From contig NC_088786.1 in NCBI RefSeq assembly GCF_949628265.1, positions 15,810,001-15,874,000 of the forward strand: a stretch of DNA of 64,000 nt, read 5' to 3'. This DNA is from Cloeon dipterum. Lineage: Eukaryota; Arthropoda; Insecta; Ephemeroptera; Baetidae. Both the position numbers and the translations under genes were made by a program. The notes below the pieces were generated by a model that saw only the letters and a program-made list of their open reading frames with translations, was not told the origin of the DNA and searched no databases. This document shows positions 1 to 64,000 of this stretch, piece after piece; the first letter of the stretch is position 1, and each line of letters starts with the position of its first letter.

Positions 1-3000
1 TTTACACAGCCGAGAAGAGCGGGCGGGAGCGAAAAGTTTTGTTGGTCGGGGTAGCCTAGCAACAAGGGGCAGCACAGCATCCGCTCGCATCGACCAGACT
101 GCTTGCTGCCTTTGTTTGAGCGCGCGGCTCCATTTAGACAAGTGAGTGTATGTGTGTGTTTGTACGCGGCGCGGCGCGGCCAGGCGAGCTCGAGCGAACG
201 GCGGCGAACGCACACGCAGGGATGATCGTTCGCTTCCGTCAAACGTAACGTTCCGTGCGATAATTTATCTCACAATTTCTATTCATCAAAATTAGCAGGG
301 CAGTCTTTTGTTCCAGCCACTGCGCTCACAAAAGCGGCTTATTAGAATATATTACGACCGACTGTTCGCAAATTACGCTGGCCGGGAAAACTTTTCGGTC
401 CGGCATGTTTATTAATGCGAGCGCAGAGTTTTAATGCGGCCTACGTGGGGAAAAACTCGTTGCAACCGGTCGAGGTGTGTTTTTTAAACAGGCCTCGTTG
501 CTATTCTCTTTTATCCCTGGCAATGTTGGATGTGAAACTAGTGTTTTCGTGTGCGCCAAGCTATTTTCCCTTGCTAATTTCCACTTTCAAAGGCGTTTGT
601 TCCTCTGAAATACGAAAATTCAATTCCACGCGAGCGCAGGTGACTGAAACGGACCCCTTTGTTGAATTTTGCTAGAAACTGAATTTAATTTTCACAACAA
701 AACGCCAATTTCGTGCTTTTCTGTTTTCTGACCGAGTCGTGCGAGAGCGTAGAGAGTGAAGTGCGCTCATCAAAGGGGAATGTGTATTCCATTTCGTCAT
801 TAAATTTTAACCCTTCCTCTCCGCCATCCCTTGACAAAGCTCGTCCGACGCAGGGTCAAAGGCCAATTTCATTTTTTTGTGGGGAAGTTCGGCCAGGGGT
901 TGAACAACTCGCGGCAATGACAGAATCGAATTTTCTTCCAAAAGTTCAGCGGCTGTGAAATTGATTTTTGAGCGAGGGCGCGATTCCTTTCATGTCTAAT
1001 TTGCAATGGAAAAAAGAGAGCGAAAGCTGTTTAATTTTTCAGTTGGAGGGCGGCCGTGCTAAATTATTAACGCGCCTTCATCGTTTCAGCGTGCAATAAT
1101 GCAGTATACATTATTATCTTGCTCGTCTTGCCCGTCCGCCCGCCTTTTGAGGCGACCGTGCGCCGAGCACGTCGACAGCGGTTATGCAGTCCGCCGGGCA
1201 AATGTGTTGCACGGCTTGCATAACCTCGAACATAGCTCACCAGAAAGGGTAGAGGCGTGTGACTGTGTAACAACGACGCTTGCTTCGTTTCCAGCCATTA
1301 TTATTCTCTCTGCCTCGGCCTGTGTGCTCAATTTCCAGCTGCAGCTTCTTCTTGGGCAAGCGTGACCCTTTTTCTAAAGAGTCATTTGCGAGAAATAGAT
1401 CCCAATCTATTTATCTCTGGTGAGAGAGCCGAGGGGTATGCAAATGGAGGTTTACGATGCCATTACTTCCAGTCAAATCGCCTGAGATAGATAGGGCTCT
1501 TTTGTCAACCAAAGGTGTTCACCTCGGCACAGCTGACAGTTTTTTTCTAAGCGGAGACTCGCAAGGAGGAAAATGCTACTTCTTTCACACTTGTTTAAAT
1601 TTTACTTATTTGAATATACCATCCTTAAATCTAAAAATGACCAAGATGACTTGTGTTGCTTTTTCCCTCTGCATTGAAAACAAATTTTTTTTGGAAAGAA
1701 AAATCGGCTTTAGCCATGAAGATATGAAAACTCAGAGCGTTTAATACGTCATCTCTAATTGAATTACCACAGTTTCGACTGCTGGCCATGGTACTATTTC
1801 ACGAACAATGGGTATTTTAACTACACATAATTTCAAATTTATTTTTGTGAAATTTTAACAATAAAACATTACACTGAATGAACAAAATACATATTAGATA
1901 ACGTGACAAAACTTGCACAACACTCGCAATATCACAACCATTCGTTTCCATTGGGATACAGTTGGAGATCTAGAAAATTGAAAAGAGCCTGTGGATAAGA
2001 ATGGAATTTGAGGAAATTATTGTAATATCCTTGATTTTGAAAATGTAATTAAATAACTCAGATACCAAACGAGTTAAGTTTATAACGAATTTTTAAAATA
2101 TTAAGTGATAAATTATTCAAGAGTATATTACCAAAATTGCTAAACAAAAAAGAAACTTCTGAGTAAAATCTTGAGCACTCAAAATTCTAGGAGCTTGCAC
2201 TTGCATCTCATGAAAACTGTAAGTTAATATGTTTAGTTAACTGTTTTATTGGAACTTTCAACACTATAGCATATATCATTGAATTTGAACCTGGCTCATT
2301 TTTCTAATTTTAAGTTTAGTCAGAGGCCGAAACTGCAGCAGAGTTTAGGATTAGATTAGATTTTCCCTCTCTTCAAATTATTCAAATGAAATATTGTGTC
2401 AATATTTTTGTCGTGATTTGCATTTATTTTATTGGATTTTGGTTACATCGATTAAAACAACCTGCATTTATAGAGTCCCGAACACATAATATCTATTATA
2501 TCATGAACTTTATTTGCGGAATTCAACTGGCATAATACACACCACGTTTTTGAAATGTGTCGTTTAGAAGTCAGCAGGTGCCACGTAATTACAATATGTA
2601 TTTCCACTGTGCTCCCCGTTCTAAATAATAAAACTGGGGAGCAGGTAGCGAGTGGCTGCCCGGCATAAGGTGGGCCATTGTTACATTCACAAAATTACCT
2701 GGGCCTCTTTGCAAACAAGAAACGCCACTCATTGAATGCATTTCCACCAGCGGTTTTTTCTCATTATTCTTATTTTCACAAAGACAACATAATATATATA
2801 GTCGGGGAAAGCACCTCGTAGCCTCCTTTATTTATTAACCCACTCGAACACGCGGCCGTTTTTTATTCGAACAATAGCGGCAAGCAGAGACGGACAAATC
2901 CACTAATGCACCATATTTTACACGATTATAAGTGCGCGAGCCGGTTTACTCGTCTGAATGCAAAATACATAAACTGCTGCAAAAACACACTGCTTGTTTG

Positions 3001-3200
3001 CCAGAGGGATTTTCGACGAGAGATGCTCTCCAACGCTCTCGCTCCCATTTTTCATTTCCTAAACGAGGATTTATGTTGCAACGAGTTTAGTGGTACGTGA
3101 TAAATCTATGGAAAGGTTGTAACGCCAGAAATGAAATCCTCTCACGCTGATATTACTAAATTTTTATTTCGTTTACTCAGCGCGTCCCTCCTGCGAACGC
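1..3200. other. non-coding stretch, GC-rich left edge
   Basis: No convincing coding exon is seen on either strand; open frames are short and compositionally random. The first 230 bases are very GC/CpG-rich with runs of GCG and GAGCG, like a CpG-island promoter or 5' UTR whose gene would lie left of the window. From about 1.75 kb to 2.9 kb the sequence becomes AT-rich and featureless. I infer regulatory, intronic or intergenic DNA near the mir-124 locus. Confidence 0.4.
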
Positions 3201-3589
3201 GCCAACGCGGAAAACATCAAAATTGAAAGGAAAAAATTGCGCCATCACTCAATTTCCAATTCAAAGCAGACGCTGCTCCTTTCGCAACACTTGCTCTCCT
3301 GCGCTCGCCATCCCTGTGCAAGGAGCTGAAAGTGCAAATACGTACGAATACGTTACGTGTGCCCCGCGACCGTTTCCCCACAGCACGCTGAAGAGTGTGT
3401 GTATTTGTGTGTTGTCGAAAAAGAGAGAAAAAACTCGTGCACACACACATACACACTCTCGAGAGTGGCATTACTCAAATGTATGCACGCATTCTGACTG
3501 TGTGCGAGAGGTGGGAGGGGGTGGCTGAGGGGGAGGACGCATGCATGCACCGCAGGCAGGGGTGGTATGTGCTGTCTGTCATGTATTTG

Positions 3590-4250
3590 TGAATCACAGA
3601 GCGAGCGAGCGAGAGGGTGAAATGAAATAAAAATTATCCAAAATACAAAACGCGCGCCGTGCCAGCGGGGGGAGGTTTTCGGTTTTTGGTCGGGTGGGCG
3701 GCCGGGGCAGGCAGGCAGGCAGGCGAGCGGCCGGGGCGGGCGGGAGAGGGTGGCAAAGAGAGCGCCCCGTGCACGCTCGCTCGCTCACTCACTCTCCGGC
3801 AGCGGCGGCGGCGGCAGCAGCAGCAGCAGCGGCGGCGGCGGCAGCACAACCACCACCACCGCGAAGCCACCTTCGCATGCGCCACCCCCTCCTCCCCGGG
3901 CCGGCTTTTTTACACTAAAAAAGCCCCTGCATGGCGAAAGCTGGGTGCAAAAGGCTAGGATTCCGGCTGGCAGCCATCGCGCCTGCCTAGTACGCGGAAA
4001 GGTTGCTCTCGCTTGCTGCTCCGTCCTGTCTGTTTGCTGCATCGATTGAGCGCCAGCCCCATGTAGCGGGGGTTCGTTTCGGCCTCACTCAGTCTGCTGC
4101 AGAACCTAATAGCCATGGGACGTGCCCCTGCTGCCGTCGTGTCTCATGCAACTCTTTAGCGTGTCCGCCGCTCGTCCGCCACTCGCTCTTCCGACCCGTC
4201 GCCTCCGCGTCAGGCAGCTCCACTGGTGAGACCTGATGCATCTTTTTGCA
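3590..4250. promoter_or_regulatory. CpG-island-like segment with CGG/CAG repeats
   Basis: A GC-rich, CpG-dense block contains a mixed GGC/CAG trinucleotide run at about 3797-3845, GAGC tetranucleotide repeats at 3600-3612 and GGCA repeats at 3708-3725. A splice-donor-like GTGAGA follows at about 4225 on the plus strand. This composition suits a promoter plus non-coding first exon, about 4 kb upstream of the mir-124 hairpin and on the same strand. Linking it to the mir-124 transcript is inference only; no TATA box or other decisive promoter element was identified. Confidence 0.3.
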
Positions 4251-5997
4251 GCTTGCAAATTTTTGCATCCCCCGCCGGCTTTAACTTTCTCTTGCAGGTT
4301 TCCGTTGCTCGTCGACGCTGGGGGATGAGAGAGCTCTTTCGGATATCCAACGCCACGGCCACGCTTTGCATTTTCACTCCACGGTTGTTCTCATTTGAAA
4401 ATTTATATTTTTCCGCGTTCAATTTTCCCAGATTCCGGTCCTCGTGCATTTTCTTCCCGCTGAAACACACACATAACACTTTTGGCTCAAATCCTCAACG
4501 AAAATCGATTTATTCAAATGTAACATCCCAGAGCAATTTATTCCGGCGAACCCTCGCCCCGTCTCGGAAAAGCAGGCACGCTTCCAACTGCGCAGTAGTT
4601 TGCCCAAAACGCGTCGCCGAGTTAGCGAGCGAGTGGCCAGCAGGCCGGTCCGGCCATTTAAAAGGGCCGAAATTTAAAAAGGACCCAGCCGCGACGCTGG
4701 CTGGCTTGCTTCCCGATGATGATAGTGGCGTATCGATCTGTGATTATAGCCTCCCCTTGTCGCCCCACCACCCCCGCGCCTTCCCCAAAGACCTTGCTAC
4801 TTTGTGTGTTGGCCAGGGTCTTTTAAATGCACACTCACTCGCGCCGACAAGGGCAATGCACCGTCGAATGCTCTCGCGCGCGGCCCGTTAAGGAGACTTT
4901 CATTCGCACACGCACACCACCCTCCTTATCGGCCCTTCCATTCATTGTTGGCCGAGGTGTTCTCATTATTGTTTGTGCTTTTAATGGTTTGTTGTTTCTT
5001 TTCCAGCTGCCGCGCCTCGCACGCTTGGTACCCTTGAGTTTTTCCCACCCACCGCAATTGCTTTTTGTCGTGTGTGTGTTTCCCACCTTTTGCCGCCGGG
5101 AATTACGAAACACAATTTTTCTCTCGCCGAGCAGCTTCGCCCACGCGGCTCTAGGTTACACACTCCGATTTTATCTCTTCTCATGGTCGAATAAATAATA
5201 TATAATAATAGCGGCACCGGCGAGAGACGTGATTAGATTATGCAGTGTGATATAATGTCGATGGCGGATATTCAAAAGTTGCGTCACTTCTTTTCTCTCT
5301 CTCTTTCTACTCGTTCGCTCGCTCTCCGTTTCTTTCCCCTTTCGAATTCGATATCAAACCCCGGCGTCGGCCGCTGGCCCCGCCGCGCGTCCGTTTCCGC
5401 ACGCGAGTGCAAAGAAGTAAGAGAAAGTCACGCCTGGGCTGCAACCGAAGAGGCAGGCAGGCACGTGACACGCCAGGGGCGAGCGGCAGGAAGTGCATTC
5501 ATCATACAGTGGCTAGTGCTTCTCACATGCCAGCCGCCACGATAAGAAAGGCAATTTGGATGCTAATGAGTAAGCCGCAATCGATGCTGTTTCGTTCGTT
5601 CACATACCGAATTGCGTACCTTGATTTCGGCCCGTACATAACTCGTAAATATGAAACCGACGCCGCGTGGAGATTTAATTTGAAAAACGAGCTAAGAGAA
5701 AGACACACGACCGATGCAGTTTTAAATCATTTTGGCCCGGCGGGGGTGCGCTCGGTAGGCCGCTATCAATTTATTCCAGTCCACTTACCAGATGAATTAT
5801 CTTCCACGCTATTAATTCAAAATCCGGTCTGGCTGGCTCGCTCTGCACCGAGGCGAGCTGCCAAATCTAGTCTCTCTCGCGCGCGCGTGCATGCACCCGC
5901 TGACCGTGAGAAAATAATAAGCGAGGGGAGGTGAGGCGTGCTCTATCTTTCCACCCACCGCCTCTTAAATAATAATTCGCGGCCCGTGCTAATGACA

Positions 5998-6000
<3 letters not shown>

Positions 6001-6088
<88 letters not shown>
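6001..6088 (+). repeat. (TC)44 microsatellite
   Basis: Eighty-eight bases of uninterrupted TC. A shorter CT run lies at 6461-6482. On the minus strand it reads GAGAG, the core of GAGA-factor sites. Confidence 0.95.
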
Positions 6089-6093
<5 letters not shown>

Positions 6094-8010
6094 CGGCCTG
6101 AAAAGAAAAGTGCGACGCCGCCGCTCGCAGTCCTGTTTTCGTCCTCCGCCTCCACAATTGTTGCAACCGAAAGGAGGTGGTTGAAGCCGCGCGCGCGCTG
6201 CCGTGGGGCGGAATAATAAAAATGTATAAGTGCCGTGACTTTTGTAGTGCAGTGTATTTTATCGAGCGATGGGTGCGGTTGTATCACGACAGCTAGCCTG
6301 GCCGAAAACAATGTTGTTTCGTCGCATTCGCTTCTTCCCTCCAATTGAATGCTTTTTTTATCGTGCCCATAAATTATTTTGCCCTATTTTTCATCCGCCA
6401 GCTTGTTATCGGCCGAGAGGAGTCGCGTTGAACAATCTAGCTTTAGCGAACAGACCGAGACTCTCTCTCTCTCTCTCTCTCTTTCTCTTTCGGACGGCTG
6501 TTTGACTTAAAAAAGTGCAACAAGCAAAATTATTTTGATTCGACCTTTTGCCCGATCGAACGCGTGGGCGAATTCGCGGCCGTGCTAAGTGAGCGAGCTA
6601 GCGAGATAAAGTGCTTTCGTTTGTTGTAATGCGGTGTCCAATTTACGCCGGCGTAATTGAAACCGTACAAGGCACGAAGGCTACGCATTCTTAGGAAGCC
6701 GTAACTGCTGCTGCTGCTGTGCACCTGCGGGCCTAATGGCTCTTTTGCTGCTACAGAGCCGGCAAGATTACTCGCACAGGCGGAAAATCTAAAGTTGGTC
6801 TGACCCAAATTGATGCACCCAGCGGGGGCCGCACAGTTCTCAGCCGGTTAGCCAACCCGATCGGTCGGGGTACGGGGGAAAATGCGATTTTCGCCGCTAA
6901 ACGCCGCAAGCAAACCGGGCGAGCGCGAATTAGCCAGCCCGGCCAACAGCTAATTCACCTTTATTTCTCCTTCATATTCGCGTCGCATTTGATGCAAATT
7001 TCCCATCCAACGCACGGTGTGTTCCAAGCGTGCATGAATTAATTGCATGTCAGACAGGCTATTAAATGCAGTGGAGGCGAACGATACGGCGATAAAATCG
7101 CTCGATCCAGAGCCTGGATTACATATTTTCTGTGTTTTGCACTGACAGTGCAGTTGTCATGCACAAACCGACGAGTGTTCATCTTTCCAAGGGAGCTGGC
7201 TTCACAAGGGGGTGGTGGTTTCGGGATCGATACCCCGCACCAGCTCCCTTTGAGGCACGCGACCCTCTCACATGTGACGTCACCAAGAAGCAGTTCATGT
7301 GTGTGTATGTGTGTGTGTGTTCGCCTGGCTGAGTTGTGTGTGTGTATTGTTAGCATCTACCGTTTTTTCGCACGGTCTCGTTGTGTGTGTGTGCATGTGA
7401 CGGGATTTGCCAGTATACTAGCAAGCTTGCCTCCCTTCCGTGTGAGGCAGAATCAAGCCACGGAAATTCTGCCATTTGATTGATACCCGTCGTCCCTTCA
7501 GTGACTTTTTGTTCGATCGATCCAGCTTAAAAATACAAACTGTTTCCCAAATAATGCCCTTCTTAATCAGCCTGCATTTCAAACTTTTCCAATTTCGGCG
7601 CGGCAGCCGTCTGTCCGGTAATTTAATCTTGTGAACACTTCTGCACCACCTGCTGCTCGCTAACATGTTTGCCATTGCTCGGGCAACTTTTACGATCGAG
7701 ATATAAAGTACTATGTGGAGCTGTGCGTCTTTAATTCGTGTGATTGTGACGCGTTTGCCCCTGTCAATTAATAATTTATGTCCCCCTAGAAATAGTAACG
7801 ATGCAGTCCACAAATATAATAAGCGGGAAAAGGAAAGTCGGCACCTGCCCCGAGCATAATGGGAATCGATTGCGTCACCACCATCCACCATGCTCATCAA
7901 TAACCGGCCTGAGCGACGCACCGAAAAAATATGTACAATGAAGACGTGCGATATTGATTCATCAACAGTCAGCCGACTCTCGCCCTGCCATGCAACCTAT
8001 CAGATCATCG

Positions 8011-8106
8011 TGATGAGCTTTTCTCCTCGTGTTCACTGTTGGCCATGTGTCACAATTCAAAACATAAGGCACGCGGTGAATGCCAAGAGAGAGCTAACTT
8101 TCATCA
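8011..8106 (+). ncRNA. mir-124: mir-124 microRNA precursor hairpin
   Basis: The 23 bases at 8065-8087 match the mature miR-124-3p as I know it, beginning TAAGGCACGCGGTGAATGCC. The 5' arm (about 8028-8049, starting CGTGTTCAC) pairs with it: GTGTTCAC faces GTGAATGC through Watson-Crick and G-U pairs. The terminal loop is around ACAATTCAAAAC. Flanking pairing continues outward (TGATGA at 8011 against TCATCA at 8101), giving a hairpin of about 95 nt. miR-124 is a neuron-enriched microRNA conserved across bilaterians that represses non-neuronal mRNAs. No overlapping protein gene is visible, so the host is probably a non-coding transcript. Its strand is plus by identity of the mature sequence. Confidence 0.95.
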
Positions 8107-8765
8107 GAAGAACGAGATTTGTGATGTATATATCGAATATTATGCTTGTACCACTGTTAAATTTTTCTAATAAAGTAGCACGGACATATAGTTTGTTCAC
8201 TTGAAGCGCACCTGTTTGTAATTCGAAGTTCTGGAATGCCTCCTTCTCTGCATCTTGTTTTATTTTTGTATTTGACGTAGAGGAAAGTAGACGAGAAAGG
8301 CATTGCATTATCCCTGCAATAAAAAGGCACCTAAATGGGAGCACGCACGAACAGACCACCCAGGGTGAAAAATAGTACTTTCCAGGTGTCACCAACAGTC
8401 TCAGTGTCTTTGCAACAGCGGCATCGATTCCATTTTACAAATTTCATGGCACAGGTTGGGAAAAATAACCTCGGCCGGCACTTCATTGCACCGCCCAGAG
8501 GCAATCTTCGAGATGAGTGCGCGGCGTGCCAAATTTCCTTCCCGACTTACGTCCGTAGCAACAAAGTGGAGGAGGAAATGCGACGGCAGGTAAGAGCAGA
8601 GAGCTGGGCAAATAAGAAAGTAACATTAAAAGGGCGCGAGGGAGGAGAGACGTATGAGCTGGTCCAGATTGGGTTCGTGTCACCTCAGTCAGCCTACCTT
8701 TTCCCTGTCGCCTTCCCTCCATTTTGGCACTGGTCGCTGAGTGAATGGGAGAGAAAGAGAGGGAG

Positions 8766-8768
<3 letters not shown>

Positions 8769-8801
<33 letters not shown>
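8769..8801 (+). repeat. (GA)16 microsatellite
   Basis: Uninterrupted GA tract of 33 bases, about 0.7 kb downstream of the mir-124 hairpin. Confidence 0.95.
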
Positions 8802-8803
<2 letters not shown>

Positions 8804-8819
8804 TTCCTTCTTTTTCCGT

Positions 8820-11800
8820 ACGGGGGTAGCGAGTGTGTGCGTTGAGCTACTGCAAAGTTAAAGACCCGAAATATCGACCAGCCCATTAGCTCTCAGTGCT
8901 CCATGATGTAACCATGGCTACCAGACGACCGAGGAGGAACGGTGCGAGTTAGGCAACCAGCGACTCACCTACTTGAGAGTAATATAAAACGATCACTGTG
9001 ATGAGGAGCCATCATCCCCCGACCGCACCACCATCAAGGCTCCATCGCGCGTGCTTTATGAGGCTCGTCAATCATTTTTATTGTTGCGTCACTTTACTCG
9101 CGCAGCTACACACTATTAGCAACAATGCAAAATGACACAAGCGGGAAAAACTCGTGTCGAGCGTCAACGCTGGCGTAGCGCCTTTGTTTCTTCCGGTTGC
9201 TACGAAAAGCAGGATTAAAACGCTTTGCATGGGGAATTTCGCCGTCTTACAATTCCATCCCCAGTTTTACAGAGCTTCGTCTTTAAATTTTATAGCCCAC
9301 TCTGTAGTTTTGATATAATCCATCTGGTATTCAAAGGCGTCTGCATGAAACGTACCAACTCTTATCTCCTTGTGCATGGGAGAAATTGAATAGTTTACCT
9401 CCACAAAATTGGCTGTTATTCTTCTAGCAGGAAAAAATGTCCCCATAACCTAAAAATGGCCTTTCTTATCAGCCGCACTTAAAAACTTAAAAAGTTTAAC
9501 GTCCTCACACGAGGAGAGTATGGCACTCTGCTCTCGTGGAACGTTCTAAAATGAAAATTTTAGCCCATCCTTCGTACGTTGCTTGCTTTTCCAGGTCAGC
9601 TCTCAACAATAACGTGCAGCAGTGGCATAGATGGCGATTTTAATTTCAGTCGTTTGAGGAGCATCAAAGTTGGAAAGGAGATGAACTCATCACGAGATTA
9701 ACATCAGCACCCCACTTTCTTCCGGCCCGGCCTTTGAAAGAAGCAAAACAGCCCTTTGAGAAGTTCTCGTTAGCTAAATATGCTTTAGAAAAAATGGCCA
9801 TCAGACCCTTGACGTCGTTTGTGCGTGGAAAGCAGCTCCTCGCCTCTTCGGCTCTGCTCTGCGGAAAATCTGCAGTGCCTGCTGTAATTTCTTTCGCCCC
9901 TTTTGAACTCTGGCTGAGTGCTATGGGCTCTAGATTATTTTTCGGGATGATTTCCACCCCCCTGCGGTTTTAAATTCAAAAGAACCACGTCGGTTTGGTT
10001 TTTTCACATCCTCGCAATTTGGAAAAATTAAACCTGCTAACTTTCTGGAGGAACTTTTCAGACCGATTTATGAAAATTTCCGCGCTCTCTGTCATGTTTG
10101 AAAAGCCTTTCGCCGCTCTCTTTTTAAAGCTAATCTTTTCAGATAGAGCTTTAAAAATAAAAGTACTCGGAAAAGTTTCCCAGGGCCAATTGCATGAGCT
10201 GGCAGATTAATTCCGCGTGCAAAAGTTCAAACCAAATAGCTCTCTCTTTCTTTGAAATGAAAGAGCGCGCGGCCTTGTTGCGTTTAAACTGTATTGATCT
10301 GCTGACGAGTCTTTTAGAACTCTCAATTTCTACCGCCGCATCAGATCTTCAAGTCACGTAAAATTGCTAACAGCTGAAGGTTTTTGGCAAGGACTCTCGC
10401 GCCACCCTCACTCCACATTCAGCACGAGCCGGTTTGCACCAAATTTCCCTCTTTTTGTTTACAACCACTGCCTTTGTTTCCTCGACACCATCATTTCAAC
10501 AAGCGCCGTTTCGATCGTCAATAACAACGAATTGTGTGCGTTTCTTTTCTAGGACATATTTTAGAAAAGTGGCTTTCCGAAAAACGCAGGAAACAAACAT
10601 TGTATTGCTTGTGGAAGAAATTGCATTGATTTGTTTGCAATGGTTTCGGTCAGCGCGTACTATAATCTGTGTTCCTAAATGACAAACGCAAACCTTTTTC
10701 ATCAGGCCACCATCTCGCATTCTTCTTTTTAATCACGCTGCAAACCGCCAACGTGCCTTTTTTATTTTGTTCCGGTGCACAGCGGTAGCAGTGCAATTAA
10801 ATAAATCACGACGAGCACAGCATGGCGTCAGCACAAGAGCAAACAAATGCGGGGCCACACCGCTTATGTCGTATAAATATGCCATTAAAATTTGTAGACA
10901 TATGTGCGATCTCGGCCACGGTGTGTTTAATGACAAGTGAGCGGCGCGGTGTATTTTAATAACTTTTCATTTTATCGCACCACTGCGTGCATTTTACGAC
11001 CCCGCTGGCTGCAAGAGAGAAAGAGAGCCGGCGAGAGCGCAAAATAATCATCGCAAGAGAGGGTGGAACCTCATTTCGTATACCGTCTAGTTATACAACA
11101 ATATCTCTGCTGATGACGTGGCCCCCCGATCGTCCACCACCCCCTCCTCCGCGTGGCTCAGCACCGCCGTTGCTAATAATGAAAACTGGACACACATGAC
11201 ATGCACCCCCCGCGTACGTAATGTTGCACAATGCATCCTGGTAGGAACGCTCGCGACACTCGCACCCCTTTCATTAATTTAATTAATGTTGGGAAAACGA
11301 AAGCGCAAGCCACAGAGTATGTCGAGTTCTTGTGCATTTGATCAGTATCTCTTGTGTTTGTTCGCGTCCTCCTCCGCCTTCCAATCTAGAGTGCTTTGAT
11401 CTTGCTAATAATTAAAAACAAAGTGCACTTGACTGATTGTCAAGACATTAGAACTATGGTTGTGTTTAACGCAATGTTTAAATAAAAGATTAAAAATTAA
11501 AATCACCCTCTACTTTTGTAGCACAATAATATATACTTGACAGTAGCAGAGATTTGAGATACAAGTTTTACTAGGGAGCTCATTTAAATATTTTCCCCTA
11601 TTTCTTATGAACATATTGCATTGACGATACACATCGCTGCACATTTGAATGCGTGCCTGAAATAAATTTAATATTAATTGTTGATTACTCTGGCAAGAAT
11701 TTTATACATAAAAAAGGGTTATCATACGCAAAGCCGGAATAAAATTTGGGAAAATTTTCGTTTGGATCTAGCACGGAGTAAATATTCTGTCACCTTTTAG

Positions 11801-12200
11801 ATTAATTTCGAGCAGAAACAAAGAAGTACAAGGAAGGATCCAGTTAATTTGAACAGTGCTCTCAAGCAAGCTTCTAGATTAGTGCAGGGTGGAATTATTG
11901 GAGCTTGAAAGCGAAAATTAACTTTCGTCAAAGTTGTGCTCAAACACGCAAACCCTTTTGCAAAGTGTCAGGACCACAGAAGGATCGCGCGCGGGCCGAG
12001 GCAGATCACTTGAGCCGCTCAAAGCCCGAGCTTTGCACCAAAAATCCCAGGACAAGCTGAGCGACGCTGCAACTTTTGGACGAGGGGGTTGTCGTGAGCG
12101 TTCCTCGCGAGCCTGGGGGTGTCTGCTGCCGCCACCGCTGCTGCTGAGCTCGTTCTTATCTCCGCGGGGAAATGAGAGAGATCTGCAGGGACCCGAGCAA
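8820..12200. other. non-coding stretch
   Basis: No supported coding exon or RNA gene is seen. The short frames lack family similarity, and the segment alternates between AT-rich and moderately GC-rich sequence. Probably intron, lncRNA or regulatory DNA of the mir-124 region. Confidence 0.4.
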
Positions 12201-12262
12201 CTCGGCGGTTCGTGTATGTACGTGTGGGTAACTGCAATGCATTTTAGGATTTAAATACAAGT

Positions 12263-12288
12263 GCAGCAGCAGCAGCAGCAGCAGCAGC
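12263..12288 (+). repeat. (GCA)n trinucleotide repeat
   Basis: About eight and a half GCA units. It lies in no recognisable reading frame. Confidence 0.9.
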
Positions 12289-12874
12289 GAGGGTTGATGA
12301 AAAAGCGACTCTTTGAGCGCTCGGGGGTGCTGAGGGAGTGAAATCGAATCTTTCGCTGCACCCCTTTTGTCGGCGGAGCAGAAATTAGGCACGACTGCCA
12401 CGCTCTTTCTCTCAACTTCAATTATTCAGCGCTGTTCACGCAACTTGAATTGCAAATAGGATTAAAAACTGGTTTTATCAAATTTGCTGGCGGCATATCG
12501 GCCGAGTTCTCTCTGCCCTTGCTCGGTTTCATTAGCAACGCGCTCTCCGACTCACGCCAAAGGCCACAACCACCAGAGTATTTTGATATGCAGCGCGAAT
12601 TTGCATTATTTGCGGATGAGTTTCGACAGACGAATATCAGGTCCGCCCGCTGTCTCTCGTAACTCTCAGAGCTCGTCAGCCGCTATTTTCATATCTTGCT
12701 CGCTCTCGACGCCCGCACGTCTTATTGTTATACAAAATTCATTGAAGTCGGCAGCATCTCCTCCTCGAGTATTGTGAGCTGCATGCATCTGCGGTTGGAA
12801 ATTAAAAGCTCTCTCCTCTCTCTCTTTCCTTTCCATCACCGAGGCCTCGTTATTTATTAACAAATGCGGAATGA

Positions 12875-12979
<105 letters not shown>

Positions 12980-13825
12980 AAAACGTGAAATTTGTCGGCA
13001 TAAAAGTTAATCTGCTCGTTTGCGCAGGGAGGCTGCAGACTCCCCTGCCGCGCGTTTGATTGATTTTCACTCTCAGGAGCAGCAGCCGACATCACAGAGT
13101 TTGCTTTATGAATAATACAATTTTCAATTTGCACCCAGTCTTTTTGGTGGTGGAGCGGTGGAATGAAAACGGTTTTTGCCCAGCACGCCGATATATTGGG
13201 CCCTTAGAAGTTGAGTTGGCGCAAATAGAGACTACAATTCAGGCAAAGACAGTAAACAAGACTATCATTCGAGCAGCCCAAACAATCTGACGCGCGAACA
13301 AAAACAAGGCAATCTCGCCGGCCGGGCGTACGCAGCGCCCTGCTTTCTGGGTTAACCCCGTAGCGCGCGGAAGGGCGGAAGGGGCGCAATGAGCGCGCCG
13401 GAGCGGCCCTTTTTATGCTCATTGGGTGTCCAGCGTGAGGAGGCGCACCATAAATCGGCCAGAGGAACTGCAAACTGGGGCAAAACACGACTCGAAATAG
13501 CCATTGTTCTCGGGGGCAGAGCTGCTCTCTTGGAACGGAGAGCACGGACGGAGAGAAAGGGTCTGAAAGAGCCCGTGGTGGACGGACGGGCGGGGGTCTC
13601 TCTCACTCTCTCGGCGTTTTTCCTCCACGAGACCACTTTTATGGCGTACTACAACATCGATTGGCAAAATGGCGGCTCACTCCGGAGCTTTTTTGGGATG
13701 CTGCAATAAGCGTGGTGTAAGATGATGATATGTACATACAGCTACCGCCACTGGAGCACTCCACACGGGGTGGAGACTGCGCGGGACTGCCCGAATGAAT
13801 CTTGCATTACTCTACAGCAGGATGA

Positions 13826-13828
<3 letters not shown>

Positions 13829-13884
<56 letters not shown>
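13829..13884 (+). repeat. (TC)28 microsatellite
   Basis: Uninterrupted TC tract of 56 bases. Confidence 0.95.
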
Positions 13885-13887
<3 letters not shown>

Positions 13888-14746
13888 GTTGCAAATAAAT
13901 TAAACTTCCTAGTTCCTGCGTGCTTGCAGATTTGCCAAATTGAAAAGGTCAGAAATGGAAATATTCCAACACCAGAAAGTCTTCTCCACCCTCCAGCAGT
14001 TGAAAAAGATGTAATAGTAACAATATACATGTCGTGGCATTAAAATCCACTTTAATCCGTCAGGAAACTCGATCATTAATTTCATAAATGCATATTTAAA
14101 AGAGATAATCCAAGATGACTGATCTTATTTCTTTAATATGAAATTTCTTGAAGGATATAAACTATAAAGGAAAAGGCAGTAATGAAAGAAGTTGCCACAA
14201 TGATGGGAATAACGGGAGAATGAGCAAATTGTGATATTGTATGCAAGTTGGCATTGCTACACATTTGGAATTAATGGAAAATTCGTTACTATCTCTACTA
14301 GATTTAGATAAATCTGATCAGATTTATTTTTGTAGATTCAGTGCAGTCTTGCTATTTGGAAAATTCCAGGACTCATCAGCAGAACTGCGCTTACAGACCA
14401 TTATTGCAAACCCAACTTATCGCACCTGCCATGCACAGTCATGTTGTTCAGTTTTGTGAAGAGAAAGCTAGAATAAGAATTTTTACAGAAATAACTCGGC
14501 GGCATATGCTGAAGAAATCATTGCATTCGTGGCTGCAAATAATGCGCTAGACCCGTTTCTTCTTGCGTGCGGAAAGTTCTAAGAAAAGGTAAATTATTAC
14601 ATTTCTCAACAAAAACTCGAACATATATATTGAGTCCTTCGTCCATTTTTGAGGTTCGAGACCAATCTCTCCAGCAATGGGACTGCTGCGGAAGCCTCTT
14701 CAAACAGGCTCTTGCAACTTTTCTCATCTTTCTTTCCCTCCGCCCC

Positions 14747-14868
<122 letters not shown>

Positions 14869-15680
14869 CTATCTGCTCCCTCTGCAAGGAGTTGATATTT
14901 CATTTCTTTTCCCAGCGAGATGAAAAATTATGTCCTCTTATGGAAGGAGAGTCGGACGTCGTCGGTAATGGAAAACGGTATATATTGAAATAAATTCCCC
15001 CCACGTAACGTGTGACGATAGCAGTAGTGGCTAGGATGACATAAGCGAGAATAACAACAGCGCCTGCAAGGAGAAGCGGTGTAGGCAACGCGTGTGACCT
15101 GCGAGACCAAACAGTTGCATAACCATCATTGGTGCAGGGGGCATGAAGGATTCTCCCATTATCCTCTCCTAATGAGCCATCCATTTTCTGGCCACACACC
15201 GCACGTTTTCGCTCGTGGAGAAACGGAGGTGGTCGATATATTTGCACCCTGCTTGTTTCTCGTGCACTTTTAATATCCCTCTCGGTAAAGAATCGCCTGC
15301 TATAATCTCTAGCCATTATAATAGAGAAGGGATGAAAGTGCGAATATCAGCATGTTCAAGAGTCAGCCACGTGGCCTAATTCAACCCTAACGAGCTGCGG
15401 AGACGAAACAAACGGCCGGGAAGACCGAAATTTAAAGACCACTCACTCGGAAAGTATGGGCGCGCGTAAAAAGTAGAAATTGGCCTTTGGGGTGGGCAGA
15501 GATATTATTACACGAAGCGTTTGCTGCTACCAGAGGCGGCGGGTTGCAACGACGTCGGCGGGCGGGCGTGATGAGTTCAAGGTTGCATATCGAGCCGGGA
15601 AAACGACGAGGGAATCAAGAGAGAGAGAGGGAGAGAGAGAGATGAGAGAGAGAACGAGAAGAGAGAGAGCTCCAGCTTTT

Positions 15681-15694
15681 GTTGCCATGGTTAC
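15681..15694 (+). promoter_or_regulatory. RFX/X-box-like palindrome
   Basis: GTTGCCATGGTTAC is a near-perfect inverted repeat matching the RFX-family X-box (two RYYNYY-like half-sites around AT). It sits just after a GA-rich run at 15619-15668. A single motif hit, so function is unproven. Confidence 0.3.
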
Positions 15695-15699
15695 GGCCC

Positions 15700-18113
15700 G
15701 GGGAGCCCTGCAGGTGAACACGATGAACAGTGTGGGTAGCGAAGGAGGTGCTGACTGGCTGGCTGCTGCCGGACTAGTCGTGCGCTCAAATGGCTTATAA
15801 TTGCAGCCCCCGCACCGAGCGAACTTTGCTTCGTCTCTACCCCTAATGAGATGTCGCCTGCAAAAAGTACACGTTGCTTTATGCCTGCCACTCACCGCAC
15901 ACACCATACCTGCTATATCACCGTGTGTAAGTGCTGGAATTTGCAACGCACAACGCAACCTGTCACCTGACACTAAGAGCTTTTGTTAGCAAATCGAGCA
16001 TCAGAAAATCTGAGTAGCATTTTATCCCAAGTACATTTATCAGATCAGACGAAAATTCCAAGGGTCAATAAATATGCAATTTGGGCAATTTGTATTAAAC
16101 AATGGATATTGCTGTGCATATAAACATTCCACTTTACGTGGCTATTTTTCTTTTAATTCGCAACAAAAGGTTTCGAGAGAGCTATATAATTTATGTGTCT
16201 GCTTAAAAAACTGCCACGCTTTTCCGGTGTTAGTTTCTATTATAAACCACACCATCCTATACTCTAGGGATTTTTTTAAATACCTTGAGCGAGCACAAAT
16301 CACAAAGGAATATTTCAGGATTGAATAACGCATCATGCCAGGACAAGTTAAATTGCAACGGAAAAAATGGGAGGGGGCTAGTAAAATAATTCACTACAGA
16401 TAACCAAATGCATTGATTCATCTCTGTTGCGTGGGAGTGAGAGCACCTGGGGCTTGTTCAATTTTTTGTTTCAAGGCCCGGGCAGAGTGGCATCAGCACA
16501 CGATCAACCAGCGGCCCCAGCTCTGCCGGCGGAAATAAAATCCAGGGCTGAGGGAATATTGAACAAGGGAAGAGACGTGCTTTTGAATATTCCAAGTGTT
16601 TATTTCATTAATAATTAAGAAGTGTCTATCAATTGATTAACAATTAAAAGAATGCAAAACCGAGAAAAATAAGAGCAATCAAATATGTTGTGGATCTCAC
16701 AGCAAAGTTTTTGGATGGGATCATCACCTCGATTAACTTGCATCTGACGAAAAGCAACCGCTTTCAAATAAAAATCTCAAAATTCATCAATGGAGTGACT
16801 CGTTGAACTAACTCAGTGTACGACCTCCGATATTATTTGGTACTTCATATTTAATATATTATTAAATTCTCTTGCAAATATGTACACAACACACAGAAGA
16901 AATTGCATCAACAAATATAAAATCTTCTTCGCAGAGTAGATGTCAACATAAAACTTTTGCAGAGTAGATATGCGTTACAAATTTTTTTCGCTTCCAATGA
17001 CCATGAAATTACATAGAAGATTACATATTTCTATAGTACAGTCTAAAACAGCAATGTTTAATGCTACTAGCAGGTCATTTCGGTCACCCGACATTTTTCC
17101 TCCAACCAGCATCAGAAGTGACAAAGCAGTAGTTAACACGGTGACCACGATATTACCTTTATTTGATCTCTTTTATACAAATCATAAATTACAGTGTGAC
17201 GATAACCAAAACTCACTCGACAAACATGCCTCAAATTGCCGATACAAATGGGTAAGGACAATTTCTCCTTAGCTACGTGGAATGTGTGTGATGAATTAGA
17301 CAAAGTTTAAGAAGCACCACAGAAGTTAGTTTAGTGCTCTAAGTGAAATGATGAAACATGCATTATGAATAGTTCAGTATTGTCTACAATGGAATGCACC
17401 TTAAAACACAACAAAAAGACAGGAGAGGAGTAATATGCCAAGCTGCAGTTTGATGTGAAAAAGCACAGTAGGATTGCAAAGGCTTCTCGAGATTTTTTTT
17501 CTCAGTTGGCTCAAGTTGGGGCATTACAAAACTGTAAACTAATAGAGCGGCTTCACACCGACAATACATTATTACCTCCAGACAATTTTAAAATGCTAGA
17601 GAAGTGAAGCTTCTACCAATCAACTCGCCTAATGGACACCAGCCCAAAAAGATCTGGATTATACATAATTGAGTCTCTAATGGAAAGGAGTTTTACATAT
17701 GTGTACATATTTTTACCACTCAAAAGGCATTGGTTTTTAAACAACTCTCTTCTCCCACAAAATGATGCATTCAGTTAATATTAATACTCCACTAATTCAC
17801 TGAGTCTGTCGCCCGCAGGCTAGGACAGCCTGCGCGCTTAGTTATCAAGTACAGCCAATAGGAGTAGGCTTATGCAGAAGTGACTCTTGCATACAGATTC
17901 TTCAGTTTTGGTCTTGCGTTGCGTTCAAATTTGGCGGCTAACAAAGTAACCTGGCTTCTGTGGACCTCTTCAGCCGTTTTCAATGGTGCGCTAGATGTGT
18001 CTGATTTGGTTGAGATCCAAGGAAGGTGAACTGGCCAGCAGTAGCGTTGCCTCCCCCTTCCACTTCTTACAATTTGTATTGGTCATTGTTGCGAGCAAGT
18101 CTGTCGTGTTTAC
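15700..18113. other. non-coding stretch, including likely Rab14 3' UTR
   Basis: No coding exon is supported. On the minus strand, an acceptor-like pyrimidine tract ending TTTTGCAG precedes 18113. The Rab14 stop codon at 19386 is followed immediately by a GTGAGG donor, so a 3' UTR exon starting at 18113 is plausible. AATAAA signals on the minus strand occur near 16597 and 17158. Confidence 0.35.
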
Positions 18114-19385
18114 CTGCAAAACAGAAAAGTAAAGTCATGAGGGAGAGTACTAAAAAGGCATCAGTTTGCATTTTATATGTAAAAATGTGACAAAAACAAA
18201 AATGTAATATTGATTTGCTGAGAACACACAAAAAAGATTTTGCTTATTGATGGAAACTCATTTCATAATATCATTGCAAGACTGGGTAGATAAAGTCTAT
18301 GAACCATTTTTTCAAAGGTAAGTTAACAGCAACATACAAAATGCCATTCTGTTGAATGAAATTCTAATTTCTCAAATGAATTTTATTTAAAACGGAAAAA
18401 ATCCACAATTTTGAACAAAATATTGACCTTATTGCTAAACTGATGATATTTCCACTTTCTAAAAAATTTAGGTCCTTAAAATAGTATATTTTTATTCGCA
18501 TTTTCTTACTCTATAGCCTCTATAGAATAATTAAGAAAACCTTTTCCTCTCGTGAGGCTTCAACATAGCTCTCAAGCTTTAAAACACACTGTCTAGTATA
18601 ATTATGTTAAAATTATTAAAATATGCATGTTCTTATTCAGTTTTTAAAATTTTGTATTTTTGAAAATCTTATAATAACTTGCCACTAGTAGCAAATGCCT
18701 AATTTCTTGTAACGTGATTTACTTAAATTAAAATTTATATATATGCATCTAATGATGATCTGCTTTGGCAAAATAAACCGAATGGAGATGAACATATCTC
18801 TAATTTAGTATTAATAGTTTGTTCCAAGAAAAAACGAAATGACTGAGAAATGAGAGTCTTTATACTATACATTAATATTGACCATGATAAAGTATAAACA
18901 ATCAAATCAGGAATTAATTGCATTTTTTCACAGCATTGCTGAATGAATTTTGTTTTCCATTTGCTCATTAAATAAAAGACAGAATTATAAGAACAATCAC
19001 TACATCAGATTAAACAAGGACGAGATAATTATGTACTTGCCAGTTCTTTAGATAACTCAATTAATTTTTACTTAAATTTTGATAATTACAGCGTTAAAAA
19101 ATAGCTATGAAATCTTTTATTGCCACATTTCCCTGAGTATTTTTGTTATATGACTGTGTTTAAAGGCTTAATTATATTCTAGTTTTTTTTTCAACTGCAT
19201 AATTTTGACTTGTATAGAAAATAATTAACACATTATTTTGATATATCTTTCAGAATGAAGCATTCTCCTTCGGATTATAATTTTTAGACGAAATAATGCA
19301 TGATTGATTGATTACTTAATAAGATTGCAATGAATGATTACATATTAACTTAAGAGATAATTCGTAGCATATAAATAATCCTCAC
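18114..19385 (-). other. putative 3' UTR intron of Rab14
   Basis: The minus strand reads TAG|GTGAGG directly after the Rab14 stop, and TTTTGCAG ends at 18114. The 1,272-bp AT-rich interval between them contains no open frame of note. Inferred from splice signals only. Confidence 0.35.
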
Positions 19386-20402
<1,017 letters not shown>

Positions 20403-21445
20403 TTAATCTCTAGCAGATTTTAGCAAGAGGGTATTAATTTTAAATAGCGTTTTCAATAAAGTGGATTGTTTTTTTCAGATGCTTTCCTACAGCAAAACAT
20501 GTTTATATGATCTAATTATCTAACGCGGACTTCAAGCAGCAATGATTTAATTAGTCCGCTCTCAATCCATTTGACCCAAAATTTGGCAGGATCAAACGCT
20601 AGTGACACAAGTCTATTGAATCTATAAACACGTCACAAGTGGCAATTAAATATGGGCATGCATGTGTGCATGATTCACTCGAAATTCCTCTGCTCAAAAC
20701 AGTTTCTTGTTAAAACGTCATTAAAAACACAAGACAAGTGATGGCCCGATTCCTGTAATCCGAAGATAGAATTTACCTCTTATGATATGTTGTTCAACTC
20801 GGCAATGACTTGGTCTGCTGCAAAACGAGCCCCGTGGTGATTTCTCCGCGGAAAGGGGTGTAAATATCAAATAATTAATGACACCTCCCGATACCCTGGT
20901 TTCGAGTTAAATATGGCAGACCGGAAATAATAACAATTTTGTCCGGAGGGGGCGTCGCAAGCGCGCGGAAACTCAAACAGAGGCTAATTTAAAGCTTACT
21001 CTTAAATCGGTCTTACTCTTACACTACCTATGAGCCATTCAAGACGATTCTGGACGCCTAATTATGAGCTAATAATAGTTTTATTTTCATTGATAAATTC
21101 CACTGTTTGGAATATTTTTTATTCGATATTTTCAGGAAGACATAAATATACTCATCTTAAACACACATTGAGTTCAAAATAAAAAGATTTATTCAAGACC
21201 TGCTTTTAACATCACATAATTCAAAAGTGCAAGAAAATGAAATTAGTGAACGCAGGCATGTCTGTTAAACTGTTAAGGATTTTTACGTCCATCAAGGACT
21301 CAACAAAGAAAATGGATAAAATAAAGAAATTGGGCACTTTGGGCCTTGAAAGGAGCGCGCAGCGTATTTTAAGTACCACTTAATGTTAATTGACGAGAAC
21401 AATATTGTTCCCAAATTAATAACAGATCTTCCAACCCTATTGGGT

Positions 21446-24316
21446 TCACCTCTTTTTTGCTTGTTTGGCTGAAGACCCACCACCTGCTGCAGATGATTTG
21501 CTCTTTCCTTTGAACACATAATTATGAACGCATATTTTGTGATGATATTATATATCATACCAGCTTCTCCTTTTTTGGCTTTATTGGCTTTGTAGGCCGC
21601 GTTCATTTTTGCAATATTTTCCTTTGAGACCACTTCATGCTTCACTATTGGTCGAGGATAGTCAGTTCCGATAATGCATCCAGCTGCCTTCTGCACGGAC
21701 AAGGGTGCGTTCCACGGCTCATATATGTACTCCACCGGATACTTCTTCAAAATTGGCAAATATTTCCTGCGAATATAATGGTTATGAGAGGAATCACCCA
21801 GAAGATTATTAAATTACTTGATATAATCGCCAAACTTGTCTGTTTTCTTTCCAAACACCACAGGACTGTAAACCCTGAAATACTGATGGAAAAATGCTGA
21901 TGCAGACAACCACATCCAGTTTCCTGCGTTTAGGGCCCAATCAGCATCAAGAAGGAGCTCTTCGAATACCTGCAGACAGGATAACAAATCAAGCTTGATA
22001 GTCTATTTTAACAAGAACTAAATTCAAATTGAGACAAATATGAATGAAATTTGGCCAATTAGCCTCTCCTAAGCCAGCACACATACCAAATTACGGCATC
22101 ATTGATCCAAAAGTGAGACAAAAATTATGGTATGCCTAAATGGTGAACCTTTTGGCCCTCTTCCCAAGATATCCACAGGTCGCCTCTTGTGAGGAAGCAG
22201 GCAACAGCGTGTCTGGCCAAGTGGTGGATCCAACCCTCCTTTCTGAGTTGCGTCATGATTGCGTCGATGAAAGGATAGCCAGTGCGACCCTGTGTTGGCA
22301 TTAAGAACCTGCTTAAACTCAATTTTCACACAGTCTCTTTACCTCAGTCCATGCTTTAAGGTGCTCTTGGTTGTTCCCCCAAGGAATTTGACAGCAAATC
22401 GAGTTTCCAACCATCCTGTCATAGTTAGGAGTTGCAAAACCAACAACATAGTAAAATTCCCTCCAGTACATCTGTCCTACTAGGGATACAGGAGGTTTAC
22501 TGTGCTTCCTCCCTTTAATGATCTGAAATGAAAAAAAAAATATTTTGGTTTATTTGTTACTCTTTATGTAGATGAGAGATGAGAACCTTATTTAATTCAT
22601 GGAAAAATAGTCTTGGCGAGAGACATCCAAATTTCAAATAAGGGCTGAGTACAGTAGTGCTAGGTATCAAGCTATTTGGTGACGTGTTGGGCTTCTCAAA
22701 ATCGCAAATCCAGGCCTAACAATTCAAAATTATTAGTAAAAGCAGTCAATATTAACGCCCACAGAAACCTTTTTTGCCAGACAAATTTGCATTCTTTTCA
22801 GGGCCTCAGCTTCGCCACCGGGATAGAGGCATGGCTCAAGCTTGCTTTCATCAAGCCCCAATTCCTCCAAGGTGGGGACATTTGTATTTCCAAAAATGTC
22901 TTCTTCTTTGGGGATTTTCAGCTCTCTACTCTCCAGAATTTCGCTGTAGCCTGGGGGCACTTTTTTGGGTGCATCAACAGCAGCTGGAGGTGGCCCCAGA
23001 CCTTCAGCAACACTAACAAACTTTTGGTAAGTAAGTGGGACCTTTCCCATGTTAGCGTTCAAAATCTTTGCTGGACTGTACAGCGTGTGCGACACTTTCT
23101 GAATGACTTTGACGCCAGCGTCTTTTGCCATAGCCTCGATCTGCTCATCTCTTTTCTTGGCGTAAGGCTCGATGTCATTTTCAAACGTGATACACTTCAC
23201 ATTCCAAGTTTTGAACAACTTGGGGAACACCTCTTCAGGCTTTCCTCTGATTACTAGCAATGCACTTCCCAGAGCTTTCAGTCTGTCATCGAGGTTGGAC
23301 AAGCTTTGCTGGAGGAATCTCCACCTGTTGGGACCAACTCTCATATGATCCAAAATTAATGGGTCGAGAATGAAAATGGGACGGAGCTCCTTGATAAATT
23401 CTGGTTGCTTCTCGCACTGTAAAATGCAAAATACAAAATTAAATTAGCAAATAATCTCACTCGCCTCTCAGCTCCCAGGTTTAGTTCAATAAATATTAAC
23501 TAGATATCATAAAAATATGAAAATTTACAAATGTGGCACTTTATTTTTAATGTGTTTATCTTGTAGCGGTTCCCGCTTATTGGCGTTAACTTAGTTTGTA
23601 ACCTTTAGATGTCACTTGTAACTGTATGATAAGCTTTTCTCATTTACCCTGTATAATACACCTTCACTGACCGCTCACCTACGCACGCATACGGTCATGT
23701 CGCATTTACCTCTCCGGCCGGGAGTATAATGTCGTGCGCATATATGACGCTTGTAATAACTTATAGACCCGAAGATAATACCGGGGTAAGCATTGTATTT
23801 AACTGTGATAATTATTGTTATTCTCGACTCGCATATTGATGCGTTAATTAATTGTTTATATATTGACTTTCCTTTGAGATTTTATTGTGAATATTTATTA
23901 TGTAAAACTTTACAGTCTTAATTATGGATTAAATCTACGTCTACAAAGGAACCAGATGCATTTCCTTTTGGCTCGAACCGAGTAACCCACAATCTACTTG
24001 AGGATAAAAAACGATACAATTTATAGATTTATAATAGTAGTATACGTATGTACATGTATGTAATATAAGAATCGGTAAAAGAGTAGACATGCACAACATG
24101 TGCACAATGTTTGATAATGATAATTTAATTTCAATTTCATCATTACGTTCATCAGGTATCTAGATACATCATTAAAAAAATCGATTCGGCCACGATTTTC
24201 ACTCTTTTATGTATATAAAACATAAATCAAACCTCTCTAATAGCTTCCAGGAGCGCAGGGTTATCGTGAAGTCGCAATCCTTTCCGAAACCAATGAATCA
24301 CAGTTCCACGGCTCAT
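21446..24316 (-). CDS. phr6-4: (6-4) photolyase, eight coding exons
   Basis: FAD-dependent photolyase/animal cryptochrome family enzyme that uses blue light to repair (6-4) pyrimidine photoproducts in DNA. Exons (minus): 24316-24233, 23416-22769, 22715-22587, 22522-22343, 22289-22149, 21969-21818, 21766-21561 and 21507-21446; the total is 533 aa, in frame throughout. It begins [20 protein letters not shown], the typical start of the antenna domain. Exon 5 carries [18 protein letters not shown], in which His370 and His374 correspond to the catalytic histidine pair. The FAD region has [13 protein letters not shown] in exon 6. The C-terminal [16 protein letters not shown] matches Drosophila (6-4) photolyase better than CRY2. 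It ends in a short Gly/Ser/Lys-rich tail. Four donors are weak (GTTTGA, GTTTCT, GTTCTC, GTTCAC). A minus-strand AATAAA lies at 21188-21193. The alternative is an animal-type cryptochrome, less likely. Confidence 0.9.
23562..23991. mobile_element. probable solo LTR (430 bp) in photolyase intron 1
   Basis: The block starts TGTAGCGGTTCC and ends AACCCACA, so it has TG...CA termini. It is flanked by a 4-bp direct repeat ATCT (23558-23561 and 23992-23995), as expected for a target-site duplication of an LTR retrotransposon. No internal region, primer-binding site or polyprotein is present, so it would be a solo LTR left by recombination. It lies wholly inside intron 1 of the (6-4) photolyase gene. 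Confidence 0.6.
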
Positions 24317-24946
24317 TTTTCAATATTTTGGTTAGTTGTATGTATCTATGTACTTCTGATGTTGTCAATTTTTCGAATTTTGCAGGGTAAAATCGTTAGC
24401 AATCTTGGTTATGTACTCAGTGTGAAACCCAAAAGCACAAGAGCAGCAATTTTAGGACGAGCGATGTCGGTTTGTCAGATGTCAGTGCCAATGTTTGGTG
24501 TTTGGTGTGTTTTGTGATTGTCTGCTTGTGCTTGTGCTACTGCTGCTGCTGCCTGGCCATGCCTGGCTGCTGGCTGCTGCTCTGCTGCTGCTCGCTTGAT
24601 TTGTTTTCATTTTAAGTGTTTGCATAGAGTACCAACGTTGTAATATTACGCTTCATCGCGTTTGTGAAAATTCAACACAATTTTAACACAAATCATATTT
24701 TATTACTCTATTTCAAAAATAGGTTAATAAATTTATCTTTTTTATAATAATAAACGATGAAAAATCATTGCTTTTTCGTATAATTTTATTATGTTAAGTT
24801 GTCACATTGCTAACTTGTCAGCTGAGAGAGCGCTAGACGGCAAGAGCGCACTTTATGAAATCAGCCGAGCGAGAGCTTGACGAAAATTGTTTTGTCTTAG
24901 TCAAATTGCTGAATTTTCCACTGCCGAGAGAGGTCTTGCTGGTGAA
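24317..24946. promoter_or_regulatory. divergent promoter region, photolyase and PTPA
   Basis: The 630 bp between the photolyase start codon (minus) and the PTPA start codon (plus) must hold both transcription starts unless distant 5' exons exist. It contains a CTG/GCTG-rich run at about 24537-24597. No TATA box was clearly identified. Confidence 0.5.
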
Positions 24947-27900
24947 ATGGGAGAGACAAGTAACTACATTGAAATATATTATAAATACATAATTTAGAAA
25001 CTTTGTTTAGTTATGTATGTATGATTTGCATCTATCTATTTATGTACTTTCATCTTTAAAGTTTCCCTGTTTTATCCTGTCAAAAACTAAAATACATATT
25101 TGCTATTGGTGTCTATCTTTCTCAGATAGGTTTGTCCGTTCAATTTTAAGCTGGAACATATATATTTATGAGAGTGAGGGGTAATTATGAGGTGACAAGC
25201 CTATCTCAGACCCACCCTATTATGTACATATAGCAGCTTTTAGCTTTTGTTTGTATTTTTGCTTGTCTTTGTCTGGACTCACGCTTTCCGCTCACTTAAC
25301 ACTCATTCTCGGTCTGATGGAAAGAATGAATGCTATTGCCCTAACTCAGAAATTTGAGTTCTACTTATAGTCGGAAAGTGTAAGACCTTCAAGCTATTTT
25401 AATTCTAGTTCCAGACGATCATGTTTACTTTGCTCCAAAGAAGATGGTACTCAACATCGGTGACATGGCAACATGGACCAAGTCGGAGGCATATAATGTA
25501 TAAGACCGCATTAATTACTATCTGCAACTTCAATTCTTAACATACATGATATTTTTATTGTTGCAGGAATATTTGGGTTTCATTTATGCCTTGAATGATT
25601 CCGTCAAAGGTATACATACTATTTTTCTAATATATTTTTTACCAAAAATTAACCAAATCACCGTTTTTAGGAAAAAGCAATACATCTGAATACCCTTGCA
25701 GTGACAAAGTCGGTAAAGTCTTGGAGCTCTTGGAAACTCTGAATACATGGATCGATGAAACTCCGCCGATTGATCAACCTCAACGGTTTGGAAATAAAGC
25801 GTATAAGACTTGGTACCAAAAGTTGAAGCAGGTGAGCTTAGCTGAAATTAAACAAAAACTCTGTAGAATTCTATAGTGTGATCATTTAAAAAAATCAGAC
25901 AGTCTTATCAGTGCAAAAAATAATTTAAGCATTTTTTCTAGAATGCTGAACGGGAGTTGAAAATTATGCTTCCTGAGAACAAGCACAATGCCATAGTAGA
26001 AATTTCTCCATACTTGATCGAAGGATTTGGAAATGACACCAGAATTGACTATGGCACAGGTCATGAAATGTCATTTCTCTTCTTTGTGTGCTGCCTATTC
26101 AAAATCGGAGCACTTGAACAGACAGACAAGGCAGCAGCAGCGTGTAAGATATTCTCAAGGTATTTAATTGCTCAAAAGTCTTATCAGCTTAGGAGCAAAG
26201 ATTCAATTTTTTGACTTTTTAGGTACTTGGAGATTTCTAGAAAGTTGCAGCGCACCTATAGAATGGAACCTGCTGGAAGTCATGGTGTGTGGAGCCTAGA
26301 TGACTACCAATTCGTACCCTTTATTTGGGGCAGTTCTCAGTTGATGGGTAAGATATATCAAGTGTTGAACGATCATAAAATAATTATTTTGATTAAAAAA
26401 ACTGTAGGTCACCCAAGGATTGAGCCTAGTGCTCTGTCAAATGAGCCTGTGGTTGACGATAATTACACCAATTATATGTTTTTTGGATGCATCAAATTCA
26501 TTTTGCAGGTGTGAAAATAACTTTTATTCATATGGTCACCTTACGATGTTTATTTGTTTCCTCAGGTCAAAACTGGAATGTTTGCAGAGCATTCAAATCA
26601 ACTATGGAATATTAGTGCAGTTGGTTCCTGGAGCAAAGTGAATGCTGGCTTGATCAAAATGTACAAGGCGGAGGTAAGTTGAACCAGTTATTTCTTGCTG
26701 TAGAAACACACCAACATTTATTGAACGCGTGATCTGCAATGCAGAGAAGTTAAAGCATATTCATTATCAAATATTAATCTTAATGACTTGAATGCAATTG
26801 ATATTCACTTTATTATGGACTCTTGAGATCTATGAATTTGAAAGAAGAGTTGCACAGTCTCAGAAAATTTTCACAGTCTCTAGAAAAATGATTTTATGTA
26901 ACCCTATACAGTACACTTGAACACTAAAACGTGCCTGTTTTATTTTTTGTGAATTGGGTGAAACAAGTCTCATCCCATTTGTAAATAACAGGTAGATGAC
27001 CAGGATCAGGGGTCAATGGATTTGGATGACACTTAGCAAGTTCATAGCCTCTTTAGGTGGTCAGCCTTAAATATTTCATTTTTCGAGACCCCAAAAATGG
27101 CCTATCTCATGTATCAAACATCTCCTCCTCAAGATGTGTAAATGAGATAACACCAACATCAATTTGCTAGCAATGTCAAGGAAAGGGGAGATTTTTAAGC
27201 GTTTCAAGGGTTGAATACACACTGACCAGTGTCAGAGGTGATAAAAGATTAAGCAACTTGAAATGCTTAAATAGCTCAATGGGCTGGGATGGGTACCTGC
27301 GCCAAAACACCACTAGCTGGATTTAGCACCTTTACAGCGGCCTTATAAATGTCTGATGTTTCAATAAAAGGCTTTGATGCGGGGATGCGAAAAAATTCCG
27401 CAATCACGGAAATGCCACTAAACTTGAATCAAAATTAAATAACGCCGCCTTTCAGCGATAGCCCAAAATACATATAACTTTACGCATTTGAACTAACTTG
27501 GAAAATGTTCGCAATTTGTTATCGCGTTGATAAAGCAAATTTGCTTTTCCTTTTCCCCCATTCTACTAAGCATTATCAGCAAAAATTGACAAACCCTAAT
27601 TGCACTTTTTTATACGGAGTTATCTTCAAATTTGTTAAAAGTTTCCGATTTTCCCCTAAAAATAATTGTTCTTAATCCCCTTTGATTTTTCAAAGGTTGT
27701 GGTGGTAGATATTAACCTGCGGTGGATTTTGGACCTACACTCGGAGGTTTAGGCAACAGGTTTTATCCAAATCTATTGACTCGTGCCTACTTTCTGTTTG
27801 TTGCAAATGGAATGAGCCCATTAAAGAATAATCAAATAGCTCATTGTAGGATAAAAACATTTGATTGACTATGGTTTGAAAATAAAATACATTTCAGGTT

Positions 27901-28020
27901 TTAGCTAAGTTTCCTGTCATTCAGCACGTTCTCTTTGGGTCCCTCATGTCGCTGAAGGAAAGCAAATTTAAAATGGGACCAGGAGGACCTCCTCGTAGCA
28001 TGCCACCAAGATTGCCATGA
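24947..28020 (+). CDS. Ptpa: PTPA, serine/threonine phosphatase 2A activator, nine coding exons
   Basis: PP2A phosphatase activator (PTPA/PPP2R4 family), an ATP-binding peptidyl-prolyl isomerase that loads metal into and activates the PP2A catalytic subunit in cytosol and nucleus. Exons: 24947-24959, 25409-25497, 25567-25609, 25671-25831, 25942-26159, 26223-26347, 26408-26508, 26566-26673 and 27898-28020; the total is 326 aa, close to the family's usual ~320. The first coding exon holds only MGET plus one base, and its phase matches exon 2. Signature blocks visible: WIDETPPIDQP, RFGNKAYKTWY, TRIDYGTGHE, KLQRTYRMEPAGSHGVW, FVPFIWGSSQL, EHSNQLWNISAV and KFPVIQH. A Met/Pro/Gly-rich tail (GPGGPPRSMPPRLP) extends beyond the conserved core. 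The polyadenylation signal AATAAA is at 28127-28132. The short first exon is the least certain part. Confidence 0.94.
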
Positions 28021-28255
28021 CCCGTCTGATTTCAAGGATTGCATTTTGTTCAGACCCAAACATGGCACATCATGAAGAGACCAATATCATAATTTTCACC
28101 GCCCAATTGAGTTAATTGTGTTATAAAATAAAGTTGCTTCGTTATTTGTCACATAGAAACAGTTAATTTTTATTTAAATTCAGAGAAAAAACTTCCATGG
28201 GTATTAAACGCAGCATTGCTCATTTGGCACAAATAGCATTGAAATACGCCGCGGT

Positions 28256-28807
28256 GTGGAGTGGGAATATTTAGATCTGCAGCGCGAGCAAGCAGTAGGA
28301 GGAGAAATCCAAACTCTCAAGAGACAGTTAGCCGAACACCAGGAAGCGCGCGCGACTCTGTCGGGGCGCTTGCATGTGCTTTGTTCCCTGAAGAGTTCGT
28401 TGGCCTACAATGTGCTCCATAAATACAACTCTAACACCCACTCCACGGCACTTTGGGTCCTTCAATTAAAACCATCAAACGACCTCCACTCATTAATCAA
28501 TCTCAATCACTTTCATGGGGAATGGCTGGCGTGTGTTATCACCTGCCGCGGACTGAAGGCGATGGTGCCTGGAATGAAAGTGGGCTCCGAGGGATTTCCC
28601 TCCCGCGAAATACCCGCTTGTGACGATGCGTTAATTTCCAATCACTTTTGCATATCGCAGAGAGCTCTCGAGTGGGGTAGCATAATATTCAAGACCTTGT
28701 CGAGTGTCCCAAAAAATCACTCGACTCTGACTACGGCGCATTTAGTAACGATTTCTAAATTAAACAAGACTCGTTCAACTAAGAGAAAAATATTATGGAA
28801 CAGCTAA
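28256..28807 (+). CDS. uncertain open frame with a short coiled-coil-like start
   Basis: A 183-codon open frame beginning at a GTG; its first ATG lies much further in. The first ~35 residues (around DLQREQAVGGEIQTLKRQLA) look like a heptad-patterned coiled coil, preceded on the plus strand by an acceptor-like GATCTGCAG. The remaining residues show no family resemblance. It begins about 125 bp past the PTPA polyadenylation signal. It could be an exon of an unrecognised gene or chance; I do not assign a function. Confidence 0.15.
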   Translation: MEWEYLDLQREQAVGGEIQTLKRQLAEHQEARATLSGRLHVLCSLKSSLAYNVLHKYNSNTHSTALWVLQLKPSNDLHSLINLNHFHGEWLACVITCRGLKAMVPGMKVGSEGFPSREIPACDDALISNHFCISQRALEWGSIIFKTLSSVPKNHSTLTTAHLVTISKLNKTRSTKRKILWNS

Positions 28808-28809
28808 AT

Positions 28810-31029
28810 TTTGCTACCATTCTTTAATGCTACCCAGATTCTAGTCAAGACAACATAAATGAAAATTATTCCTTGAAATTATCAAATTTTTGATGATGAA
28901 ATTTATATTATGTTGAATTGCCTGCAGCAATACCTACAGACGAACAGTGCTCATTGTTAGTTGAATTGTCTTTAATGGCCATGTGGAAAACATGAACACT
29001 TTGAGAGCCACATTTGTTTAATTAAATTTAAATTTGGGATAATTCTGGAAAGTCTGGAAAAATTTATCTTTTATACGCACTTTCAGGGAATATATACACT
29101 TCTTTATTCATCAAAAAATTAAATTTCAAACATTTTCAAAAAATGTCATAGTGTAGTAAAGGTGGGGGTAATTTTATGTTTTAATTTCACAATTGCGTAC
29201 AATAAGTTTTTTTTCTATTTGCAATTCAATCTACAATCATTCCTCTTTCCAAAGAGAAAATTTAGCAAAAATTGCATTTCCCGTGTAGGATTTATAAGTA
29301 ATGCAGTACATTTTAATAAAAATATATTTAAAAAAATTGCTTCCCAGTCCATCTAGCATTATAAAGTGTTTGAGTAAAACTCAAACCAATATCGAATTTA
29401 TTTTGCTGTTCCAGTCTCGTATTGATCTGTCACATATTTCCAAATGGGCACAAGGCCCTTTAATTGAACACTTTGGCCGCATAAATATCGCAGCCTTGAG
29501 TCACATAAGACTGCCAAGGCTGCATGAAGCGCAGCAGTGCTTCTATGCTTCCTGCGTCCTCCCTCGGCAGACGACGACGATCTCGCGTGCCTTTGCGGGG
29601 CTTCAAATTTCCTAACTGAACAGAAACATCCCAATAAAAAATTAACTCCATTCACTTGTCGCTTCATGCCGCCTGCTGGGGCTGGCAGTTTTCGAGCGTG
29701 GGCGCGTGCGTTCCGCCAAACGTAACCTTTCGCTCGCCATTTTCCGCGGAGGTAGCCGCTGTGACGTGAGTCGAGCTCTTTTTTCGCCACGAATGGGGTT
29801 GATTGTGACCTAAGAGTGACGTCAAATCGCGGCAACTGCTTTTGCGTCGTAGGCTACTTGGTGTGTGTAGTGTATATAGCCTTACAGCCGCGTCCTACCT
29901 CGCGCGCGTTCTCTCCGCGGCGATGACGTCAAACCTACACACCAAACACCCACGTGGGTGCGCATCACACTCTGTTTTGAGTCTTTTAAACTTGGCTGCT
30001 GACGCTTGGCTGAAGCTATTTCAAGCGCCGTTCAACCCTTCCGAAACCACTTGACTGCCGACACCGCGCCGTTTAGCTCCCAATCCAATCCATTTTTTGC
30101 TAGGCCAGTAGCGCTTTTTTGTTTTTCTGAACTTGAATCTAAATTCACATATTTACTGCAACAGTTTGCAAAATGATGAAATAAAATAATGCTACAAACG
30201 TTTGACGCTAACTTTTCTTCTTTCTGAACAAATTTAAAATGTAGGAAACTGTGTGATATTATTGTGATCCTGCCTGTTGTGGAAAAATGAGCTCGTTCTG
30301 GTCAACCATTGCAGCAGTGCAAAAAATCAGGATTAATAATCTATCGGGACATTTTAATATTTCAATTCTGAGAAATTTTTCATATTCTCAAATAAATGTT
30401 TGTTTCCTAACCAGAAAGCTTGTTGATGAAATTATGATGCAACAAAATTGAGAGAGGGGGGAGGGATAGAGAGAGAGAATGGAAAAAACGTGTGGGAAAC
30501 CCGGGAAGCAAAAAGAAATTTTTAGAAAGGTTTTTAGTTCCTCGGAGATCGTCACTAAAATCAAAGAAATTGTTTTACTCTCGATATAAAATTTTAAATA
30601 TTTAAATTATTGATTATGAACGCAAAACGTTGAGCAAGTCCATACGTTTGGGATAAATCGTCGCTTTACTGCGTCAATAAACAGCAATAATTATTATTAC
30701 TTGGAGTGGTGTCAGACAGTGCACATTAACAGACGTTGCCGGATAAGGGGTGGAAAAGAGGCTGTCGCGATCGAGTGAATGAAATTTGTGCACTCGCTGC
30801 TCCGCGGCGTTGCTCGCCCCCTGGCGGACCCCCTAGCTTTTGCTTTCTTGCTCTGTCTACCCGCCTCATCAGCACCCCTTTAGCAATGGGGTTTAGTGCG
30901 CGATTCGGATGCGTCATGTGCATTGATTTGCTCCGTGTGTTGTATGCCGAGTGTGCGGTGGCGGAGGAAGTAATAATAGAATGATATTATTTGCAAAGGG
31001 TCGCCGGCACTTGCAGTAAATCGATAATT

Positions 31030-31084
<55 letters not shown>

Positions 31085-31817
31085 GCCGCGCCGCCACGCT
31101 CGCAACCCGAGGGCGAAAATACGCCAAGCTAGGAGGGTTTGCTTTACACACGCGCGTTAATTATTTCCTTTCACGCCACATTTTTCTGAACCAACGCCAC
31201 ACACACCGCGAGATACGCAGTATTATGCTCGTTATCTTATCTCTATGTCTCGACTAACAACGGTGCAATCAGATTCTTCTACCAACAATTTGGAAAGCCT
31301 TTAAATCTAATTTAAAAATTAGGTGAAAGACAACAGCATTTCAATAAAAGTTTAAACTTTCGTAATCAGTGAAATTTTTGTAAGTGCCTGTAGAAAAGTA
31401 GAATTTTTAAATTAAAAAATTGTTCCTCTTGAAAATTAATTGATTTCTATAACATACTAAAAAAACATTTTTTAACAACCTGATGTGTTTGATTTATTCA
31501 GCACCTCTTCGGAGTAAAACTCACCCTCGAATAATTTTTGTCCTCAACCTGTGGGAAACAAAGTTTGTGCTCAAGGCAATGAACTTCATTTCATAGCCAT
31601 TCGCGGCTGCATGGTTTTATTTTCTCTTTGGAATCGAGTTGAGTGTATATATATGCAGGTCGGTGGCTCCAATCCAATCCATTGGATGCGCTCACTTTCT
31701 CATTTCTCGACGTTTCCCTCGTTGCGTTCTATTCCGAGCCCGCTATCGAACCAACGGGTCTTTCAACTCGTCTGCCTTTGAGTATAAAACGGCTTTGGTT
31801 CTTGTAATGTTTTCAGC
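28810..31817. other. non-coding stretch with CRE sites
   Basis: No coding exon recognised. A GC-rich CpG-dense segment at about 29,500-30,060 carries two perfect TGACGTCA palindromes (29818-29825 and 29924-29931) and may be a promoter. A second CpG-rich patch lies at 30,720-30,960, followed by a GA microsatellite. Confidence 0.4.
31031..31080 (+). repeat. (GA)25 microsatellite
   Basis: Fifty bases of uninterrupted GA. Confidence 0.95.
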
Positions 31818-31889
31818 GACTCCGTGGCGCAATGGTAGCGCGTCGGACTCCAGTTCCGAAGGCTGCGTGTTCGAGTCACGTCGGGGTCA
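31818..31889 (+). tRNA. tRNA-Trp (anticodon CCA)
   Basis: Seventy-two bases fold as a complete cloverleaf. The acceptor stem is GACTCCG/CGGGGTC, the D arm GCGC-AATGGTA-GCGC, and the anticodon stem TCGGA/TCCGA encloses loop CTCCAGT with anticodon CCA at 31850-31852. The T arm is GCGTG-TTCGAGT-CACGT, with discriminator A. No intron is present. It closely resembles insect tRNA-Trp, and the internal A and B boxes are intact. A short T run follows about 6 bases downstream, suitable for Pol III termination. It is almost certainly functional. Confidence 0.97.
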
Positions 31890-31899
31890 ATTGATTTTT

Positions 31900-34800
31900 G
31901 TCGTTCTAGATATTATTGTGATGTCACGGTGCATCCTTTTTTTCTAGCTACTTTGTGTAAATTTTTAATACTAATAATTTTGAATTTTAGAGAACCACCT
32001 ACCACTTGAAAGGCGTGAAATAATCCATTCATTGATATAAATTGATATAAATTTTTGATGAAAGATTTTAAAATTGGAAAAATTCCCAAGATGGGAGTGG
32101 AAAAAGGTTCCCATTTGCTTATACGGTGGAGGCAAAATTCCCAAACCTCCGGCAAGAACGGGTAAAATTTGAACATTAACATCAATTCAACTGAAATTTT
32201 TGACTTTCTGAAATTCAATTACAATCAATTCTAATCTGGCAAAAGATTTTATGTGTCGCTGTACCATACAAAAACCTAAAAGTAAAATTACTCTTCTCAT
32301 TTCAGATTCAGATACTGTTTGATAACTTTGATTTGATAAAACACAACACAAACAACAGAACTGTTGTTTTAAGATTTTATTGTTATTTGGGAGGATTCAA
32401 AATTAAAGGCAAAATTCACTCGTTTAAATCGAGCAGATTTCCCTCTTGGTTTGAATAATCTTCGCGGCGAGTAGAGATAACGTTTCTCGTGTGGCCATGC
32501 AAAAGCAACGTCACGTTCCGACTCTTTGCACTTGATAAGAATCCGTTCGCCGCGCCGCCGTCTTAACCATATCTCGCGCCGTCGTCACCAAATAATCGCG
32601 CCTAGTTACAACAAAAGTCGCTTTGCCAGCTCCTTTGAAAGGCTCTCAGTCCCAGCACGTGCGAATTGCGGATCAAATTGTATTTTTTTTTCAGATCGTG
32701 AGACAAGTTGATGCTCTCATGCCGGGCTCAAAATCAGAGCTGTAATATTTTAACTCTCCGTTTTTTAAACTACATATTGTCAACAAGGAAAGGTTTGCGC
32801 ATAGAGGCTTGCAGTTGAAAAATGCCGCGTATTGCACGTATAGCCACAAGGAATTTTAAATTTACAAGAAAATTTAAGATTTTCAATAGGATTGATGTTA
32901 GTAAAAATAAATACAATTATTAATTATTTTCAATTTTGATTGATATCCAAGCTTTTCCGATTTATTCAAAGGGGAAGCTTTTGTTTTATAGCACACTGTA
33001 AAAATCATCGTAACGAGCAGCAAGAGTCATGATGTAACAATCGAGGTCACACGTTATTTTCATAAATATTTGCGGTGGCGACCACGTCAACTTCCAGGGA
33101 AATGCTGTGTGCGTATATGTGTGTGACAGAATAACGTAGTGTACCAACCTCTCGTAATACGAAGGATGCGTTGTTTGTAAATAGACCAAATGAGTCACGG
33201 CTGATAAAATCATAAAGTCTTAAAAAGGCGATTGAAATCTGCAACATGCAGGTCGTCGAGTAGCTAACAGGTTGTGTGTGTCGTCTTTGCGTCTGCCGAT
33301 GCTGGGATTACTCATCTGATAATTTTTGATTCAGTGCCAAGTTTCATTCATCGCCACTGACTGGATATGTATGACAAGACGGAAGAAAGGGAGAGTCGTT
33401 TTGCCAATTTCACATCACGATAAACTTGATAAAAGAATGAGGATTACTTTTACCAGAACAACTTTTAACAAGCAAAAATTACTCCCGTTCATTTCACGTA
33501 TTTCAATTTAATATTGTTCCTTAGTGTTTACAACTTGTAAATTTTGGAAACCGCTCTTTCTATACGCCACCACGATATGAAAATGTTTACACTGTGATAT
33601 TGAGTATATATCCATTTCATTTGCGGAAAATTTAGAATTTATTAAACAATGTATTTTTAACTGAGCCAACCCCTCCCACCAAAACCAACAACTATTATAC
33701 CATATATATAAGATGATGGCCTAGGATTAGGAAGCCAAACAGTATCTTGTTCGTGAAAGAGCATTTCATTTGACTAGGTGTTTGGCCTGAGAATTATTTA
33801 AATATTGAAGAAAGATTGATTGTAAAGCCTATTTACACACCAACTTTTAACAAAAATGCGTGTGAGGGGAAACCTGTTGTTGTTTCTATTTTTTACATAC
33901 TAACTGGAATCAATCTCGTTTTTTAAGCTAAAATGATCCAATTTTTAAAATATATTAGGCAGGAAATAAACATTGTCGTGTTTAGCTTGTTTCCCCTCTG
34001 CGTTGAAAGGCAAAAACGTCAGTAAAATTTAAAAAAAAAATCTTTGCGATAAAAATATATCTTGACGCGAGTTTAGAAGGAAATGAGTGCTGTGTGAGCT
34101 CAGAGCAAATTTTCCCCGCCTAATTTCTCAGACTCAAAAGTAAATTTTAGCCTGGTACGAGGTGCTTAGGCTAAATTCTCCATAATTGAGCGGTGAATCA
34201 TAGAGGATGGCCAGGCGAGACGATCTTGAATCCACCTCCACCTCAGCACAATAGAGAGCAAGCGAGTATTTAACCAAAATCCCAGACGGCCGACTGTTTC
34301 CGCTCCATCCTCCCCTCGGAACTGAAAGGAAGCGCATACAGCATTCTGCCGCGCCTGCCTGGCCGGGCCACCCAAATCCTTTCCCGGAAAACCCCCTGCT
34401 GAGTTGACCACCCTTCCCTCAGTAGTGAGCAGTCTGCGAGAGGAGGAAAAGCAATTGGGCAGTTTTTCAGCAAAATTATTTTTGCCCTTGAACAGGTGAG
34501 CCGAGCCTGGCTGGCGAAACGGCTATACGATTCGCGGCGCGCGCGCTGCCCCCTCCAGCAGGCTCAACACCTGCCCCGCAGTAGCACCTTTTTGATCCCC
34601 TTTTGGCCTTGAGAGAGCCGCCGCCCGCCACCACCGCCGCCGCCGCCTATCCGCATAACACACACGCCGGCATTCTCGCCACTTTTTCGGTTGATTTCCT
34701 CGCCGATGTGCGAAATAAGATAAGGCGGCAAAAAGTCGCGTCTTTTTCAGACGTCATTATCTGCAAATATCGCGGGAAAAAATTATAATCAGAATTGTTT

Positions 34801-37800
34801 CTGTTTCGGGTTGTTCAGCGATATAGTTATATCATTGTCATTAAATAAAATCATGACTAGCGTGAAACGGTTATTATCCTAAAATTTTGCAGAGTTATTT
34901 AGTCCAAACAAATAATTTGTTTTATTGGACCAATTTTTCTTTACTATAGGGCTCAAACGCGTGTAAAAATTCATCTTTTGCGTAGTGTACAAAATGATTC
35001 AGGCTCAAGTTTGTTTTTATTGGCCAATATAGCAGCTATGCCACAACCAGCCTACCCACATCCAAAACAAACCATATAAAAATTAAATCAAAGCTCACAA
35101 AAATAATTAAATTACTCCAGTTCTATTGGAATTAAATCGATCATTAATTTTCAACTATTATTTCAGCCTTTGCAATTGAATTTAATTTACACCAGTTATT
35201 ACACAAACACACACAAGTTCCCCATTGTGGCGTGACGCAATCTCGTGAAAAGGAGACTGTCTTGTGTCACTCTGGCGTTACACACGCACTCAGCCCATGT
35301 TTTCCCCGACGCCTTTGCCTCAAAGCCTTCTCCGAATGCAGCGCTTTTAAAAGGAAAAGAGACGAACTTTTGTTTTAGAGATAAACCGGACGTTCACATT
35401 TCCTCGTCGAAAACCAGCTTTTCTATACAAATAACAGGCTTCTTAAAAATCAAGTGCACTGCTCACTTAAGTTTATGGTTCGGCTCAGAATGAAGTTGAG
35501 CTGCAGCCTAGTTTCCAAGCGACAGACACTGTGGGAGGAAAAAAGATTTCATTGCGATCGTGGGTGCAATTTAAACTCTCACTTTTCGCTCTTCAAGCAG
35601 CGCGACGCAGGTAAACGTACTGAGCGAGAGATCGTTCGTTGGCGTGGTACAGCAGGTTTGGAAATTAAAGATCGCTCGTTTCAATGCCTGGTGCAACATT
35701 CTACTCGAAACAGGTCTATATCGAAGAAATATGTTTGGACTGATGAACCCTTTTTGCATTCTTACGCAATCAACTGGAAATTTAGCTGCTCGCGATGGGA
35801 ATTTAATCTTTACTCGCTTGGCTCGGCATTTTCGCTCAAGGCGCAAGTTTCAATTTCACTTTCATCGGCGTTTTCGAGTCGGCCGTAGCATGAGTACTTA
35901 TTGCCGAATATCCAGGTTATATTGCAGTCAAGTTCGACGCAAGCCACGCCGTGTGTGCCACAATTTCTTCAGCACGATTTTTTTCTTGCAAAATCCGCGG
36001 CGTGCACACAAATCTCTTTCTCCTCTCACGACCGGCGGACGGAATGGAAATCCCTGGATTTTATTTTAGCCCAAATTTCTCTCGGCGATGCGCGCGCGAC
36101 ACTTCCCCGGTTTTCCTCTCGTGCTGACGTATCCTCTTTGTTTCCGCCGTCGGATGAAAAATCTACTTCATCGCGGCGAATGCAGCTAGCAGACAGGCTG
36201 CAGAAAGGCTGCTGCTTTTTAGTGAAAGTGCGCTGCCGGTCTGTGTAAAATACACATAGGTAGGTGCCAAGCTGAAGCCAGGCCTCGCATTGCTAGAACG
36301 TTCATTTACAAATGAAGCAGCGGCGGCGCGCGCCGCTTGTTACAAAACCACCTGAAGGATCCGTGACGTCACATTCGATAGCCTTGTTGGTCGCAGGACG
36401 AGGCCGCCGTCCCAGGCTCAACCGTTGAAACGAAACCCGCTCGCTCGGCTCTCTTGCAGCCGCGATGCAAACGGTATCTTTCTCACACTGCGCACTCACG
36501 ATATAATCCAGCCTTTACGTTTTCTTAAAAAATTTCAAATGAATGCTCTCTGCTCCAACTTGATTGGCACGGGAGCAATGAAAATTTGAGCTAAATGCTG
36601 CTGCCTTTTCTTCCCTCAGTATTTATCACAGCAATGAAATCAATTAATACAAATTTTCAGCTGAAATTAAATGCAGCTTCCTGTTGGAATACGGAAAAAA
36701 CAGCTCGCTACACGCGAAGGAAGTTGCATTTGATGTTGACTGAAATATTATGAAATCCTTGTGTGTTGAACAATAAATTACCAAATTTAAACTTTAAAGA
36801 ATAGTTGTAAACGTTTAAAAACCATTTTCCATTTCAACCTAAATATACTCTGCGGTAAATTTTGAGATCTATTCTTAATATTATTTATTGTTTCCGAATA
36901 AATAATAATGTAATTTTTTCAAATGGTTGTTGCTAACCAAAAAGTAAATAAATCCTGCTCGCAGGCTCGAGTGGAAAATCGACGCTTAGATCATTATGCC
37001 ATATTTTAATCTCCACATTTCACTAGGATGACTAGGACCATGCACGTCTGACAATGAGTAGAGATAATCCAGAGCTCAGCAGCAGCCACTTTAAAATCTG
37101 AAGCCAGCTTTTACTTTCCATCTGAAACTACTACTGAATTATTTATCGGTGAACTATCGATTCTGAATTTCTTTATGTTCTGATATTCTGTTGAAAATCA
37201 TTCCTGTGGGTATTACTTTTTTATCAAGCTCGACACTAAAGATAAAATGCAATCGAGTTTAATTATGAGTTTTTGATAAATCTAATCACAATAAGAAACT
37301 AACAAATAATTATGTTACATCCTGTTTGCCAAGAAATGTTAAATTTTAGGATGTATAGTGTTGATATCGAAAGATTTACGCTCCTTATATATTTTTCCGC
37401 TGAAGTTTTTAGTATCTTGCTCCTAAACAAAACACTCTCAAGGAGACTTGAGTTCCGTCACGCATTGGAATCGAAAACTCTAGCAGCCTCTCAAAACGAA
37501 ACTGCAGTTTTCATAATACCCAGAACTCATGAACAGGCCAAAATATAATAGAATTCGAGAATATTTGGAATGACAGGCGTTGACTGCCGCCGCGCACTGC
37601 GCAGTCGGCCGAAGGCCTTATTTTGGTTTAGAGAAATGAAAAGTAAAATCTGGATGAAAGAAAGTTCAAAGCCCCCGTCGCACGATGGTCCTCATTGCAT
37701 TGTAGTGCTATAGTCTTACGCTGCATTTTAGAAAGCGTCTGATGTCCTACATTCAGGGCGCCGCCTGTGCCGCCGCCGCCGCCGCTGCGGAGAGGGAGGA

Positions 37801-40800
37801 AAACCCGGCACACACGTTCTCTTGCTGCTATTTGACGATGCGCTCAAACTGCTCACCTGCACATTGAAACGTTTTTTTCTTGATACACATTTGTGAGAAA
37901 GAGTTGAGTATGTATTTTCTGCGCGCGGCAAGATGTGTCATTGCGAGAGGATTGTGCAGGGGCCGGATGTGACGACGAGCAGCTCTAGCGGCACACAAAC
38001 AATGCTGCCTGCCGCGTCTTCACTTCTCGGCTTGATTTCATTTCTCAAATGTTTGTTGGGGTTTTCTCCAAGGTTCTTCGCCGATGCTTGGAATTTGGCA
38101 ACAAGTAATATTGCAAGCCCAATTTCCAGTTGTACGAATTTTTCTTGAAGCAGCTCTTTTAATGGGAAACGAAAAAGAGTGCGATTATCAGGTTTTCTAA
38201 GAATATCTAACTTTGTGCTCCGATCGGCTCTTTGCGTGTTGCAATATTTGTGTGTGAACAAATTCTAGTCCCAGTCATTCTTTGTAAAGAGCAAAGGTTA
38301 AATTAAATTTTCGAGCTGAATACGTTTTGAAAATACAGGAAACATTGAAGGTCAGCTCATAATTTACAATTAGATGCGTTTATTTTGGATCTGCAAGGAA
38401 ACGTTGCTCTATATCTTCTCACATCCTAATAAAAAAGCCGATGGAAAGTATGAATAATGTTATATTAAAATAATATATATGTTTTTCTTTGTTCGTGATG
38501 TAGCTTATGTGCATGTTTCAACATCCTTGAAATCCTGAAAAGAAAGAAATATATATACACACATCAGATTTATGAAATTGAAATTTATCGAATGGATAAT
38601 TTCCGCGCAGAGTTTAGCCATTAGTAAATTTTAACTTTCATCTGTTAAAACATGGATTATAAATAAATATGATATGACTAATCCCTACAACAAGAAAATG
38701 AAAATTTTGGTAGTGCTTTGTATATACATAGCAATAGCAAAAATTTTAAGGGTAAAGAACCTTTAAGGTTTCTCAAGATTTTCTCCCATGAGTGACAACG
38801 CTTTGAATTTTTTTGTCATAAAATTCAAAAGGTATATTATGCAACCTGAATTTTCGCGGTAATTTGTTCACTATTGGAGAGTTTGTTATCCTTTTTTAGT
38901 GTTGGATTTCATTTGTTTAGCTAGTTACCAGGAGAAAAAAGTGTTTGTCTATCGGTTTCAAAACCAAAACGATAAAAAATAAGTGTTAGTAAAAATATGT
39001 AAAACACCTATTATTTCAATACCAACAAGCGTTATAACGGAATGTTAAATTTTGATATAACAAAGATACTGTAAATTGTAGGTGGTTTCAAATAACTTTT
39101 TCGATGATATTTGTATGTTTTTGCACGCTATTAAAATGAAATTTATTTGAAAAATGAGTTTATTTCAATTTCTGCATTAAGATTATAATTCCGAACCACC
39201 CTAGAGGACTCTTTTGAACCGACTTCACCAACTCTTTAGAAATTCCTTAGGCGTAAATATTAACATGTTTGAAATTTTCTGTCAATTGCACATGATTAAA
39301 AAACTGTTTTTTGCTAATTCTATAGCACTTCTGGATATTTTACGATAATTTAGTCAAGCCAAAAGAATATTCAATTAATAATAAGACAATTTAAAATCAG
39401 CTTAAGTTCATATTTTCATTGAACTCAGCGGAATCAGTTTAAGAGCTAATCCAGTGCTAACAAAACAAAGCTCGCTGTTCGCGCTCTCGCTATTCCGCTT
39501 CGATTTATAAACGCATTGGCCTTCCACAGAAATCAATAATGCGCAGCTATACAGCAGAAGCAGAGTTGCGAGCGGCGATGTGCTTGTGTGCAGCGCAGAG
39601 CAGGGGCCCGAAAAGCGTGGAACGAGAGCGGAGGAGGATGGGCCGCGCGGCGAAGGTTGGGCAAGAATTTAGTCGCGAATTCGCGATAGTAGCTGCGGCT
39701 AATTAAAAATCGCAGCGTCTGTCGAAACAAACAAAAAGCCCGAGCAGCAGCAAAATGAAAGGTGCAGTGCGGCGACGTGCGAGCTCCGCGCGCGCCGCAG
39801 CCGCGCCAGGTGGAGGGGATGACCCATTAACCTGACACCTACTCCTCGGCCTAGATGCACCAATGTCTTCGATCACGTGACCAGCAGCCCCGTTCCTTCA
39901 GGATGTTGGGTTTCTTTCGCTCGCGCCGTGCGTGTTGCGTCGGCTTTTCTCACAGGCGTCTGCAAAAAGAGAAACTCTCCAGACTGCTCCTCGGTCGCGG
40001 ATGGACTGCTTTGTTTTGGTGCACATTGGACTAATTACGCGTGCCATTGACAAGGAAAAGTGGAGCTGAAGGCCCCGGCTTTGTTCTTCGGCGGCGGCTC
40101 TCTCCCCGAGAGACGATTTGTTGTGAACGCGCCGCCTGATGCAACGCTAAATTGGACTTTGAAAAGCCGCAAATGAGCATTTTTATTTCGCCGCTTTTCC
40201 ACGCAGTTGCTTATAAAGCTTCCAGACACATCAGAGGCTGTAGAAAAAGCGTAACTCTTAAAATGAAAAAATTCTCGAAGGACGAGTTAAAAATTAAAGA
40301 GAATTAATTTTAAGTGTAAACTTTATGAGTCTATTCAATTCTCTGGCAATTTAAATTTTGAAAGAGTCCTCTACTCCGTGAGTGAGTTTTTGTGAGGGGA
40401 GATCGGCTGCTGTTATAAAGGCGACCAGCATGTTTGTGTGTATTTGTTCCAACCCTCTTTCCTGTTCTCAAAATAAGTCTGTGGGCACGAGATGAGTGCG
40501 TATTGGAATATTTTCGAATACAGACATCATCCTGGACCAGTCACTGCCGCTTCTTGCTCTAAAAATAGCATCATCTTGAATATTCATCAGACAAACTTTC
40601 CTTCAACTTTTACTTTTTAAAACTTCACCTGACCTGTTACATGTTTTATTTCATTGCAATTCCTATATTCTTTTGAAACTTACAAAAAAGTATTTGATTA
40701 GAACTATTCTTATTTATGGAACGTTTGGTTGTACTTAAAATTCCCACGCTGAAATTGAACATAAAAATGCAGTTGAAACAGTAAATTTAATAAAATATGA

Positions 40801-42460
40801 TTAGAATCATAGTAGCAATCTACTCAGATAAGAAAGTGCTTAAAATTTTGTAACTGTAGTAACCATAAATCAGAATAGGGAAACAAATCTCATAAAATTA
40901 ATAATCGCTTAATTAAACAATCGTTTGTTCTTTTATATTTCAGCTAAACATACATATATAAATATAGTTTAACGGAGGAAACAAGTCATTACAGCAAGTG
41001 AGGACAATCCATTTATAATGTTATATTAAAGAACAATTTTATTTAATTTGTATAAATATAAAAATTACTTTTGTTGTTTCTTTTTATATTATGATTCAAA
41101 ACAATGTTGTTGCAAGGAAAACGAAAAAATCCTATTAATTAATAAATTTTGTGCAGGGTATGCTATTGGATCGTAAATGACTATAATTCGAGCAGAATTT
41201 TTCGTTGTGCTGGCACTTCGCAGAAAAGCAGAGCAGGAATTTCCTGTCGAGTGTGTACTTGACTGGCGTGTGTGGTATATATACGTTTGCGCTGTCAACT
41301 CTATTCAAACGCAAAATGCTCCCACCTCCATGCACTTTTGCTCGATTCGCACAGCAGTCTGTCTCTTTCCGGCTATTAAAATTAATATGCCGCCGACCGC
41401 TCCACGCCATCGGTGGCTGCCACCTCGGCGGCGAAAATCGCAAACATGCACTTCTTATTTTATTTTTGCTTCCATTGCTCGCTTGCTCGGAGCAAGCTGC
41501 CGTTTAGCAAATGAAAACACCACTTGATTGGTTTCTCTGCCGTATCTGTCGCGAGGTAATAAAATCAGGCTTGACGTCACTCATCTTGTGCTCCTTGCAG
41601 TCTTCGATTGCTGGCGTAACACTCCCCTGACTGGGCATGGCGTGCGCATACATTATAATGAATATATATATATATGTGCAGACGGCTGAAATAATTTTTC
41701 TCTTCGTGCGCGCACTCAGTCTTCGAGTGTGGCCTTGTGCTTATATGAAAAGAGCAGCACAGAAGCGGAGCAGCGCTGTGTGTGCAATTGATTACATTAA
41801 AGAGCTTGCTTGCGCCGCGACCGCGACCACACCAGAATGCACATTTATGCGCATACACCGAATCTGTTTTTCACAGAGAGAGGGAGAGAGAGAGAAATGA
41901 TAATACTGTTTTGCTCTGAGAGCGACTCTGGATATTATTTAACGATAGATCTGTCTCTAGAAAAGAAAAAAACAATAGTTAATCAATAAAGAGCTGGTTT
42001 ATTTGCTTAAAACTAGATTAGTGTTTATGGATTTCGTTTAAAAATATTCAATATCAATTACTCTCTTACTTTAAGGATCTGCTAATAGATATGTTTTTTT
42101 ACAGTTTTAAGAAGAGTTATTTCAGGTCAACCATATTTGAGGCAGTGCCAATCAATTATAACAGCAAAAAAGGATTTAAAGAGAGGTTTAGATCCAAAGA
42201 GTGATAATATACATTAGCTAGACAAATAATTATGTAGTATAATTTAAATAGCATAAAAATGCACTGATACTCATGCGCACAAACTTCCGAGCGATTTCTT
42301 AAAAACTGTAATTGATTTTTTATGTGAAACTCTTTTTAAAAAAAATGTCCAAAACTAAAAATTAGATTTTTGTTTTCATCAAAAAGAAAAATACAAATTT
42401 TCTCCAGATTTTTCGTGAAATGAAGGAATCAGAACCTCACGCTTAGATTTAGTTTAGGAT
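31900..42460. other. gene desert
   Basis: No coding exon, RNA gene or clear mobile element was recognised in about 10.5 kb. The sequence alternates AT-rich stretches with CpG-rich patches (34.5-34.75, 35.5-36.5, 37.75, 39.5-40.2 and 41.2-41.9 kb), which could be regulatory. Perfect CRE palindromes lie at 36364-36371 and 41572-41579. Long introns of an unseen gene cannot be excluded. Confidence 0.4.
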
Positions 42461-42468
42461 GAAGGATA

Positions 42469-42618
42469 GAATTCGTCCTGGTCCCGGGAAAATTGCGTAA
42501 CGTTCAACAACCAAACGCGAATTTCCTTGTTGCAAGAAAAGGTCAACAATCAATTTGACAATGAAAATTTGGGTGTTTGTTGAACGTTTTGCAATTTTGC
42601 CGGGACCAGGACGAATTC
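42469..42618. mobile_element. 150-bp hairpin MITE-like element
   Basis: The ends are imperfect inverted repeats of about 57 bp: the left arm starts GAATTCGTCCTGGTCCCGGG and the right arm's complement starts GAATTCGTCCTGGTCCCGGC, with further matches such as AACGTTCAACAA. The spacer is under 40 bp. No clear target-site duplication was found, so the superfamily is not assigned. Confidence 0.7.
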
Positions 42619-42619
42619 A

Positions 42620-45600
42620 TTGTTTGGCGTATTTTTGTAAGAGAATAAGACGTTATGCCGCAGGGGGGCCAAGTGCCAGAGGGGAGTTTCAACAAATTTC
42701 GTCACTTGCTCTCTTCTTGGTTATGCTTGGCTATATGAGTGCAGTCAATCGTTTTCTATTTTCAACGGCCGGTGAAACTAAATCCACTGCAGATAATTCT
42801 GCTTTTATGGATCCGTGTTTTGAAAAAAACCCTCATAGCCGTAAAATCTTCACAGAGCATATACTATTATAGAGTCATTGTGTTGATAAACCGATGTGAT
42901 CGAGTTAAAAATATAGCCGTATTTATGGTATTTATCATTTCCGGGCTCCATAATTCATTTCTCCGAGACCATTCTGGAGCATAAGAGGAGGAACATAAAT
43001 CTTAATTATTGTAAGCAGTGCTTGCAGCGTTAACAGCTTTCCTGTCGCTTAAACAGTGGTCTGGGCACTTATCTGCAAATCTATCTACGGTTAATAGCCA
43101 GCACGCATGCATAATTGAAACTTAAATTAAACTTGCGACTAACTTGCACTTTCTGGCGCATTGTAATGTTGTAACGATTGCAAAATGCATGTAACATCCC
43201 TCCTTCACTTCTTAACGTTCCTTTTTCACTCCCCCTACATGATTTTCAGTGCATTCCATGTACGTGACCTGCGCCTTTGTTGGGGGATACATTTCACAAT
43301 ACCTTCGACTGCCTGGCCGCCTGCGACAATATGTTTAGAAACCGACCATGTTTCCACCCCTTTTCTCGGCACAGTATATCCAGCAAAGCCAAGTGTTACT
43401 TTGTAAATTCTCCCCAAAAGAACCACAAACATTTAAGAAGCAAAATTCAAACAACCAAATCACTGTGTCCATATGACAGACAGTAGCAGGTTTTCGATGG
43501 AATTATAACTGAGACAATGACTTTTAGTGCGTTCAAAACTCAATACGGAAAGCATCACAATTTTTCTTATTTATATTTTTGTAATTATTTTTCATTCTTT
43601 TCAAAGGCGACTAGAAAATCTTTTTAACTTCTTTTGCCTATATCAAGGCATATAAGGGCAAAACCCAGCAGAATTGCGATGAATGACCTTTGTCGTTCAC
43701 GCGTCCATTGCATCTTGTTCTGCTACAACCTGCTGGGAAACAACCTTGGGAGTTCCCCGGCCGACCGTGATTTTCGTTTTTCGCGTAGCTTTCGGCCTTT
43801 CTCGAAGCCGCTGGTGTCCTGCAGATTACCCGGCATCCCCAGCCTCATAACAAAAATTTATCGATCAGGAGCCGGGGAAACACACGCGCGAGAGCGAGAG
43901 CGCAGAGTTAGCGTTTACGCCAGTGTACACAAGTAGGAGGATACTGCACTCTCGGGCCGTCGTCGGTCCGATCCACGGAACAAAATCGCTCGCTCGCACG
44001 CCGCGAGTGCGGCGGCGGAGGGGCATTCCAGCAGGAAAATACGAGCATAAAAAATGGATGATGAGCGTGGATTTGGGGACAAACAGCGAGTGCGCGGTGT
44101 GCTTGGCCGGCCTCGCAGTGCCGCTATAATGCAGCCACTGCGCATGAGGGAATCGCGGCGCGGTGACGCGGCCGCGGCGTTCTCTTAACCGTAGCCTTGT
44201 GCCGCTGCTATGCTAGATTCGAAAGTTTGTTTAGGCTATTTACTCGCCTCTGCCGTTGATTGTTCATACCTTATCACCACTGCAGCCTGCACTAAGTAAA
44301 GGCACTCATTATCTCTCTCGACTAAATTTAAAAATTTGAAGGACTGTAAGAGTTAAATTTTTATTTGTTCGATTGCCTGATTTGTAATTACGTAATAATC
44401 AACAAAAATAATGCAAAATAAACAACAGCTAGCGATTAAATTATTTAACATAGAATTGCAATTCTGCTCTGCAATTTTTTTGGGAAGCAGTGAAAATATT
44501 TATGGGAGATTATTTGTCTGTGCGATTTTTAGCAATAACTTATTTGTTCATTATTGTGGAAATTCTGAGGTCTGTAAAAATGACAAAAAATAATATATGT
44601 TTCTTTTTGTTGCTTTCTTCTTAAAAACCTTAAAAACAAAAGCAAGGTAAAGATATAGCCTTATCCTAAACCTATATTGGTTTCTTCACATCAACCATCC
44701 AGTTAAAATCTATATCATATTCTAGAAATGAGTTGAAAAGGATCGTTTTAAGCTCTGAGTTGAAAGTTGGAATTACATTTATCGGGATAAATTTATACAG
44801 AAAACATACACGAATAGGTGGACAACACACATCGCCTGATAACGCGCGAGAAGCGTGACCTTGCCCACGCTGGGACCTGCATTCATGTACGCTATTCCCA
44901 GCTTATCACAACAGCGTATCATTAGCGAAAATTTAAAGGTCCAGCCGGCGTGCGGCAGACACGAGAAGTTGTTCCCCTAGGCCTGGTGCGCGCGCGTCAC
45001 ACATGCACGATTGAAAGAGCCGCGCAGCTTTTTCACGTCAGGGTCGCGCCGAACCGAGTGCAGAGGCGGCAGGTTGCGCGAGTGCAATTGCACGCAGCGG
45101 GGAGCAGAGCGCGCCGAGGAGGATGTTCGCAGGAATCTCTAGCCATTGGTGACGTCAGCAGGAGGCTGCCTGCCTACGTGCATGTGTGTGTCGGTACCTT
45201 CGGCAACTTTCCCCGCGGTCACCGGCAGGTAGAGGCCTCGTCTTCGCGCATGCAGCTAAGGTCGTTGAACGAACTCGCTCTCTCGCGAAGTAGAGGCCCC
45301 CGGCAGGGAGGAGTAGACGCGGCCAGCCGGGCACAGGCGTATAGTAGTAGGAGGCTCTCTGTGGAGCAAGCAGATCATATCCCTCCTGCGCACCGCTCGC
45401 TCGCTCGCTCGCTCGCTTCTGTACCCATTTGAGGTCAAGGAACTATTCTCTGCTCTTACTTGTTCGCCGCTTACGGAGCCAGCGATCCAGACGAGTGGTC
45501 GAGTGGACGGACCGAACGAAGGAACGAACGACCGGCCGACACCTTGCGCGCAGATGCTGCGCCGATGCGCCCGTCGCACACCTTTCCTCTCGGAATCTGC

Positions 45601-47359
45601 CCGCACCTGGCAGGTTGCTCAAAGGGTTGCAGCTGCGCGCCTGGACCGGCGGCTGCTGCGACGCGTGCCTCTCGCATATTAAGCCAGCCGCCTTTCCCCT
45701 GCGGTGGGTGGAGGCTTTTTTTGCGGTTACAGCGAGGGCCGGATTCATCTCGCGGCGGCCGGCTGCTGATCTCATTATTTTGACCCGACTGACGGCCTTG
45801 CCGATACTCCTAACTCGAGGCAACACTCGCACTGCGCCGAGAGACGCCGTCATTTCCAATGCCTGCCGGACTAAAACTGCCTTTGTTAATTATTTTTGGG
45901 CAGTGTTTTATGACACAAACCGCGTCGGTGGAGATCGAATGAAAGATTTTAATTATGTTGGTATAATGCCAATCGATGCAGACGCAGACGACGTTGTCAC
46001 AATTTTTACGTTATATAAATACCAGTATTTCTAGAGAAATATCCTACTTAAATAGTTTCGGTGGCTGGTTGCACTTGAGCTGAATTCAACTTTAACTGGA
46101 AATAATTTAAAAATGCGTATAGTGAATGAAGAAGCGATAAGAAAGTAACTAGAGAGAATTTTAGGACTGGTGGTGGTTTTCGGGCCTCTGACTATTAATT
46201 CACCGTGAGTGCAACGCATTGCACTCCCCTCATGCACCTGCGAGGTATCCCAAATATCGCAAATATTGGGGTTCTCAGCATGCGGAGAATGATTTTTACA
46301 TCACTTTAAAATTGTCATTCGACTAACATATATTAAGATAAGCGAAAGCGAGATAGTAGGATAAGAGAGCAAGAAAAATACAAAAATTAAAATAAATTAC
46401 TCTTCTGTTTGAATAATTTGCGTGTCAATTTCGTAGCATGCCAATCAATCAATACAAAGTTATAACCTCAAATAAACTAATTACATATTTTATACCAGAA
46501 AAGTTCAGGACTTTTTTTTCGGAAAGAGATCGTACAGGAACGTAAACTTTCCAGAAAACACTCTAGAAGTAACCCTTAAAAGATTTCCCAGGTTGCTCAC
46601 GTTGCTGTCGACATAGATCATAAATCATAAAGGAGAAAAGGAGGAGAAACAGTGTTGCTTAAATTTAGTTGTAAAATTTTACTGGTAAAGGCCAAGGCTG
46701 AGAAAACAATACAAAAGTGGATGATTCTTTGAGCTTCAAGCTAACTTGTTTTTTATATATTAAAGTTATTCTATAGCAAAAAACATCCGTTTGGTATATC
46801 AATTTTTATCTAGTTAGTTTAAAACCACGCAAAATTTCAAGTCATGTCTTATCATCCCTGTTGAAGTTTCCAAAGCTGGGATTGACATTGGACAAGTTTT
46901 TCAAGATTAGGCCAGCAGTTGCGGAAGAAACTTAACATCGGACTATTTTTCACCAGCGGTTATTATAACCAAATTTCGCTGGGCCTCCTTCCCCTTTCAA
47001 ACACTCTGGATATATTCAATGCTGACTCTGACAGTTTGCTACATACCACAACTCACCCTACCCTCGTAGAAAAATTTAGTTCAGGATTGTTCTAGGAATA
47101 ATAATAATTTAATAAAAATAATAATTTGTTTATTTGTCTTTTGGCATGTACATAATTTAACACAGTAAATGGACCAAACCACATACATCTAATTGCATAT
47201 CCAACACACAGTTAATTCAATCTGGTGCATTTTTTCCTAAACATATGAATATTTCCTGAATAACAAATACTCTAACGATGCTGGATAACCAAAAATATAA
47301 ATTTTAAAAAATCAGTAAAAAAGCCATTATAGGAATTCTTTTGTAAAAGGATAAAAAAA

Positions 47360-47390
<31 letters not shown>

Positions 47391-47838
47391 GCTAGATCTT
47401 TTATGGTTCTGCAGGCTGCAGGGCTATTTTGCCCCATACATTTTGCAATATCCAGACAACTAACTTTAATAGGAACCAAATTGTTAAAAAGAAGTGAGAC
47501 AGGAGTTCAGTATTTCCAGCGGAGACCAGATTCGTGCGACGCGCAGATATGGCGTCCGGTGGAGTAAGGCGCGAAAAAACGGTCACGTAGAAATGCGCGG
47601 AAAGAACCAAGTCTTCGTCAAATATTCTGTCATAATTTGCACTACTTTTGTATTAATTGTGTCTTTTGGATCGTAAAAACAAACTCTTGACACTCGTACG
47701 GGGATCCAAAGAGAGCTTTTTGTTTCCCACATTCACACGGTCTACGCAGTGCTAACCAATTTCATCACACATCTGGCACCCGCTGAGTATTTCTTAAAAA
47801 ACTGTTCTTTAAAGTTAAGAGTTCTTTGAATGCACTTA
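42620..47838. other. non-coding stretch with CpG-rich segments
   Basis: No supported gene. A CpG-rich segment at 43.7-44.2 kb and a larger one at 44.9-45.85 kb look like promoter or CpG-island sequence; the latter has a perfect CRE at 45150-45157 and a (GCTC)n run at 45395-45418. The remainder is AT-rich, with a (TA)n run at about 47374-47390. Confidence 0.4.
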
Positions 47839-48581
47839 GGCCGAATCTCAAGCAGCACGCTGATGGTCGGCTGTCCGGTCTCGCGGACGCATGAGGAAGT
47901 CCAGGTAGGTGGTGTGCAGGCTGTTTTCCTTTTCCGAGCTCGAGTTCTCGGCCTCTTGCAGGGAGATGAGGTCGACGGACGGCAACGCCGGCGCTGCCAG
48001 AGCGTCCAGGTTGGCAAGGCTTCTGCTGGTGTGGCAGTCGATTTCCATCGTGGTCGACGGGTCGTTTGGGTCAGCCAGCTCAGTTTCAATCTCAGGGAAG
48101 AGGTCCGCGACGCCCGAGTCGTCCAGCTGGGACTTGCTCTTCTTGGGCAGGATGGAACGGACGGCCTCCTCGGTCTCCCACTCGCTCACCGTCTTGCGAT
48201 GCTTCAGGCTGTTCTGCGTCATACCGCTGTTGGTCGGCCGGATCTCGCGCAGCACGCTAATGGTCGGCTGTCCGGTCTCGCGGGACAGCTTCAATCTCTC
48301 GTAGTTCGAGTAGGCCCAGTACTGTTGTATGTCCTCGATCTCCACGATCCGGGTGCTCGTCTTATGCAGCACGGAGTTCACAAGCACCTTCTTGTGCAGG
48401 CTTTTGCTGCGGCGGATGGTGCGAGAGTGGGCGATCTTATTCCACAAAATGTTGTAGAGATGGTGCGCCTCGGATAGCATGGCCGCCAACGAAGGGCTGC
48501 TTTTCTGGCTCTGCATGCTGGACAGAGGTCGCGGGGAAGGGTTCTATGGAGACCACTGGAACAGGTGAGCAAGGTACACTG
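47839..48581 (-). pseudogene. rearranged duplicate of the IER2/5-like gene
   Basis: A diverged, internally reshuffled copy of the intact gene at 56152-56994. A 222-codon frame remains open (48516 to 47848, minus) and keeps the N-terminal IER domain (AMLSEAHHLYNILWNKIAHS...). Block order differs. In gene direction: parent 57060-56767 (leader, IER domain), then parent 56608-56300 (the RETGQ block to SLANLDA), then parent 56715-56561 (the SVDLISLQEAE block and a second, partial RETGQ block). A 2-bp deletion near the end of the last block shifts the frame, so the parental RETGQ motif is not read there. The parental C-terminal tail is absent. Its 5' leader is severed by a hAT-like insertion and resumes at 52686. 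I call it a probable pseudogene, though a short N-terminal-domain protein is conceivable. Confidence 0.8.
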
Positions 48582-48683
48582 CAGAGCTCTGCACGGGTGT
48601 AGATGTGCGGGTAGAAACCCGCGGTTAACCTCACCGCGTGGCTAGGGATGGGCGGTACTTTTCATTTGAACTCGGTGGGTGCG

Positions 48684-49941
48684 GTTTCACTTGCTTAGAA
48701 ACACCAATGGGGCCTAGGGTAGACCAAGGAAGGTCAAAATCGACCTTCAGGGTCTGTCCCTGACGTGACCCTGAGATCCGAAATATCGAAAATTTCCAAT
48801 TTCATCAAACTTGGTGTCCTTTAATAGGTTTTCACCACCGTAGAGCTCAAATATACAGCCAAAACTGCCGAATGACAATCCTGAAACCGGTTCTTGAAAT
48901 AATTGTGGTATTAGACATAATTCCAGATTATGTTAAAAATGGTCAAATTTTGAAATCTTAAATTTATGAAAAGATTCTTCTGTTTTGTACACACGAAATT
49001 TATATTGAGTTTTAAAAAAACCGATCGTTTTTTTTACAAAGTTAACAAATTTATTTAGAGCAATAACAAATAAATTACATGTTTAAAATTTTTACTTTAA
49101 AAGTAAGGAAACAAATTTTTTTAGTTTTTAAAAGTAGATTATTTGTTATTGCATTTAATAACATTTTTTCATAGCATTAAGCATAAGATCCTTTATTATC
49201 AGTACATATTATACTTCATATGTGCAAAATAGAAGTATCTTTTCATAAATTAAAAATTTCAAAATTTTGACCATTTCACACCGTCTGGATTAATGGCTAC
49301 CACAATTATTTCAAGAACCGGTTTCAGGATTGTCATTCGGCAGTTTTGGCTGTATATTTGAGCTCTACGGTGGTGAAAACCTATTAAAGGCAGGGTTCGC
49401 CAATTTTGCAATGCGCAAAAATGCACCACTGTTTTTTTGCGCAAAAAACCCAAAAAACCGGCTGGAAAAACCCACCAGTTTTAGGTTTTTATGCATTTTT
49501 CCGAATTTAATCCGAAAATAGTCAATTTTCGCTTGAAAAGAGTCTGAAATTTCAGAAAACTATGCAGAGAGTTAAAATTTTCAGTCTCTTGGTGGAACCA
49601 GTGGCTCTAATACTGATTTTGGGGATTTTGAAAAATCCCTTTTTTTGTTCATCCATCATGAGATTTTTGTATTTTCCATAAGAATGCATGTGTTTCGGAA
49701 AAATGCGCAAAATTGCAGAAAAACCTGCAAAAAAACAGTTTTTTGCAATGCAGTGGGTTTTTCCGGAAAAATGCGGGTTTTTGCGAACCCTGAAAGGACA
49801 CCAAGTTTGATGAAATTGGAAATTTTCGATATTTCGGATCTCAGGGTCACGTCAGGGTCACGTCAGGGATGGACCCTGAAGGTTGATTTTGACCTTCCTT
49901 GGTCTACCCTAGGCCACATTGGTGTTTCTAAGCAAGTGAAA
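48684..49941. mobile_element. foldback element with ~425-bp diverged arms
   Basis: The left arm (about 48685-49100) is an imperfect reverse complement of the right arm (about 49110-49941), starting TTTCACTTGCTTAGAAACAC at the left and ending with its complement at the right. Without the nested insertion it would be about 850 bp and almost entirely self-complementary. A possible 4-bp target duplication TGCG flanks it (48680-48683 and 49942-49945). The arms have many mismatches and small indels, so it is old. Confidence 0.7.
49391..49792. mobile_element. nested 402-bp MITE inside the foldback arm
   Basis: It begins CAGGGTTCGC and ends with the exact complement GCGAACCCTG, and is flanked by the 5-bp direct repeat AAAGG (49386-49390 and 49793-49797). 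The other foldback arm (around 48823-48835) shows the uninterrupted sequence with one AAAGG equivalent, proving insertion. The interior is rich in TGCGCAAAA/TTTTGCGCA motifs. No coding sequence. Confidence 0.8.
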
Positions 49942-50618
49942 TGCGAAAAAAATCAACTTGAAGAACAAAAGGTGAACTCGCTGAGTCGCTGCTCAAAGTC
50001 CACGCGCGGTAAAGCGGCCTCGAGCAGGTTTTCAAACTTCAAATTCGAATTGCAGCAAAAGTATCGCGATTGCACCTATGAAACTTGGTGTGCTTGTGCA
50101 GAATTTCACGGGCTACATTTCAGACCTGAACCCCAAAAAATCGTAGGGGGCTATCATCCCTTAATTTTGAATTTTCAAAAAAAGGTCGCAAAAGGTGACC
50201 TTGACCTTCGACCTGCGAATTTTTTGTAAATGCAAAAGTTGTTCAGGATCAAAAACTAGGTTGGGCAGTGAAAATTTCAAGGTGATACCTCAATGCAGTC
50301 ATGAATTGCAGTTTAGAATTCATTAACACATTTCGTTTATCGGGTATTTTTAGATACCGAAAAAATAGGGAACGCCCCCATTCCCGAGTTTCAAATTTGG
50401 AATTTCACCATCTATTATTAACAAGTACTTTAAGTAAATATAACTGCCACCTAAAAATTTCTTCGCTGAAAAATCGCGTCCAATTGACCTCCAATCTCGC
50501 GAATAAATGCAATAAATGATCGAATTTTTTATTTGACACTGACGAAAAGATAGGAATATAATATTCGACCAGGTTTTGGCATCAAAAATACTTGATATTT
50601 TGGCCGACTTTATGATGT

Positions 50619-50839
50619 GCGTGAAACCGAAATGTTCGGCGTCGAAACAGCCGAAATCGGCTGCCGAAGAGGGAGGCGTAACCGAGGGAATGCAATATGG
50701 CAGCGCACCACGCCCCCTATGAGCGGGGAGCAGTGCTGTGTCCGCGCCGCCATATTGTATTCCCCTTGTTACGCTCCCCTTTTCGGCAGCTTGATTTTGG
50801 ATGTATCGACGCCGAACGCTGAACATTTTGGTTTCACGC
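50619..50839. mobile_element. 221-bp hairpin element
   Basis: The left end GCGTGAAACCGAAATGTTCG is the near-complement of the right end (CGAACGCTGAACATTTTGGT...). The arms remain alignable for about 90 bp each with small indels, meeting near 50,725. It abuts the large inverted repeat that begins at 50854. Confidence 0.65.
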
Positions 50840-50853
50840 CGCAAAGCGCAAAG

Positions 50854-52535
50854 GACGATTTTCGCGATAGGATTAAGGGTAATTGTCAATTTTTACCGAC
50901 TTTATTTGCCCATCCTGAAATTTACATATGTTGTTAGGGGTGTTTCATAGTGTGTAACCTGAAATTTTGAGCAAAAAATTCGGGGGCTCTTTTTGGGAAA
51001 TCGCGATTTTCGAAAATTGAAAACTTCAGATAGTAAATCCGAAATATCAAGGTATCTTCGGTCCAGATTGGAATTTCGATGTGGTTTTTTCACCTCCAGG
51101 CGTAACTTTTTGAGTAGAACATGTTTGCCATTGGTAAAAAATTTGTAGGTCAAAGGTCAAGGTCACAAATTCGCATGCCAAATGTTCAATTAAAAATATC
51201 GCAAAATACACCCCCTCGGATTTTTTTCATGAAAACGTAAAAAATGTAGCCCTGAATGCGTAAGAGCGAATGGTCAAGAGAAATCGATGGGCACTCTCAT
51301 AGATCGCGAGATATTTTGAATTTAAGGATTCGTGTTGGGCGTCCGGCACGACTACAACATCATCCGGCGATTTTGTTTTCGTCATTTACGTCGGAATTTG
51401 ATCTGTAACCCCACATGTTATGCATATGATTACCTAAAAAAATAAACGAGCTTTCCAGTGGTGTGCTTAAAATTTGTTTTGATCTCAAAATTTTCAAGTA
51501 ATAGCGGCGCGCGAAAAGAAAATATAAAATTTTCAAATATTGACATTTTTGCAAATCTCAAATCTCGGGTTCTAACCATCAGAATTGCAAAAACTACCCA
51601 CCGTTGGACTCGTCTCGACCTGCCCTGACCAGCTGAAAGGTTTAGGGGTGCTTTTTACCCCCTACCCCTAAGTTTATATACTTCAACCCCTCGAAAAAGG
51701 TAAAAAAATGTAGCGTCTTAGGGGTAGGGGGTAAAAAGCACCCCTAAACCTTTCAGCTGGTCAGGGCAGGTCGAGACGAGTCCAACGGTGGGTAGTTTTT
51801 GCAATTCTGATGGTTAGAACCCGAGATTTGAGATTTGCAAAAATGTCAATATTTGAAAATTTTATATTTTCTTTTCGCGCGCCGCTATTACTTGAAAATT
51901 TTGAGATCAAAACAAATTTTAAGCACACCACTGGAAAGCTCGTTTATTTTTCTAGGTAATCATATGCATAACATGTGGGGTTACAGATCAAATTCCGACG
52001 TAAATGACGAAAACAAAATCGCCGGATGATGTTGTAGTCGTGCCGGACGCCCAACACGAATCCTTAAATTCAAAATATCTCGCGATCTATGAGAGTGCCC
52101 ATCGATTTCTCTTGACCATTCGCTCTTACGCATTCAGGGCTACATTTTTTACGTTTTCATGAAAAAAATCCGAGGGGGCGTATTTTGCGATATTTTTAAT
52201 TGAACATTTGGCATGCGAATTTGTGACCTTGACCTTTGACCTACAAATTTTTTACCAATGGCAAACATGTTCTACTCAAAAAGTTACGCCTGGAGGTGAA
52301 AAAACCACATCGAAATTCCAATCTGGACCGAAGATACCTTGATATTTCGGATTTACTATCTGAAGTTTTCAATTTTCGAAAATCGCGATTTCCCAAAAAG
52401 AGCCCCCGAATTTTTTGCTCAAAATTTCAGGTTACACACTATGAAACACCCCTAACAACATATGTAAATTTCAGGATGGGCAAATAAAGTCGGTAATAAT
52501 TGACAATTACCCTTAATCCTATCGCGAAAATCGTC
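50854..52535. repeat. near-perfect 1,682-bp inverted repeat (819-bp arms, 44-bp loop)
   Basis: Arms 50854-51672 and 51717-52535 are reverse complements in strict register: every pair of coordinates sums to 103389, so there are no indels. I noticed only three mismatches. The spacer is 51673-51716. Beyond 50854 and 52535 the complementarity stops abruptly. The arms contain no meaningful coding sequence. This is either a foldback transposon or a recent inverted duplication. If transcribed, it would form an 819-bp RNA duplex. Confidence 0.95.
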
Positions 52536-52685
52536 AAAGGCGAAAAATTTTAAGTATGAATTTCAAGGTGCGGGTTTTATGGAACGAACCTTCCCGCGGG
52601 TGCGGGTTGGGTGCGGCTTCAAATTTAGAATTCCGTGGTTTGGTGCGTGTCAAAAAATCCACCCATGCAGGGCTTTAGCACACTG

Positions 52686-52786
52686 AGGCGCTATAGCAGC
52701 GATCCAAGCACGATTAACACACAACCGCTCGTCAGCGTGGCCAGTAACAGAATGCGAGTCCGTGAGTCGTTCGCTGCACTTCGGCA
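52686..52786 (-). pseudogene. detached 5' leader of the IER-like duplicate
   Basis: The segment from CACTGAGGCGCTATAGCAGC onward matches parent positions 57057-57159 with scattered substitutions. It is the continuation of the duplicate's leader beyond the hAT insertion. Homology stops at 52786, just before the parent's CRE-like, CCAAT and AP-1 motifs. Confidence 0.8.
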
Positions 52787-52789
52787 AAT

Positions 52790-55700
52790 AAGGGTGAGTT
52801 ATGGTATGTAGCAACAGCAACCTGTCATGGTCAGCATTGAAAATATTCAGAGCATTCTAAAGGGGAGAGAGGCTAAAAAATGTTTGTGTGAGAACAACAA
52901 TTCTCCTACACTGAATATATCCTGGATTTTTTTTTTACAATAGCACTGGACAGAGGGGGAGGGAAAAAAGTGCTCAAAATATTATTTATTGTAAGGTCAA
53001 TAGTTTTTCTCCTGCTACATTTTACGTTCCTGGATATTTGTTAAAATAGCTCTATAAAGCTTATAGCGATTTCTTTTATCATAATTGTGTGACTCAGTGG
53101 GGAAATCTAATGAGAGCACAAACCTATTTTATTTTCCTTCTTGGCCTCACGCGTTGCATCATTCATTCTAGCATGACGTATTAACAGTTTATTTTTTTTT
53201 AGTCGGCAAAATTCTGCTCCTTAAAATCTGAGACAGACACGCTGGAAAAATATAATAAACACGTGTTAAATGAACGAAGCTTTTCTGTCAACAAGTTGTG
53301 ATTCATATAATAACAGAGATTAAATCATCGGAAGGCGTGGTATTTCCCTGTGTCGAAAACATTTCGCCCATTCATCGGAATGAAATTCGATGTCGCGTGT
53401 GAGGAAGAATAAAAGAGCGAAAGTGAACTTAACACCTGCGAATAACGAAATCTGAGCGACAATCAAAACGGTTTTCACCTGTTTGCGCGCTAATGCTAGA
53501 AAAAGTCATCAATTGTGTTTTATTATATTATTTGGCTCATGTTAGCATAATGTGTGCATTCTACAAGTGCGTCCAGCTGGCAAGCTGGCGTGGCGAGTCA
53601 AACAAGAACCCCTACCCCTCCAGCTCAGCACAATAAAGCACACACTGGCTTGCTCAGCGAGGAGGGATGATGGCTACCGACAACGTGCATGACTAATCGC
53701 GCAGCTCTAGTGAGCGAGCGAGTTAGCCGGCACTCTACAGCGTTGTAAGATTGTCACGGCTGCGTGAAGTGACTCACACAGGAGGAGGTCAGGGTTGCTT
53801 TTCTCCTGCCTCCCTCGCTTGAATTGACGACTACTTGCTTGTGTTTGTTATTGAGTGGGTTGTTGCTGGCCGCTTCCTCCTCTATAATTTTCAAGCGTTG
53901 TCCAGATGCAGCCACGTTGTTAGGGTAGAGCGGAGTGTTGTTACACAGAGATTTGTAACAACAACTGCGCTTTCAGCTGGTAAAAATGATGAATTTAGTG
54001 CGGTTCGCATCGCCAGGGGTTTAATGGTCTGGGATATGTATTTTCCACAGGGTTTGACAAAGGATGAATAGAAGATACGACAACATAGTATTTAGTATTT
54101 TTTCTTTTTTTACAAAAAAATAGTTCATCGGTATTAGTTAAATATGAAAGTTTAGTTCTTTAATTAAGACTACTTTGAGCAAATTATAATTATTCAGAAT
54201 CTCTTGCGTTTATTTTGAATTGCAGGAATACCAAGAAAATATATATTACGGTTAAGGATATGAGCAATTTGATTTTGAATCTCGTGGTCCTGAACAAACG
54301 TCAAAAACTAATTTAACATTTTAATTTAATTTATTTTCAAAGCATTTCTGTTTGAGTTATCAGATTCTGAAAAAGTGTTACAATAATTGTTTAATTAATC
54401 AACTTAATTCTCATTTTAAGTCCAGATCATGGTTTTCGACTTTAAAAACATCGCCACAGCAAAAGGATCGATCAGTTATTAAATATATCTTGGGCAAGGT
54501 GAAGGCAATTTTAACGACTTGATTTAGTCGATTTAGTGCATTATAGCAGAAGCAGCGATGACAGTTCGATTGCTCATGCAAGAGAAACACTTTTGATAAC
54601 AATGCTAGTTGCGACTGAGGCTGAAATAAACAACCGATTTTACGCCAATTAAAATCCAAATTGAATGCATAGAAATTATACGGAAGTATTCTTTTAACTT
54701 TTTTAAAAATCCACATAATTTGATTATTTGTGCTGGTTGAGTGCTCAAATTTTAGCATTATTCAATAACTGGGAAAAATTAAGGTGGTATTCTAAACACC
54801 AACACGGGCTACTTCCAAAAGCGGTTCATATTACATTTTACGCACAAATTTTGTGCGTAAATTAGATATAGGAGGCTTTGTTTTTGTTTTCTTTCTGCGA
54901 CAGGTTGTTGGACGCACTTTTGCGCCTGATGAAATTTTCAAACATTGTTGAGCTGGAAGAGGAGGAGGAGGTGGCTTTCTAAAGCACACTGCAGCTCTAC
55001 TTCACTTTGCAAGAGTACCGCTCTCCGTGTGACGTCACAGGTCATCGACTCGTTATGTAGAACAAGAAAGTAAATTTTGATGCAGATTCTGATAGCTTTG
55101 TTTGTGGCTTATGGCAAATTAATTTCATATTTGTATTTGCGTCAGGTGATTAAATTAGGACGCTTAGAAATTGTCATTTTCTTCTCGTTATTTTATTTTT
55201 CAGGGGTTGTTTATGAGGAAATCAAATGCAGGAGCTTATTTTTATTTTGTTCATTTTATTGATAAAAAAATAATAAATTTATAATAAGATGCACAGAGAG
55301 AGTAAATTGCTAACCAACTACAGCGCAGTGGCCCCTAAAACGGAGCCGAAGTTTAAAATCAAGTTGAGAAAAACCGCACACACCGGCAGCGTCATGCTTC
55401 GGGCGCAGTGTGTGTATACATTTTCCACTTTTTGTGTTGAGCGAGTGTATGTGTGTGTGTGTGTGTATTGTGTATTCTGCGTCCTCGCTCGCTCGCCCAG
55501 TTAGCAGCGTAAGCGCGCGCGAGCTGTGGCAACTGTGCTCTGCACCTGGATCTCTTTTAAATAACAGGGGAGGTTGCACATTGGGGGAAATCAAAGGTAG
55601 CAAAGCAGCCAGCAATTGTCGTTGGAAGGAAATAGCAACAGCGCGCGCGCGCTCCGCTTCTCTGATGCAGCGTGCATACCTATGCACGGGATATTTTACT

Positions 55701-56150
55701 TAACTGCTAATTTTCAGTTATATACAATTCGTCGTAGTTATCAGCGTCCGCCACGAACCCTATAAAGAGCGCGTAACTGACCTAAACTAACCTTAATTAC
55801 AAAATTGCCTTGCGGTGTGATAAGTACACATTTTGGAAAATGGGAATCGGCGGAGGCGGTAGGCTCATTGAAAACGAAACGAAATGCACTGAGTGAAAAC
55901 AAGAGAGTTGGAACGAAATCCAATTAGAAAAACAATCAACTGTTGCCGGGAGTAAAGTGTCCAAAGGCTGAAATATCACAAGTGGTTCGTTCGTTAAATA
56001 GAAAATCTCCGCTCCTTCCGCCCGTGATTAAATAAGACATAATTGTTCAAATACTGGCAACTAATCGTCGAAAATATCAGTCAGTCCATCGGAGGCGCCG
56101 GACAGGCCGCGTGCAGACGGGACACGCAGCGCGCGTAGTAAGTTAAGTCT
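52790..56150. other. non-coding stretch
   Basis: No coding exon is recognised. A CRE palindrome lies at 55030-55037. A moderately CpG-rich segment runs from about 55380 to 55680, with GT repeats around 55446-55466. It separates the IER-like duplicate from its parent. Confidence 0.4.
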
Positions 56151-56151
56151 C

Positions 56152-56994
56152 TCAGACGGTCATGGCGATGAAGCCGGATCTGTCTCTTAACGAATCACTC
56201 AGCTGCTCCTTTGCCTGCGCCGAGCACAGATCGGGCGTGGACACCGTCCGGGTCAGCTTGCCCGTCGACGCCGGCGCGTTGCCGGACGACGCAGCAGCCG
56301 CCGCAGCGTCCAGGTTGGCAAGGCTGCCGAAGCTGAAGATGGACACAAGGCTGGTGATGCGGTCGATTTCCATCGTGGTCGACGGGTCGTTTGGGTCGGC
56401 CAGCTCAGTTTCGATCTCGGAGAAGAGGTCCGCGACGCCCGAGTCGTCCAGCTGGGACTTGCTCTTCTTGGGCAGGATGGACAGGACGGCCTCCTCAGTC
56501 TCCCACTCGCTCACCGTCTTGCGACGCTTCAGGCTGTTCTGCGTCTCACCGCTGTTGGTCGGCCGAATCTCACGCAGCACGCTGATGGTCGGCTGTCCGG
56601 TCTCGCGGACGCGTGAGTCCAAGTCCAGGTAGGTGGTGGGCAGGCTGTTTTCCTTGTCAGAGCTTGAGTCCTCGGCCTCTTGCAGGGAGATGAGATCGGC
56701 GGACGGCGACGCCGGTTGCAGGAAATCCTCACCGGGCAACAGGTCGTCCTCCTTCAGGTCATCGAGGGACAGCTTCAAGCTCTCGCAGTTCGAGTAGGCC
56801 CAGCACTGTTGCGTGTCCTCCACGATCTGGTTGCGCGTCTTGTGCAGCACGGAGGCCACAAGCAGGTTCTTGTGCAGGCTGATGCCGCCGCGGATGGTGC
56901 GAGAGCGGGCGATCTTATTCAGCGAAATGTTGTAGAGGCGGTGCGCCTCGGTTAGCATGGCCGCCACCGAAGGGCTGCTCTTCTGGCTCTGCAT
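56152..56994 (-). CDS. IER2/IER5-like immediate early response protein, single exon
   Basis: A 280-aa intronless gene. Residues about 12-60 (AMLTEAHRLYNISLNKIARS, then RGGISLHKNLLVASVLHKTR) match the N-terminal domain of the vertebrate immediate early response family (IER2, IER5, IER5L; compare RGGLRLHRSLQLSLVMRSAR). That domain defines serum- and stress-induced nuclear regulators linked to PP2A and HSF1. The rest is acidic and low-complexity, with a conserved RETGQPTISVLREIRP segment, a basic LPKKSK stretch that may act in nuclear import, and an Ala-rich run. It starts at the first ATG after a leader of roughly 165 bp, and stops at TGA 56154-56152. The intronless structure fits the family. 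A rearranged copy lies 8.3 kb away. Family assignment rests on the N-terminal domain; which paralogue it represents is not resolved. Confidence 0.8.
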   Translation of the reverse strand: MQSQKSSPSVAAMLTEAHRLYNISLNKIARSRTIRGGISLHKNLLVASVLHKTRNQIVEDTQQCWAYSNCESLKLSLDDLKEDDLLPGEDFLQPASPSADLISLQEAEDSSSDKENSLPTTYLDLDSRVRETGQPTISVLREIRPTNSGETQNSLKRRKTVSEWETEEAVLSILPKKSKSQLDDSGVADLFSEIETELADPNDPSTTMEIDRITSLVSIFSFGSLANLDAAAAAASSGNAPASTGKLTRTVSTPDLCSAQAKEQLSDSLRDRSGFIAMTV

Positions 56995-57159
56995 GCTGGA
57001 CAGAGGTCGCGGGCAAGGGTTCTATGGACACCACTGGAACGGGTAGGCAAGGTACACTGAGGCGCTATAGCAGCGATCGAAGCACGACTGACACACAACC
57101 GCTCTTCAGCGTGGCCAGTAACAGAATGCGAGTCGCGAGTCGTTCGCTGCACTTCGGCT

Positions 57160-57220
57160 TGCCTGCCTCGCGCTGACGTACGTGCGGACTCATCGTCCAA
57201 TCAGAATGACTCATCGGCCA
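57160..57220 (-). promoter_or_regulatory. promoter elements of the IER-like gene
   Basis: Upstream of the leader lie a CRE-like TGACGTA (57174-57180), a CCAAT box (57197-57201, plus orientation) and a perfect AP-1 site TGACTCA (57207-57213). These are typical of stimulus-induced immediate early promoters. The transcription start is probably near 57159, where homology with the duplicate ends; this is inference. Confidence 0.5.
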
Positions 57221-57978
57221 TGAGGTGCTTTGTTTGATAAACATTCGCTCTTCTTGGGGAAAAACGCGCCGACAGCGCCATCCGTGGAACTGTGTAGAAA
57301 CAAGAGAAAGATCCAATCTGGTTCAAATCGCAATATCAAAATTCTTTTTAAATTTTATCAGCTCGGAATACGCTTACTATCTTTCTCAAACGGTGTAATT
57401 ATCTATATAATTCCACTGGTAAAGCTCCAGTCGCTAAAAATTCCCAACGTGTAAAAGCTTTTGAATGTTATACAATTAAGTTGAATTATTATCTCTGTGA
57501 CTGTCTTACTTTCAAAAATAAAAATATTTTTCCCCGTCATGACCACATCCAAGTGTAGGTATTTAGCCTGTAATCATAACAAAAAATCTGAAATATCAGT
57601 TCATATTCAATTTATTGACTCCAATTGACGTTGCGCAGTAAAATCAACACTGTTATAGTTCAAATTTAAATAGATCGCAATAACAAAATTAAGTATGCTT
57701 GCTGACTCTTCTTCAATGAAAAGCTAGCGCCATCCTCTTGGAGATTTTTCCTTAAAAAGGATTATTATATTGAAAAAAACACAGAAGGGTGCGCATTACG
57801 TTATAAATTTGAAGCTGTTAAAACTGTACTAAGGTGGGGAATTCAGTTTTAACCCAATTGTATTATTCAACATGAAGAATCTCTCAGTATGAAAATATTT
57901 TACTGTACAAATTGGTGAGCTAAACCTATTATAAGAAACGAATTAACTCTCAAACCACAGAATATGAGTAGCCTTAAA

Positions 57979-57984
57979 TTTATT
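57979..57984 (-). terminator. polyadenylation signal of TfIIA-S
   Basis: AATAAA on the minus strand, 28 bases after the stop codon of the TFIIA small-subunit gene. Confidence 0.6.
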
Positions 57985-58011
57985 GAATATAACTGGTCAG
58001 TTCAACAAAGT

Positions 58012-59089
58012 TCAGTGGTCACTTTTTCCATCGCAAGCAACAATTTTCACTTTGTCCACTTTGGCGACTTCTTGAATTTCACGGAATTCGACATCAGACA
58101 GCATGAAGGTCCACACATTGTCACAGAAGCGGTAAGTATTCAGCTTACTTGCCTAGAACAAAAATTTGGCTTAGAATATTAATAGACCCACCACGACCGG
58201 ACCTTGATATTACGGATATTACATTAAAATTTTGAAATGCCAAGCTTTCTGAGCTATCATTTTTTTCATTCGAGAGCGCTGCCTTCATTTACATCTAATA
58301 AAAGAGTGGCACTATTCACACCTAAATTGGGTGAAATAGGTGCGAATCGTTATGACCCTGTTATGGGTAGCTGGTAGAGTAAATAAGGACATTTTAATAT
58401 TTCATTTAAGGTTAATGATTTTTCTTCATAAAATGATCAGTCATTTTTGTAGTTTTTCTTATCAAATTATTGAATTTAAAAGGGATAAACCAAATAAAAC
58501 CATTTTACGCATATTCTCAAGTTTTAATAACATGCTTCGTGTTATTAAGAATCTGAGAAAACAACGCATCCGATACAGTATAAATATTATTCCTCCCTAT
58601 ATGTATGGAAAAGTTACAGTTCTCGCCGAGTTACAGTTTTCACCTTTGAATGTTATTAGTATAGGGACAACAGATTTGATGCGTGTAAACGGTTAAGTCG
58701 GCGAGAACTGCAGCTTTTCCATACATACTCGTGGAATACAATATAAAATATATTAAAATAGTATGAAGGCACTAATAAGCGATGATAAAATATGACTGTT
58801 GCACAAAATCATACGATACACACATGTACATAATCGCTTGAATCGACTTACTTTGAATTGGAGTTTTGACTTGACCCTTGACGCGAGGGCAGTGTTAATG
58901 GATTTGTCAAATTGTAGCATCACCTGAGCTGATAACTGGGTAGATAAATGGCCGTACTGAAATGTTAAATTTATCAATTCGTGAATATCATACTAAATCT
59001 GAGGTATTATTTCTCACCTCAACAAGCTCATCCAAGCATTCTTGAAGAGTGTGCCCCAAAGTGGTATTTCGGTAGAGTTGGTAAGACAT
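58012..59089 (-). CDS. TfIIA-S: TFIIA gamma (small subunit), three exons
   Basis: Small subunit of general transcription factor IIA, which binds TBP and stabilises it on the TATA box for Pol II initiation. Exons (minus): 59089-59018, 58956-58852 and 58152-58012, giving 105 aa, the usual family length (Drosophila 106). All introns are phase 0 with GT-AG borders. It begins [20 protein letters not shown], the hallmark N-terminal helix. Exon 2 holds [13 protein letters not shown], and exon 3 [14 protein letters not shown] and [12 protein letters not shown], which form the beta-barrel contacting TBP. The stop is TGA at 58014-58012. Intron 2 contains a 128-bp MITE. The gene lies between the IER-like gene and Raf, all on the same strand but with separate spacing. 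Confidence 0.97.
58600..58727. mobile_element. 128-bp MITE with 30-bp terminal inverted repeats
   Basis: The left end TATGTATGGAAAAGTTACAG and the right complement TATGTATGGAAAAGCTGCAG continue with CAGTTCTCGCCGA, i.e. 30 bp with two mismatches. The interior is about 68 bp and non-coding. The TA at each end would suit a Tc1/mariner-like MITE, but the target duplication is ambiguous. It lies in intron 2 of TfIIA-S. Confidence 0.7.
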
Positions 59090-59099
59090 TATGGAAATA

Positions 59100-60012
59100 A
59101 TCAGTTAGGACAAAGGGATGCAGGATTTACCACTACTGAAAACTGAAGGAAACAGCAAAACACCTGACTACTAAACTTAGTAAGCTGTAGTGTTTGTGCT
59201 TTACTCCGCCATTACTCTACTTCATAGTTCAGACAACTCGTGGGCGTGGCTCTTTCGTTATCGTTACTTTGCGGGAAACAAAAGGTGAACTGAAAATGGA
59301 AAAATGTTTTGAGCTATTTTTTTATACACGATTGACATTATGATGCGTTATTTCAATATTATAAATTATACTATAACTATCTAATGTTTTACAAAAATTC
59401 ATGGAAATGGGTGTAAATAGCTAGTTATCTGGGATATGCAGAAAAAACTAAAGAGTTGGATATTTTGTAATAAAAAGGCAGTACAAGTATTTGTGTAATA
59501 TCTGTTAATATTTACAGTTTGTAGTCACATAAGAGTAGCCTAATGCTTAAGTAATTAAGTACAACAGCGGCAAAAAAATATAATTAACTTAAGAATAGGA
59601 CAATAAATAGAAGTTGACTTCTCAACAAGCTGTACTAAGAGTAACTGAAATGCATGGAATTAACAAAATAAAAAACAGGATACGCAGTAACATTTAGAAG
59701 GGTGCAGCAATTCTCAGGAATTCAATCTTTTCGTATGAACCCACTCCCACTAGAAGTCTGCAGATGTTACATGTGGTGTGCAGTTGATAAAATCGCTGCA
59801 AAATTGTGAGTCCACGTGGAAACTTGGGTTTGATGTATTACGTTACATTTCAAGCCGGAAAGAGAAAGAGAGAAAACAAATGAAACAAATAAAGTATTAG
59901 TGCAGTGAGGATTTCTATTCTGCGCCGAGCTTCAAGGCAGAACAGAGAGTAGAGTAACAAGCTTCTTGAGAATTTTTGCACCCCTGACGCACCTGATATG
60001 AGGCTAAAAGTT
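59100..60012. other. intergenic, TfIIA-S promoter side and Raf 3' side
   Basis: AT-rich DNA without coding potential between the TfIIA-S start and the Raf stop. It should contain the Raf 3' UTR (minus) and the TfIIA-S promoter. Confidence 0.5.
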
Positions 60013-62999
60013 TTAAAAGGGGAAAGCTCCATACGGAGGGAAATTCACAGGCGTTTTAGGTGACGCACACTCATACAGCAACTCGTCAGATTGCAACTGG
60101 GCACTGTTCAGTGTGGGCTCCGATACAGAATGCTGAATTTTCGGCAGCGAGTAAAGTATGCTATCTAATGAGGCGAGAATTTGCTTAAACAACGGACGCT
60201 GGTCGCGCTGGAATTTGATACAGTTCTTGGCAAGCCTACGCATGCCCTTGGGAGTGTCCGGCCGGAGCTTGCTGAAGTCTGGCTTCAGCTTGCCCTGGCC
60301 CACCATGAACAAAATCTGGTCCTTGTTTTTTATGTTGCCGTAGGGCAGCAGCCCGGTCAACACCTCGTACAACACAATGCCGAAGGCGTACACGTCCGAC
60401 TGGAAGCTGTAGGGCGACTCATCCTGCATGCGAATCACTTCGGGGGCCATCCACAGGATCGAGCCAGCCGGCTGATGGAACTGCTGCGAGCCAGCCCAGT
60501 TTGCTTTCACCGTGGCCAGGCCGAAGTCGCCAATCTTCACGGTCAGATCGTCCCGCAGGAAGATGTTGTTGCTCTTGAGGTCGCGGTGGATGATATTCTT
60601 AGCGTGCAAGTAGTCCATGCCCTGCGCGATCTGGTGAGCCACCTTGATCAGGTGCAGCAGCTCGAACTTGATCTCCATCACGTGCAAGTGTTTGTAGAGA
60701 CTCGAGCCTTCGCACCACTGCGTCACAATGCTCAGCTCCGGCTCGCTGACGCAGCCCATGAAGAGCAGAATGTTGACGTGGCGTGTCTTCTTCAGCACAG
60801 CCACCTCGTTCTTGAACGCCTGCAGCTGCGCTGGCGTCGGGTTCTTAACGTTCAGGGTCTTGATGGCGACCGGCCCGTGCCAGTGACCTTTGTACACGGT
60901 CCCAAACGACCCTGAGCCTATGCGCTGACCCTTCAGCAGCTCCTCGTTGGAGATCTCCCAGTCATCAATAGACTCGCGGGCCGTTCTGATGATGTCCGTC
61001 AGCTTTTTGCTGCTCTCATCCGCGCTCCTCGCTCTCGGCCGCGAACGGATCGTCTTTGTGGGCGACACCTGAGTGCTGTGGATGGTTTTTGGGTCACCAA
61101 TGCTAGGAATGAGAATGGAAGCTCCTGGAGAGTTATGGGACAGATCCCGGCTCTGACTGCCCTGATCCACCAGGTTGAAGTAGACGTTAGGAACTGAGGT
61201 GGAGCACTGCTGGGCCAAACTTGGGTGGCTACTGCGGCCCAACAACGGGTCTGGAGATGGAGAGTTAAAGTACCTGGAGCACAGGAAAAATATTTTTGTT
61301 AGGAAAAATTGCAAAGAATCAGCTTAGTTGAAAATTAATAACAAATGGTAATATTTTTGTGGCCAGAGTTCTCTACAGATTTTTTGGTATGTTTGCCCTG
61401 TGGTTATTTATACCATTTAACGCCTCATTTTCATGACATTTAGTGCATGTGTTGGTGTCTCATATCTTGCAGTCTTTCTTTTGTCTAATTAACTTTATCT
61501 TATCTTTTTTTACTGTACAACCTGAGGTTTGATATTTATAAAAGCAAAAGAAATTAGGTAAGAAACAGGAAATATTTAAAACCACAGGAATTTTTTCAAC
61601 TCAAAAAGAACAAGAAGTCTAAAGGTAAAACTATCAATTTTTAGTTCTTTACCTTTGGCCGTCTCCTGGATTGAGAATGCCAGCTATCTCTGGCCCCTGT
61701 GCCAAAAGGTACTGCAGATATTTTGTCTGCTCCCCTATTTGTTGGCACAGTTTGGGCACCTGATCAGCACACCTCTGATGGAACTTGTATCCACAGGTTC
61801 TACAGTAGAAGCCTTGGAAGAGAAGTTTCCTGCAGCACTCACAGTATGTCAAGGAGAAGAAAGTTTTCCTGGCGTAATTGTGGGAAATACTGGTTGTTAT
61901 GGGGTAGTTAGTGTTGATCTCCACAGTTATCTCTTCTCCCTCCAGCGATGAGATGTCTGCATCCCAAGCAATTTGAATCTTTGTATCTCCCTGTAAATAT
62001 TAAAAATGTATTTTATAACTTAATTTTATAACCAACTGAAGAAAAAGTTAAAAATGGAAATTTTGAATGAAAAAATGGTATTTCACTGCAGAGCCAAAGG
62101 TGTTATAAAATTGAATGTTTGTTTTGGATTGAGCGATTTTCTAATTTAAGAAAAAACTATGATAATAGATTTAAACTTTTACATAATACGTAACTTTTAT
62201 CTTACTAGGTTATGCCACAACAGCAGTTTTAAATTATACCTTAAAAAGCTTTGGTGAATTTTTTCGACCGTCAGCATAGCTGATTGGTTGCAAAATCGTT
62301 CTTCAAGTAAAAATTGAGAAAATTATGTTATGTGACAAGATGTGATTTTACTAACTTTCACAGACATAAGTTTATTTCCTTGTTCTATGAAGGTCTTTTT
62401 TAATACTTTTTTTATAGAATGTTAGTTTAAGTTTTTATAATTCTGTAACACATTAATATTAGGACTGCATGTACCTTGTAGACAATGCACATGTCTGGGG
62501 ACAACTTGCGAAGACTCATAGCTTTGGCCAACGCCTCCCTGACACTGAGGCCTGGACGAACTTGCACAGAAGTACGCTGTTGGTTAGGCAGGTGTGCTCG
62601 TATCACAGATTTGAACGGAGAGCATGGCACTACAGTAGGGTAGCTGATCTCCTCCTCCTGTGGATTGGGCTGCTGCACCAACGGTTCTATAGCAGTGTCA
62701 GCCTGAGAATTGTTCTCCTTTTCTAAACGGATCTTGCGCTCAAGTTCCTCCTCACACGCAAGGAAACCGTGCAACTTTGAGGTCAGTTCATTGTATTCAC
62801 TCACATACATTGGGGGTTGGAAGTCCGCAAACTTTAAATTCAGCGCTTCAATGTTCTTACGCGTAATGCTAATCAAACTTTGCATGTTCTGCAGCGTTTC
62901 CTGCAGCGTCTGCAAGTCCTCACTGTCCATGGAGCGAGTAGGGCTATTTAACGAGGGGTTTGACACCTCGTCATCATTGAAATCTTGACTGCTCGCCAT
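60013..62999 (-). CDS. Raf: Raf serine/threonine kinase (B-Raf type), three coding exons
   Basis: MAPK kinase kinase that binds Ras-GTP at the membrane and phosphorylates MEK. Exons (minus): 62999-62475, 61990-61653 and 61273-60013, giving 707 aa. Domains: a B-Raf-specific N-terminal region (~27-100, ending EYNELTSKL); Ras-binding domain (~131-203, [12 protein letters not shown]); C1 zinc finger (H212-C257, [11 protein letters not shown] to KLC); CR2 with STSVPN (312-317); kinase (~405-665). The kinase has GSGSFG loop, catalytic Lys426, HRD 517-519, DFG 537-539 and LATVK, in which Val543 corresponds to human V600. The acidic N-region is ESIDDWEI, B-Raf-like, suggesting low need for activating phosphorylation there. 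The C-terminal 14-3-3 site is HSVSEP (Ser672). The CR2 14-3-3 site lacks the usual Arg at -3 (Cys311). The start codon is 57 bp past the upstream helicase stop. A non-coding 5' exon may exist. Confidence 0.96.
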
Positions 63000-63055
63000 T
63001 TTACTTGCAGCAAATTCACTTATGCGGCACAGAAAAGGTTTTTAGAGTTCAAGAA

Positions 63056-64000
63056 TTAAGCCTTCATTTTCTTTCCGTTCATTTCACAAGCAGGAGAAGA
63101 AGGTCGCTTGGCTTTGACGGCAACTATAGTCTTGATCTGGTACCCAGCATCCAGTTTTTGCTGGCCAGCACTGTTGATCTTGAGATAGCTAGTTGTAGAG
63201 TAAGCAGTGAAGTTAAAGTCCTCTTTGACGAACCCTTCAGAAATAAAATGGGCAACAATATTTTCCATGTATTCTCTGGAGTGTGTTGGTGCAGGAATGT
63301 CTTTCAATCGGAGTGCAGGTTTTCCTTTTCCATACCTACAAGGAAATAATTGTTATGAACTTAAAAACAAAAAAATTCAAACTCCAACCTTACCACAAAT
63401 CAAAAAGCATGTTAGCAGTAAGTTTTGTCTCATTTTCAAGAGCGTTTCTGATCAAACGGTAGACACTGATGCAGTGCTTGGTCACGTCCACCTGCTCTGA
63501 CGACCTGGGCCGGCGGCAGTGGTCGCACATAGACTTGCAATCGTCTCCCTGTCCCCAGGTGTCGCTGAAGTGTTCGGCAACTAACTCTCGTCGGCACTTG
63601 ATTGGCTCAGTGCAGTAAGCCAGCATGTGCGACAGCTTCTGCAGCCCTGTCTGCTGGGCGAACACCAAGGTGCTCAGGCGGAAGTAGTCTGCGAAGCGGT
63701 AGTACAAGATGCACTTGGCCTTACGGCCGTCTCGTCCAGCGCGTCCGCTCTCTTGATAGTAGTTTTCAATTGATTTTGAGATGCTGTGGTGGATTACAAA
63801 TCGCACGTCTGGCTTGTCGATGCCTAGCCCGAACGCTGTGGTAGCGACGATCACTTGCAGTTTGCCTTCGAGCCACTTAGTGTGAGCTTTTGAGCGCAGC
63901 TCTGGACTCATGCTCGCGTGGTACCATCCTGCTTTGATGTTGCGCTCTCTGAGACCGGTGGCCAATTCCTCAGTGTCCTTGATGGACAGGGCGTAGATAA
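63056..64000 (-). CDS. RecQ1: RECQ1-type ATP-dependent DNA helicase, 3' part
   Basis: Partial; the gene continues beyond 64000. Two exons are seen (minus): 64000-63394 and 63335-63056, joined in phase across a 58-bp intron. It encodes the second RecA-like lobe of a RecQ helicase, with VIVATTAFGLGIDKPDVRFV (motif V region) and ENYYQESGRAGRDGR (motif VI, arginine finger). Next come the RQC zinc-binding cysteines (YC, KCRR, CKSMCDHC) and a winged-helix part (HFISEGFVKEDF, YSTTSYLKI). It ends with a basic tail, KAKRPSSP to KKMKA. Absence of an HRDC domain and the short tail point to RECQL/RECQ1 rather than BLM or WRN. The enzyme unwinds and anneals DNA at replication forks. The stop is TAA at 63058-63056, 57 bp before the Raf ATG. 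No AATAAA occurs in that gap. Confidence 0.93.

Follow-up and report, generated by a model that had tools for sequence, protein, structure and literature searches.

A near-perfect inverted repeat in Cloeon dipterum as a copy of a dispersed palindromic DNA transposon family

Among the described mobile elements, Galileo of Drosophila, a foldback-like member of the P superfamily, offers the closest comparison to the locus analysed here. The terminal inverted repeats (TIRs) of the same Galileo copy are reported to be 98–100% identical, with subfamily means of 92–97% (PMC3573991), and conversion between copies and chimeric copies have been proposed (PMC3573991, PMC2775673). The target-site duplications of Galileo are 7 bp long, and published inversion breakpoints carry chimeric Galileo copies, between which the duplications have been exchanged, as a mark (PMC2775673). 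Sola2 elements are reported to generate 4-bp AT-rich duplications and carry TIRs of 12–21 bp together with a transposase (PMC3627910). Hairpin-RNA (hpRNA) loci of Drosophila form another class of long inverted repeats, which are recognised by Dcr-2-dependent 21–22-nt RNAs and a primary transcript (PMC10317233).

We analysed an inverted repeat in a 64,000-nt stretch of the Cloeon dipterum genome (contig NC_088786.1, positions 15,810,001 to 15,874,000; hereafter the window, by whose own numbering positions are given). Analysis of the window and of the same genome indicated, with a probability of about 0.97, that the feature belongs, as a complete copy, to a dispersed, non-autonomous and non-coding palindromic DNA transposon family of the foldback/MITE type. 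The combination of this reading with sequence exchange between arms is, as a whole, highly probable.

Structure and surroundings of the inverted repeat

Comparison of the two arms revealed that 816 of 819 positions are complementary without a gap, with mismatches at 50892, 51210, and 51437, and that a loop of 44 nt separates them, in agreement with the original prediction of indel-free, reverse-complementary arms with few mismatches around such a loop (Table 1). A repeat finder gave identical arm coordinates (its identity rounded to 100%), and pairing directly outside 50854 is at the background level. The central 401 nt (51500–51900) fold with −339 kcal/mol versus a mean of −96 kcal/mol for 100 shuffles (z = −39). 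A chance origin of the inverted repeat is excluded. The longest reading frame wholly within the element, with ATG, GTG, and TTG accepted as start codons, encodes 83 aa.

Table 1. Coordinates of the palindromic element and of the insertion that contains it, in window positions
Feature	Position	Strand
Older insertion of ~4.1 kb, holding the palindrome and other repeats; flanks GTACACTG/GCACACTG	48582..52677	
Left target-site duplication AAAG, 4 bp	50850..50853	
Left arm of the palindromic element, 819 nt	50854..51672	+
Type-A terminal 19 nt GACGATTTTCGCGATAGGA; type-B copies have GTGTGTGTTCRGGAGTCTT instead	50854..50872	+
Loop, 44 nt, A-type loop sequence	51673..51716	+
Right arm, 819 nt, 3 mismatches vs left arm	51717..52535	-
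Type-A terminal 19 nt, right end	52517..52535	-
Right target-site duplication AAAG, 4 bp	52536..52539	

A paralogous stretch, located at about 57054, lacks the insertion that holds the palindrome. The two ends of this insertion resemble each other, and by eye it appears to be hAT-like. The stretches 47897–48588 and 56350–57134, about 8.5 kb apart, are duplicated and 88–95% identical, and the second is free of the 4.1-kb insertion. The adjoining foldback with diverged arms, which had also been predicted, is real and occupies 48685–49941, with its arms (48685–49002 and 49210–49941) in pieces that are 84–100% complementary. Immediately left of the palindrome lies a short inverted repeat (50660–50790), whose 47-nt arms are 83% complementary. 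A stretch of 50–80 nt at 50195–50274 is 70–80% similar to part of the arms and contains a GTGACCTTGACCTTYGACCT-like motif, and may be what is left of an older relative. The window also carries a mir-124 precursor (8021–8091, + strand, 63.5 bits) and a tRNA-Trp (CCA) (31818–31889, + strand).

Dispersed copies, target sites, and termini

An arm search of the same genome (190 Mb in 10 contigs, with the window in C1), with scoring limited to the 40 best of 1839 first-look candidates, gave 80 matches at many places. Apart from the window itself, the matches are mostly full-length, often form oppositely oriented pairs, and are 92–97% identical to the window arm. Searches with the termini, allowing up to three mismatches, detected 83 type-A and 107 type-B ends (100 of the 107 B ends listed), while the reversed control patterns gave 0 matches in the same genome search. 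Pairing of the listed ends within 2.5 kb yielded at least 69 two-ended copies, 29 with A and 40 with B ends, all copy counts being lower bounds at this mismatch threshold and with 100 of the 107 B places listed. The length of 55 of these 69 copies is 1600–1720 nt. The persistence of so unstable a structure, which had been considered notable, is not unique to this locus, and signs of loss are found in the family: the other 14 of the 69 copies fall below 1600 nt, and for 45 of the 183 listed ends (25 A and 20 B) pairing over 2.5 kb gave no partner. L011, L015, L019, and L025 each keep one complete arm and have lost part of the other. Such shortened copies are expected because the palindrome is unstable. 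At C5:2.557–2.576 Mb, the three ends L061, L066, and L071 share the same internal deletion (arm 1–409, followed by 692–819 inverted), with two of these ends lying 8054 nt apart, and they are probably tandemly duplicated DNA with a deleted copy.

The 4 bp flanking the element are identical in 33 of 37 two-ended copies and in all six further B copies fetched regardless of similarity, which gives 39 of 43 overall. Flush 4-bp repeats are missing from L021, which has a 6-bp repeat, and from L051, which has a 5-bp repeat shifted by one base. In L024 and L009 the repeat is imperfect, with one and two mismatches, respectively. The window copy is flanked by AAAG; among copies the 4-mers vary, and many are AT-rich, with ACCT, CAGC, and AACG also present. 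The piggyBac elements have a TTAA target-site duplication, and TTAA-specific insertion of the piggyBac type was rejected on the variety of these 4-mers. A query for the empty site of the window palindrome gave no match across the junction in the genome. Dispersed copies with the same ends, a target-site duplication of fixed length, and no coding capacity are what was found here, as in non-autonomous inverted-repeat DNA transposons.

These copies also bear on two other explanations of the window feature. A one-off inverted duplication or an assembly artefact would give near-identical arms at a single place, but dozens of other loci have the same ends, the same length, and 4-bp duplications, which leaves this explanation with next to no probability. 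An artefact at the window locus is in itself very unlikely, because the structure recurs at dozens of loci and the flanking duplication is perfect in 39 of 43 cases. The original prediction had proposed a candidate hpRNA (endo-siRNA) locus, the transcript of which would fold into an 819-bp duplex suited to Dicer-2. At a dedicated locus of this kind, a Dicer would cut the duplex into siRNAs against a target, and selection would keep the arms paired. The near-perfect 819-bp duplex with its short loop has the long inverted repeat of such a locus, the RNase III domains of this genome, present at three sites, are compatible with Drosha and two Dicers (an inferred assignment), and the arms of Drosophila hpRNAs can derive from transposons (PMC10317233). 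However, the window copy is one of dozens dispersed with transposon-like 4-bp duplications, and no tested feature distinguishes it from the other copies; a dedicated hpRNA locus is therefore very improbable. The palindrome shares with Drosophila hpRNA loci a near-perfect long inverted repeat, and differs from them in being a dispersed mobile family. Copies of such a family may still yield siRNAs as a by-product. A transposon is sufficient to explain what is seen in the sequence. The genome search for other copies, suggested with the prediction as a check, led to a transposon family of 69 two-ended copies, with 4-bp duplications in 39 of 43, in place of a special RNA locus.

Comparison of the A and B copies revealed that they have common arms of about 800 nt from TTAAGGG inward, with a median divergence of 7.8%, whereas the outer 19 nt (GACGATTTTCGCGATAGGA in A and GTGTGTGTTCRGGAGTCTT in B) are unrelated between the types. 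The loops are likewise of two types, and in L028 a B-type loop lies between A ends. Within 2.5 kb, no listed A end faces a neighbouring listed B end; the closest pair of this kind, at C1:23.6 Mb, is separated by 9.7 kb.

No transposase-bearing partner with A or B ends was found in the same genome. The exact 14-nt A terminus occurs at 78 places, 72 of which are listed family ends and six of which lie in unrelated sequence; for the 17-nt B terminus, 88 of 89 places are listed family ends, and the remaining one is at C5:24068823. Reading inward for about 1 kb covered 20 A ends, namely 19 that lack a listed partner and L067, which belongs to a paired copy of 815 bp. For nine of the 20, the sequence beyond the arm was inspected; it belongs to truncated or rearranged copies, and no transposase was recognised in it by eye. 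Two candidates were rejected. The B-ended L049 (C2:7975900-7985300, 128-9267; 8.9 kb), considered as a coding parent, is a B copy whose centre has been replaced, with about 8 kb of inserts between arm remnants and inverted repeats reaching about 110 nt past the ends; some of its open frames appear to resemble a LINE reverse transcriptase. L069 leads into a frame of a clustered host gene family (92 matches). At this place (L069/L072, C3:6.60 Mb) the frames are Cys/His-rich and zinc-finger-like, the 92 matches are to one 168-aa piece, and the frame family is located mostly in C3:5.3–7.4 Mb and C5:29–32.4 Mb. A distant-mode search of a phage collection gave no match. An autonomous partner may no longer exist, may have ends that have diverged, or may lie in DNA missing from the assembly.

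Similarity of arms within and between copies

To compare arms, loci L009–L048, picked by similarity to the window arm, were limited to those with two oppositely oriented arm matches longer than 700 nt (31 of 40), and six B copies (from 20 sought) were added regardless of similarity, giving 37. The median arm divergence within these 37 two-armed copies is 0.88%, and the medians between copies are 5.9% (A–A), 3.5% (B–B), and 7.8% (A–B). In the maximum-likelihood tree, the two arms of a copy group as sisters for 25 of 31 copies, and for 28 of 37 once the six B copies are included, versus at most 4 sister pairs per trial in 2000 trials of random tip pairing. Among the private substitutions of the 31 copies, 72 are present in both arms of one copy and 122 in one arm only, the window copy having 5 and 2, respectively.

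The differences that remain between arms are patchy. In the clustering test, which took in the 16 copies whose arms differ at 8 or more positions, the differences are clustered, with a longer clean run than even spacing would give, in 9 copies (p < 0.05, uncorrected; 5 of them at p < 0.003), and significant clustering is absent in 7. Both states occur in other copies at 224 of the 346 arm differences. Many of the differences therefore resemble tracts brought in from elsewhere more than fresh mutations. A GC bias, a possible mark of conversion, is a trend only (p = 0.08). Homogenisation of the arms is incomplete, because 9 of 37 copies have non-sister arms, 7 of 16 copies lack clustering, and 122 private substitutions are confined to one arm. 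The predicted maintenance of arm similarity by gene conversion gains support from arms that are closer within than between copies and from the patchiness of their residual differences.

Copies such as L009, L012, L017, and L028 are mosaic, which indicates that sequence is also exchanged between copies. In L009 (C3:12052400-12057100, 1530-3214; C3:12.05 Mb), 52 of 798 positions differ between the arms, the two arms come from separate clades, and the flanking 4-mers differ at two positions. This chimeric copy is likely a recombinant and a candidate rearrangement breakpoint. Its reciprocal partner was sought at one place, C3:0.60 Mb, where the second arm is missing beyond the loop, leaving the partner unconfirmed.

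We propose that a transposase encoded elsewhere would act on the termini of the palindrome and insert copies through a 4-bp staggered cut, generating the 4-bp target-site duplications. Sequence would afterwards pass between the arms of one copy, most probably through gene conversion or through template switching via a cruciform or hairpin, whereby new mutations would spread to both arms or vanish; exchange between different copies would produce the mosaics. Judged from the sequences compared, exchange between the arms of one copy is likely. The arms could also be alike since each new transposon copy is born from one arm, by hairpin or snap-back copying at transposition, and the sister arms in 28 of 37 copies, the 72 private substitutions found in both arms, and the young-looking copies whose arms differ at 0–1 positions fit such a birth too. 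If the arms were copied at birth, private changes should be spread evenly, but the residual differences form tracts where copies vary among themselves (9 of 16 copies; 224 of 346 differences), and mosaics such as the four named above exist; later conversion from other copies could nevertheless still yield tracts. On balance, we consider this origin of the similarity rather unlikely. The tracts favour exchange after the birth of a copy, and we lean towards gene conversion in place, a route inferred at the molecular level, over copying during transposition.

An extension of arm exchange to the termini is more doubtful. One arm might gain a new end from another element, and copying of this end to the other arm would give a matched pair of termini. 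Such terminus capture would let a palindrome without a protein of its own switch transposase, with A and B representing two captures; we regard it as a speculative and improbable origin of the two types.

Relation to known elements and implications

As in the two-TIR copies of Galileo, long TIRs make up most of the non-coding copy, and arms of the same copy are more alike. Unlike Galileo with its 7-bp duplication, the palindrome family has one of 4 bp, and membership in Galileo was rejected on this length. The family resembles MITEs and foldback elements in being non-coding, multicopy, and bounded by inverted repeats and target-site duplications, but it is longer than typical MITEs and is almost all arm, with about 800 nt in each and a loop of about 45–55 nt. 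The 4-bp duplications are common to the family and Sola2, whereas the arms of about 800 nt are its own, and neither a transposase nor end similarity to Sola2 was found. Duplications of 4 bp are also known from superfamilies other than Sola2. In the literature, judged mostly from the starts of abstracts, no description of the palindrome family was recognised. The similarity of same-copy arms has already been published for Galileo, so the palindrome family, though new, is of a familiar type.

The family makes homogenisation within copies measurable copy by copy in one genome, and extends the observation on Galileo to an element with 4-bp duplications. It also cautions that, in a genome of this sort, a long inverted repeat with near-perfect arms more probably represents a transposon copy than an RNAi gene. 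If the arms exchange sequence, arm identity would be no clock of insertion, and if terminus capture is true, the palindrome family would outlive any single transposase.
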